52,793 nucleotides of DNA from Faecalicoccus pleomorphus DSM 20574 (lineage in GTDB: Bacteria > Bacillota_I > Bacilli_A > Erysipelotrichales > Erysipelotrichaceae): contig NZ_ATUT01000015.1 of the NCBI RefSeq assembly GCF_000420345.1, positions 1 through 52,793 of the forward strand, read 5' to 3'. The notes beneath the pieces were generated by a model. The model did not search any database. It saw nothing but the letters and a program-made list of their open reading frames with translations, and was not told where the DNA came from. The translations under genes and the position numbers were made by a program. This document shows positions 1-52,793 of the stretch, piece by piece; within the stretch, counting starts at the first letter, position 1, and every line of letters starts with the position of its first letter.

Positions 1-226
1 ATTTTGTATCAAACTTTCTTTGATAGGAACCATTTCTAGAATTTTCGTTATTGGTTCTAGCGTATGGTTCATAATCAAGAAAAGCCGTCAACTCATATGC
101 GAGTATTTCATTGAGAGATTTCTCCAACTCTGAACGAAACAGTTCAGTTACAGCCTGTTCAAAAGCTGGAAGATTGTTGTCATTAGAAAATAGGTTTTTC
201 ATTAAAGATGTAGTAAAATAGTTCAT
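1..226 (-). CDS. IS256-family (mutator) transposase, N-terminal fragment
   Basis: The frame is open from ATG at 226 to the window edge, giving 75 residues. It begins MNYFTTSLMKNLF and continues with a helical segment rich in Glu and Leu, then a NSRNGSYQRKF-like stretch. This is the usual start of IS256-type transposases, where the N-terminal region binds DNA before the DDE domain. The catalytic residues are beyond the window. An AAGGA-type ribosome binding site precedes the start. The gene is cut by the window edge, not necessarily broken. It is probably a copy of the element at the right end, since the noncoding termini match. Confidence 0.8.
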   Translation of the reverse strand, partial: MNYFTTSLMKNLFSNDNNLPAFEQAVTELFRSELEKSLNEILAYELTAFLDYEPYARTNNENSRNGSYQRKFDTK

Positions 227-336
227 GGGTATATTCCTTTCGTAAATTGTTTTTGGTCGAACTAATTTTACTAAGGATATACCTTTTTTTCTATATTTCC
301 AGAAAAACGAATTTACACAAGATATTTTATGCTATC
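1..336 (-). mobile_element. IS256-family insertion sequence, partial (right part of element)
   Basis: The copy runs off the left edge. It holds the first 75 codons of a mutator-type transposase and a non-coding end. Its outer terminus, read on the minus strand from about 336, begins GATAGC and contains TTGTGTAAA. It matches 18 of 25 positions of the terminus at 52444. A second shared block, GTATATCCTT-GTAAA, lies at 267-283 and again at 52470-52485. The exact outer base and any target duplication cannot be fixed because the other end is outside the window. Confidence 0.75.
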
Positions 337-393
337 AATTCTCCTGCAAAAAAAACTCAAATACAATTATCTTTGATTTTTATTATGCTTATT

Positions 394-1050
394 CTATAAA
401 ATATCTAACTCTAAAAAATGTTTGATATCCTCAAAACTCCTTACTTCTAAATCCGCATCTCTTGTATCCTGTTCAATAATGGAACCTTTGTAGCCAACTG
501 TAAAAATTTTAGAATTTTTACCAGCTTTGATTCCATTTATAGAATCTTCAATAATCAATAGATTTTTCCGAGGAATGTTCATTTCTTTGGCCGCAAATAA
601 GTAAATATCCGGTGCAGGCTTACTATTTTTAACTATTTCACCGCTAAATACTTCATCAAAATAATCATGAATTTGTAAACGATTTACAACATTTTTTAAA
701 TAATTCATATTTGAAGAAGATACAATTGCTGTCTTTAATTGTTTTAATTTACACCATTTAAGAAATTCCAATAGATAAGGCATTGGCTGTAAATTCATTT
801 GGTTAAATTTCTGATCAAAAATTTCCCTTTGTCCCGTAATCAACTCTTCATCAGTATAGTTCTCTAAAGGAAATTTGACTCTCAATGTTTTAATGATACA
901 TGGCATTTTCTGTCCTAATACATTTACTACATCTTCCAAATTCGTTTCTATGCCAAGAGTAGAAAGATAATCCATCAAAGAATTTATGTATATAGCTTCA
1001 CTATCGAGTAAAACTCCATCACAATCAAATAATATGCCTTTTATCTTCAT
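394..1050 (-). CDS. HAD-superfamily hydrolase, beta-phosphoglucomutase-like
   Basis: A 218-residue HAD protein with all four motifs. Motif I is FDCDGVLLDSE near residue 8, motif II is the serine in VSSS near 112, motif III is the lysine in NSKPAPD near 143, and motif IV is IIEDSINGIKAG near 167. The helical cap after motif I places it in the PgmB/GPH subclass of sugar-phosphate phosphatases and mutases. It is the last gene of a PTS operon and overlaps the BtpA-like gene by one base, so it is probably translated with it. A likely role is dephosphorylating or isomerising the imported sugar phosphate or a product of it. The substrate cannot be read from sequence. Confidence 0.85.
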   Translation of the reverse strand: MKIKGILFDCDGVLLDSEAIYINSLMDYLSTLGIETNLEDVVNVLGQKMPCIIKTLRVKFPLENYTDEELITGQREIFDQKFNQMNLQPMPYLLEFLKWCKLKQLKTAIVSSSNMNYLKNVVNRLQIHDYFDEVFSGEIVKNSKPAPDIYLFAAKEMNIPRKNLLIIEDSINGIKAGKNSKIFTVGYKGSIIEQDTRDADLEVRSFEDIKHFLELDIL

Positions 1051-1874
1051 TAAAAAGAACTTCTATATTGCTTTAATCTATCCATAAATCGTTTTACTCG
1101 TTTCTCATCAACTTCATTTTCAAAAATTCCATCTTTTTTAAAATGTGTTGCTATAAACGCTGCATCTGCTACCTCATATACTTCTTCGATTGTATCATAA
1201 TTTACTCCTGTTGTTGCAAAAAGCACAGTATCTGGATAATCCTCTCGAATTTCTCTCATGAATTCCATATCAATTTTCTTGCCTGCATTAGCCCCACAAA
1301 TTCCAATCGCATCTGGAAGGTTACCAAATAATTCTCCATTAACAATAGAATGCTTATCACGTCCTCCAATTTCACAACTGGATTCTGGAATCACATAATG
1401 AACCATTTTTAGCTTCTGAGATAATCCTAAATTATTTCTATGCCGCAAGAATTCACCCGGATGAGCATTTGTTAATCCCATATTTCCTGAAAACGCCCCG
1501 GCGAAAGTTCCTCGCATTAGCTGTCCTCCTATAACTGCATTTAGTGCAATTGAATCATGAGTATTTGAGATCACATTTGCACCATAAGGTACTTTAATGT
1601 CCTCTTTTAAAACCCCAATTACATAAGCCATTCCCGCAATAATTTCTGAAGATGGTTCAGCTTCATAAGGAAAACTGAATTCGTTAGAAAATAAAACTGC
1701 GTCAATTCCACCATTCTGCAGAGCCAATAAATCTTTACGTGCACTTTCAATTACATCAGACATGCCTTTTTCGCTATTAAATAGAGGATCACTTGGAAAT
1801 GCTTTGAAATGAACTACACCAATAGCTGCTTTTTCTGTACCTACCACTTCACTCAACCATGTTTTTCTCATCAT
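1050..1874 (-). CDS. BtpA/SgcQ family TIM-barrel protein
   Basis: A 274-residue protein of the BtpA family. Recognisable features are the N-terminal GVVHFKAFPSDP segment, the LQNGGIDAVLFSNE segment, PYGANVISN near residue 98 and a C-terminal FMDRL. The family includes cyanobacterial BtpA, linked to photosystem I accumulation, and E. coli SgcQ, encoded in a PTS-type sugar operon. No enzymatic reaction is securely assigned to it. Here it follows EIID by 15 bases and overlaps the HAD gene, which supports a catabolic enzyme acting on a PTS product. Codons 1 and 2 are both ATG after an AAAGGAG ribosome binding site, so the start is uncertain by one residue. Confidence 0.82.
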   Translation of the reverse strand: MMRKTWLSEVVGTEKAAIGVVHFKAFPSDPLFNSEKGMSDVIESARKDLLALQNGGIDAVLFSNEFSFPYEAEPSSEIIAGMAYVIGVLKEDIKVPYGANVISNTHDSIALNAVIGGQLMRGTFAGAFSGNMGLTNAHPGEFLRHRNNLGLSQKLKMVHYVIPESSCEIGGRDKHSIVNGELFGNLPDAIGICGANAGKKIDMEFMREIREDYPDTVLFATTGVNYDTIEEVYEVADAAFIATHFKKDGIFENEVDEKRVKRFMDRLKQYRSSF

Positions 1875-1889
1875 TTTTTAATACTCCTT

Positions 1890-2726
1890 TTACAAAATTC
1901 CAATTAAACTACATACAACAGCAATCACAAACATTACAATCATTATCTTAAATACACTGGTATTTTTCCGAAGGCTCATGAATACACCTACTACTGCTAC
2001 AACGCTTAATAATCCAGGTAAAATTGAATTTAACAAATCCTGAATGACTATTGTAGAATCACTGATAGTAAATTGTAGAGGTGTTGTAATATTTACATTA
2101 TTAGCAATCATAGCACCTGCAATTGTAAGACCAATGATACTTAAAATATCAGTAATCTTATTCATAATTCGCTTGTCTGTGATTTTACTTAAGATACTTC
2201 TTCCTAGTGTATAACCTTTACTAAATGTGAAGATACCCATAGCCATTAAATAAATACCATAAAGCAAGCAGAAGATAATAGGCCCTAAGGCACTTCCTTT
2301 TAATGTCATATCGACACCAATAGCTAACGCAACTGTTTTAACCAATCCTTGTGTAATTGTATCTCCAATCCCTGCTAAAGGTCCCATAAGGCCAACTTTG
2401 ATATTTTTAATCATATCTTCATCAATGTTTCCACCATTAGCCATATCTTCTTCCATTGAAGCCACAAGACCTGGTATAAAAGCACCCCAGTTATTTTCTG
2501 TATTAAAGAACATCATATGACGTCTTAACGCTTTAATTCTTTCTTCCTTATTATCTGCATATAATCGATTTATAATAGGTGTCATGGCATGGCAGAATCC
2601 CATAGACATTAATCGCTCATATGATAAACATGATTCAGAAGTAGTCTCCCAAATAAGAAAACAACGAATTAAATCTTTTTTGGTTAACTGTTTTTTAACT
2701 GTTGCCTCATTAAGTGTTTCATTCAT
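1890..2726 (-). CDS. PTS mannose-family transporter subunit EIID
   Basis: A 278-residue EIID. The N-terminus has the family signature (LTKKDLIRCF, then SYERLMSMGFCHAM), followed by the GPLAGIGDTI segment near residue 115 and several C-terminal hydrophobic helices. EIID pairs with EIIC to form the membrane channel of mannose-family phosphotransferase systems. The start overlaps the end of EIIC by eight bases, so the two are co-translated. The protein is about the usual family length. Substrate specificity cannot be read from EIID. The accompanying BtpA and HAD genes are not part of standard glucose/mannose loci. Confidence 0.93.
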   Translation of the reverse strand: MNETLNEATVKKQLTKKDLIRCFLIWETTSESCLSYERLMSMGFCHAMTPIINRLYADNKEERIKALRRHMMFFNTENNWGAFIPGLVASMEEDMANGGNIDEDMIKNIKVGLMGPLAGIGDTITQGLVKTVALAIGVDMTLKGSALGPIIFCLLYGIYLMAMGIFTFSKGYTLGRSILSKITDKRIMNKITDILSIIGLTIAGAMIANNVNITTPLQFTISDSTIVIQDLLNSILPGLLSVVAVVGVFMSLRKNTSVFKIMIVMFVIAVVCSLIGIL

Positions 2727-3477
2727 TTTCGGTGCCTCCTTCTGTTAATTTATCCAATCCTAATGACCAATATAAAATTGCTCCAGCTATACCAATTAGC
2801 GTACATGCAATAATATCTAGTTTTAAATAAGCAATTAGTACAAAACCAATTATTGCAAATGCAACAAATTTTTTCTTATATACCGCTTTAAACATCATTC
2901 CTATTCCTAAAGCTGGTAATACAGCACCAACTACATTCAATGCATGTGAAATTTGTTCAGGTAAAGCATTCATAAATGTTTCAAAAACATCAGCTCCAAA
3001 ATAAACACAAATGAAAGCAGGCAGCCCATATACAACCATGCATACAAACTGTGGTAATAGCCAGTTATAAATCCATAAATGTTTAGTTTCTCCCGATTCA
3101 ATATACTTATCAGCCATATGAACAAATGCTACATTGACAGTCATTAAAGCATTAGTCGCGAGTAAGCCCAAAGTTCCTAATGTTACAGCAATCGTTACTC
3201 CAACTTCTGGAGTTTGATGAGACAACATAGTAACTGCTGTAGCAATTACGCCAGCATAGCATTTATCAAATGACGAAACTCCTCCAACTGTAATCTGCCC
3301 CATATAAATGAGCTGAATTGTAGCACCAATAGTAGCACCTGTCATCCAATCCCCTAAAATTAGACCTGTGAGCGCTCCCTCAATAATAGGGTTACGAATA
3401 ATCCATACCAAATATTCGACAAAGACATTTCCACAAATTGTGGCAAGTAATCCAACCATTAAACCTTGTACTAACAT
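2719..3477 (-). CDS. PTS mannose-family transporter subunit EIIC
   Basis: A 252-residue polytopic membrane protein of the EIIC-Man type. It begins with a hydrophobic helix, followed by the NPIIEGALTGLILGD segment and the TGATIGATIQLIYMG segment that is conserved in sorbose/mannose EIIC proteins. It forms the substrate channel with EIID. It lies 23 bases after EIIB behind a good GGGAG ribosome binding site and overlaps EIID. It is distinct from the second EIIC in this window (20282-21103), which carries a different second segment, so the two systems probably move different sugars. Confidence 0.92.
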   Translation of the reverse strand: MLVQGLMVGLLATICGNVFVEYLVWIIRNPIIEGALTGLILGDWMTGATIGATIQLIYMGQITVGGVSSFDKCYAGVIATAVTMLSHQTPEVGVTIAVTLGTLGLLATNALMTVNVAFVHMADKYIESGETKHLWIYNWLLPQFVCMVVYGLPAFICVYFGADVFETFMNALPEQISHALNVVGAVLPALGIGMMFKAVYKKKFVAFAIIGFVLIAYLKLDIIACTLIGIAGAILYWSLGLDKLTEGGTENE

Positions 3478-3500
3478 TATAATCTCCCTTCTAAAAACAA

Positions 3501-3968
3501 TTAATATACAAATTGTGAACGTTTTTCATCAGGTGTAACTTGGAAATAAACATTCACCCCCATATCTTGAATGCTCTTTAATGTATCTTTTTCACTCTGA
3601 CTTGCTGATATATTTTTGAATATTTTTTGCCTATCGGAACCGGCTCCCATACCACCTATATTTAGTTCTTTGAGCTTTACGCCAGCTTGAAATAATTCCT
3701 TAGCTACATAAGGAAACTTAATCAGGATTAAAACATTATCTGGTTCACTATCGAATTTCTCAACCAATCTTCGAATATCATCCAAACCAGTAATTATTAA
3801 TTCCCTATCTGATGGAGCAACCATTTGCATTATTCCTTTAATAAAATCATCTTTTGCCACTCCATCATCCACAATCCAAATTTTATCAATTTGTAGATTT
3901 TTTGCCCACGCTGTCACGATTTGGCCATGAATTAATCGATCATCGATACGAATCATTTTAATACTCAT
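3501..3968 (-). CDS. PTS mannose-family phosphotransfer subunit EIIB
   Basis: A 155-residue cytoplasmic EIIB. The phosphorylated histidine is His14 in the RIDDRLIHGQ motif. It receives phosphate from EIIA and passes it to the sugar emerging from EIIC/EIID. The family's NIGGMG turn is present near residue 104. The start codon overlaps the EIIA stop as ATGA, so the two are translationally coupled. Length and motif order are normal for the mannose/fructose/sorbose EIIB family. Confidence 0.94.
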   Translation of the reverse strand: MSIKMIRIDDRLIHGQIVTAWAKNLQIDKIWIVDDGVAKDDFIKGIMQMVAPSDRELIITGLDDIRRLVEKFDSEPDNVLILIKFPYVAKELFQAGVKLKELNIGGMGAGSDRQKIFKNISASQSEKDTLKSIQDMGVNVYFQVTPDEKRSQFVY

Positions 3969-4408
3969 TTTTCATTCTCCTTTCTTTTTGGTAATGTGTT
4001 TGATAGTAATTCTGAAAAATCAATAATCCCTTTATGACCTGAATCTAGCGCAATTTGCTTCATCACATCTAAAGATAAATTTTGTTTTAAAGCAGAAGCA
4101 ACTTCTACAACCATAGATAAATTCATACCACATATGATTTCTATGGAAATTTTTTTGCAGTACTTTTCATATACTCTTGTAGAAATCATAAAAGGACTAC
4201 CTCCAAATAGATCGGTTAAAATCAAAATCCCTTCGTCTTCCGATTCCAACACTTGCTCTTCTACCATTTGTTGATACATATCCATATCTTGCCCGTATGG
4301 GAGAGTAAGATATGATATTTTCGGACTTGGCTTACCCATAATTAGCTCTATTGTTTGGTAGAAAGATTTTGATAACTCAGAATGGCTTAATAATAATAAC
4401 CTACACAT
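3965..4408 (-). CDS. PTS mannose-family phosphotransfer subunit EIIA
   Basis: A 147-residue EIIA-Man-like protein and the first gene of the leftward operon. His9 in LLSHSEL is the expected phosphoacceptor from HPr. The LTDLFGGSPF motif near residue 64 is typical of the fold. An AAAGGAGG site lies upstream; the first ATG after it (4412) opens a four-codon frame, so the ATG at 4408, about ten bases from the ribosome binding site, is the start. The leader contains a perfect inverted repeat followed by a T tract, which could attenuate expression. Confidence 0.93.
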   Translation of the reverse strand: MCRLLLLSHSELSKSFYQTIELIMGKPSPKISYLTLPYGQDMDMYQQMVEEQVLESEDEGILILTDLFGGSPFMISTRVYEKYCKKISIEIICGMNLSMVVEVASALKQNLSLDVMKQIALDSGHKGIIDFSELLSNTLPKRKENEK

Positions 4409-4469
4409 TCATTCGTCTACCTCCTTTACGTTTCCAATTGTAACAACCCTATCCCGAAACACAAAATTC

Positions 4470-4504
4470 GTAAAAAAATAACACAGATTAATACCTGTGT
4501 TATT
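4470..4504 (-). promoter_or_regulatory. Inverted repeat with T7 tract in leader of the EIIA operon (possible attenuator or operator)
   Basis: Perfect 10-base arms AATAACACAG (4477-4486) and CTGTGTTATT (4495-4504) enclose an 8-base loop. Read in the direction of the EIIA operon, the second arm runs into seven T residues, the form of an intrinsic terminator inside the leader. The ATAACACA core recurs in the repeat at 4579-4626, which argues for a protein-binding site as well. Confidence 0.55.
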
Positions 4505-4527
4505 TTTAATTCTTATATTTTCACCCT

Positions 4528-4557
4528 ATAATAACTAATTTTCCATTCAATAGTAAA
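4528..4557 (-). promoter_or_regulatory. Candidate sigma-A promoter of the EIIA-EIIB-EIIC-EIID operon
   Basis: Minus strand: TTTACT as -35 (4552-4557), 18-base spacer, TATTAT as -10 (4528-4533). Transcription would start near 4521, upstream of the leader inverted repeat. No convincing sigma-54 -24/-12 element (GG-N10-GC) was found between the divergent genes. Confidence 0.4.
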
Positions 4558-4564
4558 GTAAGCG

Positions 4565-4593
4565 TTTTCATTTTTTAGAATGTGTGTTATTAT
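4565..4593 (+). promoter_or_regulatory. Candidate sigma-A promoter of the LevR-like regulator
   Basis: TTTTCA (4565-4570), a 17-base spacer, and TATTAT (4588-4593). The -10 overlaps the left arm of the inverted repeat at 4579-4626, so a protein bound there would probably block this promoter, as in autoregulation. Confidence 0.4.
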
Positions 4594-4626
4594 AAACCTA
4601 TCATCATAGTATAAATAACACACATT
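4579..4626. promoter_or_regulatory. Long inverted repeat with TGTGTTAT core (likely operator)
   Basis: Perfect 12-base arms AATGTGTGTTAT (4579-4590) and ATAACACACATT (4615-4626) are separated by 24 bases and followed on the plus strand by a T tract. The core is shared with the repeat at 4477-4504, giving four half-sites in one 286-base divergent intergenic region. The most likely ligand is the adjacent regulator. Confidence 0.55.
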
Positions 4627-4694
4627 TTTTTATCTGCAAAATAGTACAACACAATTTTCAAAGAAAGGGACACAATTTTGTGAGGTGATTTTCC

Positions 4695-7160
4695 ATGACT
4701 ACGCGAATCGAAAGAATAAGCAGTTATTTAAAAGAACAAACTGATGCAATTTTACAAGATGGTCTAAATAATGAACCAGGGATTGATGCTTTGTTATGTG
4801 CCCTAGATTTACACTTAGATAGAGCAAATGTATCAAAGGACCTGAACCGTTTGTGGAAAGAAGGTAGAGCAGTAAAGGTTCAAGGTAAACCTGTGTATTA
4901 TCTAGATTATACTGTTTTATCTAAGCATTTTCCGAATCAATATATACCATCTATAATCTCAAAAAATGAAAATTTAACTGACTTTTTATCAATGCAACCA
5001 TATAAAAAAGTGCATACAGAGAACAATTATTTTAATAATACTCTAGATGATATGATTGGCGCCAAAGGATCATTATCAGAAGTAATCATTAATGCAAAAT
5101 CAGCTATTTCTTATCCACCTTATGGCATTCACTGTCTTATTTTAGGAAATGCTGGTGTAGGAAAAACATTATTAACGCAACGGATGTATAACTTTGCATG
5201 TCAAGTAAGAAAAGCGGATTCCATTCCTTTTATGACTCTATCCTGCCAAAACTATCAAGAAAATCCTCAGTTATTTTCAGAAGCATTATTTGGAAGCAAA
5301 ACTAAAAATAATTCTCGCTACTCTCCAAGCATTTTTGAAACTTGTAAGAATGGAATCATTGTACTAGAACAAATTGACCGCCTCCCTTTTTCCTGTCAAA
5401 CACAATTAGCTTCTATTCTGAGCCGTAAAAGGTATCATACTATATATCAACAAGATGAACAGCAATTACAAAGTATGATTATAGCTACTACCTCAAAAAA
5501 TAATGACGATTGTAAAATAGAAACTCTTGCTAAGTTTATGCCGATACAATTAAAAATGGAAGATATAGATAAAAGAGGAATTTACGAGAAAATAGAACTT
5601 ATAATGGATCTATTCTCAGAAGAAGCGATTCATACTCATACTACAATTCGTGTACACAAAGATATTATAGCCTGGTTAGCTTCCAAAAAATTTCCTAACA
5701 ATATTATACAAATGAGAAATGAAATCCAGATTTCATGCAGCAAAGCGTATATGGAAATTAATGATCCAAAAAAGCAAATAGTATATGTATCATTTCAAAG
5801 TCTCTCTTTAGAATTACTTAGTCAGACCGAAAATACTCAAAACTTAAATTCTAATATTTTTAGTCTTTTATCTTGTATTCCATCTGATTATTTACAGTTT
5901 AATCAAGATGGCACATCTAATGCTGCAACTATTTTCAAAAATGCACCAAATATGTTTAAAGAGCATAGAATGCGTCAATTCATTGATGAATTTAATGTCA
6001 ATGTAGAAGAGCTGAAAGATATTAATCATTATGTCAAAGAAAATATCAATGTGTTAAAAGATTGTCCTTCCCCTCAACTAGAAGGACTACATAAAAACAT
6101 AAATCCATATGTTTATCAAGTAACGATGCAAAAAATAAATGAACGCCAACTTCTAAAAAAATTAAGCGAGCATCCACAACTTTTATATGGCATTTTATTA
6201 CATATTACAAACTATATATCACGTATCGAACACGGACAAACAGGAATTGATAACTCTAAATCAATGACAAAATACGTTTATCATAATGAATATTTGTGCG
6301 CTAAAGATATTTACCAAGAATTCTCGAGTTTATATAGCTTTACTCCTTCTGAAAGAGAAATAGATTTTTTAGCATCATATTTAGCAATAGCAAACCAATG
6401 GATTAATCATATTAATGTTGCCATTTTAGTTATTTGTCATGGAAAACATATTGCTTCGGAAATGGTTGATTATGTAAAAAAATCAGTACAAGGGACATTT
6501 TTTATAGATTCAATAGACTTTAACGAGGATATGCAACTTAACGATTTATTAGAGCTAGCTTGTATCAAAGCTAATGATTTAAATCAAGGTGCGGGTATCT
6601 TAATTGCATGTGACATAGAACCTCTGACATCAGTTTCTGAGCATATTCACAAACAAACGAATATACCAACAAAGTCTGTTAACAATATTAACCTAATGGA
6701 CCTATTGAATTTAACAGATCAAACCACATCACCCTTAAACGATTTAAATCAGATACGAATAAAACCAGATCATGAACAAAAGAAAATAAAAAAAGCAACA
6801 CAATCTGAATTTATACAGCAAATCAAGGAAAGAGTTATATCTAAAACTGTATCTTTTATTGATGTTAATAAATCAACTAGTATATTAGAAACTTGTTTAA
6901 AGAATACATTGAAAGAACTACATATGGAATATACAGATGTTCTAGCCATTAAATATCTGTGTCATTGTACAAATATGTTAGAAAGAATCATTCGAAATGA
7001 AACATGGGATTATCAAAAATCACACTTATTTATGAAAGAAAATTCTTATATGATTCATGTTATAGAACATGGATTAGAATTTGCTGCAAATTCATTTGGT
7101 ATAAAAATCCCTTTATCAGAACTAATTTATGTAACTCAGATATTTCTGCCCGAAGAATAA
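4695..7160 (+). CDS. LevR-type PRD-containing transcriptional regulator with degenerate AAA+ domain
   Basis: An 821-residue regulator, divergent from the PTS operon it probably controls. Order seen: winged-helix DNA-binding region (1-75), AAA+ domain (115-345) with Walker A GNAGVGKT at 151-158, first PRD (about 465-570, with His503), an EIIA-Man-like domain (573-690, His582 in ICHG), and second PRD (about 715-820, His757 and His788). LevR-family activators use AAA+ to open sigma-54 promoters. Here the GAFTGA loop expected after LFG at 200 is replaced by SKTKNNSRYSP, and Walker B reads VLEQID rather than LDEI. The usual arginine-rich sensor segment is also poor. It may therefore act as a DNA-binding, PTS-phosphorylated regulator of sigma-A promoters. 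Base composition is strongly AT-rich. Confidence 0.85.
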   Translation: MTTRIERISSYLKEQTDAILQDGLNNEPGIDALLCALDLHLDRANVSKDLNRLWKEGRAVKVQGKPVYYLDYTVLSKHFPNQYIPSIISKNENLTDFLSMQPYKKVHTENNYFNNTLDDMIGAKGSLSEVIINAKSAISYPPYGIHCLILGNAGVGKTLLTQRMYNFACQVRKADSIPFMTLSCQNYQENPQLFSEALFGSKTKNNSRYSPSIFETCKNGIIVLEQIDRLPFSCQTQLASILSRKRYHTIYQQDEQQLQSMIIATTSKNNDDCKIETLAKFMPIQLKMEDIDKRGIYEKIELIMDLFSEEAIHTHTTIRVHKDIIAWLASKKFPNNIIQMRNEIQISCSKAYMEINDPKKQIVYVSFQSLSLELLSQTENTQNLNSNIFSLLSCIPSDYLQFNQDGTSNAATIFKNAPNMFKEHRMRQFIDEFNVNVEELKDINHYVKENINVLKDCPSPQLEGLHKNINPYVYQVTMQKINERQLLKKLSEHPQLLYGILLHITNYISRIEHGQTGIDNSKSMTKYVYHNEYLCAKDIYQEFSSLYSFTPSEREIDFLASYLAIANQWINHINVAILVICHGKHIASEMVDYVKKSVQGTFFIDSIDFNEDMQLNDLLELACIKANDLNQGAGILIACDIEPLTSVSEHIHKQTNIPTKSVNNINLMDLLNLTDQTTSPLNDLNQIRIKPDHEQKKIKKATQSEFIQQIKERVISKTVSFIDVNKSTSILETCLKNTLKELHMEYTDVLAIKYLCHCTNMLERIIRNETWDYQKSHLFMKENSYMIHVIEHGLEFAANSFGIKIPLSELIYVTQIFLPEE

Positions 7161-7170
7161 TATTAAATAT

Positions 7171-7203
7171 AAAAAATGAGAGGATCGAAATCTCTCATTT
7201 TTT
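7171..7203. terminator. Bidirectional intrinsic terminator
   Basis: AAAAAATGAGAG (7171-7182) pairs perfectly with CTCTCATTTTTT (7192-7203) around a 9-base loop. It ends the regulator gene on the plus strand and overlaps the last codons of the DUF3784 gene on the minus strand. Confidence 0.8.
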
Positions 7204-7497
7204 ATATTTTCCAAATGCCTGATCAAAGTCCAAATGCACTTGCTTTAGAAAAAAGACCAGCCATATCACAAAAGCAGGAAAAATAACCCATTCTGTGACA
7301 TAAAAACATAAAATTGTCGATACAAACCATAGAATGTTACACCAGGCAAAAACTTTTCTTTGATCTTTTGCCAATTTGGCACAATCATAGCTCATTCTCT
7401 CTTCTTTCGAAAGAATGTTGAAACCACTAATCAAAAACACGCTTTTCTCTTTCAACACCCAAAATACAAGTGATAAAATGAAAAAGAATAAAGTCAA
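7195..7497 (-). CDS. Small membrane protein, DUF3784 family
   Basis: A 100-residue protein with an N-terminal hydrophobic helix, then a FLISGFNILSKEERMSYD segment and two more hydrophobic helices (about 50-85). The ISGFN-(x)-SKEE-(x)-YD pattern after the first helix is the mark of the DUF3784 family of small Firmicute membrane proteins of unknown function. It lies 18 bases after the phosphoesterase gene and is probably co-transcribed with it. Its stop codon lies in the stem of a terminator. Confidence 0.7.
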   Translation of the reverse strand: MTLFFFILSLVFWVLKEKSVFLISGFNILSKEERMSYDCAKLAKDQRKVFAWCNILWFVSTILCFYVTEWVIFPAFVIWLVFFLKQVHLDFDQAFGKYKK

Positions 7498-7515
7498 ATT
7501 AAAGATAAGATAATA

Positions 7516-8253
7516 CTAAGATTCATTAAGCTCCTTCATAAAGTCATTTAAACAGATGACTTGATCAAATAGACAAAGTACCGGTCGATCTTCTTTTGTT
7601 CTATACAATTGATCCGTATGATAATGACCATGGAACCAGACTTTATAATCCACTTTCTTTTCTATCTGTTCTAAAAATTCATGTAGATTTTGTCGATCTT
7701 TTCCGTATCCATCTAATGTAGTTTCATATTTCTTAGATAACGGATGAGAAGAAAAGACATCATGCGTTAAAATATAATCCACTTTCCAGTTATGGGCAGC
7801 CAGATTCTTCATGGCATTTTCACATTCCTCCACTGTAGGGATTTCTTCCTGCCACCATGTTTCGTGTTCTTTTCTATACATGCAATCATGAGAAAAACCA
7901 CCACCAAACGCAAAGAAAGTCTTGTTTTTGAGGGTATAGATTTCTCCACGCATCAGATGATAGATGTTGGAACGAATCCGATGAATTCTTCCTCCATGCC
8001 ACATTTCTTCCGGATATTGTTGTAATACATCAAAGTTCTCATGATTTCCATCAATAAACAATGTTGTCCATGGCAAGGATTCGATCCAGTTCAACCAGAA
8101 ACGATCTCCACTGCCACCATCCCAGATACAGCCAAAATCACCACAGATGATCAAAAAATCATCACGGTTTAATTTTAAACCTTCCACAAATTCATCTGGA
8201 TTGATCTTATGAATATCAATTTCCCGATGTGTATCACTTGTCAAATAAATCAT
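7516..8253 (-). CDS. Calcineurin-like metallophosphoesterase
   Basis: A 245-residue cytoplasmic enzyme with the full set of metal-binding motifs: SDTHRE at 6-11 (a variant of DxH), CGDFG near 38, GNHENF near 69, a THD motif near 164 and FHGHYHTD near 208. These coordinate two metals in metallophosphatases that cleave phosphomono- or diesters. The substrate is unknown. No signal peptide is visible. The following gene is a small membrane protein. Confidence 0.88.
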   Translation of the reverse strand: MIYLTSDTHREIDIHKINPDEFVEGLKLNRDDFLIICGDFGCIWDGGSGDRFWLNWIESLPWTTLFIDGNHENFDVLQQYPEEMWHGGRIHRIRSNIYHLMRGEIYTLKNKTFFAFGGGFSHDCMYRKEHETWWQEEIPTVEECENAMKNLAAHNWKVDYILTHDVFSSHPLSKKYETTLDGYGKDRQNLHEFLEQIEKKVDYKVWFHGHYHTDQLYRTKEDRPVLCLFDQVICLNDFMKELNES

Positions 8254-8269
8254 AAATCTCTAAATCTCC

Positions 8270-8301
8270 TAAAAAAACAAAATGCCTGATTGCTCAGGCA
8301 T
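8270..8301 (-). terminator. Intrinsic terminator of the yloU-fakA operon
   Basis: ATGCCTGA (8282-8289) and TCAGGCAT (8294-8301) form a perfect 8-base stem with a TTGC loop. On the minus strand it is followed by a T-rich tract and lies just after the fakA stop. Confidence 0.85.
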
Positions 8302-8305
8302 ACAT

Positions 8306-9940
8306 TTACTCGACTCCTAAGATAAAGGAATATACTGGCTGTTTGCCATCATATATTTCAACTTCGGCATCGCTTGTTTCTTCAATATAATCGGCTAAAG
8401 CCTGCGCCTGTTCCTTGGTAGCTTCTTTACCATAAATCAAAGTGACAAGTTCACTGTCTTCATCAACCATTTTATCCACAAGCGCTTTGGAAGCTTCCAG
8501 ACAATCCGGACAAGATACAACGATATCTTTGCCAAAGATACCCATATATTCATCTTTCTTGATTTCCAAGCCTTCATAAGTCGTATCCTTGATCGCATAG
8601 GTAACCTCACCGGATTTCACATGATCAATGGCTTCCTGCATTTCTGCCAGGTTTTCTTCGAGTTCAACTTCCGGATTAAACATAACACAAGCACTCAACC
8701 CCTGTGGAATCGTCTTTGTCGGCAAGACATGAATATCCTGATCTTCGCAAACACTCTGTGCCTGTTGTGCTGCCAAAACGATGTTGGAATTATTCGGTAA
8801 GATCAAAATATGTTCAGCATCCAGCTGATTTACGGCACTGACGAAATCCTCCGTACTTGGATTCATTGTCTGTCCACCGCCGATCACGACATCTGCTCTT
8901 AACTCTTTGAACATCTGGTCTACACCGGCACCCGGTGCTACTGTGATGATCGCATATTTTTGGTGTTCACGTTTCGAAACAACTGGTGCAGCTTCTTCGT
9001 TTTCAAGAATATTGTCATGCTGCTCCTGCATGTTTTCTACTTTCAGTTTGACAAAACGACCCTGGCGTTTTCCCATTTTAATAGCCGTTTTAGGTTCTAA
9101 TGTATGTACATGAACTTTTACAAGATCATCATCCTGTACACAGACAATCGAATTACCGATCGTTGCCAATTCTTCCTTAAACTGTTCTTCTGAGAAATGA
9201 CGAATTCCGTTTTCATTCAAGTGCAAAATAAACTCGGTACAGAATCCAAACTCTTCTTCACCGCCCTGCACTTTTGTCTGCGCATGCTCATTCACTTCGG
9301 CCGCATCACTTGCCGCAATGACATTCCCCTGCAAAGCGGAAAGGAAACCTTCTAAAATGACACAAAGACCTTTTCCACCACTATCAACAACACCGACTTC
9401 TTCCAAAACCGGTAAAAGCTCCGGTGTTCTCTCTAAAGATGCGTTCGCTTCATCGACCATCTTTTGAAGAACCTGAACACAATCCTCAATTTCTTCAGTC
9501 ACTGTATAAGCATACGTATAATCGGCAGCCTCACGTACAACGGTCAAAATCGTTCCCTCAACCGGACGCATGACCGCACGATAAGCAACACGAGATCCAT
9601 TGACCAAGGCATTAGCCAGCTGCATCGCATCGATTTCATCTAAATCTTCTACAGCCTGATAAAAACCTCGAAAAATCTGTGATGTGATAACACCTGAGTT
9701 TCCACGGGCTCCCATCAACAAACCGCGAGAAAGCGTCTTACAGATTTTTCCTACCGTATCGGCATCTTCTTTTAAAGCTTCCTTGACCCCGTTTGAAAAG
9801 GTCAGATTCATATTGGTTCCTGTATCCCCATCCGGTACAGGGAAGACATTCAAAGCGTCGATCTCGGCAGAATGGTTGGCCAGATTATTCATACCAGAGG
9901 TCAACATGTCTTTTAATAGCTGACTGTTGATTCTTTCCAT
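8306..9940 (-). CDS. fakA: Fatty acid kinase subunit FakA / YloV (DAK2 domain)
   Basis: About 544 residues. The N-terminal DhaL/DAK2 ATP-binding domain carries NVFPVPDGDTGTNM near residue 30, with the aspartates that hold Mg-ATP, and the GARGNSGVI segment near 78. The C-terminal half is the DAK1-2/DegV-like region of the family. FakA phosphorylates fatty acids presented by FakB proteins, feeding exogenous fatty acids into phospholipid synthesis. No fakB is visible here. It follows yloU by a few bases, the usual arrangement in Firmicutes. ATG at 9940 is preferred; GTG two codons upstream (9946) is also possible. Confidence 0.93.
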   Translation of the reverse strand: MERINSQLLKDMLTSGMNNLANHSAEIDALNVFPVPDGDTGTNMNLTFSNGVKEALKEDADTVGKICKTLSRGLLMGARGNSGVITSQIFRGFYQAVEDLDEIDAMQLANALVNGSRVAYRAVMRPVEGTILTVVREAADYTYAYTVTEEIEDCVQVLQKMVDEANASLERTPELLPVLEEVGVVDSGGKGLCVILEGFLSALQGNVIAASDAAEVNEHAQTKVQGGEEEFGFCTEFILHLNENGIRHFSEEQFKEELATIGNSIVCVQDDDLVKVHVHTLEPKTAIKMGKRQGRFVKLKVENMQEQHDNILENEEAAPVVSKREHQKYAIITVAPGAGVDQMFKELRADVVIGGGQTMNPSTEDFVSAVNQLDAEHILILPNNSNIVLAAQQAQSVCEDQDIHVLPTKTIPQGLSACVMFNPEVELEENLAEMQEAIDHVKSGEVTYAIKDTTYEGLEIKKDEYMGIFGKDIVVSCPDCLEASKALVDKMVDEDSELVTLIYGKEATKEQAQALADYIEETSDAEVEIYDGKQPVYSFILGVE

Positions 9941-9948
9941 CTTCACAC

Positions 9949-10308
9949 CTACTTCTCCAAACGAACACCCTGAACGTAAATATTTACCTCAAGGCATTTA
10001 ACTTCCAATGTTTTTTCCAGGACGTATTTTACACGTTTTTGTGCTTCGTTGACAACTTCACTTAATTTGATTCCCTGCAGTGCAATGATATAAAGATCCA
10101 AGACCAGACCTTCTTCTTTCTGCGTTACGATGACCCCACGGGCATAGTTTTCTTTCTTTAAAAGCTCAGCCCATCCATCACGAATTGCTTTCTGGCTTGT
10201 CATACCGATCACACCATAGCTTTCGGTAATGGCACCACCGGCCAGGCTGGCAATCGCATCCAGTGAAATTGAAATTTGTCCGTATTCAGTTGATTTATTA
10301 ATAGGCAT
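9949..10308 (-). CDS. Asp23/Gls24 family envelope stress protein (YloU-like)
   Basis: A 119-residue Asp23-family protein with the N-terminal GQISISLDAIASLAGGAI segment and the IALQGIKLSEVVNEAQKRVKYVLE region. In Firmicutes the yloU gene regularly precedes fakA/yloV, as here. Asp23-type proteins sit at the membrane and are linked to envelope stress. The gene has its own AGGAGG site and a TATAAT box upstream, so the pair seems to be expressed separately from divIB. Confidence 0.9.
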   Translation of the reverse strand: MPINKSTEYGQISISLDAIASLAGGAITESYGVIGMTSQKAIRDGWAELLKKENYARGVIVTQKEEGLVLDLYIIALQGIKLSEVVNEAQKRVKYVLEKTLEVKCLEVNIYVQGVRLEK

Positions 10309-10334
10309 ACAAATACCTCCTGTTCGTATAGTTA

Positions 10335-10340
10335 ATTATA
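10335..10340 (-). promoter_or_regulatory. Candidate -10 element for yloU-fakA
   Basis: TATAAT on the minus strand, 27 bases upstream of the yloU start codon, in the 44-base gap after divIB. The matching -35 is weak (TGGTAA at 17 bases), so the call rests on the -10 and position. Confidence 0.35.
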
Positions 10341-10352
10341 CCGCATTCAAAG

Positions 10353-11360
10353 CTAATTTACCACATCAAACGATAGTGTCGTATCATTCCATTGATAATA
10401 AATTCCTGTACCCGGATCATAGTATAGATTCAAAGAGGCGCTATACTGCAAGCCAAAGTTTGGATCCGTCTGCCAATCCGATGCCTTGTCGATATAATTT
10501 CCGGTTTCTGTTTCCGGCTGTTCTTCCTGCTGCGGTGTTGTTTGTTCGGTATCTTCTTTTAGCGAAGCATCTTGTTTCTCCTGCTCTTCTTCACTTTCTT
10601 TTTCTGTTTCTTCTTTTGGCTTATTTCCGCTTAACTGATCACAGTTGATCTTTTCAATCGCAGAATTATCCTTATCCAGAACCAGACAGACATTTTTTCC
10701 TTCCAGCTGATTTAACATGCTGGAATAATTGGTGATCATGTATAACGATTCCAGGGTCGTATAAACTTTATTCCCATCCTGCATCGTGATCTGTAACATA
10801 TTTTTATCATAGGTTGATTCATATGGGATGATTTCCGCTATCTTTTCGATCACATCACGAGAAAGTTCCTTTTTATGCTCCTGAAACTGCTCGGCAATAT
10901 TTTTTAGCTGTTTCTCATCAAATCCGCTCAACAAAGGAAAATGCACGATCTGCATCAGATCCTCTTCATCAATCTTGATGGATTCTCCCTTAGACGTCAA
11001 CACATAGTTTGAATCATCCTGCACATAATAGCCGATCACCGTTTTTTCCTGTACATCGATTTCCAGTTTTCCACCCGATCGATGAATCTGCACAGAATCT
11101 ATCAAAGGCAGTGTTTCTACGGCATCGGAAACCATGAACATAGGTGTAAGCCACAAACGCGTCTGTGTACCTACATGCGCTGTGCGCAAGATCTCCTGAT
11201 CCGAATAGTAATAATTTCCGGTACAGGTAATAACCTTGACCTTTGAATCATTGGAAAAAAAATAAACTAAGAAGCTGGAAAGAAGAAAGATAATCGCACT
11301 TAATACGTAACAAGCTTTTAACCCAAACTGAAATTGAAACCTTTTTGTTTTCTTTACCAA
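10353..11360 (-). CDS. divIB: Cell division protein DivIB/FtsQ
   Basis: A 335-residue bitopic protein: short basic cytoplasmic tail, one membrane helix at about 15-35, a POTRA domain beginning VKVITCTGNYYYSDQEI, then the FtsQ/DivIB beta domain to about residue 230. After this comes a long low-complexity tail rich in Glu, Gln and Thr (about 245-295). It acts at the septum with DivIC and FtsL. The frame opens with TTG at 11360, about eight bases after a GGAG site, overlapping the murB stop. The order murG-murB-divIB is standard for Firmicute division clusters. Confidence 0.9.
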   Translation of the reverse strand: MVKKTKRFQFQFGLKACYVLSAIIFLLSSFLVYFFSNDSKVKVITCTGNYYYSDQEILRTAHVGTQTRLWLTPMFMVSDAVETLPLIDSVQIHRSGGKLEIDVQEKTVIGYYVQDDSNYVLTSKGESIKIDEEDLMQIVHFPLLSGFDEKQLKNIAEQFQEHKKELSRDVIEKIAEIIPYESTYDKNMLQITMQDGNKVYTTLESLYMITNYSSMLNQLEGKNVCLVLDKDNSAIEKINCDQLSGNKPKEETEKESEEEQEKQDASLKEDTEQTTPQQEEQPETETGNYIDKASDWQTDPNFGLQYSASLNLYYDPGTGIYYQWNDTTLSFDVVN

Positions 11361-12253
11361 ACCAAGTGCTCCACTTCTGTAATCAAATCGATCCCATATT
11401 CTTCTTTTGCCTTTGTCTGAATTAATGTAATCAGATCCAGTACATCTTTTGCCTTAGCTTCTCCGTTCTTATTGACAATAAAGTTGGCATGCTTCAAGGA
11501 AACTTGTGCGCCACCGATTTCATACCCTCTAAGACCCAACTGCTCAATCAATTTCCATGCCGGAATCGACTCCGGATTGCGAAACACACTGCCGGCACAT
11601 GGCATATTTAAAGGCTGTGCATCCATTCTTCTTTGACGACGTGAATCCATCAAAGCCTCAATTTCTTTTCGATCGCCTTTGTTCAGCCGAAAACAAGCTC
11701 CTAAGATCAGCCAGTCTTTGTGCTTTTGAAAGATCGAATGTCGATAGTCATAATCTAAATCTTTTGGATCCATCCATTCTATACATCCGTCTTTCCATAC
11801 ATAGACACCCTCTAATAAGGAAGCAATGTTAGCTTTATAGGCACCGGCATTCATATAAAGAGCACCGCCGATAGACCCTGGTATTCCGGAAGCAAATTCC
11901 AAACCACTCATGGAACGTTTCATCGCTTCTACCGAAAGATTGATGATAGAACAACCTGCCTGCGCAAGCAACACCCCATCTTCTTCAAAGAAAAAGTCAT
12001 TTAACGTTCGATCTAAATTGATGATCGCACCATGAAAATGGGCATCGCTACATAAAATATTAGAACCTCTTCCCAAAACATGGTAAGGTATGTTTTCTTC
12101 CTTTAAAATCTGAAGAATTCTTGTCAAAGCCAATTCATTTTTCGGATATATAAAATAATCCACCGTACCACCAATGCGATACGTTGTATGTTTTTTCATA
12201 GATTCGTTACATAGCACCCGGCCATAAACAGCCAGTTTTTCCTGTACACTCAT
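11354..12253 (-). CDS. murB: UDP-N-acetylenolpyruvoylglucosamine reductase MurB
   Basis: About 299 residues from the ATG at 12253, chosen because GGGGGAAAG precedes it and ATGA overlaps the murG stop; a longer frame to 12286 would overlap murG by 37 bases. FAD-binding residues appear in YRIGGTVDYF, LGRGSNIL and SGIPGSIGGA. PCAGSVFRNPE is the conserved segment with the catalytic serine. MurB reduces the enolpyruvyl group in muramic acid synthesis with NADPH. No C-terminal extension is present, which fits the short type II form of Firmicutes. Confidence 0.96.
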   Translation of the reverse strand: MSVQEKLAVYGRVLCNESMKKHTTYRIGGTVDYFIYPKNELALTRILQILKEENIPYHVLGRGSNILCSDAHFHGAIINLDRTLNDFFFEEDGVLLAQAGCSIINLSVEAMKRSMSGLEFASGIPGSIGGALYMNAGAYKANIASLLEGVYVWKDGCIEWMDPKDLDYDYRHSIFQKHKDWLILGACFRLNKGDRKEIEALMDSRRQRRMDAQPLNMPCAGSVFRNPESIPAWKLIEQLGLRGYEIGGAQVSLKHANFIVNKNGEAKAKDVLDLITLIQTKAKEEYGIDLITEVEHLVW

Positions 12254-13338
12254 TTTCTTTCCCCCTGTTGGATACATGATCGGCATAGATCAATGATATC
12301 GTATGCGGCATTAGGACGCCCCAATTTTAACGCCTGTTCATGAACACTCTCCATCTTTTTTGGATCCATAAACAATTCTATGATACTTTTATTCAACGTA
12401 CCAGCGTTAAGATCCTTTTCCTCAATCATCGAAGCAGCCCCTTTTTCTACTAAGACATTGGCATTATAAAACTGATGATTATTCGCCACATAAGGACTAG
12501 GAATCAAAATCGATGGAATTCCTAAAGCCGTAACTTCCGCAAGTGTTGTCGCACCCGCACGACAGATCATACCATCTATTTTTTTATAAATTTTCAAAGT
12601 ATCCACATAGCCAGTTACATGAACATTCTTTAATTCTTTAAACAAAGCCGCATCCTGCAGATTATCTTTTCCACAAACATAAATAAACTGTATATTGTCC
12701 TCAATGCCTTTCAAAGCATCTTTCATTAACTGATTGACACTGCTGGAACCAAGCGAGCCCATCATGATCAAGATCGTCTTTTTTTTCGAATCTAATTGGA
12801 ATGTATCATAATAAGCTTGATCAAATTCTGATTCTTTAGCCGTTGTCGCTCTTGGATTCCCCAGTAAGAATGTTTTTTCTTTGGGAAAAACTTCATCGCA
12901 CTTTTCATAACATGTAATGATACGATCCACTTTATTCATGACCAGCTGATTGGCCTTTCCTACAATGGAATTCTGTTCATGGATCAAAGTCGGAATGTGC
13001 AGATGATGCGCTGCCAAAATGACCGGTGCACTGACATAACCACCAAAACCAATGACAAAATCAGGATCAAAATCCTTTAAGATTTTTTTACTTTTTTGAT
13101 AAGCGATAAAAAGCTGAAGTATGGCTTTCATCTTTTTTAATGGTGATCCGACTAAACCCGATGTATGTAAAGATTGAAAAGGATATCCCTTTTCCGGAAT
13201 CAACTGCGCTTCCATACGATCATCATTTCCAATGCAACAAATTTCACAAGATGGATCCTGTTCTTTAAATTTATCCAATAAGGCTAATGCGGGGTAAATA
13301 TGTCCTCCCGTTCCGCCTGTTACACAAACTATTTTCAT
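12250..13338 (-). CDS. murG: Lipid II synthase MurG
   Basis: A 362-residue GT-B glycosyltransferase. It has GGTGGHIYPALA at 8-19, HEQNSIVGKANQ near 125 and the C-terminal UDP-sugar site with RAGATTLAEVTALGIPSILIP near 265. It transfers GlcNAc from UDP-GlcNAc to lipid I on the inner face of the membrane. It heads the murG-murB-divIB set, and its TGA overlaps the murB ATG. Confidence 0.97.
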   Translation of the reverse strand: MKIVCVTGGTGGHIYPALALLDKFKEQDPSCEICCIGNDDRMEAQLIPEKGYPFQSLHTSGLVGSPLKKMKAILQLFIAYQKSKKILKDFDPDFVIGFGGYVSAPVILAAHHLHIPTLIHEQNSIVGKANQLVMNKVDRIITCYEKCDEVFPKEKTFLLGNPRATTAKESEFDQAYYDTFQLDSKKKTILIMMGSLGSSSVNQLMKDALKGIEDNIQFIYVCGKDNLQDAALFKELKNVHVTGYVDTLKIYKKIDGMICRAGATTLAEVTALGIPSILIPSPYVANNHQFYNANVLVEKGAASMIEEKDLNAGTLNKSIIELFMDPKKMESVHEQALKLGRPNAAYDIIDLCRSCIQQGERK

Positions 13339-13363
13339 ATCTTAGAAAGTATACCATAAAATC

Positions 13364-13389
13364 ATAAAAAAAGTGGATTTTTAGTCCAC
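13364..13389 (-). terminator. Intrinsic terminator of the sortase gene
   Basis: GTGGA (13373-13377) and TCCAC (13385-13389) form a short stem followed on the minus strand by a run of T. The sortase stop codon is inside the loop. Confidence 0.6.
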
Positions 13390-14121
13390 GATTTCAATAG
13401 ATTCCTGCGTAGGTTCCAGTTTGCCCATCAACACTAACCGCTGATTACTGTCAAATCCATAATCCAGATCACAAGTTGACAAGGTGATGAAAGAACCATT
13501 TGATGTATCAACCTCATTGGTATATTGTGCCGAAGCCATCATTTCCGATAAACGCTCATTGCGATAGCTGCCAAAGGAAGTCGTGTAATAAACCGAACCA
13601 TCGGTCGTCTTGGCAAAGTACACGATCGAGCACTTATAGTTTTGCGTAGGTGTCAGTAAATAAAATACCGGATGCTCGTTAAAAAAGCTTTGATCATCAA
13701 AATTGGCCAGATTAGTAAACATCCCACCGATATCTACGGAGTGCCCATAGACAATCGAATTATCCTGACTAAAATCACTTGAAGCCTGTGCATCTAGAAA
13801 AATCGATCCCATACGATTGTATTCCCCACTGATCGTATGATCCAGATAAAAGCTGTTATCGCTTCCCTGTACGACCGGATACGATATTTCACACCCCGGA
13901 ATATAGATCCAACCGACAATATCCGGATTTTGCGCCAACAGCTGATCCCAATCTGGTTCTAACAAATTGGCATCATCCGATGAAACAACCAACTTTTCCA
14001 ATTCTTCCGTTTCTTTCTTTACAGTATCTTGTGTGTTATAGATTGTCCAAAGCTGATAGGCACTAAACCCAAATACACCAATACAAACAATCATTAATAT
14101 TCGATAAATCCATTTTTTCAT
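13381..14121 (-). CDS. Class B sortase
   Basis: A 246-residue transpeptidase with one N-terminal membrane anchor (about 4-26) and an extracellular sortase domain. Catalytic residues are visible as His in IVYGHSVD near 125, Cys in LSTCDLDYG near 219 and Arg in NQRLVLMG near 231. The domain start, NPDIVGWIYIPGCEISYPVVQ-like, matches class B sortases, which attach proteins with NPQTN-like signals or assemble pili. No LPXTG-type substrate is encoded next to it, so it may be housekeeping or act on distant targets. It has its own terminator. Confidence 0.88.
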   Translation of the reverse strand: MKKWIYRILMIVCIGVFGFSAYQLWTIYNTQDTVKKETEELEKLVVSSDDANLLEPDWDQLLAQNPDIVGWIYIPGCEISYPVVQGSDNSFYLDHTISGEYNRMGSIFLDAQASSDFSQDNSIVYGHSVDIGGMFTNLANFDDQSFFNEHPVFYLLTPTQNYKCSIVYFAKTTDGSVYYTTSFGSYRNERLSEMMASAQYTNEVDTSNGSFITLSTCDLDYGFDSNQRLVLMGKLEPTQESIEIVD

Positions 14122-14176
14122 AGCTTTATATTAAACTATTCTTTCATACAGAGCAAATGATTCTACTCTCTGCATG

Positions 14177-14203
14177 AAAAAAAGCAGATTCAAACGAATC
14201 CGC
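14177..14203 (-). terminator. Intrinsic terminator of nagB
   Basis: GCAGATTC (14184-14191) pairs with GAATCCGC (14196-14203) with one G-T-type pair around an AAAC loop, followed on the minus strand by a T tract, just after the nagB stop. Confidence 0.8.
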
Positions 14204-14213
14204 TCTTAATACT

Positions 14214-14936
14214 TTACTTACTTAATAAGCTTGCAGCTGCTTCATCAACAACCAAAGTAACATCCGGATGATTTTGTAGAACTGAAGCCGGCATATCTGT
14301 TGTGACAGGACCTTCTACAGTTGCCTTAACAGCTTCTGCTTTTTCCGGTCCGGAGACAACCATCAATACTTTCTTGGATTTCATGATTGTACCAATTCCC
14401 ATAGTGATAGCTTGTTTTGGCACTTTGTTCATATCATTATCAAAGAAACGAGCATTAGCTTCAATCGTACTTTGTGTTAAATCTACGATGTGTGTCATTT
14501 CATCAAATGGTGTACCTGGTTCGTTGAATCCAATATGACCATTACGACCGATTCCTAACAACTGTAGATCAATTGAAACCTTTTCCAGTTCTTTTTCATA
14601 GCCTTCGCAGTCTTCTTTTGTAGATCCATAAGGAACGTGTGTATTATTTGGATCGATATCAATATGATCAAACAAATTTTCTTTCATGAATGTGTAATAA
14701 GACTGTGGATTGCTTCTATCGATACCAACATATTCATCCAAGTTATATGTTACGACATCCTTATAGCTTGTTCCATTTTCTTCATGATCTTTGATCATAC
14801 ATTTGTACAATCCTACAGGGGAACTTCCTGTGGCAAGCCCTAATACAACACCTGGCTTGCTAGTGACAACTTCTTTCATGACTTCAAATGCCTTCTGCGA
14901 CATTTCATCATAATCTTTACAAACAACTACCTTCAT
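14214..14936 (-). CDS. nagB: Glucosamine-6-phosphate deaminase NagB
   Basis: About 240 residues from ATG at 14936, which follows GGAGG by seven bases; an upstream in-frame ATG at 14960 has no ribosome binding site. Family motifs are LGLATGSSPVGLY near 34, YNLDEYVGI near 63, and GIGRNGHIGFNEP near 128 with the catalytic His. The enzyme converts glucosamine-6-phosphate to fructose-6-phosphate and ammonia. It is divergent from a GatZ/KbaZ homologue, with a repeated motif between them that suggests shared control. Confidence 0.96.
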   Translation of the reverse strand: MKVVVCKDYDEMSQKAFEVMKEVVTSKPGVVLGLATGSSPVGLYKCMIKDHEENGTSYKDVVTYNLDEYVGIDRSNPQSYYTFMKENLFDHIDIDPNNTHVPYGSTKEDCEGYEKELEKVSIDLQLLGIGRNGHIGFNEPGTPFDEMTHIVDLTQSTIEANARFFDNDMNKVPKQAITMGIGTIMKSKKVLMVVSGPEKAEAVKATVEGPVTTDMPASVLQNHPDVTLVVDEAAASLLSK

Positions 14937-14960
14937 ATAATACCTCCATATGTTACTCAA

Positions 14961-14969
14961 ATTATAACA
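14961..14969 (-). promoter_or_regulatory. Extended -10 promoter of nagB
   Basis: Minus strand TGTTATAAT, an extended -10 (TG-N-TATAAT), 25 bases before the start codon. The -35 region is poor, as is common with extended -10 promoters, and TATCTTTTT repeats lie just upstream. Confidence 0.5.
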
Positions 14970-14988
14970 TAGCCCACTCCTCTTCTCG

Positions 14989-15077
14989 TATCTTTTTTCG
15001 TAAACGTTTTATCTTTTTCAACAAGTTTTATCTTTTTGTCTTTTTTATTTGTATATTTTGTGAAAAAGATGAACTTG
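14989..15077. promoter_or_regulatory. Array of TATCTTTTT motifs between nagB and the GatZ/KbaZ gene
   Basis: TATCTTTTT starts at 14989, 15010 and 15029, about two helical turns apart, each on the plus strand. The last two copies share a 13-base direct repeat, GTTTTATCTTTTT (15006-15018 and 15025-15037). An inverted partner of the last copy, AAAAAGATGAACTTG, lies at 15063-15077. The array spans the space between divergent promoters and is a likely operator. TTTTATCT-containing look-alikes occur upstream of agaS at 24664 and 24751. Confidence 0.5.
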
Positions 15078-15091
15078 TGCAAATAGAATAG

Positions 15092-15097
15092 TATAAT
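15092..15097 (+). promoter_or_regulatory. -10 element of the GatZ/KbaZ gene
   Basis: TATAAT, 24 bases upstream of the start codon and followed by an AGGAGG site. No good -35 is seen. The inverted copy of the repeat motif (15063-15077) occupies that position, suggesting activator dependence or repression. Confidence 0.5.
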
Positions 15098-15120
15098 GGT
15101 TTTGAACAGGAGGATACATT

Positions 15121-16449
15121 ATGCCAAAACAAAATCCATTATTAAACATCATAAAACGACAAAAACAAGGAGAAGCTGTGGGAATTTATTCTTGTTGTTC
15201 CAGTAACAGCTTTGTCATTGAAGCGGCTATTGAAACCGCAAAAAAACAAAATTCATGTGTATTGATTGAATCAACGGCCAACCAGGTGGATCAAAACGGC
15301 GGTTATTCAGGAATGACTCCTAAAGATTTCTATAAATACTGTCTGGATGTCGCCGGTAAAGTAGGACTGGACAAAGATCGCATTTTCTTAGGTGGCGATC
15401 ACTTAGGGCCACTCACCGTCAGCAACAAACCAGAAGCCGAAGCCATGGATTACGCCAAAACACTGGTTCATGATTATGTTCGTGCCGGATTCACAAAGAT
15501 TCATATCGACACCAGCATGAAAGTGGCCGATGATGATCCAAATACACGTTTAAGTGATGAGACGATTGCCCGTCGTGGTGCGACACTGGCAAAAGTTTGT
15601 GAAGAAGCTTATCAGGAACTTTTACAGGAAAATCCTGATGCAATCCATCCGGTGTATATCGTAGGAAGTGAAGTGCCGATTCCTGGCGGAGCTGTAGAAG
15701 AAGATGCCGGCATGCAGGTGACAAAGCCGGAAGATTTTAAATCAACCGTACAAACCTTTGAAAAAGCCTTTGAAGATATGGGTATTCAGGATGCATGGCA
15801 ATACGTTATGGCAGCTGTTGTACAACCAGGTGTAGAGGAAAAAGATGCCGGTTGCGAAGAATATGACAGAGAAAGAGCCAAAGATCTTATGGCCAGCATC
15901 AAAGAATTCGATAATTTAGTGTTTGAAGGTCACTCGACAGACTATCAGACCAAATATAAATTAAAAGAACTGATTGAAGATGGTGTAGGTATCTTAAAAG
16001 TAGGTCCGGGATTAACATATGCTGCTCGTGAAGGTATCTTCAGTCTTTGCTGCATCGAAGAAGAACTGGCGCAGGTTTACGATTTTGAAACCAGTCACTT
16101 CAAAGAAGTCTTAGATGAAGTCATGTTAGAAAATCCAGGTAAATGGGCACCATATTATCATGGCACCGAAAAAGAAATTGCCTTTAAGAGAAAATATTCT
16201 TTCTCCGATCGTTCTCGCTACTATATGCCAAATCCAAAAGTACAAGATGCTTTAAACAAATTGCTGAATAACTTAAAAGAACATCCGGTATCACTTCCAT
16301 TGTTGTCACAATATATGCCAATCCAATATACACTGGTTCGTGAAGGCAAGCTGGAAAACACACCGGAAGCATTGATCAAAGCACGTGTAGCATATACAAT
16401 CGAAGAATATACATTCGCGACAAAACAGGAACAATTAGTAAACGAATAA
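15121..16449 (+). CDS. GatZ/KbaZ family protein (tagatose-bisphosphate aldolase subunit or tagatose-6-phosphate 4-epimerase)
   Basis: A 442-residue protein of the GatZ/KbaZ family. Typical stretches are GIYSCCSSN near 21, VLIESTANQVDQNGGY near 47, GGDHLGP near 97 and FEGHSTDYQT near 265. In E. coli these proteins are non-catalytic partners of the GatY/KbaY aldolase. Other members are reported as tagatose-6-phosphate/fructose-6-phosphate 4-epimerases. No GatY/KbaY and no tagatose-6-phosphate kinase is encoded in this window, and agaS, which makes tagatose-6-phosphate, is about 7 kb away. That favours epimerase activity as an inference. It is a single-gene unit with a strong ribosome binding site. 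Confidence 0.88.
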   Translation: MPKQNPLLNIIKRQKQGEAVGIYSCCSSNSFVIEAAIETAKKQNSCVLIESTANQVDQNGGYSGMTPKDFYKYCLDVAGKVGLDKDRIFLGGDHLGPLTVSNKPEAEAMDYAKTLVHDYVRAGFTKIHIDTSMKVADDDPNTRLSDETIARRGATLAKVCEEAYQELLQENPDAIHPVYIVGSEVPIPGGAVEEDAGMQVTKPEDFKSTVQTFEKAFEDMGIQDAWQYVMAAVVQPGVEEKDAGCEEYDRERAKDLMASIKEFDNLVFEGHSTDYQTKYKLKELIEDGVGILKVGPGLTYAAREGIFSLCCIEEELAQVYDFETSHFKEVLDEVMLENPGKWAPYYHGTEKEIAFKRKYSFSDRSRYYMPNPKVQDALNKLLNNLKEHPVSLPLLSQYMPIQYTLVREGKLENTPEALIKARVAYTIEEYTFATKQEQLVNE

Positions 16450-16490
16450 GACTGATACATTTCAGCCTTTTCTTATGCTAAAATGAAGAC

Positions 16491-17372
16491 ATGAACAAGA
16501 ACACGTTAAAACAGATCATACTAGCTATTAATGAATCCAGTTTGGAAAGTCAGTCAAGAGAAGAACTCATCGAAAGAGTCCGGGAAAGAACAGAAATTTC
16601 AAAAACAACGATTATGCAGGCCATCGATCTATTGTATCAACACAAAGCACTGGAATGGTTACAGGATGAAGTCGATCTCTTTCCTTGTGCTGTTATTTTT
16701 GCTCGTTCCAGACCCAACAGTATTACCGAAGTCTTGTCCTATTGGCAAATGTTTCATGCTGATGCATCCTTTTGGAAAGACAATGGATTTGAAATCAAGG
16801 ACAAAAAAATCTTATATTATATCGAACAAATGGAAAAAGAAGATCCCACAAAAATTGTCAGTGATACATTATCGATCCTATATACCGATTCCATCATTCA
16901 TAAAGGCAAACATATCCCTTATAAAAATGAAGATCGAAGAATCGTTCCCCTAAAAAACAAAGGCTTTCTTTATTCAGTCATGCCAAAAAAAGGTATTCCT
17001 ACGAACCGCGATATTTCCAAAGATCTGCAAGTCTATTTCAAGGATACTTTGATGCATGAATTTGATCGTACCTGCCCTATTTGTGGGATTCATATGCCTC
17101 ATATGTTAATTGCCAGCCATATCAAACCGTTCCGAGATTGTGCTCATATCTTTGAAGCGGCTGATCATAATAACGGATTACTGCTTTGTCGAAATCATGA
17201 TTTTCTATTTGATCAAGGCTACATCAGTTACCAGGACGATGGCAAACTGATTATTTCAAAACACTTAAAACATCCGGAACATTACAATCTAAATGATTTA
17301 AATCCTAAATATATGAGCGAAAACAGAAAGCTCTATATGGATTATCATAGAAAACACATCTTTCAATACTAA
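16491..17372 (+). CDS. HNH endonuclease-domain protein with N-terminal helical region
   Basis: A 293-residue protein. The C-terminal third (about 195-275) is an HNH_2-type nuclease: a CPICGIH zinc knuckle, ASHIKPF with the first catalytic His, NNGLLLCRNHD with the N-H pair, then FDQGYISYQDDGKLIIS. The first 60 residues look like a DNA-binding helix-turn-helix (ERTEISKTTIMQAIDLLYQH). Such HNH_2 proteins often occur alone or in restriction-type loci; no methylase or partner is adjacent. The ATG at 16491 has a weak ribosome binding site, so expression may be low. Function is not known. Confidence 0.75.
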   Translation: MNKNTLKQIILAINESSLESQSREELIERVRERTEISKTTIMQAIDLLYQHKALEWLQDEVDLFPCAVIFARSRPNSITEVLSYWQMFHADASFWKDNGFEIKDKKILYYIEQMEKEDPTKIVSDTLSILYTDSIIHKGKHIPYKNEDRRIVPLKNKGFLYSVMPKKGIPTNRDISKDLQVYFKDTLMHEFDRTCPICGIHMPHMLIASHIKPFRDCAHIFEAADHNNGLLLCRNHDFLFDQGYISYQDDGKLIISKHLKHPEHYNLNDLNPKYMSENRKLYMDYHRKHIFQY

Positions 17373-17394
17373 AGCAGCCAAGTACTGCTTTTTT
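17371..17394 (+). terminator. Intrinsic terminator of the HNH gene
   Basis: AAAGCAG (17371-17377) and CTGCTTT (17385-17391) with a 7-base loop, continuing into a T run. Confidence 0.65.
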
Positions 17395-17527
17395 CATATA
17401 ATTAACTAAGATAGTCAAAATTATAACATATTATGCCAATCGACTTTCTATTTTATATAAGAATTGATACAGTAAAGAAAAGAAAACAATGTATTATCCT
17501 ATTTTTGACTAAAATGGTAAGGAGGAC

Positions 17528-17713
17528 ATAATAAAGAAATATTTACTCGTTTTAGCTGGAATACTTACTTATTTTCTTTTTGATGCGCTACTATACTCTT
17601 TAAAAATAGATCAAACAACAGTTTTTATGATTCAAAGCATAATCGCAATTATCTTACTGATTCTCTTTATAGGACTCTATGCATATTCCATTCGAAGAAA
17701 ACATACTGTCTAG
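17528..17713 (+). CDS. Small two-helix membrane peptide with AUA in place of a start codon
   Basis: An open frame of about 60 residues follows a strong AAGGAGG site (17518-17525). The frame has no ATG, GTG or TTG at the right distance: it reads ATA ATA AAG AAA TAT from 17528. It encodes KKYLLVLAGILTYFLFDALLY-like and then MIQSIIAIILLILFIGLYAY-like hydrophobic stretches and ends with a basic RRKH tail. The codon after the ribosome binding site is probably a mutated ATG or a rare AUA start. Either the gene is silenced or it is inefficiently translated. An internal ATG at residue 34 would leave only the second helix. Confidence 0.45.
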   Translation: MIKKYLLVLAGILTYFLFDALLYSLKIDQTTVFMIQSIIAIILLILFIGLYAYSIRRKHTV

Positions 17714-17719
17714 AATTTA

Positions 17720-17983
17720 ATGTTTAATCCTTCATTTTCTATTGATGGGTGCTTATCAAATCATCTTATTCATTTATTGAAACAAGTCAAAGGAGAAGAA
17801 ATTAAACAATGGATTTATAGAGTTTTACTTGCCATAGCGTTGATCAGTTATCCTGTTACTAAGCTTTTCCCTGCTTATAAAGATATCATTCAACCGATTA
17901 CTTTGCCATTTTGTATTATTTTTTTAATATGGTTTCTTTATAAGTTATTTATGGAAAAGAAATCAAAGAAAGATCATCAATAA
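17720..17983 (+). CDS. Small membrane protein, unknown function
   Basis: Up to 87 residues, ending in two hydrophobic segments (about 32-50 and 58-78) and a basic KKSKKDHQ tail. The ATG at 17720 has no ribosome binding site. A good AAAGGAG site lies at 17789-17795 and is followed after five bases by in-frame ATT (17801), which would give about 60 residues beginning KQWIYRVLLAIAL. This repeats the situation in the preceding small ORF, which also lacks a normal start after its ribosome binding site. Probable membrane peptide; start unresolved. Confidence 0.45.
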   Translation: MFNPSFSIDGCLSNHLIHLLKQVKGEEIKQWIYRVLLAIALISYPVTKLFPAYKDIIQPITLPFCIIFLIWFLYKLFMEKKSKKDHQ

Positions 17984-17985
17984 AA

Positions 17986-18021
17986 AAAAAGGCCCTGATT
18001 AGCATTGATCAGGACCTTTTT
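17986..18021. terminator. Bidirectional intrinsic terminator
   Basis: A stem with arms AAGG-CCTGAT and ATCAGG-CCTT around a TAGCATTG-like loop, with A and T runs on both sides. It separates the small ORFs from the convergent gene at 18029. Confidence 0.75.
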
Positions 18022-18028
18022 GGTGTTA

Positions 18029-18586
18029 TTATTGTTTTACTTTCTTTGCGAGTACAAAGAAATCAAATAAAGCATATAATAAGGCAGCAGCAGCTAAAAT
18101 ATAGTTGATGATCATCGCAACGCCTGTGTATTGTTCTTCTAAACAGTTTAAGACCAATAAAACAGCTAGAACAAGGAATAGGAAACCTTTTAATGCGATC
18201 TTATTGGTTTCCATTCCCATTTCTGCTTCGATTCGGCCAATCTTTTTCTCCGGTTTAAAATCTTTATAGACTGTCAAATTTCGTAGAAAACGTCTAAATT
18301 GAAATTCCATAAAGACATAAAGAACAACACCGATTCCAATACACACTGCAATCGATAAATTAAAGGCATAAGAAATGATAGCTCCGATGATACCAATCGC
18401 AAAACGCATACTGTAGAAGTTATACGTCTTCTCTACATCTTTTATCAGATATCCATTTTTTGAGAATCGATCAAAATAGATCGGACGATCTTTCGCATCA
18501 TAAAATACATTGATGCCACTGACTTTTTGTTCCGTATCTTTCTTCTTGGAAACAGGTCTTCTTCTTTGATTCATTCGATTTGCCAT
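18029..18586 (-). CDS. Four-helix membrane protein, paralogue of the protein at 25508
   Basis: A 185-residue protein: basic N-terminus (NQRRRPVSKKK), a GINVFYDAKDRPIYFDRF segment, two membrane helices at about 57-95, a cytoplasmic loop with an FRRFLRNLTVYKDFKPE segment, and two more helices at about 130-180. The same plan and several local matches occur in the protein at 25508-26074: an N-YxDxKxRxIY box, a FLEF/FMEF-F-FL segment, then a phosphate-sized cytoplasmic loop. I do not recognise the family. It is 7 bases after the gene at 18594 and probably cotranscribed with it. Confidence 0.6.
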   Translation of the reverse strand: MANRMNQRRRPVSKKKDTEQKVSGINVFYDAKDRPIYFDRFSKNGYLIKDVEKTYNFYSMRFAIGIIGAIISYAFNLSIAVCIGIGVVLYVFMEFQFRRFLRNLTVYKDFKPEKKIGRIEAEMGMETNKIALKGFLFLVLAVLLVLNCLEEQYTGVAMIINYILAAAALLYALFDFFVLAKKVKQ

Positions 18587-18593
18587 AATTCTC

Positions 18594-19151
18594 TTAACCC
18601 CACGTTACTACTTCTTCTTCATCTTTTTCTTTTTCCTTGAAACTATCATAAGGTGTCAGCCAACCGGAATCCGCCGGCTCATTTGTTCCTTCCAGAATCG
18701 TACCGCATTCTTTCATAAAATCTGTTTCTGAAAGCTTCGGTCCTACCTTATTTGTCTTGGTAAAAGAAGGTTTTTTATTGATCTGCATCAACATGCTTTT
18801 GGTAACCATATAGTTGGCATCGTGCTTTTTTCCGGTAAAGTAAGCCACTTCATTCAAAAGAACCTGACAAAATTGTTTGACCATACCCATATCGATATTA
18901 CTGCGGAAAATAATAAATGCAATACGATTATTAGTAATTTTTAATGCTTGTGAAAACGTAAATTTATTTACAATATTTGTCAAACATTCTTCCTGAATTT
19001 TTTCAATATAAGGTAGATAGTCTGGATCGTTTCGCATCAACTCTTCATCTTTTATGATCTCAAAATACAAAGTTGGATGCACACTGCAATGTTTAAAGAT
19101 AGCTCCCCGTAAATCGGTTACATATAAAACCGGATATGTCTTATCACTCAT
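18594..19151 (-). CDS. Conserved hypothetical cytoplasmic protein
   Basis: A soluble protein of about 185 residues with no membrane segment or signal. It starts KTYPVLYVTDLRGAIF, has a central helical part (FCQVLLNEVAYFTGKKHDANYM) and an acidic C-terminus (KEKEKDEEE). ATG at 19151 is preferred over TTG at 19157, as it has eight bases from the GAGG site. A TATAAT box at 19188-19193 lies upstream. I recognise no family. Pairing with a membrane protein gene suggests a membrane-associated role, but that is only context. Confidence 0.55.
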   Translation of the reverse strand: MSDKTYPVLYVTDLRGAIFKHCSVHPTLYFEIIKDEELMRNDPDYLPYIEKIQEECLTNIVNKFTFSQALKITNNRIAFIIFRSNIDMGMVKQFCQVLLNEVAYFTGKKHDANYMVTKSMLMQINKKPSFTKTNKVGPKLSETDFMKECGTILEGTNEPADSGWLTPYDSFKEKEKDEEEVVTWG

Positions 19152-19229
19152 TGTCAAAACCTCACATTTTTAAAAATCACTACGCATATTATAAACGCTA
19201 ATGCAAACTTTAGCATCTATAATATGAGT

Positions 19230-19261
19230 AAAAGGATGTGAACATCAGCTCACACCCTTTT
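19230..19261 (-). terminator. Intrinsic terminator of the EIIB-EIIC-EIID (aga-type) operon
   Basis: AAAAGG-A-TGTGA pairs with TCACA-C-CCTTTT, leaving one internal mismatch, around a short loop. It follows the EIID stop on the minus strand. Confidence 0.75.
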
Positions 19262-19287
19262 AAGATCAAGAATATACCAATGTTTTT

Positions 19288-20289
19288 TTATTCAGGCATT
19301 TCTACGTTGATGCCTTCTTCAGCTAACTGATCTACAACACCCTGTGTTGCATCCCAAGCCTGCTGACCAGTCTTTTCAGCTGGAGCTGGAGCTGGATATT
19401 CATACCACTGAATCAATGGATTGTATCCACCGTTGATTCCAGCACCGTTTTCATCGATAGCCTGAGAGTTACCTGTCCAGATACCTAATGCTGTACCGGC
19501 AATACCGCAAACTAAGATCAAAACGATACATTTGATTGGAGTCCAACCTTTTTTGATCAATGCATACAAACCGCAAGTGATCAATAAAGGAATCAGTTTA
19601 GGCATAATTCCATCTAACAAAGACTGTACGTTGATTGCAGGATCAGCAATGGCAATACGTAAAGAAGTAGAACCATAGTTGGCAATCAAAGCACCTACAG
19701 TGAAGATACCTAAAATGCTGGCAGCACGTGTAAATTCTTTAGCGTTAGAAGTTAACATTCCAACAGCAGAAGTACCTAAGTTGTAAGACCAGTGCATTAA
19801 GAAATAACGAATGGCAAACTGTACAGCGTTAAATACAACCAAGAAAATTACAGCACCTAAGATAGAAGCTTGTTCCAAAGCCAAGTTAGCAGTGATACCA
19901 CCAACGATTGGAACTAATGTCAACCAGAACAAGGCATCACCGATACCACCTAAAGGTCCGGCAGCTGAAATACGTACGGAACGAATGGTAGCTGTATCAA
20001 CTTTGTTCTGTTCCAAAGACAATACGATACCCATAACAAATGTTACTAAGAATGGGTGTGTATTCAGGAAGTCCAGGTTATGAGCCATTGAAGCTTTTAA
20101 GTCTTCTTTGTTTGTATGGATCTTTTTCAGACCTGGTAAAATACCCCATAACCATCCACAAGCTTGCATACGTTCATAGTTGAAGGAAGCCTGTAAGAAG
20201 CAAGACATCCATACCATTTTATTCAAGGTTTTCTTATCCAGCTTTGGAGCCGGAGTCAGATCTTGATATCTTTCAGGAATATTATATGC
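19288..20289 (-). CDS. PTS mannose-family EIID (probable N-acetylgalactosamine/galactosamine system)
   Basis: About 333 residues from ATG at 20289, which follows GGAGG and overlaps the EIIC stop region. Signatures are KMVWMSCFLQASFNYERMQACGW-like at the N-terminus, the RISAAGPLGGIGDALFW segment near 115 and C-terminal helices. The tail after the last helix (about 280-333) is long and rich in Pro, Ala and Glu, with PAPAPAE; most EIID proteins end sooner. The tail is cytoplasmic or exposed and of unknown role. Substrate is inferred from agaS, nagB and the GatZ/KbaZ gene nearby. Confidence 0.92.
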   Translation of the reverse strand, partial: AYNIPERYQDLTPAPKLDKKTLNKMVWMSCFLQASFNYERMQACGWLWGILPGLKKIHTNKEDLKASMAHNLDFLNTHPFLVTFVMGIVLSLEQNKVDTATIRSVRISAAGPLGGIGDALFWLTLVPIVGGITANLALEQASILGAVIFLVVFNAVQFAIRYFLMHWSYNLGTSAVGMLTSNAKEFTRAASILGIFTVGALIANYGSTSLRIAIADPAINVQSLLDGIMPKLIPLLITCGLYALIKKGWTPIKCIVLILVCGIAGTALGIWTGNSQAIDENGAGINGGYNPLIQWYEYPAPAPAEKTGQQAWDATQGVVDQLAEEGINVEMPE

Positions 20290-21103
20290 CATCAGTAAAA
20301 CCTCCTGCATTTGATCCAGCGTTTTCTTTGATTCTTGTGTTCATCTGGTAATCATACAATGCGATAGCTAAACCAACCATTGCACACATTAACAATGTAG
20401 CACCTGACATTCCCGGTACGGCAGCACAGATGTTTGCCATAACGAAACCAGCCAGTAAGAATCCCCACATTTCGCCGGACATCATAACCTTCATCAGGAT
20501 AGCGAATCCGACAAACTTCATAGCACCACCGGCAGCATCCAAACCAGCCATCAACCAAGACCACTGGAAGGAGAATGAACGCAAGCTGTCACCTAAAGCA
20601 GCAGCTCCCATAACACCGGCAACGGCCAATACACCAAACAGAATACCTAAGATAGCCATTTCTGTGTAGTTGATCATTGCGATACCTTTTGTATCGGCTT
20701 CTTCAGCACACTTGTCAGCTTTAGCCATCAGACCAGACATGATCGTAAATGTCAAAGTAACAGCATACTGTCCAAATACAGCAAATGGGATAGCCAAACC
20801 GACAGCCAACCCAACACCGTCAGCTGTAGGTTCAAGACCCATTGAAATAGCAAATGCAGCAGTCATGATCGTACCCATGATTGCGTTCGGAGGCTGAGCT
20901 CCACCGATAGGCATACTACCAATCTGAACCAACTGGTAAGCACCACCAACAACAACACCAAGTTCGAAGTTTCCAAGGATAGCTCCCATGATCGGACCTA
21001 AAACAACTGGCTGATACAAGGATTCCAAGAAACTAAACTGGTCGATACCCATAATGAAAGCTACAACGAAGATCATTATAGCCTGAATTACAGAAATCTC
21101 CAT
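20282..21103 (-). CDS. PTS mannose-family EIIC (probable N-acetylgalactosamine/galactosamine system)
   Basis: A 273-residue polytopic protein. It begins with ISVIQAIMIFVVAFIMGIDQF, then GPIMGAILGNFELGVVVGGAYQLV and the GSMPIGGAQPPNAIMG segment conserved in EIIC-Man channels. About eight to nine hydrophobic helices follow. It lies between EIIB and EIID and overlaps the EIID start. Sequence alone does not fix the sugar. Confidence 0.92.
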   Translation of the reverse strand: MEISVIQAIMIFVVAFIMGIDQFSFLESLYQPVVLGPIMGAILGNFELGVVVGGAYQLVQIGSMPIGGAQPPNAIMGTIMTAAFAISMGLEPTADGVGLAVGLAIPFAVFGQYAVTLTFTIMSGLMAKADKCAEEADTKGIAMINYTEMAILGILFGVLAVAGVMGAAALGDSLRSFSFQWSWLMAGLDAAGGAMKFVGFAILMKVMMSGEMWGFLLAGFVMANICAAVPGMSGATLLMCAMVGLAIALYDYQMNTRIKENAGSNAGGFTDGI

Positions 21104-21127
21104 TATGTTCTCCTTTCAAATTAACTT

Positions 21128-21604
21128 TTACTTGAATAACTTATCCAATTTTTCAACTGCAGTGTCCGGTACACGCTGAATTTCTAATTCAACACCCAGC
21201 TCCTGCAATTTTTTAAAGCAGGCAACGTCGTCATCGTTTACGGCTACAGAAGTCGCAACCTGACGTTTACCTTCTGCCATGTGCATGTTTCCAATATTTA
21301 CTTTCTTAATTGGAACACCACCTTCCACAAGCTTTAATACATCCTGTGGATTTTCGCAGATGATAAAGATCTTCTGAGCAGGGCTTGCTTTTCCGATAAT
21401 GTCGATCGTCTTCTGGATAGTGAAGAAACGAGTCTGTGCATAAGCCGGAGCAGCCATGTTCATCAATCCCTGACGGAATTCATCACCTGCAACTGCGTCA
21501 TTGGCAACTAACAGTAAGTTGGCTCCTAAAACACCAGACCACTGTGTTGCGACCTGACCATGAATCAAACGATTGTCGATTCGAGTTAATAAAATGTTTG
21601 GCAT
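21128..21604 (-). CDS. PTS mannose-family EIIB (probable N-acetylgalactosamine/galactosamine system)
   Basis: About 158 residues from the ATG at 21604, which follows AAAGGAGAG; the frame is open further upstream but without a better site. The phosphoacceptor His is in RIDNRLIHGQ near residue 15. An NIGNMH turn is present near 100. It is first in the operon EIIB-EIIC-EIID and shares its upstream region with the AraC gene. Its leader contains a near-consensus cre site. The EIIA for the set is encoded downstream of agaS on the other side of the regulator. Confidence 0.93.
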   Translation of the reverse strand: MPNILLTRIDNRLIHGQVATQWSGVLGANLLLVANDAVAGDEFRQGLMNMAAPAYAQTRFFTIQKTIDIIGKASPAQKIFIICENPQDVLKLVEGGVPIKKVNIGNMHMAEGKRQVATSVAVNDDDVACFKKLQELGVELEIQRVPDTAVEKLDKLFK

Positions 21605-21620
21605 ATTCTCTCTCCTTTCA

Positions 21621-21635
21621 TGATAGCGCTTTCTT
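21621..21635 (-). promoter_or_regulatory. Candidate CcpA (cre) site in the EIIB leader
   Basis: AAGAAAGCGCTATCA on the minus strand differs at one position from WTGNAANCGNWNNCA. It lies downstream of the -10 at 21659-21664 and upstream of the ribosome binding site. That is a roadblock position for catabolite repression of the PTS operon. Confidence 0.5.
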
Positions 21636-21658
21636 TCCACGAAAATCTATCTGTAATT

Positions 21659-21664
21659 ATTATA
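21659..21664 (-). promoter_or_regulatory. -10 element of the EIIB-EIIC-EIID operon
   Basis: TATAAT on the minus strand, 55 bases upstream of the EIIB start. The -35 position (AAGGAA at 17 bases) is poor and overlaps the -35 of the divergent AraC promoter, which suits activator dependence. Confidence 0.45.
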
Positions 21665-21685
21665 GTATCATCGCACTGTTTTTCC

Positions 21686-21714
21686 TTTACACATTTTATT
21701 TATAAGTTTATACT
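21686..21714 (+). promoter_or_regulatory. Sigma-A promoter of the AraC-family regulator
   Basis: TTTACA (21686-21691), a 17-base spacer and TATACT (21709-21714); each box matches 5 of 6. It predicts a leader of about 100 bases before the regulator. Confidence 0.5.
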
Positions 21715-21819
21715 TTTTATTAAAGAAATGTAATTTGTAATTAAAAGCCATAAACATTAACTCTTTTACAGAGAAAATATCACAAATTATCTTTAATTAA
21801 CGGAAAGGTTGTTAAATCT

Positions 21820-22980
21820 ATGTTAAAACGAACTACAAATTATCTCTTTCAAACGTTTGGAAGTGTCTTCTATGACATGAAATCTGCCATTCAATATGAA
21901 TCTACAGTTTCTAATTCGCTTTATTTATCCAATAAGGAATTTGATTCCTATTACTATTCCAATGCACCGGTCTATATTGCCTGTGAAAAAGGAATCGTAC
22001 TGTTAGTAGTCAGTAAAGATGGGGTTCAATACGATGAATTTGTCATTCATCGCGTGATTCGTTTACAACCGGGAATCTATTTTAACTTTGTTTCCATTTC
22101 CAATGACAGCAAAGTACAAATTGCTTATGCTCCATCGGGTTTAAACCAAAAGAAGATGAAAGAGCCTTTTATCTATCAACGCATGGTTTCTAAAATCAAT
22201 TTAAAAGAAATTTTAACTTGTTTTTATCAAGTACGTAAATCCAACTATGTCTTCCCCGGTGAAAGCCACGATTATTATGAACTCACTTATATTGATCATG
22301 GAAAACTGGATATGACATTGGATGGTAAGGAATATCATCTAAACAAGTATGATTTGATCATTTATTACCCAGGGCAGTTCCATACTCAAAGTACCGATGA
22401 TGAAAGCACCTGCTCCTATTTGACCATCATGTTTGATATGGAAACAAAGATGGATATTTCTTTGATGAATCGTGTCTTTAAGACAAGAAAAGATATTTAT
22501 AATGTTCTTTCTGCTTTTATGAAAGCTATTCAATCAAAAGATTATTTAAGTGAGGAAATGGCACTGGCATATTTAAAAGAAGTCTTGATCCTTCTCTATC
22601 AGTTTGACACGAAAACCGATGAAGAATCCAACGTCAACCCAATGCAGGAGCATTACGAAAACACCTTGTTGAATGAAATCTTAGTTTTCATCCACAACAA
22701 TATCTTTACCGCTTTTACAGTGGAAGATCTCTGTCAGAAATTTTCGATTTCCAGAAGCAGCCTGCAAAGCTTATTTCGAACCAATATTCATATTACGCCA
22801 AAACATTATATTTCAAACTTAAAGCTTAATCAGGCAAAGCTTTTGATTCAGGAACATAAATATACGATTTCCGAAATATCCGATATGTTAGGCTTTACTT
22901 CGATTCATTACTTCTCTCGAAAGTTTAAACTTCAATATGGATTATCGCCTACCGACTATGCGAAATCGATCAACCAATAA
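21820..22980 (+). CDS. AraC-family transcriptional regulator
   Basis: A 386-residue regulator. The C-terminal 100 residues hold the two helix-turn-helix motifs of AraC/XylS proteins (FTVEDLCQKFSISRSSLQSLF, then ISEISDMLGFTSIHYFSRKFK and GLSPTDY). A central cupin-like sensor region is marked by HDYYELTYIDHGKLDM near 150 and YPGQFHTQS near 188. The N-terminal 120 residues are an additional domain I do not recognise. Placed between EIIB-EIIC-EIID and agaS-EIIA, it probably activates both in response to the imported amino sugar. A terminator shared with the convergent EIIA gene follows. Confidence 0.88.
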   Translation: MLKRTTNYLFQTFGSVFYDMKSAIQYESTVSNSLYLSNKEFDSYYYSNAPVYIACEKGIVLLVVSKDGVQYDEFVIHRVIRLQPGIYFNFVSISNDSKVQIAYAPSGLNQKKMKEPFIYQRMVSKINLKEILTCFYQVRKSNYVFPGESHDYYELTYIDHGKLDMTLDGKEYHLNKYDLIIYYPGQFHTQSTDDESTCSYLTIMFDMETKMDISLMNRVFKTRKDIYNVLSAFMKAIQSKDYLSEEMALAYLKEVLILLYQFDTKTDEESNVNPMQEHYENTLLNEILVFIHNNIFTAFTVEDLCQKFSISRSSLQSLFRTNIHITPKHYISNLKLNQAKLLIQEHKYTISEISDMLGFTSIHYFSRKFKLQYGLSPTDYAKSINQ

Positions 22981-22986
22981 AAAAGG

Positions 22987-23011
22987 TGCGTACCTCAATA
23001 AGAAGTACGCA
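22987..23011. terminator. Bidirectional terminator between araC-type gene and EIIA
   Basis: TGCGTAC (22987-22993) and GTACGCA (23005-23011) form a perfect 7-base stem, flanked by A- and T-rich runs. Confidence 0.7.
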
Positions 23012-23021
23012 TTTCTTTTGA

Positions 23022-23450
23022 TTAAATTCCGTCTGTAGGTTCAACTTGTTCCACTGGTTTATAGACAAAGCGCATTACTTGTTCTTTTCCTACATTCACA
23101 GCGGATTCTGCCAGATCTTTTACACTTTCCGCAAAAGTACGTGTTAAGTTGATTTCCACCAACATACCTAAGTTGGTTCCGGCAATGACTTCTACATTCT
23201 GACGTGGATATCCGATTTCCACAGCCGTTTTAAAAGGAGAACCCCCGGCAAGATCACTCAATACGATGATTTCTTCGCATTCTTTTAATGAATCCATGGC
23301 ATCTGTCAATTTTTTAGCTAAATCTTCTGTAGAATCTGTTTCTTCAAAATCTACTGCCGCATAATTTTTTGGTTCCCCGGCGATCAGCTTCAGACTGCTT
23401 GTCAATCCGGAAGCAAAATGGCCGTGTCCTGTTACGATTAAACCGATCAC
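23022..23450 (-). CDS. PTS mannose-family EIIA (probable N-acetylgalactosamine/galactosamine system)
   Basis: A 142-residue EIIA-Man protein with the phosphoacceptor His in VTGHGHFASG (His9) and the LSDLAGGSPF motif near 65. It is encoded 12 bases after agaS, so the isomerase/deaminase and the phosphocarrier are made together. The EIIB, EIIC and EIID of the same type lie beyond the AraC gene. No other complete EIIA gene is nearby, so it presumably serves that set. Confidence 0.92.
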   Translation of the reverse strand: MIGLIVTGHGHFASGLTSSLKLIAGEPKNYAAVDFEETDSTEDLAKKLTDAMDSLKECEEIIVLSDLAGGSPFKTAVEIGYPRQNVEVIAGTNLGMLVEINLTRTFAESVKDLAESAVNVGKEQVMRFVYKPVEQVEPTDGI

Positions 23451-23462
23451 TCTATTTTCCTC

Positions 23463-24638
23463 CTATTTTGCCGTATATTTATAAATTGTTACACCCTGTA
23501 CAACACGGTTTACTTCTCCGGTTGGACATGGATTATCTGGTGTACATCCCATTGAGATGGATTTAAACAATCCTAAGATCTGTGCTGCCAGGATATAGTC
23601 CAAGCCTAAGAAGATATTATCTTTATCCGCATTCAAATCAAAGTTAACGTAAGTATCTACCAATTCACGAATTTCTGGATATTCATGAGCCGCTACCGCC
23701 AAGATACGGTTTTTCTTTCTCTGTCCGCTCATTTCTTTGATCAAATCATATTCATATTGTCTTTGATAAGCATCATCGGATACATAGACAACAGTCAACG
23801 CTTCATCGTTGATAACTGATTTTGGTCCATGACGGAATCCTAACGGACTATCAAAGAAAGTCGCAACCTGTCCGGCTGTCAATTCACATGTCTTTAACTG
23901 GCTTTCCTGTGCTACGCCTTTTAAGCAGTTGGCACCTAAATAAATCAAACGACGATAATCAAAATCGTTAACCAGATCCACTAAGGTTTGATAACCTTCA
24001 TCCAGGAATTTCTGTCCCTGTTCAATAACTGTCTGCATTTCGTTTTCCATTTCATCCAGAGCATCCAGACGGAAGCATAATACGCTTGCCAAATACATAT
24101 TGGAGAAACTGGAAGTCATCGCAAAGCTTTGATCATGTGTTTCCGGTGTTAAATTGATGCAGTAGGCATTATCCATTTCTTTTGCCATTTTTGATAAGGC
24201 CCCATTTTCATTACAAGTGATGAACAAATGAGATACATTTTCTTTGCAGACTTCTTCAGCCATCTGTACACTTCCCACACTTTCCGGAGAATTTCCAGAA
24301 CGTGCAAAGTTGATCAACAACGTTTTCTTATCTCTTGATAAATAGTTTTCCGGTGTTTCTACAATATCAGTCGATGCATAGCTGCTGGCATGGAAATCCG
24401 TATAACGATTCACATAAGAATATACGGCATTTCCAACATATTCACTGGTTCCGGCACCGGTAAAGATGATTTCTACATCTCCCCCAATCAATACTGGTTC
24501 CAAGAAACTCTTCAATGCTTCTTTTTCATTTTTGATCTGTGCAATTGTTTTTGCCCAAGTTGCAGGCTGCTGGTAGATTTCCTGTGCTGTATAAATTCCT
24601 GTCAGTTCTTCCCAAGCATTTTTCTCTTTTCCAAACAT
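23463..24638 (-). CDS. agaS: AgaS: SIS-domain galactosamine-6-phosphate deaminase/isomerase
   Basis: A 391-residue protein with two SIS domains. The first has IIFTGAGTSEYVG near 58 and NFARSGNSPESVG near 109; the second includes YLGANCLKGVAQESQLK and the FFDSPLGFRHGPKS segment near 240 with the phosphosugar-binding loop. AgaS deaminates galactosamine-6-phosphate to tagatose-6-phosphate. The call over GlmS-like isomerases rests on length, missing amidotransferase domain and context with PTS genes. Preceded by an AGGAGG site, it heads the agaS-EIIA unit. Confidence 0.88.
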   Translation of the reverse strand: MFGKEKNAWEELTGIYTAQEIYQQPATWAKTIAQIKNEKEALKSFLEPVLIGGDVEIIFTGAGTSEYVGNAVYSYVNRYTDFHASSYASTDIVETPENYLSRDKKTLLINFARSGNSPESVGSVQMAEEVCKENVSHLFITCNENGALSKMAKEMDNAYCINLTPETHDQSFAMTSSFSNMYLASVLCFRLDALDEMENEMQTVIEQGQKFLDEGYQTLVDLVNDFDYRRLIYLGANCLKGVAQESQLKTCELTAGQVATFFDSPLGFRHGPKSVINDEALTVVYVSDDAYQRQYEYDLIKEMSGQRKKNRILAVAAHEYPEIRELVDTYVNFDLNADKDNIFLGLDYILAAQILGLFKSISMGCTPDNPCPTGEVNRVVQGVTIYKYTAK

Positions 24639-24663
24639 CGTTTAGCCTCCTCTTGTCTGATTG

Positions 24664-24683
24664 TTTTATCTGCTTTTATTATA
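24664..24683 (-). promoter_or_regulatory. -10 element and TTTTATCT motif upstream of agaS
   Basis: TATAAT on the minus strand (24678-24683), 40 bases before agaS. Overlapping it on the plus strand is TTTTATCTGCTTTTA (24664-24678), similar to the TTTTATCTTTTT array between nagB and the GatZ/KbaZ gene. A second copy of TTTTATCTG is at 24751. Confidence 0.4.
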
Positions 24684-24785
24684 AACTAATTTTTAACTTT
24701 TTAAACAGGAGCAAATCATTATGATTAAAATGTACAAATTTGTTGTATTTTTTTATCTGTACTCTTATCATAGATCCATATGCTT

Positions 24786-24814
24786 TTGTATGCCTTATTT
24801 TCAAATGATATAAT
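24786..24814 (+). promoter_or_regulatory. Sigma-A promoter of the DUF3788 gene
   Basis: TTGTAT (24786-24791), 17-base spacer, TATAAT (24809-24814) preceded by TG, so also an extended -10. The gene starts 49 bases later. Confidence 0.6.
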
Positions 24815-24863
24815 ATTTACACTCACTATCTATTTCATTACACAGTTTTAAAGGGAGAATCAC

Positions 24864-25286
24864 ATGATAGACATACAAGATAAAAGCTACATTCCTTCAT
24901 TTGATGAATTAGCTGAATATATTCAAAATCCTTTGTTTTTAGATTTTTGTTCAGATATCAAATCAAAGTTTTGCACAAAGGAACAATTCAATTTTAATTC
25001 CTGTAGTTGGGAATACGGCTGGAATGTGAAATTTAAGAAAGCCGGAAAAAATCTTTGTACCCTTTATCCCAGAGAAGGGTATTTCACTGTACTAATTGTT
25101 ATTGGGAAGAAACAGAAAGAAGCCGTTGAAGCCATTTTATCAGAGTGTTCTAATACTTTAAAAGAGATTTACTATCAAACAAAAGAAGGAAACGGCCAAA
25201 AATGGTTAATGATTGATTTGGAAGATAAAGATAGAATTTATAACGATGTTTTTCATCTGATCGATATACGAAAAAACAATCTGTAA
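24864..25286 (+). CDS. DUF3788 family protein
   Basis: A 140-residue soluble protein. The pattern WEYGWNVKFKKAGKNLCTLYP followed by GYFTVLIVIGKKQ, a WLMIDLEDKD segment and a terminal IDIRK fits DUF3788, a small family common in gut Firmicutes and Bacteroidetes with no known biochemical role. It has a strong promoter and ribosome binding site and stands alone between agaS and a membrane protein gene. The 221 bases after it hold a promoter but no clear terminator. Confidence 0.7.
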   Translation: MIDIQDKSYIPSFDELAEYIQNPLFLDFCSDIKSKFCTKEQFNFNSCSWEYGWNVKFKKAGKNLCTLYPREGYFTVLIVIGKKQKEAVEAILSECSNTLKEIYYQTKEGNGQKWLMIDLEDKDRIYNDVFHLIDIRKNNL

Positions 25287-25453
25287 CAAGACTCCGTATT
25301 ATTGATATAACTTTTATCACAGCTACTTTTTGAAAAATACTTTACACCTTATAAATCTTTTATCTGGTTTTCTTAACTCATTTAGTAAAGTTGTGCCCGT
25401 TCGTTTATACCTGTAATTTGGATTACCCGCTACATAAATCCTATATTTTATAA

Positions 25454-25482
25454 TTGTTTTCACCTTTATTTTCTCTTATAAT
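25454..25482 (+). promoter_or_regulatory. Sigma-A promoter of the membrane protein gene at 25508
   Basis: TTGTTT (25454-25459), 17-base spacer, TATAAT (25477-25482), 25 bases upstream of the start codon. Confidence 0.55.
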
Positions 25483-25507
25483 TACCAAAGGAAAGAGAGC
25501 GTGTATC

Positions 25508-26074
25508 ATGGCAAAAAAATCAAATATCAAACAAGAAATAGCGCCTCCTGTCGGCTTTAATCTATATCAGGACAAAAAGAACCGAACCATTTATAAACAT
25601 CCTTTTTATCATAATGCGGTCTATATTCCTGTTTATGACTATAAGACCTTTGAATTGTATCGCAAGAGATATATTCTGATTCTATCTGTATTTGTGGTCT
25701 TATTTACCATGTTTACCCAGTGGTTTCAGATTCCCTGGTGGGCAAGCATAGGGATCACTTTGCTTCTATGGTTCTTCTTAGAATTTAAATTCTTCACGTT
25801 TTTAAAGAAACAACAGCCTGTTAAGCATTTTGATCCGGAAAGCTATGAAAGCTATTCCGATAATTTTGCGAAGCAGGGAACAAAACGAATCCTTACAAAA
25901 ACGATCTTATATTTATTAGTCGGTATTCTGATCGTTTATAACACGTATTACTCACAATACGATTCCATGTATGTCATTGCCTCATGGATCGTTCTGGGGC
26001 TCTGTGTTCTTTATGCGTTATTTCAGATGGTCATGTTGATAAAAGTCACAAAACGCGCAAAAGCGAGAAATTAA
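25508..26074 (+). CDS. Four-helix membrane protein, paralogue of the protein at 18029
   Basis: About 188 residues from ATG at 25508, which follows AAAGGAAAGAGAG; the upstream open frame to 25454 overlaps the promoter and is not used. It has a basic N-terminus, a GFNLYQDKKNRTIYKHPF segment, two helices at about 50-90, a loop with FLKKQQPVKHFDPE, and two C-terminal helices. The layout and the N-YxDxKxRxIY box match the protein encoded at 18029-18586, so these are paralogues. Function is unknown. Confidence 0.6.
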   Translation: MAKKSNIKQEIAPPVGFNLYQDKKNRTIYKHPFYHNAVYIPVYDYKTFELYRKRYILILSVFVVLFTMFTQWFQIPWWASIGITLLLWFFLEFKFFTFLKKQQPVKHFDPESYESYSDNFAKQGTKRILTKTILYLLVGILIVYNTYYSQYDSMYVIASWIVLGLCVLYALFQMVMLIKVTKRAKARN

Positions 26075-26083
26075 ATCTCGCTT
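26061..26083. terminator. Intrinsic terminator overlapping a stop codon
   Basis: AAGCGAGA (26061-26068) and TCTCGCTT (26076-26083) form a perfect stem. The loop contains the stop of the membrane protein gene, and a T-rich run follows on the plus strand. Confidence 0.75.
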
Positions 26084-26092
26084 TCTTTTTAT

Positions 26093-26956
26093 TTATAGAG
26101 CTTCAAAAGAGTAACCAGTCGTAAAGGTTTCCTGCGGCTTCAACAACATTGTGCCTTCTCTTTGATAGAAATCATCATGTCCGGGTTCAAAATCGGCATG
26201 GCCGTACCATGGTTCGATACAGATAAAATCTGATGTTTTTGGATGTGTCCAGATCGCAAGATAAGGAAACTGTTCAAAATCAAAGCGAAGACGTGGTTCT
26301 TTCTTCCAACAAACTGTCAAATACTTGGACTGTAAATCTTGATAAATGATCGTTGCTGCTTCTTCAATATCTTGACGGCTGCATTTCCATTCTTTAAAAG
26401 TGACATCTTTTAACGAATACGGTGTTTGCCCGCTTGGATCCATCACAAATTGCTTGGCATGTTCTTCTTTTTCAAACACAAAAGCATAATCTTCAAACGC
26501 TTCGCCTTCGACTTGTGGAATACGAAAAGCCGGATGCAGGCCAAAGGTAAATGGCATGATTTCGTTTCCTGTATTTGTGATCGTATAATCAATATATAAT
26601 TTTTTACCTTCCAGACGATACTTCATCTCATAATGAAAATCAAAAGGATATTGTTTCCGCGTTTCTTCATTGGAATCATAGGTGAAGACGATAGCATCTT
26701 TTTCCTGCTTTCCGACAAGATCGGCATAGCGAATCAAACCATGGTTTTTCATCGCATATGTTTGTCCGTTGATCTTATAGTCTTTTGTCCATGTATTTCC
26801 TACGATGGGAAATAATGTCGGATTTAATCCGGACCAGCCTTGATCTCCCTGATACATGATTTCCACTTGACGATCTTTATCCAAGAAATGTTGAATCTGT
26901 CCGGCTCTTTCTATACATTCCACTCTACATTGTTCATTTTCTAATACGTATGCCAT
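26093..26956 (-). CDS. Aldose 1-epimerase family protein (LacX-like)
   Basis: A 287-residue mutarotase-like beta-sandwich protein. Conserved features are NPTLFPIVGNT near 46, the catalytic-type His in MKNHGLIRYAD near 72 and FTFGLHPAFRIP near 136. The size and the NPTLFP motif match the LacX branch, which is found with galactose or tagatose-6-phosphate genes. It probably interconverts sugar anomers; the substrate is not known. It starts 12 bases after the Cof-type HAD gene and is likely in one unit with it. Confidence 0.85.
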   Translation of the reverse strand: MAYVLENEQCRVECIERAGQIQHFLDKDRQVEIMYQGDQGWSGLNPTLFPIVGNTWTKDYKINGQTYAMKNHGLIRYADLVGKQEKDAIVFTYDSNEETRKQYPFDFHYEMKYRLEGKKLYIDYTITNTGNEIMPFTFGLHPAFRIPQVEGEAFEDYAFVFEKEEHAKQFVMDPSGQTPYSLKDVTFKEWKCSRQDIEEAATIIYQDLQSKYLTVCWKKEPRLRFDFEQFPYLAIWTHPKTSDFICIEPWYGHADFEPGHDDFYQREGTMLLKPQETFTTGYSFEAL

Positions 26957-26968
26957 ATCGCTCGCCTC

Positions 26969-27739
26969 CTATATTCTATGACTTTCTTTTAGAAACTGAT
27001 AAATTCCATCTTCACTGACATCCCCAATCACAAGATCAGCCACCTTTTTTAAATTCGGATGTCCGTTCTGCATACAGATACCTAAATCTGCCTGTCGTAT
27101 CATTTCTATATCATTTTGTCCGTCGCCAAAACAGATCAGCGTATCTAAATCAAATCTTTCTTTACACCATTGGATGGCTTCGATTTTATCAACATGATTG
27201 GCTCGTATCTCCATCGCATGATCAAAATGCACAATGCCGCAATCTTTCAATAAAGGCCGCAGCTTCTTTTGATCCTCTGCTTTTATAAAGACAAGTACAT
27301 TTAATACCTTGTCCTCCTGATATGGTTTATAGAATGGCGCACAAAGATAGAGATCAAAATAAGCACGATGTGCATACAGATTTGGCTTAGTGCCCCAAAG
27401 ATTTTCTGAACATGTACTATAGCGATAGATTAAATGGTTTTCTTTACAGAACGCATCGATCGCACGCATCGTTTCCGGTAAAAGAAATACACATCGCAAA
27501 TCGTTTTGATCGGCATCCATGATCCGACTTCCTCCATCCATAATTCGGGCATCAAAAGGAAAATCTCGCATGGCTTGCGGTAAATGATCCAATTCTCTAA
27601 GTGTACGACTTGTCGCCAAAAAGACTTTATTTCCCTGCTTTTGTAGTTTTGATAAAGCTTCTATCGTATGGTTGCTGACGGAATGTGTACGATTGGAATA
27701 CAAGGTTCCGTCCAAATCGAAAAAATATCCAGTTGTCAT
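26969..27739 (-). CDS. Cof-type HAD phosphatase
   Basis: A 256-residue type IIB HAD hydrolase. Motif I is FDLDGTLYS at 7-15, motif II the threonine/serine of LATSRTLRE near 44, motif III Lys in DKIEAIQW near 190, and motif IV FGDGQNDIEMI near 209. Between II and III is the alpha/beta cap of the Cof group, which dephosphorylates small phosphate esters such as sugar phosphates and pyridoxal phosphate. It is one of three such enzymes in the window. Substrate unknown. Confidence 0.88.
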   Translation of the reverse strand: MTTGYFFDLDGTLYSNRTHSVSNHTIEALSKLQKQGNKVFLATSRTLRELDHLPQAMRDFPFDARIMDGGSRIMDADQNDLRCVFLLPETMRAIDAFCKENHLIYRYSTCSENLWGTKPNLYAHRAYFDLYLCAPFYKPYQEDKVLNVLVFIKAEDQKKLRPLLKDCGIVHFDHAMEIRANHVDKIEAIQWCKERFDLDTLICFGDGQNDIEMIRQADLGICMQNGHPNLKKVADLVIGDVSEDGIYQFLKESHRI

Positions 27740-27751
27740 ACATTTATTATA

Positions 27752-27780
27752 AATAAAAAAATCGAGAATTCACTCGATTT
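27752..27780 (-). terminator. Intrinsic terminator of the malic enzyme-patatin operon
   Basis: AAATCGAG (27759-27766) and CTCGATTT (27773-27780), followed on the minus strand by a T run. It overlaps the last codons of the patatin-like gene. Confidence 0.75.
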
Positions 27781-28621
27781 CTAAAAATTCTTTGATTTGA
27801 TCCAGGCGTTCCAGAGTTTCATCATAGCCTAACTGAAACCACGGACGAAGCTTTTTGGGATCCGTCGTATAACGAGTTACCCCCAAATCCTTATGCGGTC
27901 GAAGAACAAGGGCTTTACCTTCCTGTTCCAGGGCATGGATCGTATTCCATTGTTCGTTATATCTTTCATGGCGTTTTTTTAGATCTTCTACGATCTGCTC
28001 ATCCTTATACAGCCATTTTGCCAGCTTTAACTGATACGAAGGAGCTGGTTTTCGTACATATCCTTCTTCCTTGGTGGAAACAATGATATGTTTTTGATTG
28101 CCATGGCGAATACTTTGATGAATACTGATCATATCAATCAAACCGGCATCCATATATTGAATACCGCGAAACATGTAAGGCCGACACAATATCAATAAAG
28201 CACAGCTGGCTTTGATCAATGTCTGACTCTGATCGACATAACTTTGATCATAGTATTCCACCTGATGCGTTTCCATATTGTATAAACCGATTTCCATGGT
28301 CGTTGTGCTCTCTTTTAAAGCCTTAAAATCTAAAGGCGCCTTACTCTCGATAAAATCGTTTGTGGCTTCAATTCCGAAAATATTTCTTTCTTTTAGAAAA
28401 GGACGAAGACCAACAACACCTTTTTGACAAGGTGCTTCAATTCCGGTCACTTCCATACGATACATCTGTCGAGAGGTATAGCTCAACAAAATCTCGCTTC
28501 CTGCCGAAATGCCGACACAATAAGGTACATAGATCTTATGTTCCAAAAAGCATTTTAAAGCACCGGCTGAATAGGCGGCTTTCGTGCCTCCTCCTTCGCA
28601 GACCAGCCCTGCCTGAATCAT
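27770..28621 (-). CDS. Patatin-like phospholipase family protein
   Basis: About 283 residues from ATG at 28621, which overlaps the malic enzyme stop as ATGA (a GTG at 28633 is the alternative). It has the oxyanion glycine box GLVCEGGGTKAAYSAG near residue 5, the nucleophile motif GISAG near 38 and the catalytic Asp in MDAGLID near 160, so the Ser-Asp dyad is complete. It belongs to the YjjU-type bacterial patatins, predicted lipid acyl hydrolases. Coupling to malic enzyme has no obvious metabolic reason. Confidence 0.85.
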   Translation of the reverse strand: MIQAGLVCEGGGTKAAYSAGALKCFLEHKIYVPYCVGISAGSEILLSYTSRQMYRMEVTGIEAPCQKGVVGLRPFLKERNIFGIEATNDFIESKAPLDFKALKESTTTMEIGLYNMETHQVEYYDQSYVDQSQTLIKASCALLILCRPYMFRGIQYMDAGLIDMISIHQSIRHGNQKHIIVSTKEEGYVRKPAPSYQLKLAKWLYKDEQIVEDLKKRHERYNEQWNTIHALEQEGKALVLRPHKDLGVTRYTTDPKKLRPWFQLGYDETLERLDQIKEFLEIE

Positions 28622-29793
28622 TCTTTGTCCCACTTTCTAATGACACCAGAATCAATGGCGGCTTGCTTGACAGCCTTAGCCACGACCGGCACTACTCTTT
28701 TATCCAAAGCCGAAACGATGATATGTTCAGGACGCAGTTCCTTTTCATCCACCATAGAAGCAATCGCATAAACCGCTGCCTTTTTCATCGCATCGTTGAT
28801 CTGTGTTGCCTGGGCATCCAGTGCACCTTTAAAGATGCCCGGAAAGGCTAATACGTTATTGATCTGATTTGGATGATCGCTGCGTCCGGTTCCTACAATA
28901 TAAGCGCCCGCTGCCTTAGCATCATCCGGTTCAATTTCCGGAATTGGATTGGCCATCGGTAACACAATAGCCTTTTCATTCATACTGGCAATCATCTCTT
29001 TAGAAACAATATGGCCGGCACTGACACCAATAAAGACATCCGCGCCTTTTAAAGCCTCACTTAAATCGCCTTTTTTATGTTCCTTGTTCAATCTTGAAAG
29101 AAGTGCTTCTTGTCCACTTGTCAGATTCATTCCTTCCACAAGAATACCTTGTCGATCGACTAAAATCACATTGCCAAGCTCTAAATCTAAGATCAATCTT
29201 GCGATGGCACATCCGGCACTGCCGGCACCATTGATCACAATGGTCGGATTCTCTTTTTTCACTAAGCGTAAAGCGTTGACCAAAGCCGAACAAACCACAA
29301 TAGCTGTTCCATGTTGGTCATCATGGAAAACCGGAATATTCATACGCTCCTGTAAGCGTTTCTCAATTTCAAAACAACGAGGGGCCGCGATATCCTCTAA
29401 ATTGATACCGCCAAAGCTTGGCTCCAAAGCCGCAATGATATTGACCAGTTCATCCGTATTCTGCGTATTTAAACAAAGCGGAACGGCATCTAGCCCACCT
29501 AAAGCCTTGAATAAAACGCATTTTCCTTCCATGACCGGCATACCGGCTTCCGGCCCAATATTTCCAAGCCCCAGTACCGCACTTCCATCGCTGATAACCG
29601 CAATCGTATGTCCTCTTCCCGTATAGACATAAGATTGACTTTTATCTTTTTCAATTTCCAGACACGGTGCCGCAACACCTGGCGTATAAGCCAAAGAAAG
29701 ATCATCTCTTGTTTCAATTTTCATCTTGGCAACTGTTTCCAGCTTTCCTTGCCATTCTTTGTGTAATCGTAAAGCTTCTTTTGCGTAATCCAT
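28618..29793 (-). CDS. Malic enzyme (oxaloacetate-decarboxylating)
   Basis: About 391 residues from ATG at 29793, behind GAGAGGAGAG. The malic N-terminal domain is marked by LSLAYTPGVAAPC near 34 and VISDGSAVLGLGNIGPEAGMPVMEGK near 64. The NAD(P)-binding domain has INGAGSAGCAIARL near 187. It decarboxylates malate to pyruvate. Length fits the short bacterial form without a phosphotransacetylase domain. Whether NAD or NADP is used cannot be decided here. Confidence 0.93.
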   Translation of the reverse strand: MDYAKEALRLHKEWQGKLETVAKMKIETRDDLSLAYTPGVAAPCLEIEKDKSQSYVYTGRGHTIAVISDGSAVLGLGNIGPEAGMPVMEGKCVLFKALGGLDAVPLCLNTQNTDELVNIIAALEPSFGGINLEDIAAPRCFEIEKRLQERMNIPVFHDDQHGTAIVVCSALVNALRLVKKENPTIVINGAGSAGCAIARLILDLELGNVILVDRQGILVEGMNLTSGQEALLSRLNKEHKKGDLSEALKGADVFIGVSAGHIVSKEMIASMNEKAIVLPMANPIPEIEPDDAKAAGAYIVGTGRSDHPNQINNVLAFPGIFKGALDAQATQINDAMKKAAVYAIASMVDEKELRPEHIIVSALDKRVVPVVAKAVKQAAIDSGVIRKWDKE

Positions 29794-29811
29794 AAACACT
29801 CTCCTCTCAAA

Positions 29812-29842
29812 TAGAAAAAACATAGACTACTCTATGCTTTTT
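29812..29842 (-). terminator. Intrinsic terminator of the TPR-like gene
   Basis: CATAGA (29821-29826) and TCTATG (29831-29836) with flanking A and T runs, overlapping the end of the gene at 29832 on the minus strand. Confidence 0.65.
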
Positions 29843-30500
29843 GCTCCATGATTTGTTTTATTGAATCTTCATAAGGCGTACCTGCACAATGCTTCAAAGC
29901 TGATGTGAAAACCTTTTTCATATTTTCTATATCATTCAAATACGAATATTGAAGTCCTAAAAGATATTCAAAAGTACCAACGACCATCATCTTGTCCTCA
30001 TCCAAAGCACTTTTTCCATCCCACAGATGATCTATCTTTTCCTGCACTTCTTTGATGTATTTGCTCTCTTTTTTGATCAGAATGCTGTATTGTATCTCCA
30101 GATCTTTAGCACGATCCGCATGCAGAGAGCGAACCGCATCCAACATATCCTTTGCCTTTTTAGCACGTCCCTGCTGCAGATAATAGTAAAAACCTCGTTC
30201 TCGAACGGCTAATTTCTGATTATCCTTTAAGCGCATGTTCATCATCATATTAAACTGTTCTTCCACATCATCTTTTCGATTTTGTGCAATTAAACCGCTC
30301 AACCGCATATTTTCTCTTTCAAAAGCACTCATTCCCATTTTACAAATAAAAGAATCCAAGGTTCGATAAAAAGTCGTATAATCATCTTTTAAAATTTCCT
30401 GATTCAATTTATTCCAGGTGATTTTTCGAAAAAGCATCGGTATCAACAACAAACATAAAAATACGGCAATCGCCATGATTACAACAAACATAATTTTCAC
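29832..30500 (-). CDS. Membrane-anchored helical (TPR-like) protein
   Basis: A 222-residue protein with one N-terminal membrane helix (about 4-24) and a long helical cytoplasmic domain. Helix pairs such as FYYYLQQGRAKKAKDMLDAV and EYLLGLQYSYLNDIENMKKVF have the spacing of tetratricopeptide repeats, although individual motifs are weak. It may be a scaffold at the membrane. No specific family is recognised. It is a single-gene unit with its own terminator. Confidence 0.6.
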   Translation of the reverse strand: MKIMFVVIMAIAVFLCLLLIPMLFRKITWNKLNQEILKDDYTTFYRTLDSFICKMGMSAFERENMRLSGLIAQNRKDDVEEQFNMMMNMRLKDNQKLAVRERGFYYYLQQGRAKKAKDMLDAVRSLHADRAKDLEIQYSILIKKESKYIKEVQEKIDHLWDGKSALDEDKMMVVGTFEYLLGLQYSYLNDIENMKKVFTSALKHCAGTPYEDSIKQIMEQKA

Positions 30501-30592
30501 CCTTACTAATTTTGTCTGTTTACAGAATAAACTAAAAAAGAGTGTTTGTAAACAAAAGGTGATATTTTAGACTCTAAAGCATTAAAAAGTAC

Positions 30593-30619
30593 AAAAAGCC
30601 TCAGAACTCTAAGGCTTTT
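30593..30619 (-). terminator. Intrinsic terminator of ppaC-pepT
   Basis: AAAAGCCT (30594-30601) and AGGCTTTT (30612-30619) form the stem. The pepT stop codon lies inside the structure. Confidence 0.7.
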
Positions 30620-31814
30620 GCTTTTGCATCAATGTTTTTAAAACCTGAACCATGGTTTCCATCTGATTGATACTGCAGAATTCATATCGACCATGATGAT
30701 TATAAGATCCTGTACCAAAATTCGGGCAAATGCATCCTTTTTCCGTCAACATAGCTCCATCGGTTCCGCCACGTGTTGGTATGGAAACCGGATCAAGACC
30801 ACAGGCAGCCAAGGCTTCCTTTGCCCTTGTCACAGAACGCATGTCACCATGCATAAATTGTGCCATATTGTAATACTGATCCTGCATTTCCAACTGGAAA
30901 CGATCGCCATACTTCTGATTCAAAGAATTGATTACATCTTGAACAAACTGCTTTCTGGCCGTAAATTTTTCAAAGTCATGATCACGAATAATATACGCCA
31001 GACTGGCACTTTCGCAAGTTCCTTCCATCTCCAACAAATGATAGAAACCCTCTCTGTTTTCTGTATGCGCCGGTGTTTCCTGTTTTGGGAATGCTTCGAT
31101 CAACTCGTGTGATAAAAGACAAGCATTGATCATTTTATCTTTGGCATAGCCCGGATGGATCGTATTGCCGGTAATCGTGATTTTAGCCTGAGCGGCATTA
31201 AAGTTTTCATAATCAATGGCATCAATTCGGCCCCCATCAACGGTATAGGCAAAATCAACCTGGAATTGTTCTAAATCAAAATTCTCTGTTCCCCGTCCTA
31301 CTTCTTCATCCGGTGTAAAGGCCACGATGATCTTTCCATGTGGCAGATTTTCTTTGATCATTTCATCCACTGCCTGCATGATGATCGCAATACCCGCTTT
31401 ATCATCGCCACCAAGCAAAGTATTTCCATCGGTCACAATTAAATCATCACCGATACAGTTGGATAAGGCCGGATACTTTTTACAATCCATTTGGTATTGA
31501 TCGTTTAAAACGATCATGGAACCATCATAGTTTTCAATAATTCGAGGACGAATATCTTTTCCGCTTAATTCGGTAGCCGTATCCATATGCGCACAAAAGC
31601 CAAAGGAAGGAAGACGATCATCCGTGGCTTCCAATGTCGCATATACGATCCCATGCGGATCCACCATTACCTTTTGAAATCCCAAAGCCTTGCATTCTTT
31701 TTCTAATTCTTTTGCCAGCACCAGCTGTTTTTCTGTACTTGGCGCTGTTGTACTTTCCGGATCGGATTGGGTATCAAACGATACATAATGTAAAAATTTT
31801 TCTGTAACACTCAT
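30609..31814 (-). CDS. pepT: Peptidase T (tripeptide aminopeptidase)
   Basis: A 401-residue M20-family metallopeptidase. Zinc ligands and catalytic acids occur in GFCAHMDTA near 72, LLGGDDKAGIA near 136, the FTPDEEVGRG pair near 170, VDGGR near 193, and the terminal His in FGTGSYNHHG near 373. PepT removes the N-terminal residue from tripeptides in the cytoplasm. It starts two bases after the pyrophosphatase stop and so forms an operon with it. Confidence 0.95.
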   Translation of the reverse strand: MSVTEKFLHYVSFDTQSDPESTTAPSTEKQLVLAKELEKECKALGFQKVMVDPHGIVYATLEATDDRLPSFGFCAHMDTATELSGKDIRPRIIENYDGSMIVLNDQYQMDCKKYPALSNCIGDDLIVTDGNTLLGGDDKAGIAIIMQAVDEMIKENLPHGKIIVAFTPDEEVGRGTENFDLEQFQVDFAYTVDGGRIDAIDYENFNAAQAKITITGNTIHPGYAKDKMINACLLSHELIEAFPKQETPAHTENREGFYHLLEMEGTCESASLAYIIRDHDFEKFTARKQFVQDVINSLNQKYGDRFQLEMQDQYYNMAQFMHGDMRSVTRAKEALAACGLDPVSIPTRGGTDGAMLTEKGCICPNFGTGSYNHHGRYEFCSINQMETMVQVLKTLMQKQKP

Positions 31815-31816
31815 AC

Positions 31817-33412
31817 TTATGCTAACTCCTGAGCCAATCTTGGCACGATTTGTTTTTTACGCGATACATATCCCATTTTGGTAAAAGAGTCCACTAATCC
31901 TTTTATCGCATGAGAAAGCTCTCCGACATAAAGGAAGCGACTTCCCTTGCCCTCCACATTGGTAAATACCATCAGTAACAAATCTAAATGACGCATTTTA
32001 TTTTCTTCTTCCATGTACTTCAAAAAGTCATCTCGGATCTGATCCACTACATCTAAATCAAAAATAAATACCTGTGAGATCGCCACACGTTTTCCCGATA
32101 AAGTATATTCTTTAGAATCTCTATGTAAAATCGTATCAAAACTTTTATCCTGAATCGTAGCGGTATTGGCAAATAGTTCTTTAGCCATCGCATCAAAATC
32201 GATACCATGTTCTTTTTCAATACGTTTTGCCAAATCTTTATCGATCTGCGTACATGTCGGCGAATTAAAATTCATCGTATCACTGATAATGCCATAGGCA
32301 ATCAAACGCGCTGCCGTATCCGACATTTTGATATTCATTTCATGATACATCAAACCAACGATCGTACAAGAACTTCCTACGATCATATTTCTAAACTGGA
32401 TTGGATGATCCGTCTCGATATCACCAATACGATGATGATCGACAATTTCCAAGATATAAGCACTGTCAATGTCGTTGATTGCTTGTTTCTTTTCGTTATG
32501 ATCCACCAGGATAAACTTTTTCTTCTCTGCTTTTAAAATATGATAACGTGCCACGGAACCAACGATTTTTCCTTTTTCCAATACCGGATAGCTGGAATGA
32601 CGAGACTTCAACATTTCCCGTTCTACATCCTCCAAAAACTCTCCGCGATTAAAGGATGTGATAGCACTGGCCGGTGTCATGATCAATTCGATTGGGATAC
32701 TTCGATAGATCATCTGAATGATCTTCATTGTATTATAGTTGGTTGAAATAAGAGTTACCCCATACTTTCTAGCCATTTCAATAATATAATCGTTAGGAAC
32801 AAAGCTTTCCGCAATCACGATCACAGCACAACCTTTAGCCATACTCTTGATCATATCATCCTCATGGTCGCTTAACACCATGATGGCACCTTCCAGATCA
32901 CGCTCCATGAGCTTTTTATCCGAAATACGAACTTCTCCACTCATTGGTAAAGTTCCTTTTAAGATGAAACTTCCCTTCAAACATTTTACGATATTTTCTA
33001 GCGGTGTTTCCTTTAACAGATCCTTCGTGATATTTAGATCCTGCATCTGCACTTTGGAAACATCACCAATGGTAGCCATACCAATATAATTATCATTATC
33101 ATCCACTACATAGAGTGCTTTGGCCTTATCCAGACATAAATCCCATCCATGGCGCAGAGTTTCATGGCGAGGAATCGTGATTGCCTCGTCAATCTCTATT
33201 TCAGCCAATGTATTTTTGGCCGTCGTCATATACAAAGGTGGATCCAGCTCTAATTTTTTTAGAATAAAACTGGTTTCCGGATTTAAATGTCCGATACGAG
33301 CAGCAACCGCATACATTCCCATTTTCTGCTTGAGCTCGGCTAATGCCATGGCAGAACAAATAGAATCCGTATCCGGATTTTTATGACCTACAATATAAAC
33401 CGGTGAAGTCAT
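31817..33412 (-). CDS. ppaC: Manganese-dependent inorganic pyrophosphatase with CBS-DRTGG insert
   Basis: About 531 residues from ATG at 33412, behind AAAGGAGATG. A family II DHH pyrophosphatase begins VGHKNPDTDSICSA. It is interrupted by CBS domain 1 (about 68-125), a DRTGG domain (about 130-235) and CBS domain 2 (about 245-305), and resumes at VDHHRIGD near 335, with a DHHA2 C-terminus. In studied examples the CBS insert binds adenine nucleotides and adjusts activity. It hydrolyses pyrophosphate to phosphate. Found in many Clostridia and Erysipelotrichia. Confidence 0.94.
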   Translation of the reverse strand: MTSPVYIVGHKNPDTDSICSAMALAELKQKMGMYAVAARIGHLNPETSFILKKLELDPPLYMTTAKNTLAEIEIDEAITIPRHETLRHGWDLCLDKAKALYVVDDNDNYIGMATIGDVSKVQMQDLNITKDLLKETPLENIVKCLKGSFILKGTLPMSGEVRISDKKLMERDLEGAIMVLSDHEDDMIKSMAKGCAVIVIAESFVPNDYIIEMARKYGVTLISTNYNTMKIIQMIYRSIPIELIMTPASAITSFNRGEFLEDVEREMLKSRHSSYPVLEKGKIVGSVARYHILKAEKKKFILVDHNEKKQAINDIDSAYILEIVDHHRIGDIETDHPIQFRNMIVGSSCTIVGLMYHEMNIKMSDTAARLIAYGIISDTMNFNSPTCTQIDKDLAKRIEKEHGIDFDAMAKELFANTATIQDKSFDTILHRDSKEYTLSGKRVAISQVFIFDLDVVDQIRDDFLKYMEEENKMRHLDLLLMVFTNVEGKGSRFLYVGELSHAIKGLVDSFTKMGYVSRKKQIVPRLAQELA

Positions 33413-33462
33413 GATACATCTCCTTTTCAACTATATCTCATTATACCAATAATTGACCAAAG

Positions 33463-33488
33463 AAAAAAGCAGACAATTTTGTGTCTGC
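33463..33488 (-). terminator. Intrinsic terminator of the HU gene
   Basis: GCAGACA (33469-33475) and TGTCTGC (33482-33488) with a 6-base loop, followed on the minus strand by six T. Confidence 0.8.
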
Positions 33489-33536
33489 CTTAACTTCATC
33501 TATCTCTCAAACAATAATTATGTGGTAGGATAACCC

Positions 33537-33821
33537 TTATTTTACTGCATCTTTTAAAGCTTTGCTTGGCTTGAATTTCACTGCATTAGATGCCGGAATT
33601 TCAATAGATTCTTTTGTCAAAGGATTGATTCCTTTACGAGCAGCTCTTTCTGTTACCGTAAATTTTCCAAATCCGTTCAAATCTACCGTTCCTTTTTGAA
33701 CAAGTGTGTTTGTAATTTCGTCAAGCAAGAATTTAACGTATGCAGTTGCATCTTTTTTAGATACCCCACATTCTTCAGCCATTTTTTCAACTAAGTCTTT
33801 TTTACTTACTACTTCTGACAT
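33537..33821 (-). CDS. hup: HU-family DNA-binding protein
   Basis: A 94-residue histone-like protein. The order is an alpha-helical dimerisation part (KKDLVEKMAEECGVSKKDA), then GFGKFTVTERAARKGINP with the flexible DNA-binding arm, and SNAVKFKPSKALKDAV at the C-terminus, all typical of HU. Strong AGGAGG site and a TTGACG box further upstream fit high expression. It is the only HU gene in the window. Confidence 0.96.
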   Translation of the reverse strand: MSEVVSKKDLVEKMAEECGVSKKDATAYVKFLLDEITNTLVQKGTVDLNGFGKFTVTERAARKGINPLTKESIEIPASNAVKFKPSKALKDAVK

Positions 33822-34192
33822 GAAAATGTCCTCCTTTTTTTTACTACGGTGGAAATCATATCATTATCCATAACTTATTGCAATATTTTATCAACGGGAA
33901 CGCACAATTTTGTTCCAATAAAAAGTATTTCGCAATCCTCAATTTATATTAATAAAAATTACAAATTCGTCAACAAGTAACCCTTCATCTTCTTTTAACT
34001 TATTTTTTTGTATTTTAACTTAGTCAAAGTTAAAAGCTAAATTTTTATGTTATTTTAAATTGTATTGGGATTTTAATCTACAAAAAGAATTTCCAGATTC
34101 TAATCAAACCATTTTTAGAAAGATAAACTTTAGTTTTTATGATTTCAGTTGATTTTTTTTGAAATCAATGGCACAATAGAGAGGCCTTAAAT
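33822..34192. other. AT-rich intergenic region between HU and tRNA-Thr
   Basis: 371 bases without an ORF that I would support. It contains the HU leader and promoter region (a TTGACG box on the minus strand near 33976), very T-rich sequence from about 34000 to 34160, and the tRNA-Thr promoter at its right edge. No repeat array or RNA motif was recognised. Confidence 0.5.
34149..34177 (+). promoter_or_regulatory. Candidate promoter of tRNA-Thr
   Basis: TTGATT (34149-34154), 17-base spacer, CACAAT (34172-34177). Transcription would begin a few bases before the mature tRNA end. Confidence 0.45.
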
Positions 34193-34266
34193 GCCTGCAT
34201 AGTATAATGGTAATACACATCCATGGTAAGGATGAACTCGTGGTTCAATTCCGCGTGCAGGCACCA
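34193..34266 (+). tRNA. tRNA-Thr (anticodon GGT)
   Basis: Cloverleaf read directly: acceptor GCCTGCA/TGCAGGC, D stem GTAT/ATAC, anticodon stem CATCC/GGATG with loop ATGGTAA (anticodon GGT, reading ACC), T stem CGTGG/CCGCG with loop TTCAATT, discriminator A and an encoded CCA. 74 bases in all. It stands alone rather than in a tRNA cluster. Confidence 0.93.
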
Positions 34267-34280
34267 GCATTATATTATTT

Positions 34281-34319
34281 ACGAACTGCCTATTAATATA
34301 TATTTAATAAGTGGTTCGT
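34281..34319 (+). terminator. Hairpin after tRNA-Thr, probable terminator
   Basis: A 16-base imperfect stem begins ACGAAC and ends GGTTCGT, with two wobble pairs and one mismatch, followed by TTCTTTAT. It is placed to end the tRNA transcript. Confidence 0.6.
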
Positions 34320-34479
34320 TTCTTTATATTTGTATAGTGACCTATATTATGAATTCAGTCAATTTGGGCATTGAAAATTCATGTAAGTCCCTTATTCAGG
34401 GAGTGAAACATTCTATAAGAAATCCTTAGTATAAAGCCGTTAGGGCCTCGTGCGGAACGGAATTAGAAAGGGGTTGCCT

Positions 34480-34575
34480 ATGATGGATAGAGCGATAAAC
34501 CTTTTGAAAGAGATTAGACTTCTGATTCATGCGATTAGACGTTTAATCGAAATCATTTTAGAAATGACAAAATAA
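34480..34575 (+). CDS. 31-residue amphipathic, basic small protein (candidate)
   Basis: ATG ATG at 34480 follows AGAAAGGGG after six bases and opens 31 codons to TAA at 34573. The peptide is one long amphipathic helix: Ile and Leu occur at i, i+3/4 spacing with Arg, Lys and Glu between, as in LLKEIRLLIHAIRRLIEIIL. It is not long enough for a folded domain. A hairpin (CCGTT...AACGG, 34436-34459) lies just upstream and another (34579-34600) directly after. It could be a membrane-active peptide, a type I toxin-like product or a regulatory peptide; no known family is recognised. Confidence 0.45.
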   Translation: MMDRAINLLKEIRLLIHAIRRLIEIILEMTK

Positions 34576-34883
34576 AAAGAGTGAACCGCTAAACTCACTC
34601 CTTGAACACAATATATCAGATTGATAAGAATTGTGCAAGGATAACCAAAAAGATATTGTCATATGTATGAATAAATCTTTATGCCTATAAACATTCTATT
34701 TCTTTTAAGAAGAATTAAACACCTGGTTCATATTGACTGATAATTCTTTACATAAAGTTTTACGTCATCTTCTATTAGCGTTTTCCTTCTTAATTAAATC
34801 TTATACAGAAGAATTTTTTATGGCAGCTCTTGAAAATGACTCATTTACCTATGTTACAATAACCAGGAAATGAGGACACGATT
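34576..34883. other. Intergenic region with hairpin and promoter
   Basis: 308 bases without a supported gene. GAGTGA (34579-34584) and TCACTC (34595-34600) form a stem whose T tract is on the minus strand side (34571-34578 is A-rich on the plus strand), so it would terminate leftward transcription. An extended -10 for the next gene, TG-T-TACAAT, is at 34852-34860, with TTGAAA at 34830 and a long 19-base spacer. Nothing else recognised. Confidence 0.5.
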
Positions 34884-35666
34884 ATGATCAGAGCTATTTT
34901 TTTTGATTTTGACGGAACAATACTTTCTCACACTACCAAACGAGTGCCAGACTCCGCCATATATGCATTAAACCTGTTAAAAAAACAAGGAATTTTAACC
35001 ATTGTCGCCACCGGAAGACACATTACAGAAATTCAAGAATTTGATTTTTGCCAAAATTTTAAATTTGATGCCTACATCACATTAAATGGGCAATATTGTT
35101 TTAATGAAACCGAAACCATCTACAGTAATCCTGTTAGTAAAAACGATGTGGATGCGATATTAGATCATATCCAGGAAGATCCTTACCCTTGTGTATTTGT
35201 CGAAAAAGACCGGCAATACATGAATTTTTATACCGATTCTGTTATCGAAGAGTATAAGAAATTAGGAACCTCTTTACCTACATTGGAAAATATCGAACGT
35301 GCCAGGATTCAACCGATTTACCAGCTTTCTCCTTATTTAAGTGAAAAGCAGGAAAAAGAATTGTTTACAAGATGCCATGACATCAAAATCGATCGATGGA
35401 CTGATTATGTGATCGATGTATTACCGGCTATCGGTGGCAAAGATATCGGTATTCAAAAAGTAATGGAATACTATGATTTAAAACATAATGAAACGATGGG
35501 CTTTGGTGATGCGACCAACGATATTCCTTTATTAAAAAGCGTGGGCATTGGTGTTTGTATGGGAAATGGCAAAGAGGAAGTGAAACAAATTGCAGATTAT
35601 GTTACGGATTCTGTGGATGAAGATGGTTTATATAATGCTTTAGAAAAATATCAGATCATAAAATAA
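34884..35666 (+). CDS. Cof-type HAD phosphatase
   Basis: A 260-residue HAD type IIB enzyme. Motif I FFDFDGTILS near 6, motif II threonine in VATGRHITE near 42, motif III Lys in GGKDIGIQ near 191 and motif IV GFGDATNDIPLL near 212 are all present. The cap lies between II and III. It is a single-gene unit behind an extended -10 promoter, ending in a strong shared terminator. Substrate unknown. Confidence 0.88.
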   Translation: MIRAIFFDFDGTILSHTTKRVPDSAIYALNLLKKQGILTIVATGRHITEIQEFDFCQNFKFDAYITLNGQYCFNETETIYSNPVSKNDVDAILDHIQEDPYPCVFVEKDRQYMNFYTDSVIEEYKKLGTSLPTLENIERARIQPIYQLSPYLSEKQEKELFTRCHDIKIDRWTDYVIDVLPAIGGKDIGIQKVMEYYDLKHNETMGFGDATNDIPLLKSVGIGVCMGNGKEEVKQIADYVTDSVDEDGLYNALEKYQIIK

Positions 35667-35688
35667 GCGACTTACCAGTCGCTTATTT
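35661..35688. terminator. Bidirectional intrinsic terminator
   Basis: A perfect 12-base stem, AAATAAGCGACT with AGTCGCTTATTT, and a TACC loop. It ends the HAD gene and, on the minus strand, the thr-maf operon; it overlaps the last codons of both genes. Confidence 0.88.
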
Positions 35689-36226
35689 TCTTCATCATTT
35701 CTACAATGCTTTCTTTACCTAAACCAACGACGTTACTCAAAGAGCCGTCAATATGCGATATAAAGTCACTATCCTGTATGCCATAAGCACCGGCTTTATC
35801 TAAGGCATTATGAGTATGAATGTAATCCCATATTTCTTCATCGCTCAAATCTCGAAACCAAACTTTGGTGATATCGGTATGACAAAGTTGTCTTTCCTTA
35901 TATAGAAAACAGATTCCTGTCATAACTTCCTGATATTTTCCGCTGAAATCTCTTAAAAAAGAGAATGCTTCCTGTTCATCCTTTGGTTTTCCGTAAATCT
36001 TATTTTGAAAGCTGACAATCGTATCGGCGCCAATAACCAGATCATCCGGATATTTCGCATGCACATCCGCTGCTTTCTGATAAGCTACCAGCTGAATGGC
36101 TTTTTCTAAAGGCAAAGCCGGATCAAAGTATTCCTGTGTGTAGGAAGGAATCACTTCAAATTGATATCCAATTTCTTCTAAGATCTCTTTTCTTCGAGGA
36201 GATTGACTAGCTAATATGATCTTCAT
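35672..36226 (-). CDS. maf: Maf family nucleotide pyrophosphatase
   Basis: About 184 residues from ATG at 36226 (a TTG at 36232 also exists). The family signature ILASQSPRRKEIL is at the N-terminus, with GADTIVSFQNKIYGKP near 67 and DKAGAYGIQD near 143. Maf proteins hydrolyse dTTP, UTP and some modified nucleotides and affect septum formation. The gene overlaps the preceding membrane protein gene by about 20 bases, so it is translationally coupled in the thr operon. Confidence 0.93.
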   Translation of the reverse strand: MKIILASQSPRRKEILEEIGYQFEVIPSYTQEYFDPALPLEKAIQLVAYQKAADVHAKYPDDLVIGADTIVSFQNKIYGKPKDEQEAFSFLRDFSGKYQEVMTGICFLYKERQLCHTDITKVWFRDLSDEEIWDYIHTHNALDKAGAYGIQDSDFISHIDGSLSNVVGLGKESIVEMMKKISDW

Positions 36227-36917
36227 ATTCAAAACCTATAGGCGCTTTCTTTCGCTGATAATAAATTGAAAAGACAATACAGGGTATGATCAAAACACAA
36301 ACCATGAGAACACAGCTTAGCACCAGCTGATAAAAAATCGTTTCCGGCAGCATATTGATCATAAAATCCGTAGCTGGATTCAATAGCCACAGATCATTCG
36401 AAAAAAAGATCGTATGAAACCATGTCCAAAAGCCGGTAAAATCAATACCGATCCAGATACCAAAAAACACAAAGACCAGAATCAAACAAACAGAAGCTTG
36501 TAGAAGACCTTTTGTCAGATAGGCAACTGTTTTCTTCTTTTGCGTTATAGCCAGATAAAACAAAATCACCAATAAACAAACAAAGCTGACTTTTCCGACC
36601 CCTATGGCATTTTGATATAAAGCCTTTACATCGACCATATGACTTTTTTCTCTTTCATTAAAGGTATTTTTTGTGTATCCATTGATGGTAATCGTATCCT
36701 CTAAAGAATCGGTATCGTCACGAATATAGTCCAACAATAATTCAATACTTTTGTTTAGATCGTTCTGGGAAACATGTAAAGAATCGGCTAAATCCATTTT
36801 CTCATAGCGCTGGATATAAAAATTCTCATTTAAAGCCATCGTATGCACACTGCCGATCACAAAGACAACAATCAAAAGCCAGCCCCATACAAAGGCCAAG
36901 ATCCTATTCAATCGCAA
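36207..36917 (-). CDS. Integral membrane protein, DUF1461/TIGR01906 family
   Basis: About 236 residues with four to five membrane helices. Between the first and second helix is an extracytoplasmic part with LNENFYIQRYEKM, then DRKSHM-like FNEREKSHMVDVKALYQ and TGFWTWFHTIFFSNDLWLLNP near 180, the marks of the TIGR01906 family of Firmicute membrane proteins. Function unknown. The frame opens with TTG at 36953; TTG at 36917 after AAGGTGG is a better start. It overlaps the ACT gene and maf, so it is coupled to both. Confidence 0.75.
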   Translation of the reverse strand: MRLNRILAFVWGWLLIVVFVIGSVHTMALNENFYIQRYEKMDLADSLHVSQNDLNKSIELLLDYIRDDTDSLEDTITINGYTKNTFNEREKSHMVDVKALYQNAIGVGKVSFVCLLVILFYLAITQKKKTVAYLTKGLLQASVCLILVFVFFGIWIGIDFTGFWTWFHTIFFSNDLWLLNPATDFMINMLPETIFYQLVLSCVLMVCVLIIPCIVFSIYYQRKKAPIGFEYEDHIS

Positions 36918-37338
36918 CAAGATCCACCTTATCGACAAAAGCCATCGCTTCAATCAGATCCAGGAAAGCCTGAATATCTCCTTCCAGATCACTGATATCC
37001 AAGGTAAAGCTGACATTATGAATGCCATTGATCGGAATGGTTTGATTGATAGCCAGAATATTCACTTGTTTAGCGGAAATCAAAGAGGAAACTTTGGATA
37101 ACGTTCCCTTTTCGCTTCGCAACGTCATCGTGATTACGGCTTTGCGGTTATTTTGTTCCTGTGAAAATGAAAATACTGTATCCTTATATTTATAGTACGT
37201 TCCCCGTGATATGCCCACCTGCTTAACGGCTTCACTGATTCTTTTTACTTTTCCAGATTGTAAAAGCGTTCTTGCTTCTAACACCTTTTCCAGCACTTCC
37301 GGAAGAATGTCGCTGGAAACCACATAAAATTTACTCAT
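36904..37338 (-). CDS. ACT domain-containing protein (PheB/UPF0735 type)
   Basis: A 144-residue protein with an N-terminal helix-turn-helix-like stretch (SEAVKQVGISRGTYYKYKDTVF) and a C-terminal ACT domain starting near 68 (RKAVITMTLRSEKGTLSKVSSLIS). ACT domains bind amino acids. The PheB group is often encoded with hom, thrB or thrC and may sense threonine or another amino acid, though this is not proven. It overlaps thrB by eight bases. Confidence 0.85.
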   Translation of the reverse strand: MSKFYVVSSDILPEVLEKVLEARTLLQSGKVKRISEAVKQVGISRGTYYKYKDTVFSFSQEQNNRKAVITMTLRSEKGTLSKVSSLISAKQVNILAINQTIPINGIHNVSFTLDISDLEGDIQAFLDLIEAMAFVDKVDLVAIE

Positions 37339-38200
37339 AATCTACCCAGGCTCCTTTGGATGCGATTGGCATCTGTCTGCATTGTATGGAAAGTTTTGTT
37401 TCGACATCTTTCTGTAATTGATTCAATTTCGTCGGATCTAATGATATCGCAAGCATCGTACTGCCACTGCCGGAAATCCACATCGCAAGATCCATTTCCT
37501 GGCATTGCTCATGAATCGAATCATAATCCGGAATCAGCTTTTTACGATAGGGTTCATGCAGATGATCAACACATGATTTTGCAAGGATCATCTCATTTCC
37601 TACCTGCAGGGCTTGTAGAAAACATAGCGCATGTCCCACCTGTGAAACAGCGTCCTTATACTCCAAAGTAGAAGGAAGAACTTTTCGTGCTTCATTGGTT
37701 ACGATTGGATAATCCGGTATCATGGCCAAACATTTATAATCGGCACAAGGTATGATCATCATGCGTGGCTTACCTTCTTCCATAAAGCTGCAGACAGCTT
37801 TCCCAAAAATACAGGGTGCCACATTATCCGGATGTCCTTCAATATCCGTGGCAATCTCTAAAATTTCCATTTTATTCAAATGCGCCTGAAACCAGGCATC
37901 GCATGCTAAAATACCGGCCACCACACAAGTGGATGAAGATCCTAGTCCTCTGGAAAAAGGAATATCGGAATCGATATGAAGATGAAATGTTGGCATTTCC
38001 TTTTTTAGATGCTGACATGTCTTCAAAAAAGACTGTACCACTAAATTGTCTTCATTGGCATATTCTTTAGGACAACCTGTGATGATCAGTTCATCACTAG
38101 GCTCAAATTGAAAGGTTGCCCACCAGTCTAATGCCATGCCTAAACTGTCAAAGCCTATACAACAGTTCGCACTGGTTGCGGGAACATGTACTCGTATCAT
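37331..38200 (-). CDS. thrB: Homoserine kinase ThrB
   Basis: About 289 residues from ATG at 38200, which overlaps the thrC stop as ATGA and follows GGAGG. A GHMP-kinase: PATSANCCIGFDSLGMAL at the N-terminus, the ATP loop IPFSRGLGSSSTCVVAG near 80, and a WISGSGSTMLAIS segment near 248. It phosphorylates homoserine for ThrC. Length is normal. Confidence 0.95.
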   Translation of the reverse strand: MIRVHVPATSANCCIGFDSLGMALDWWATFQFEPSDELIITGCPKEYANEDNLVVQSFLKTCQHLKKEMPTFHLHIDSDIPFSRGLGSSSTCVVAGILACDAWFQAHLNKMEILEIATDIEGHPDNVAPCIFGKAVCSFMEEGKPRMMIIPCADYKCLAMIPDYPIVTNEARKVLPSTLEYKDAVSQVGHALCFLQALQVGNEMILAKSCVDHLHEPYRKKLIPDYDSIHEQCQEMDLAMWISGSGSTMLAISLDPTKLNQLQKDVETKLSIQCRQMPIASKGAWVDYE

Positions 38201-39666
38201 AGAAGAGCCTCCATATTCTTTTCTACAACATCTTTCATCTGTTCGACTGAAATCACTTCTTTGTGTCGAATTTCCTGGCTTTCCAGTGCTTTTAATCCTT
38301 TCGGAATCGGATCCGAACAAATGGTTTGAAGCTGTTTCATAGCTTCCAGTTCATTCGTACTGTTTTGATGTAAGGCATCCAGTACATCCTGTGAAAACTT
38401 ATAAGGAGAAGCTGTCGCAAGGGCAACGATCGGTCTTTCTTTAGCGTCTTTGGCAACCTGATACGCAATAGCCGAATGCGGATCTAAAACAACCTTGGAT
38501 TCCTGATAGACAGTCGCTATCGTTTCTTTGGTCTTTTTATCATCTAAATAGGCACAACCAAACAAAAACTGAATCTTTTGTAGAAGTGTATCCGGAATTT
38601 GATAGCGTCCAGTTTTGCTCAAATCACTCATACATTGCGATACCAGTTTGGTATCCTTTCCGGACATATAATACAAAAGCCTTTCTAAGTTCGAAGAAAT
38701 CAATATATCCATACTTGGAGAAATCGTTTGTACAAACGCGCGGTTGCGATCATAAACACCGGTTGTCAAAAAGTCCGTTAACACATGATTAGCATTGCTG
38801 GCGACATAGAATTTCTTGACCGGTAATCCCATCATATAGGCATAATAGCCGGCTAAGACATCCCCAAAGTTTCCTGTCGGTACACTAAAGGATACAGGAT
38901 CCCCCAGCTGTATCGCACCATGGTTGACCAAATACTTATAGCTTTCAAAATAATAAACGATCTGTGGTACCAGTCTTCCTATATTAATAGAGTTGGCACT
39001 GGTTAAAATCACGTTTTGGGCTTCGGCCTTCTTTCGCAAGTCTTCATCCAGGAACAAGGATTTTACCTTGCTTTGGGCATCATCAAAATTTCCTTCGATC
39101 GCATAGACTTTCACATTCTTTCCTTGTTGGGTCGCCATCTGGCGATATTGAATCTGGCTGACTTTTTGATGCGGATAGAACACGCAAATACCGATGCGAT
39201 CCACATCCTTAAAACCTTCCAAAGCTGCCTTTCCAGTATCTCCACTGGTGGCCGTCAAGATCATTGCCTTTTGATCACCGGCTTTTAAAGACGCCGACAT
39301 CAATTGTGGTAAAAGTGTTAAGGCCACATCTTTAAAAGCACTGGTCGGACCATGAAAAAGTTCTAATACATATACATCATCGACTTTTTTAACAGGTGTA
39401 ATATCCGGCGAAGAAAAAGAATGTCCATATGCATTTTCAATGCATGTTTTCAATTCCTCTTCACTAAAATCCGGCAGTAAAGGCTGCAGAATCGTATATG
39501 TATTTTCCTTATAAGATTGTTCACAAATCGTATGCAAGTCTATCTGTACCGAATCAATGTCCGGCCATACATATAAACCGCCATCTTTGGAAATTCCTTC
39601 CAAAATGGCTTGTTTAGAGGTCATTTTTCTGTTTTGATCACGGGTTGACACATAAATTTTTTCCAT
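38197..39666 (-). CDS. thrC: Threonine synthase ThrC
   Basis: About 489 residues from ATG at 39666, behind AAGGAGG. A PLP enzyme of the long, gamma-proteobacterial/fungal-like ThrC type: KDGGLYVWPD near 27, FHGPTSAFKDVAL near 105 with the PLP lysine, and TATSGDTGKAALEGF near 138. It converts O-phosphohomoserine to threonine. It is the first gene of thrC-thrB-ACT-DUF1461-maf and divergent from hom, with overlapping promoters. Confidence 0.95.
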   Translation of the reverse strand: MEKIYVSTRDQNRKMTSKQAILEGISKDGGLYVWPDIDSVQIDLHTICEQSYKENTYTILQPLLPDFSEEELKTCIENAYGHSFSSPDITPVKKVDDVYVLELFHGPTSAFKDVALTLLPQLMSASLKAGDQKAMILTATSGDTGKAALEGFKDVDRIGICVFYPHQKVSQIQYRQMATQQGKNVKVYAIEGNFDDAQSKVKSLFLDEDLRKKAEAQNVILTSANSINIGRLVPQIVYYFESYKYLVNHGAIQLGDPVSFSVPTGNFGDVLAGYYAYMMGLPVKKFYVASNANHVLTDFLTTGVYDRNRAFVQTISPSMDILISSNLERLLYYMSGKDTKLVSQCMSDLSKTGRYQIPDTLLQKIQFLFGCAYLDDKKTKETIATVYQESKVVLDPHSAIAYQVAKDAKERPIVALATASPYKFSQDVLDALHQNSTNELEAMKQLQTICSDPIPKGLKALESQEIRHKEVISVEQMKDVVEKNMEALL

Positions 39667-39676
39667 AGATTCCTCC

Positions 39677-39705
39677 TTGAAAAACCATATACCATATGAT
39701 ACAAT
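39677..39705 (+). promoter_or_regulatory. Promoter of hom-lysC-asd
   Basis: TTGAAA (39677-39682), 17-base spacer, TACAAT (39700-39705); each box matches 5 of 6. Its -10 overlaps the -10 of the divergent thrC promoter. Confidence 0.6.
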
Positions 39706-39724
39706 GTTCACATTCTAAAAACAA
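39696..39724 (-). promoter_or_regulatory. Promoter of thrC-thrB
   Basis: Minus strand TTGTTT (39719-39724), 17-base spacer, TATCAT (39696-39701). The overlap with the hom promoter means only one polymerase can occupy the region at a time. Confidence 0.5.
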
Positions 39725-39755
39725 GTGTTTTCTTTAATTAAACAAGGAGGAAGTC

Positions 39756-40874
39756 ATGAACGCAGTTTTATTAGGATATGGCACCGTAGGAAAAGGTGTG
39801 GAAATACTTTGTAAGAACGTAGAAGGCATCCATTTAAAACAAGTCTTTGTTTTACCGGAATTTGAAAACCTTCCTTATTTCTCCAATGATGGAAAAGGTA
39901 TGGTTACAGCCGATGATGTCGATATCGTTTTTGAGTGCTTGAGTGGTACAGAACCCGCAAACACGTTGATCACATTAGCTTTGGAACATGGTAAACATGT
40001 CATCACCTCCAACAAGGCAACCGTCTCTCCAAATTTGGAGCGTTATGTGGAAATTGCCGAGAGAACCGGTGGTTCTATTCAAATCGAAGCCAGTGTTGCC
40101 GGCGGTATTCCTTTTTTAGATGCGATTTTAAAGCTGCAGAAGTTAGAAGAGATTCGCGGTTATCAGGGAATCTTTAACGGTACTTCCAATTATATATTAG
40201 ATCAGATGCAAAAAAATGGCATGGAGCTAAGCGTGGCCTTAAAGCAGGCACAATCCATGGGGTATGCCGAAGCCGATCCAACCAACGACATTGAAGGTAT
40301 TGATGTCTTCTATAAGACAAACATCACCAATATGTTGGCGTATAACACAAAAAACGATGCGATTCGTAAACCAATTGGCATCACGAAACTGAATACCGAA
40401 GATATCAAAATGGCTAAAGCAAATGACAAAGTCATTCGTCATATTTCGTTATCTAAACAAAAAGATGGTGAATTTGCCAGTATCATTGCCCCGGCCTTTT
40501 TGGATAAAGGACATTATCTGGCCAATGTACCAGATAACTATAATGCCCAATTGATCTATGCGGACAGCTTTGATTACTTAGGCTATTTTGGTCAGGGCGC
40601 CGGACAGCTTGCCACCGCACAGGCTATGTTGGCTAATGCCATCGATACATTGGAAAACAGAGAACGTAAGATTTGTCTAAATCATGAAAAGAAAGTCAAT
40701 GAATCGATCTTGAAGGCCGACTGGATCGTACGTGCTAAAAAAGGCTTGAAGGCCGATAAAGAACAAAGTATCAGTGAAAATGAATCGTATTACTGGTTTG
40801 AACAAAAAGATGCAACGATCATCGATACCATTCAGGCATTTGATGCGGATGCTATGATTGCCTTATGGGTGTAA
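39756..40874 (+). CDS. hom: Homoserine dehydrogenase
   Basis: A 372-residue enzyme without a C-terminal ACT domain. The NAD(P) site is LLGYGTVGKGVEIL at the N-terminus. TSNKATVSPN near 90 and the EASVAGGIPFLDAILKL and FNGTSNYILDQM segments near 113-150, with EADPTNDIEGIDVFYK near 172, form the catalytic part. It reduces aspartate semialdehyde to homoserine, leading to thrC/thrB across the divergent promoter. First gene of hom-lysC-asd. Confidence 0.94.
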   Translation: MNAVLLGYGTVGKGVEILCKNVEGIHLKQVFVLPEFENLPYFSNDGKGMVTADDVDIVFECLSGTEPANTLITLALEHGKHVITSNKATVSPNLERYVEIAERTGGSIQIEASVAGGIPFLDAILKLQKLEEIRGYQGIFNGTSNYILDQMQKNGMELSVALKQAQSMGYAEADPTNDIEGIDVFYKTNITNMLAYNTKNDAIRKPIGITKLNTEDIKMAKANDKVIRHISLSKQKDGEFASIIAPAFLDKGHYLANVPDNYNAQLIYADSFDYLGYFGQGAGQLATAQAMLANAIDTLENRERKICLNHEKKVNESILKADWIVRAKKGLKADKEQSISENESYYWFEQKDATIIDTIQAFDADAMIALWV

Positions 40875-40889
40875 AGAGGATAGAGGAAC

Positions 40890-42215
40890 ATGTTAAAAAT
40901 CACAAAATTTGGTGGAAGCAGTGTGGCCAATGCGACACAGTTTAAAAAGGTCAAAGCCATCGTACAGGCAGACCCGTCCCGAAAATATGTCGTTGTCAGT
41001 GCACCGGGTAAAAGAAACTCTTCTGACAATAAAATTACAGATTTATTGTATCTTTTAGATGCGCACCGGCAATATCATGTCGATGCCAGCAATGTCTATC
41101 GTTTGATTCGTCAGCGTTTTGTCGATATCAAGACGGAACTGGGATTAAAACAACCGATTGAAAAAGAATTGGATACATTTTATACCAATCTAAATACTTA
41201 TACACAAGCACAGATCGTATCTCGTGGTGAGTATTTTTGTGCCAAGCTAATGGCGGAATATCTGGGATATGATTTTGTCGATGCCAAAGATATCATCCGC
41301 TTTAATCTGGATAAGACGATCGATATGCAGGCAACAGCGGCCAAGCTGCAGGCAAAATGTGCGCAATATGAGCATTTTGTTTTCCCTGGTTTCTATGGCT
41401 CCAGCGCCAACAACCAGATTCAAGTCTTTTCACGAGGTGGTGGCGATATCACCGGATCGATCTTGGCAAAGTGTCTGAATGCGGATATGTATGAAAACTG
41501 GACCGATGTCAGTGGATTTTTGATGGCTGATCCAAAAATTGTCGATCATCCAAAACAAATCACACATATTACGTATTCGGAATTGCGTGAACTTTCTTAT
41601 ATGGGAGCCAGTGTCTTACACGAAGAAGCCATTTTCCCTGTCAAGGAAGCGAACATTCCGATTCATATTTTAAATACCAACCATCCGGAAGATCCGGGAA
41701 CGATCATTCAGGAAAGAACCAACATCAAAAATCCATATGCGATTACCGGAATTGCCGGAAAAGAGGGCTTTGTCTCTATCTATATTTATAAGAAACACAT
41801 GTCCAGTGAAGTCGGTTATATTCGTAAAGTCCTCAGCATTTTGGAGATGTACAATGTCAGCGTGGAACATATTCCAAGTGGTATCGATTCGTTTAGCGTT
41901 GTCGTGAATAAAAGCGATGTACAGGATAGTTTATATGAAATCCTGGCACGAATCAAAACGGAACTGAAGCCTGATGAAATTCATACCGAAGAAAATCTGG
42001 CTTTGATCTCCACCGTTGGTAAGAGTATGTCCGATTCACCGGGTGTTGCCGGTAAATTATTTAAATCGCTCGGAGATCAGAAAATCAATATTCGGATGAT
42101 TGCGCAAAGTAGTGATGAAATCAATATTACGGTTGCTGTATTGTGCAAAGACTTTAAGGCAACCATTCGATCGATCTATGACGCGTTTGTCACAAAGGAG
42201 GATCAAAATGTCTAA
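40890..42215 (+). CDS. lysC: Aspartate kinase
   Basis: A 441-residue enzyme: KFGGSSVANATQFKKV at the N-terminus for ATP, the SRGGGDITGSILAK segment near 188 for aspartate binding, GASVLHEEA near 240, and two C-terminal ACT domains from about 295 and 375 for feedback regulation. First committed step of the aspartate family. It lies 15 bases after hom and its last codons overlap asd. The lack of any leader between hom and lysC excludes a lysine riboswitch at this gene. Confidence 0.95.
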   Translation: MLKITKFGGSSVANATQFKKVKAIVQADPSRKYVVVSAPGKRNSSDNKITDLLYLLDAHRQYHVDASNVYRLIRQRFVDIKTELGLKQPIEKELDTFYTNLNTYTQAQIVSRGEYFCAKLMAEYLGYDFVDAKDIIRFNLDKTIDMQATAAKLQAKCAQYEHFVFPGFYGSSANNQIQVFSRGGGDITGSILAKCLNADMYENWTDVSGFLMADPKIVDHPKQITHITYSELRELSYMGASVLHEEAIFPVKEANIPIHILNTNHPEDPGTIIQERTNIKNPYAITGIAGKEGFVSIYIYKKHMSSEVGYIRKVLSILEMYNVSVEHIPSGIDSFSVVVNKSDVQDSLYEILARIKTELKPDEIHTEENLALISTVGKSMSDSPGVAGKLFKSLGDQKINIRMIAQSSDEINITVAVLCKDFKATIRSIYDAFVTKEDQNV

Positions 42216-43200
42216 GGAAACCATTGCCATTGTAGGGGCTACCGGCGCTGTTGGCCAGCAGATGTTACAATGTCTGGAAGAAAGAAAAATTGACTGTAAT
42301 CTAAAGCTGTTGGCATCGGCTAGATCCAAAGGTAAAGTTTTTACCTTCATGGATCAGGATATTACTGTTGAAGAGTTAACAGAAAATAGCTTTGAAAATG
42401 TAGATTATGCATTAGGGGCTACAGAAAATGACATCACTAAGACTTGGATGCCATGGGCACAAAAGGCCGGTACGATCGTTGTCGATAACTCCAGCGCCTA
42501 TCGTTTGGATCCTAATGTGCCATTGGTCATCCCGGAAATCAACCCGGAGGATATTCAAAAGAATCAGGGCATTATCGCCAATCCAAACTGTGCTACGATC
42601 ATTGCCTTAGTGGCCCTCCATGTGCTGCATCAGGAGTTTAAGATCAAACGTATGATCGTATCTACCTATCAGGCAGTGTCCGGTGCCGGTGTCAAAGGAA
42701 TTCAGGATTTAGAAAATCAGGTCAAAGATCCAAGTATTCCTTCTCAGGCATTCCCGTATCCGATTGCCTACAATTTGATTCCTCAGATTGGTGATTTTGA
42801 TGAAAATGGTATTTCCAAGGAAGAGTGGAAGCTTCAAAATGAGAGCTGCAAAATTCTTCATGACCCGGATATTCTTGTAAACTGTACTTGTGTTCGTGTT
42901 CCTATCATGCGTTCTCATTCTGAAAGTATCACGATTGAATGTGAAAAAGAAGTCGATGTACAAAAAGCGCGTGAGCTGCTTGCCCATGCACCAGGCGTTA
43001 AGCTTGTCGATGATCCACAAAACAAGATCTATCCGATGCCATTAGATACATCCGATCAAGATTTAGTCTATGTTGGGCGAATCCGTGAAGATCTATCCGA
43101 TCCTTCCAAACATTCGATGATTCTATTCTGTTGTGGTGACCAGATTCGTAAAGGGGCCGCCACCAATGCCGTACAGATTCTTGAAGAACTCTTGAAATAA
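42208..43200 (+). CDS. asd: Aspartate-semialdehyde dehydrogenase
   Basis: About 330 residues from ATG at 42208, which follows AAAGGAGG and overlaps lysC by eight bases. AIVGATGAVGQQML binds NADP. The catalytic Cys is in IANPNCATI near 129, and the base His is in VPIMRSHSESI near 237. The enzyme makes aspartate semialdehyde for homoserine, threonine and lysine/diaminopimelate. Confidence 0.96.
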   Translation: MSKETIAIVGATGAVGQQMLQCLEERKIDCNLKLLASARSKGKVFTFMDQDITVEELTENSFENVDYALGATENDITKTWMPWAQKAGTIVVDNSSAYRLDPNVPLVIPEINPEDIQKNQGIIANPNCATIIALVALHVLHQEFKIKRMIVSTYQAVSGAGVKGIQDLENQVKDPSIPSQAFPYPIAYNLIPQIGDFDENGISKEEWKLQNESCKILHDPDILVNCTCVRVPIMRSHSESITIECEKEVDVQKARELLAHAPGVKLVDDPQNKIYPMPLDTSDQDLVYVGRIREDLSDPSKHSMILFCCGDQIRKGAATNAVQILEELLK

Positions 43201-43204
43201 AAAG

Positions 43205-43232
43205 AAACACACGTCGATTATGGCGTGTGTTT
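43205..43232. terminator. Bidirectional intrinsic terminator
   Basis: AAACACACG (43205-43213) and CGTGTGTTT (43224-43232) with a 10-base loop; flanked by A and T runs. It lies between asd and the convergent proC. Confidence 0.8.
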
Positions 43233-43236
43233 TCGT

Positions 43237-44013
43237 TTACTTTTCCACTTCATCAATAGCTTCGATGATAATACCTCGAAACGCATTTTTTTCCAGACTG
43301 GCAACACCTTTGATGGTCGTTCCCGATGGTGAACAAACCGCATCCTTCATGATACCCGGATGCTGTTTCTTTTCCAGATACAATAAACTGGTACCGGCCA
43401 TCATCAAAGCAGCTAAATCATAGGCCTGTTGACGCTTTAAACCATGTTTGACTCCGGCATCGGCCAAAGCCTCCAAATACATGGCTGTATAAGCCGGCGC
43501 ACAACCGGCAATCGTGGTCGCAATGGATAACTGCTTAGCTTCCACCCATTCAATCTGCGCAATTGTTGAAAAAAGCTGAACAAAGCTTTCCAGGGATTTC
43601 GGCTGTAAAGAATGTTTTTGTTCTGTGACAAGAATTCCTTTTCCAACCGCAATAGGTGTATTGGGAATGGCCGAGATGTGTTGTGTCTGTGGCTCTAAGA
43701 TTTCTTCATAAAAATCATAAAAGCAACCGGCTGCGATCGATACAACAATTTTAGAAACCAATGCCTTACGAATCGGTTCAACGACTTCTTCGATCTGATA
43801 CGGCTTAACGGCCAGTACGATCAATTCAGCATTTTCAACAACTTCCAAACTTGAAGCATGGGCACAAACCCCATATTTTTCGGCATTCTTTTGGCAGGAA
43901 TCAAAATGAGCGGAGCAAACATGAATTAAAGATGGATCGATGTTTGCCTTGTTGACCATTCCATTGACAATGGCCTGTGCCATATTTCCAAACCCGATAA
44001 ATCCGATATTCAT
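43237..44013 (-). CDS. proC: Pyrroline-5-carboxylate reductase ProC
   Basis: A 258-residue enzyme with FIGFGNMAQAIVNGM at the N-terminus for NAD(P)H, LAVKPYQIEEV near 70, and GCAPAYTAMYLEALADAGVKHGL near 162, then SPSGTTIKGVASLE near 230. It makes proline from pyrroline-5-carboxylate. It begins two bases after galE stops, forming a galE-proC unit. Confidence 0.95.
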   Translation of the reverse strand: MNIGFIGFGNMAQAIVNGMVNKANIDPSLIHVCSAHFDSCQKNAEKYGVCAHASSLEVVENAELIVLAVKPYQIEEVVEPIRKALVSKIVVSIAAGCFYDFYEEILEPQTQHISAIPNTPIAVGKGILVTEQKHSLQPKSLESFVQLFSTIAQIEWVEAKQLSIATTIAGCAPAYTAMYLEALADAGVKHGLKRQQAYDLAALMMAGTSLLYLEKKQHPGIMKDAVCSPSGTTIKGVASLEKNAFRGIIIEAIDEVEK

Positions 44014-44015
44014 AC

Positions 44016-45035
44016 CTATTCCTCGTTATATCCGTTTGGATTCATCGTTTGCCATTTCCAGCTGGAAGCACACATCGCATCCAGATCATATTCAGCCTGC
44101 CAACCCAGTTCTTCTCTGGCCAGGTCACATTTAGAATAACAAGTGGCGATATCACCAGCACGGCGCGGTTTGATTTCATAAGGGATATCATGCCCACAGG
44201 CTTTAGAGAACGCATGGATCACATCCAATACGCTGTACCCTTTTCCGGTCCCCAGATTATAGACCTTACATCCGGCTTTTTCTTTAATCTTATCCAACGC
44301 CTTGACATGCCCTTTGGCTAAATCGACAACGTGAATATAGTCACGTACTCCCGTGCCATCCGGTGTATCATAGTCGTTTCCAAACACACCGACACATTTC
44401 AATTTTCCGATAGCTACCTGGGCAACATACGGTAAAAGGTTATTTGGAATGCCTTTTGGATCTTCTCCGATCAATCCACTTTCATGGGCACCGATTGGAT
44501 TGAAATAACGCAATAAGATCACATTCCACTCCGGATCGGAAGTATGCACATCGGTCAAAATCTGCTCCAACATCCATTTTGTCCATCCGTATGGATTGGT
44601 ACAAGTTCCCTTTGGACATGCTTCGGTAATCGGAATCTGTGCCGGTTCTCCATATACGGTCGCACTCGATGAAAAGATGATATTCTTACATCCATAAGTA
44701 CGCATCACATCAATCAAATTCAAAGTTCCTGCGATATTTACGGTATAATATTCGACCGGTTTTTGTACGGATTCACCCACCGCTTTCAAACCGGCAAAAT
44801 GAATGACCGCATCAATTTGATTCTCGGAAAAAATCTTCTTGAGCGCTTCTTTGGATAAAATATCTTCCTTATAAAATTTCACTTTCTTTTGTGTAATCTG
44901 TTCAATTCGATCAATGGCTTTCTGATTCGAATTATATAGATTATCCACTACGATGACATCATACCCGGCATTTAACAACTCTACGCACGTATGACTTCCA
45001 ATATAGCCGGCTCCCCCGGTAACAAGTATCTGCAT
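44016..45035 (-). CDS. galE: UDP-glucose 4-epimerase GalE
   Basis: A 339-residue SDR enzyme: VTGGAGYIGSHTCVELL binds NAD; SSSATVYGEP near 123 and NPYGWTKWMLEQIL near 148 give the Ser-Tyr-Lys triad; RYFNPIGAHESGLIGEDP near 177 is family-specific. It interconverts UDP-glucose and UDP-galactose. A TATAAT box at 45059-45064 overlaps the end of the upstream gene, so it has its own promoter. Confidence 0.96.
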   Translation of the reverse strand: MQILVTGGAGYIGSHTCVELLNAGYDVIVVDNLYNSNQKAIDRIEQITQKKVKFYKEDILSKEALKKIFSENQIDAVIHFAGLKAVGESVQKPVEYYTVNIAGTLNLIDVMRTYGCKNIIFSSSATVYGEPAQIPITEACPKGTCTNPYGWTKWMLEQILTDVHTSDPEWNVILLRYFNPIGAHESGLIGEDPKGIPNNLLPYVAQVAIGKLKCVGVFGNDYDTPDGTGVRDYIHVVDLAKGHVKALDKIKEKAGCKVYNLGTGKGYSVLDVIHAFSKACGHDIPYEIKPRRAGDIATCYSKCDLAREELGWQAEYDLDAMCASSWKWQTMNPNGYNEE

Positions 45036-45064
45036 ATTTTTACTCTCCTTTTTGCTTTATTATA

Positions 45065-45556
45065 CTATGAACGCAATTCTTTTTCTTCCTCTTTTGTAAG
45101 GATCATCGCTTTATATTCCTCTTTTACCTTGATCCAAAGACAATGATGAAGAGGATCATAGCGATCAAACTGCGCTTTGTTTGTCCACTTCTTTTCCCAC
45201 TGACGTTTGAAATGCACCATTTTCTTTAAATTTAACTGCTGATGCAGCACTCTGTAACAAAACACAAGCTGCTCTGGATATTTACAGCGCACAACCAGTT
45301 CATCGTCAGGAAGATTGTCGATTTCTTTTTTATCACTTAAGATCAAGATAAATTTTCTTTGCGGATCGCGAAATAAAAAAGGATAGATCATATAAAACAA
45401 GTGGTGACAATGATTACACTGATGATAGAAATACGTTCCATCCTGCAGTCTTTTTTCGATGTTCTCACTTATTTTGGCAATGCCCAGCGTATCTCGCTTG
45501 ATGTGAAAAACATGCCCACAATGCGGACATGTCATTTCAATCATTCTTTCCTTCAT
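45065..45556 (-). CDS. CpXC-type zinc-ribbon protein
   Basis: A 163-residue cytoplasmic protein. The N-terminus has TCPHCGHVF and, after a helical part, QCNHCHHLFY, two Cys-x-x-Cys knuckles that probably bind one zinc. It matches the CpXC group of small zinc-ribbon proteins of unknown role. The start overlaps the stop of the aminopeptidase gene as ATGA, showing tight coupling. No DNA-binding domain is seen beyond the ribbon. Confidence 0.72.
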   Translation of the reverse strand: MKERMIEMTCPHCGHVFHIKRDTLGIAKISENIEKRLQDGTYFYHQCNHCHHLFYMIYPFLFRDPQRKFILILSDKKEIDNLPDDELVVRCKYPEQLVFCYRVLHQQLNLKKMVHFKRQWEKKWTNKAQFDRYDPLHHCLWIKVKEEYKAMILTKEEEKELRS

Positions 45557-47331
45557 AGAGCACGAGTGGCATTTTTGAGCCAGTCTTTTTCTTCATCGTT
45601 TAAATAAGGATACAGCGTGTCATACACTTGTGCATGATAGGCATTTAACCATTCGATCTCATCTTGTGTCATCTTGGATCGATCGATGCCATCTAAATCA
45701 AACGGAACAAACGTCAATGGTTCAAAATGCATGAACTGTCCATAGAAATTCTTAGTTCCCTTCACGACAAGAAGCTCGTTTTCATGACGGATACCAAATT
45801 CTCCTTCTTTATAAACACCCGGTTCATCGCTTTGTATCATGCCTTCTTCTAACACACAGGAATCATTTCTTTCCGGTACGATTCGCCAGCGAAAGCCATT
45901 CGGCGCTTCATGTACGTTAGAAAGATGCCCCACACCATGACCGGTTCCACATTGGTAGTCCATATCTTCATCCCATAGAGGTCCACGCGCTAAAATATCT
46001 AAATTTAAACCACGGCATCCATATAAGAAATGCGCTTTGGCCAGACGAATATGGGAACGCATGGCCAGCGTAAACCAGTGTTTTTCTTCCTCACTGATCT
46101 CTCCCAAGACAAAAGTACGCGTAATATCGGTTGTTCCTTCCAGGTATTGACCGCCGCTGTCAACCAAAAGCATACCTTCCGGTTTTAAGGTGACATCCGT
46201 TTCCGGTGTGGAACTGTAATGCATCATAGCCGCATGTTCTTTATAGGCACAAATGGTATTGAAGCTGTCTTCCAGATAATTTTCCTGTTCTTTGCGATAC
46301 TGCTGCAGCTGATCCTGTGCACTGCATTCCGTGATTTCCTGTGATTTCACGTTCTTTTTTAACCAGTACATAAATTTTGTACAGGCTACGCCATCTTTGA
46401 TATGCGCCCATTTTGTATTTTCGATCTCTGTGGCATTTTTTTGCGCCTTCATCAATACGATCGGATCGACCGCCTCAACCAGCTTTTCTTGTACCGACAA
46501 GGCCAAACGACTGTTGACAAAATGTGGATCGACTAAAACCGGCCCTTGGAGAGAACAAACATCCTCATAAATCGAATCATACGGTTTTACGCTGATTTGA
46601 TTTTGTTCAAACAAAGCTTTACTTTCATCATCTAAGCGAGAAGCGTCAATATATAATGTTGCCTTATCTTTTTCAATGGTGGCATAAGCTAAGGCTACCG
46701 GAAAATGCGGAATGTCATGAGCTCGAATATTAAAGAGCCAGGCGATCTCATCAATTTTTGTGATAATAAAGGAAGCACACCCTTCTCTGGTCATGGCCTG
46801 ACGAACCTGGGCAAGTTTATCTTCCATCGAGACACCGGCATAGCGTAAGGCATAATGGAAGGTTTTTGTCGCCGGTAAAGCCGGGCGATCCTGCCAGATT
46901 TCATTGACCAGATCCAAATTGGCGACAATATCAATCTGATGGCTGTTAAAGATCGCATGATATCGTTTATAATCCATATAATTGATAACACGACCATCAA
47001 AGCCCACTTTAGAGCCTTTTGAAAGATTTTGACAAATATAATCTTCGATGCTTGGTGTTTCCGGTTGTCCCATCTTCATCAAGGTAATGCCTGTATCCCG
47101 CAGCTGGGCCTGGGCCTGAATAAAATAACGGCCATCCGTCCACAAACCAGCTTGATCGGCTAAAACCACCAATGTACCGGCACTGCCGGTAAAACCGGAC
47201 ATGTACTTACGACAGGCAAAATAGTCACTGACATATTCTGTTTCATGAAAATCACTGGTTGGAATGATATAAGCCTGCACTCCGTTTTCCTGCATCTTCG
47301 CACGCAAATTCTGTAAACGTTCTTGAATCAT
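45553..47331 (-). CDS. Xaa-Pro aminopeptidase (M24 family)
   Basis: A 592-residue aminopeptidase P of the long, three-domain type: two creatinase-like N-terminal domains and a C-terminal pita-bread domain. Metal ligands are visible in LLVDSGGQYLEGTTDITRTF near 393 (two Asp), GTGHGVGHLSNVHE near 480 (His), IQSDEPGVY near 512 and GIRHENELLVV near 527 (Glu). It removes N-terminal residues before proline in the cytoplasm. It begins two bases after the preceding membrane protein gene. Confidence 0.93.
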   Translation of the reverse strand: MIQERLQNLRAKMQENGVQAYIIPTSDFHETEYVSDYFACRKYMSGFTGSAGTLVVLADQAGLWTDGRYFIQAQAQLRDTGITLMKMGQPETPSIEDYICQNLSKGSKVGFDGRVINYMDYKRYHAIFNSHQIDIVANLDLVNEIWQDRPALPATKTFHYALRYAGVSMEDKLAQVRQAMTREGCASFIITKIDEIAWLFNIRAHDIPHFPVALAYATIEKDKATLYIDASRLDDESKALFEQNQISVKPYDSIYEDVCSLQGPVLVDPHFVNSRLALSVQEKLVEAVDPIVLMKAQKNATEIENTKWAHIKDGVACTKFMYWLKKNVKSQEITECSAQDQLQQYRKEQENYLEDSFNTICAYKEHAAMMHYSSTPETDVTLKPEGMLLVDSGGQYLEGTTDITRTFVLGEISEEEKHWFTLAMRSHIRLAKAHFLYGCRGLNLDILARGPLWDEDMDYQCGTGHGVGHLSNVHEAPNGFRWRIVPERNDSCVLEEGMIQSDEPGVYKEGEFGIRHENELLVVKGTKNFYGQFMHFEPLTFVPFDLDGIDRSKMTQDEIEWLNAYHAQVYDTLYPYLNDEEKDWLKNATRAL

Positions 47332-47333
47332 TT

Positions 47334-48029
47334 TTATACCTCCACATGATCAATATAATAAGCCCAGTTCAATACTTCGATGCCGCCATAGCTTAAGGCG
47401 ACCATCACCAGGCAGATAAACAAGATCTTTATCGTAAACAAGCCGATATTTCTGGATTTGTATGTGTTTTCCAGTCGCATGTATTTAAACTGCGCCCACA
47501 TACAATACATCGGCAGCATATATAATATCCCCTGCAACAAAACCATCATAGGGGCAAAACTGTGTAAAAAGTACAACACTTCAAACACCTTACCACCGGC
47601 GATATCCTGCCGCAAGACAGACGCACTGTCAAAAGTCACAAAACCATTAAAACAGCCTAAAGCACTAAACAAACCAAAGAAAAACATCATGGACACATCA
47701 AATAACACCAGCATGCGATGCACTCTGTCCATTTTGGCCGAAATCTTGTTTGTCCATGCCAGAACACACAAAAACGATACCAATAATAAAATGCCATAGA
47801 TGATAAAACTTGCCGGAATCAGCCAGTGAAACAAAGAAAAAAGCAGAGCGATTCCTAAGCATACGTTGGCAATGGTATCGGTCGTATCACGGCGACGACG
47901 CATCTTGCGTAATCCATTTTTACCAAATGAAAAAACAGAAGTGATCGGCTTGAGTGCTTTTTTAGGTAAAAAGCTGATACAGATCGATAATAAAATCGCT
48001 AAAAAACTATATAGTGCAACATCCATCAT
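47334..48029 (-). CDS. Polytopic membrane protein, unknown function
   Basis: A 231-residue protein with about six membrane helices (near 5-20, 55-70, 74-92, 108-125, 148-172, 197-215). A cytoplasmic basic loop, RKMRRRRD, follows the first helix. I recognise no family. It overlaps the upstream gene as ATGA and is followed after two bases by aminopeptidase P, so it is a middle gene of one operon. Confidence 0.6.
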   Translation of the reverse strand: MMDVALYSFLAILLSICISFLPKKALKPITSVFSFGKNGLRKMRRRRDTTDTIANVCLGIALLFSLFHWLIPASFIIYGILLLVSFLCVLAWTNKISAKMDRVHRMLVLFDVSMMFFFGLFSALGCFNGFVTFDSASVLRQDIAGGKVFEVLYFLHSFAPMMVLLQGILYMLPMYCMWAQFKYMRLENTYKSRNIGLFTIKILFICLVMVALSYGGIEVLNWAYYIDHVEV

Positions 48030-48661
48030 ATTGATTCCTCTTTCTTACGCATCCAAATGACTGAAAAAACAGCCCATGCCATCGTCAACAATACCCAAAG
48101 CCACAATGGGCAGGAAAACCATGTTCCTTCTACGTGATTCGAAATATAAATTGATCCTAAATACAACCCAAAACAAACCATCAAAATAAGCCAAAAACCC
48201 AGTGTTGAACGTTTGGGATCGGTAGCCATATACGTCAGAAGTCCTTTATAGATCAAATAAACAACTATGGTCTGCAGGCATAGAGACCATCCGATCAAAA
48301 CCGTTTGCATAATAGGCTCCTGTTGTGAAACAGGAATGAGAACTTGATTATACACAACATTGATCAACGTTGTATATATAAACAAAAACAAGGGAAAGTC
48401 AGAAACCTCTCTTAGAAAACAAGTGATTTTATCAGGCTTGATCGAATTTAAATACGCTTTAAAATCGCTTTTAAATCCATCTTGTGCCTGTTGGTCATCC
48501 TGAAGCTGATGACTTGCCTTTTCCATACATTCTATCTGTTGTTTATAGGTAAGTCCGGCCTGTCGAACCTGAAAGCCGGCCCAGATCAATAATCGTTGAT
48601 TCTTAGATGGGACACCCTGTACTTTTGATAACAGAGGTCGAAAATAATTGAAACTGTTCAT
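48026..48661 (-). CDS. Membrane protein with soluble N-terminal domain, unknown function
   Basis: A 211-residue protein: a helical soluble N-terminal part (to about 80) with QIECMEKASHQLQDD, then four membrane helices between about 88 and 200 and a basic RKKEE tail. No family is recognised. It overlaps the next gene by ATGA, so the two membrane proteins are probably made in equal amounts and may interact. It is first in the operon with aminopeptidase P and the CpXC protein. Confidence 0.6.
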   Translation of the reverse strand: MNSFNYFRPLLSKVQGVPSKNQRLLIWAGFQVRQAGLTYKQQIECMEKASHQLQDDQQAQDGFKSDFKAYLNSIKPDKITCFLREVSDFPLFLFIYTTLINVVYNQVLIPVSQQEPIMQTVLIGWSLCLQTIVVYLIYKGLLTYMATDPKRSTLGFWLILMVCFGLYLGSIYISNHVEGTWFSCPLWLWVLLTMAWAVFSVIWMRKKEESI

Positions 48662-48711
48662 GCAGATATTGTAGAATAAATCCGTTAAGAAGTCTATAAA
48701 AGGAGAGTTCT

Positions 48712-49545
48712 ATGAAGATTATCTTTTTGGATGCCGATGGCACTTTACTGCATCATGAAGGTTTTATTCCCCAAAGCGCTTTACAGGCTTGTCAGCTTGC
48801 TCAGAAGAACGGACACAAGATCGTCCTTTGTACGGGAAGACAAAAAGTAGAGGTCTATGGCGATATGTTAAAGCTGGACTATGACGGTATGATCACCGGA
48901 AGTGGGGCCCATGTCGAAGTCAACCATCAGCTTTTAGAAGAACGAACCTTTTCCAAAGAACAGTTGCAGATACTTTTAGAGTATATGTGTAAAAACGATA
49001 TCGATGCGATCTTTGAAACCACAGAAGGTCTGGTTGGTAATCAAAAAACATACGATCATTTAGATCAAATGATCCAAAAACAATGTAAACATTTAAGTCC
49101 GGAACTCTTTGCCAAACATGGTTTAGTACAGGTCCAGCACAATCTGAAAGTAACCGATGCGATCTTAGAGTATCCTGTAAATAAGATTTCTTTTTTAGAA
49201 TCGGACATTTCCTATCAGGAAATCTATGATGCACTGCACAGACAATTTGATTTAGTACCTGCTACCTTTGCCCCATTTGGCAAAGAAAGCGGTGAAATCT
49301 CCGAAAAGACCATTACCAAAGCAACCGGTATGCAAAGTATCCTCAACTATTTTGATAGAAGCGCTGAGGATGCGATTGCCATTGGAGATGGTTTTAATGA
49401 TCTATGTATGTTTGAAGTCGCCAAAATTAGTGTAGCCATGGGCAATGCCCCTATAGAAGTACAAAAAAAGGCAGATCGTGTAACGACCTCCCTGGATAAT
49501 AACGGCATTTATAACGCTTTTATTGTTCTGGGCTTGATTGAATAA
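48712..49545 (+). CDS. Cof-type HAD phosphatase
   Basis: A 277-residue HAD type IIB enzyme with motif I FLDADGTLLH near 4, motif II threonine in LCTGRQKVEV near 42, motif III Lys in TKATGMQ near 202 and motif IV IGDGFNDLCMF near 222. The cap domain lies between II and III. AGGAGAG ribosome binding site. Its 3' end overlaps the convergent mscS-like gene by 26 bases. Substrate unknown. Confidence 0.88.
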   Translation: MKIIFLDADGTLLHHEGFIPQSALQACQLAQKNGHKIVLCTGRQKVEVYGDMLKLDYDGMITGSGAHVEVNHQLLEERTFSKEQLQILLEYMCKNDIDAIFETTEGLVGNQKTYDHLDQMIQKQCKHLSPELFAKHGLVQVQHNLKVTDAILEYPVNKISFLESDISYQEIYDALHRQFDLVPATFAPFGKESGEISEKTITKATGMQSILNYFDRSAEDAIAIGDGFNDLCMFEVAKISVAMGNAPIEVQKKADRVTTSLDNNGIYNAFIVLGLIE

Positions 49546-50308
49546 CGATTGATGTGGAAGCAGGCAAGATCCCTGCTTCTTTTCTTTTTTTCTGCAAGAC
49601 CGTATTCATACGACATAAGCATTCCCAATATTTTTCAAAAGGCACAAACGCATAAATGCCAATCGTCATGGAATGATCACCGATTTTATCAATCACCACT
49701 TCCTTCTGCATATCGTTTTGTACCCATTCTGCTTCACTTTCCAATACCTGATCTCCCAGTTGGATACAGGCATCGACATCCGTTTCCAAAGCAACCGGAA
49801 ACGAGATATGAATTCGTCGATATTTTTCTTTCGAATAGTTGATCAAAATTTCACTGACAGCCGTAGAATTAGGAACGATGATCTCCTGATGATCGAAGGT
49901 CTGTAAGACCGTAAACAAGATTTCGATACGACTGACAACACCTTCCTGTGATTCGATCTGTACATAATCACCAATCACAAAGGGCTTTGTGAAAAGAATC
50001 TGTATGCCCCCGGCAACATCATTCATGGTATCTCGCAACGCTAAAGAAATGCCTAGGGAAACGGCACTTAAAGAACCGACGATCACGGACATATCCAAGC
50101 CTAAGACCGCCAGGGCAATCGCAATAAAAATGATCTTAATAGAAATCGAAGCACACGATCCAATAAATGTTAAAGAGCCATGATCTGTCACATTCTTGGA
50201 TAGCTTAATAATAAATTTTTTGATCAGCTTGGCAATGACCATTCCCAATAAAATGATCAAAGCGGCAATGGCAACCCGAATTAAAAAATCATCCAGCTTT
50301 TCAAACAT
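49520..50308 (-). CDS. Small-conductance mechanosensitive channel (MscS family)
   Basis: A 262-residue protein with a short N-terminal membrane part of three helices. The pore helix region VIVGSLSAVSLGISLALRDTMNDVAGGIQIL near 73-104 is rich in Gly and Ala, as in MscS TM3, and is followed by the KPFVIGDYVQIESQEGVV beta domain and a C-terminal cytoplasmic domain. It opens under membrane tension to release solutes. Its last codons contain the terminator of the opposite HAD gene. Confidence 0.92.
   Translation of the reverse strand: MFEKLDDFLIRVAIAALIILLGMVIAKLIKKFIIKLSKNVTDHGSLTFIGSCASISIKIIFIAIALAVLGLDMSVIVGSLSAVSLGISLALRDTMNDVAGGIQILFTKPFVIGDYVQIESQEGVVSRIEILFTVLQTFDHQEIIVPNSTAVSEILINYSKEKYRRIHISFPVALETDVDACIQLGDQVLESEAEWVQNDMQKEVVIDKIGDHSMTIGIYAFVPFEKYWECLCRMNTVLQKKRKEAGILPASTSIVIQSSPEQ
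49557..49592 (+). terminator. Intrinsic terminator inside the mscS-like coding region
   Basis: GAAGCAGG (49557-49564) and CCTGCTTC (49572-49579) form a perfect 8-base stem, followed by a T-rich tract. It serves the plus-strand HAD gene, yet encodes part of the MscS C-terminus on the other strand. Confidence 0.75.
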
Positions 50309-50323
50309 ACATGTTCTCCTTTG

Positions 50324-50351
50324 AAAAAGAACCGGTCTATGCGGCCGATTC
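50324..50351 (-). terminator. Intrinsic terminator of gltX
   Basis: GAACCGG (50329-50335) and CCGATTC (50345-50351) pair over seven bases with one wobble; a T tract follows on the minus strand. It overlaps the end of gltX and precedes mscS. Confidence 0.65.
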
Positions 50352-51794
50352 TAAATCCTTTTCTAATTTTTCGATACCTGTTTGAATACGACGAAGACTT
50401 TCATCCTTACCTAAAATATACGCCACTTCAATAGCACCACCCGGTGTCGATTGTTTTCCGGTCAAAGCTGTACGTACCGGCCAAAGTACCTGTCCGTTTT
50501 TCATCTCCAGTTTTTCCGGCAAGGCCATTAGTAGATCATGGATTTTCTCTTCACTGGACCAGTCACAGGAAGATAAAGATTCGTACGCTTCCTTTAAGGC
50601 AATCACTGCAGTTTCTTTCTTTGATTTCTGACGCTTATGCTTGAACATCTCCACATCATAATCCGGCAGTGCATCAAAGAAATCGATCATTTCTTCAATT
50701 TCATTTAACGTATTGGCACGAGATTGTACTAATTTTGCGATCTCTTTTAAATCGATATCCGAATGAATGGCATTCTTTAAATAAGGTAATACCAGTTCAT
50801 AATAACGATCAAAATCCATGTGTTTCAAATATTCGCCATTCATCCATGTCAGCTTATCAATGTCAAAAATAGCCGGACGTTTCGAAATACGGTGAATATC
50901 AAAGACTTGAATCAATTCGTCCATGGTATAGATTTCCTGCTCGGTCTGCGGTGACCATCCTAATAGAGCAATATAGTTAATGATGGCTTCCGGCAAGTAA
51001 CCTTTTGCGACTAAATCCTGGAAAGAAGCATCCCCGTTTCGTTTTGATAACTTATGATGTTCATCTTTCATAACCGGTGGAACATGCACATAGATCGGAC
51101 GTTTCCATCCATACGCATCATAGATCAAATTATATTTTGGTGTACTGGATAAATACTCGTTTCCGCGAACCACATGTGTGATTTCCATTTGATGATCATC
51201 GATGATGTTGGCGAAATTGTAGGTAGGGAATCCATCCGATTTGATCAAGACCTGCTCATCTAATGTATCCACATCCACTTCAATATGTCCATAGACTTCA
51301 TCATCAAAAGTCGTTTCTTTGATCTCTCCAATTGTCTGGCGAATGACATAAGGAACACCAGCATCGAGTTTAGCCTGTACCTCTTCCGGAGTCAAATGTT
51401 TACAAGGATCATCAAATTTAAAGGAATCTCCCTGCTCTTCTCTTTGTCTTTGCAGCTCTTCTTCCGAGCAGAAGCAATAATGGGCTCCTCCTAAACGAAT
51501 CAATTCCTCGGCATATCCTTTATACATGCCTAAACGCTCACTTTGAACATAAGGCCCATGTTCTCCACCGATATCCGGTCCTTCATCCCAGTTTAATCCG
51601 CAGTCTTTCATTGTCTTATAAACGATATCAACCGCACCTTCTACCTGACGATTTTGATCGGTATCTTCAATACGCAAAATGAAATCTCCATCTTCATGTT
51701 TTGCGATCAAATACTCAAACAGTGCTGTACGTAAATTTCCTATATGCATATAACCCGTTGGACTGGGTGCAAATCGTGTTCTAATTTTAGCCAT
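50337..51794 (-). CDS. gltX: Glutamyl-tRNA synthetase
   Basis: A 485-residue class I synthetase. The HIGH motif appears as APSPTGYMHIGNLRTALF near 8, and KMSKS as KLSKRNGD near 255. The anticodon-binding C-terminal half follows. Many Firmicutes use a non-discriminating GluRS to charge both tRNA-Glu and tRNA-Gln, correcting the latter with GatCAB; the tRNA-Gln gene divergent from it fits that, but neither gatCAB nor a glnS is in the window. No T-box leader was seen. Confidence 0.96.
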   Translation of the reverse strand: MAKIRTRFAPSPTGYMHIGNLRTALFEYLIAKHEDGDFILRIEDTDQNRQVEGAVDIVYKTMKDCGLNWDEGPDIGGEHGPYVQSERLGMYKGYAEELIRLGGAHYCFCSEEELQRQREEQGDSFKFDDPCKHLTPEEVQAKLDAGVPYVIRQTIGEIKETTFDDEVYGHIEVDVDTLDEQVLIKSDGFPTYNFANIIDDHQMEITHVVRGNEYLSSTPKYNLIYDAYGWKRPIYVHVPPVMKDEHHKLSKRNGDASFQDLVAKGYLPEAIINYIALLGWSPQTEQEIYTMDELIQVFDIHRISKRPAIFDIDKLTWMNGEYLKHMDFDRYYELVLPYLKNAIHSDIDLKEIAKLVQSRANTLNEIEEMIDFFDALPDYDVEMFKHKRQKSKKETAVIALKEAYESLSSCDWSSEEKIHDLLMALPEKLEMKNGQVLWPVRTALTGKQSTPGGAIEVAYILGKDESLRRIQTGIEKLEKDLESAA

Positions 51795-51851
51795 AAATAC
51801 CGTCCTCTCCCGATAATCTTAAACCACTTTAAAAATTTCTTCAATAAACAG

Positions 51852-51880
51852 TTGCCAAATCTAGAAAAAAATTATAAGAT
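51852..51880 (+). promoter_or_regulatory. Candidate promoter of tRNA-Gln
   Basis: TTGCCA (51852-51857), a 17-base spacer and TAAGAT (51875-51880). A second A/T-rich -10-like TATAAA follows directly. The tRNA starts 12 bases later. Confidence 0.4.
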
Positions 51881-51892
51881 ATAAAGGCGCAT

Positions 51893-51968
51893 TGGGGTAT
51901 AGCCAAGCGGTAAGGCACCAGACTCTGAATCTGGCATTTCCATGGTTCGAATCCATGTACCCCAGCCA
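51893..51968 (+). tRNA. tRNA-Gln (anticodon CTG)
   Basis: Acceptor TGGGGTA/TACCCCA, anticodon stem CCAGA/TCTGG with loop CTCTGAA (anticodon CTG, reading CAG), T stem CCATG/CATGT-type with TTCGAAT loop, discriminator G and an encoded CCA. 76 bases. The U1-A72 end and G73 are normal for bacterial tRNA-Gln. Confidence 0.93.
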
Positions 51969-51976
51969 TAGAAAGC

Positions 51977-52007
51977 AAACGTCACTTGAAAAGGTGGCGT
52001 TTTTTTA
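51977..52007 (+). terminator. Intrinsic terminator of tRNA-Gln
   Basis: AAACGTCACTT pairs with AGGTGGCGTTT (two wobble pairs) around GAAA, followed by a T run. Confidence 0.8.
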
Positions 52008-52121
52008 TTTAATCCAATCTATAGTTTATCATTACAAAAAATATTCACTATAGCATATTTATAAGAATCCTGTTATTTACTTTTTATCTCTCAGACTGTA
52101 GAATTTTTATAGTGATCCAAT

Positions 52122-52448
52122 ATGAAAATAATGATTTATGAAGATAATGAACTAGATATCCAATCTTTAAAAAACTGCATCGACACGTTTTTCTCAAAAT
52201 ATTCTATTCCCTATCAAGTTGATGTTTGTCATGCTTCTGAAAAGCTACTAGAAACCATTTATAATTATGACATCTTATTCTTAGATATTGAATTAGGAAA
52301 CGAAAATGGTATTCATATGGGCAGAATCGCAAAGAGAAAACATAAATCTTGTCATATCATACTGACATCGAAATATAAAAAATACTTAATTGATGGTTAC
52401 AGCGTAAAAGCAGACTGTTACCTGCTTAAGCCCTTATCACAAGGGTAG
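52122..52448 (+). pseudogene. LytTR-type response regulator, truncated by IS256
   Basis: 108 codons of a receiver domain: acidic pair E7-D8, phosphoacceptor D55 in LFLDIELG, and K103 in LLKPLS, the expected order for AgrA/LytTR regulators. The native reading stops just after KPLS. The codons that follow, including the TAG stop, come from the terminal repeat of the right IS element, so the DNA-binding domain of about 120 residues is lost. A histidine kinase partner would be beyond the window. Whether the truncated receiver is made is unknown. Confidence 0.75.
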
Positions 52449-52793
52449 CGTCAAGAATTATGTGTAAAAGTATATCCTTGGTAAAGCAGATTAGCTCTTG
52501 AACCAATCTTCTCTAGTTGTTTGTCCAAAACCTCTATGTACGTGATTCATGTTTTTCTCGTTGTAACGATTGAATTGAATCACAAGGTATTTCTCTTCAG
52601 ATTTTTCCGTTGGAAATTGTTCTTTCTTTTTGAAACTTCGTTTTAATTGTTTATTGTTTCCTTCAATCAGATTTGTTGAATAAATCGTATGCCTAACACT
52701 TTCTGGGTAATCATAGAATGTAAACAGATAGTCATTGTTGCTGAGACTTTTCACCATTGATGGATATTTGTGTTTCCACTTATCGATGAATTT
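52443..52793 (-). mobile_element. IS256-family insertion sequence, partial (left part of element)
   Basis: Starts near 52443 with a terminus containing GGTAGC and ATGTGTAAA, which matches 18 of 25 bases of the left copy's terminus; the shared GTATATCCTT-GTAAA block is at 52470-52485. It holds the transposase C-terminal end and runs off the window. It has inserted in the response regulator gene. Confidence 0.75.
52491..52793 (-). CDS. IS256-family (mutator) transposase, C-terminal fragment
   Basis: The frame is open from the window edge to the stop at 52491, about 100 residues. It contains IYSTNLIEGNNKQLKR, where the Glu of the DDE triad is expected (the family has TTNxIExxNxxxKRR), and the downstream KEQFPTEKSEEKYLV segment typical of the C-terminus. 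The earlier Asp residues are beyond the window. Same family and orientation as the fragment at 1-226. Confidence 0.8.
   Translation of the reverse strand, partial: KFIDKWKHKYPSMVKSLSNNDYLFTFYDYPESVRHTIYSTNLIEGNNKQLKRSFKKKEQFPTEKSEEKYLVIQFNRYNEKNMNHVHRGFGQTTREDWFKS

Follow-up and report, generated by a model that had tools for sequence, protein, structure and literature searches.

A LevR-family regulator lacking the sigma-54 contact loop beside a mannose-class PTS operon in Faecalicoccus pleomorphus

The 52,793-nucleotide stretch of DNA analysed here (the window), contig C15 of the 1.99-Mb, 99.9% complete genome of Faecalicoccus pleomorphus DSM 20574, encodes a LevR-family regulator of 821 aa (4695..7160, + strand) without the sigma-54 contact loop, and we consider, with a probability of roughly 0.7, that this protein binds DNA, responds to the PTS and regulates its divergent PTS operon independently of sigma-54. 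A preliminary description had already proposed that a sigma-54 activator was converted here to a regulator that responds to the PTS and has dispensed with sigma-54, and this proposal agrees with everything seen in the sequence, among it the conserved histidines and the lack, against a control, of a -24/-12 promoter element. Its further suggestion, that the conversion came after loss of rpoN, has to be abandoned for this genome, since a full-length rpoN is present beside a canonical LevR gene with a perfect sigma-54 promoter.

Domain layout and altered AAA+ motifs

The open reading frame is unbroken, and Pfam and alignment support the LevR/ManR-type domain order that had been assigned to its product, namely a helix-turn-helix (HTH), an AAA+ domain, a PRD, a IIA-Man domain and a second PRD. 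The N-terminal DNA-binding HTH (aa 1-75; 4695..4919, +) was delimited by alignments, with helices at residues 4-21, 32-39 and 43-55 in the structural model, and together with PRD2 it is the best conserved region in the clade alignments. PRD1 (aa 481-563; 6135..6383, +) and the EIIA-Man-like domain (aa 577-653; 6423..6653, +) were recognized by Pfam and alignment, and PRD2 (about aa 700-818; 6792..7148, +) was placed by alignment, Pfam reporting two PRD stretches and listing the better one. H503 of PRD1, H582 of the IIA domain and H757 of PRD2 align with His-506, His-585 and His-869 of Bacillus subtilis LevR. The earlier claim that the PRD histidines are retained holds for H503 and H757 but not for the second conserved PRD1 histidine, which is lost. 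The EIIB-Gat domain, located between IIA and PRD2 in LevR, is missing from the window regulator and its clade, a point not made in the preliminary description; going by length only, short relatives that do carry GAFTGA also appear to be without it.

According to Pfam, an AlphaFold2 model and PDB matches, the AAA+ domain (aa 118-360; 5046..5774, +) retains its fold and has changed catalytic parts. The Sigma54_activat profile matches aa 121-270 with 62.7 bits against a cut-off of 20.2, which places the domain in the AAA+ type of sigma-54 enhancer-binding proteins. Alignment to canonical LevR proteins upheld the motif changes noticed previously: Walker A, GNAGVGKT, is unchanged (aa 151-158; 5145..5168, +); the GAFTGA L1 loop, KGAYTGAENEQ in canonical LevR, is replaced by SKTKNNSRYSP (aa 201-211; 5295..5327, +); and Walker B has gone from LFLDEV to IVLEQI, so that IIVLEQI stands in place of hhhhDEh (aa 221-227; 5355..5375, +) and DE is now EQ (E225, Q226). 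The RR-P arginine-finger motif, absent from the preliminary description, is also gone, with LAKFMPI in place of FLRRIPM (aa 278-284; 5526..5546, +). The AlphaFold2 model, built from eight clade sequences, reaches a mean pLDDT of 77 and mostly exceeds 80 within the AAA+ part, and its best PDB matches for that part are the sigma-54 activator AAA+ domains of FleQ, NtrX and NtrC1; the ATP- and ADP-bound structures of the PspF E108Q mutant, which carries a similar E-to-Q change, are also among the matches. Because the fold and Walker A are kept and the loop, arginine fingers and Walker B acids are lost, the AAA+ part would most likely bind ATP without productive hydrolysis, with a probable role in oligomerisation or signalling.

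Like the sigma-54 activators LevR, CelR and ManR of Bacillus, Listeria and Clostridium, the window regulator combines the order HTH, AAA+, PRD1, EIIA-Man, PRD2 with the PTS histidines and a tie to a mannose-class PTS; unlike them, it lacks GAFTGA, arginine fingers, Walker B acids, EIIB-Gat and a -24/-12 promoter, and its gene order is divergent. DagR (NF047795) was its best NCBIfam match, in two stretches of which the better spans aa 3-689, and membership was rejected at 266.9 bits against the curated cut-off of 1400.

The clade, rpoN and -24/-12 promoters

Relatives were gathered by a search of genomes of the family, meaning Erysipelotrichaceae in the wide sense, and by an alignment scan of named genomes, in which Candidatus Merdibacter merdigallinarum and Dielma fastidiosa held the closest relatives by protein. 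A scan of the genome contigs with the single protein returned zero relatives, whereas the alignment-based scan did recover them. Among 71 full-length rows, 47 carry GAFTGA and 24 do not, and alignment of these LevR homologues bears out a shared, clade-wide loss, with the loop and the RR fingers missing from all 24. Walker B is changed in most of the 24 (retained in L063, L065, L072 and L073), and Walker A is absent from several. On the 71-row tree, calculated with the motif columns removed, loop loss appears as one change with support of 100, and clade members occur in Erysipelotrichaceae and in some Clostridia (Lachnospiraceae, Butyricicoccaceae, Oscillospiraceae). The AAA+ part of the clade is under purifying selection, the four close pairs that allowed a measurement giving dN/dS of 0.04-0.13, with synonymous sites near saturation in some pairs and saturated for the window regulator versus Merdibacter. 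Because they are common to every row of the clade and AAA+ dN/dS is low, the losses cannot be put down to chance or decay. That the gene is decaying or a sequencing artefact, as the loss of key catalytic residues might suggest, is contradicted by this conservation, by the intact reading frame and by the conserved neighbourhood; decay was rejected, and the explanation retains next to no probability.

Two clade members stand out individually. The genome's third LevR-like protein (782 aa; L014:6276-8624, contig C14), a divergent sequence counted among the 24, has an AAA+ core more degraded still, and its divergent gap carries ACACA/TGTGT boxes (L014:8795-8822). A Pygmaiobacter protein (L073:5381-7840) has an altered loop of nearly full length (CVRGAAPGMEKSR), intact Walker A and B and no RR fingers, and is a possible intermediate.

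The rpoN gene of this genome (C30:1835-2290; PF04552, 131 bits) is full length by TIGR02395, covering positions 1-434 with 261 bits, slightly under the cut-off of 277. It adjoins a gene for a canonical 904-aa LevR with GAYTGA, LDEV and RR, and a PTS operon lies next to that, with a perfect sigma-54 promoter, TGGCAC-N5-TTGCT (TGGCACGCTTTTTGCT, L005:5577), between canonical LevR and its PTS operon. This single cluster of rpoN, canonical LevR and mannose-class PTS operon (L005:1094-7700) looks like a sigma-54/LevR/PTS cassette; family-wide, at least 22 loci have rpoN adjacent to a canonical LevR gene, and one genome (G127) has five rpoN copies. A PF00158 match on contig C26 was rejected as an activator, being ClpB by sequence. 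Judged from its genes, this bacterium possesses what looks like a functional sigma-54/LevR pair and, apart from it, the window regulator. The clade spans genomes with rpoN and genomes where rpoN went undetected, the latter including Merdibacter massiliensis (G042, 99% complete), G183 (98%) and G048 (94%), so that in this lineage the loop was not lost in the wake of rpoN. In the genomes searched, Dielma fastidiosa likewise combines rpoN with a clade member.

The presence of rpoN was not matched by a sigma-54 promoter for the divergent operon: as had been noted before, no -24/-12 element is seen nearby, and none with a GG/GC core reaches even 7/11 in the 286-bp divergent intergenic region (4409..4694). 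Across 13 divergent clade gaps there are zero sites at or above the threshold of 10/11, the best being one 9/11 match. With the same threshold, a -24/-12 site lies within 500 bp of the gene in 36/47 canonical loci versus 2/23 clade loci (p = 6e-8, uncorrected for kinship). The two clade matches were rejected as promoters, both lying within coding genes (7377 in ORF 7195-7497, and L067:5672 in a IIA gene). Since promoters of canonical loci were found by the identical scan, absence from the clade gaps is a controlled negative.

These data bear on two further explanations. The presence of rpoN leaves sigma-54 dependence through an unknown contact compatible with the genome content, against our best explanation, and the retained AAA+ fold would likewise permit the window regulator to activate sigma-54 promoters via another surface; with loop, arginine fingers and Walker B all gone, no convincing site in the 13 gaps, and the clade persisting in near-complete genomes without rpoN, we give this a very slim chance. 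Equally hard to favour is an indirect action in which the window regulator enters rings together with the canonical LevR and so poisons or tunes activation through sigma-54: the genome does have one canonical LevR-type activator as a partner, but the two proteins share only 17% identity, and clade members live in genomes where neither rpoN nor canonical LevR was found.

The divergent PTS operon and its candidate operators

On the minus strand, the divergent operon begins with a PTS IIA gene of the mannose/GalNAc class (3965..4408; NCBIfam AgaF/EIIA-man, below cut-offs) and continues, by NCBIfam matches, with IIB of the mannose/sorbose class (3501..3968), IIC (2719..3477) and IID (1890..2726). 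A BtpA/SgcQ family gene (1050..1874; TIGR00259, 204.7 bits over cut-off) is last but one, and a HAD-family sugar phosphatase-like gene (394..1050; NCBIfam) ends the operon. The clade regulator is divergent to a mannose-class PTS operon in 13/13 family loci, IIA being the closest gene in each locus whose operon can be seen, and 19 of the 22 named loci have PTS genes divergent to it. Of the other three, L061 is cut off at a contig end; at L069 and L071, BtpA/HAD genes adjoin the clade regulator without PTS genes, suggesting that the transporter served has switched there.

The gap between regulator and operon contains two perfect 13-nt inverted repeats built on TAACACA/TGTGTTA, which we propose as candidate operators: operator 1, AAAAATAACACAG-N8-CTGTGTTATTTTT (4474..4507), was found by repeat search and box enrichment, and operator 2, AATGTGTGTTATT-N22-AATAACACACATT (4579..4626), by repeat search, as were two direct ACACAATTTT boxes 21 bp apart (4649..4679) ahead of the regulator start. 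Operator 1 scores also as a terminator-like hairpin and could act on RNA. In 13 divergent gaps, ACACA/TGTGT was observed 71 times versus 5.5 expected, and in 19 gaps 94 boxes were observed versus 16 expected from dinucleotide shuffles, with a shuffle maximum of 30; some clade gaps (G183, G051, L065) hold one box or none. Box density per kb is 14.1 upstream and 1.4 downstream of clade regulators, and 1.5 upstream and 4.9 downstream, usually the PTS side, of canonical ones. This modest downstream excess suggests that the box may be an old LevR-family site, retained while the sigma-54 contact disappeared. The box is tied to the window regulator through position and conservation. Sigma-70-like promoters score slightly better in clade gaps than in shuffled sequence, and the window region has three such sites versus 2.0 expected, a prediction too weak to serve as evidence.

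In B. subtilis LevR, P~HPr stimulates at His-585 and P~EIIB inhibits at His-869 (PMC10864463). For the window regulator we infer, from its sequence and surroundings, that it would bind the ACACA/TGTGT boxes between its own gene and the mannose-class PTS operon and act on ordinary sigma-A promoters to control the operon and probably also its own gene, as an activator rather than a repressor; H582 would be phosphorylated by P~HPr and H757 by P~IIB of the divergent PTS. Alternatively, the same sigma-54-independent protein could be mainly a repressor and autorepressor, its boxes overlapping promoters and its binding relieved by phosphorylation or sugar. In favour of this, the promoter-like site that scores best for the regulator's own gene (4565-4593) coincides in part with operator 2, and the box TGTGTTATAA shares bases with a TATAA-type -10-like site in G146, G048, L068 and L096. 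Against it, though weakly, the studied LevR/CelR relatives are activators, and operator 2 would lie where an activator might bind, upstream of the promoter-like site of the PTS operon (4557-4528). Repression as the main role is possible but rather unlikely.

Loop loss across the family

The sigma-54-independent reading of the window regulator has parallels in the wider family. In 19 family genomes where rpoN went undetected, 19/20 LevR-like proteins examined are without GAFTGA; the lone exception (L150:2010-4748, G137) has GAFTGA intact in a 75% complete genome, from which rpoN may simply be missing. Six further rpoN-undetected genomes each hold a GAFTGA-less clade member. GAFTGA occurs in 29/40 LevR-like proteins examined from rpoN-bearing genomes and in 22/22 with rpoN in the retrieved stretch, where no loop-less protein was found. 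Two more clades, of LevR-like proteins of about 870-937 aa, lost GAFTGA independently of the window's clade (the longer loop-less proteins are L138-L149, L151-L154, L157, L177-L178, L190-L194 and L196-L197), and -24/-12 sites accompany 1/30 of the longer loop-less proteins versus 23/30 loop-bearing ones of the same family. Trusting well-supported branches only, a 105-row tree gives at least five changes of loop state (one for the window's clade, one for each of the two longer-protein clades and two for individual proteins), a provisional count from a quick search with a simpler model. In one rpoN-bearing genome (G055), GSYTDS replaces GAFTGA in a protein with intact Walker B and a -24/-12-like site nearby (L166:559-3318), possibly a recent or partial loss. 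We lean, if only slightly, towards the view that in Erysipelotrichaceae and neighbours LevR-type sigma-54 activators repeatedly, at least five times, became sigma-54-independent, PTS-responsive regulators, the loop disappearing each time and the fingers and promoter element almost always going with it, with rpoN surviving mostly in rpoN-levR-PTS clusters; loop loss may precede and permit rpoN loss.

PTS-controlled PRD regulators at ordinary promoters are familiar from MtlR, LicR and MafR-type proteins, which have no AAA+ domain, and the window regulator would have reached a similar role from the LevR side with AAA+ present. Loss of the sigma-54 loop from an AAA+ activator with the fold kept also has precedents: TyrR, DhaR and HupR are loop-less and work with sigma-70, VpsR and YplP have been argued to do so (PMC3162934), and Caulobacter and Rhodobacter NtrC are loop-less and act with sigma-70 (PMC10274813). 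TyrR, DhaR, HupR, VpsR and these NtrC proteins belong to other subfamilies with other sensor domains, whereas the window regulator would sense via PRD/PTS and shows recurrent loss within one family. For Clostridiales, Nie et al. counted 490 activators, of which 355 have an exact GAFTGA and 100 a variant of it (PMC6615313); the remainder comes to about 35. In a 2025 survey that required GAFTGA, Erysipelotrichia tended to lack such activators (PMC12316311), the pattern expected if many of their activators are loop-less. A search of openly accessible literature found no report of a loop-less LevR-family regulator; loop-less activators are already known as a kind, and the LevR-family version, clade-wide and repeated, appears to be new.

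Domain searches call these proteins sigma-54 activators though the contact loop is missing, which is a warning for annotation, and counts that filter for GAFTGA discard them and so miss a whole class of gut-Bacillota PTS regulators. A directly testable regulon is provided by the ACACA box. With several independent losses, graded intermediates and sisters that still use sigma-54, the family lets one follow, as in a natural experiment with replicates, the conversion of an ATP-driven sigma-54 activator into an ordinary regulator.
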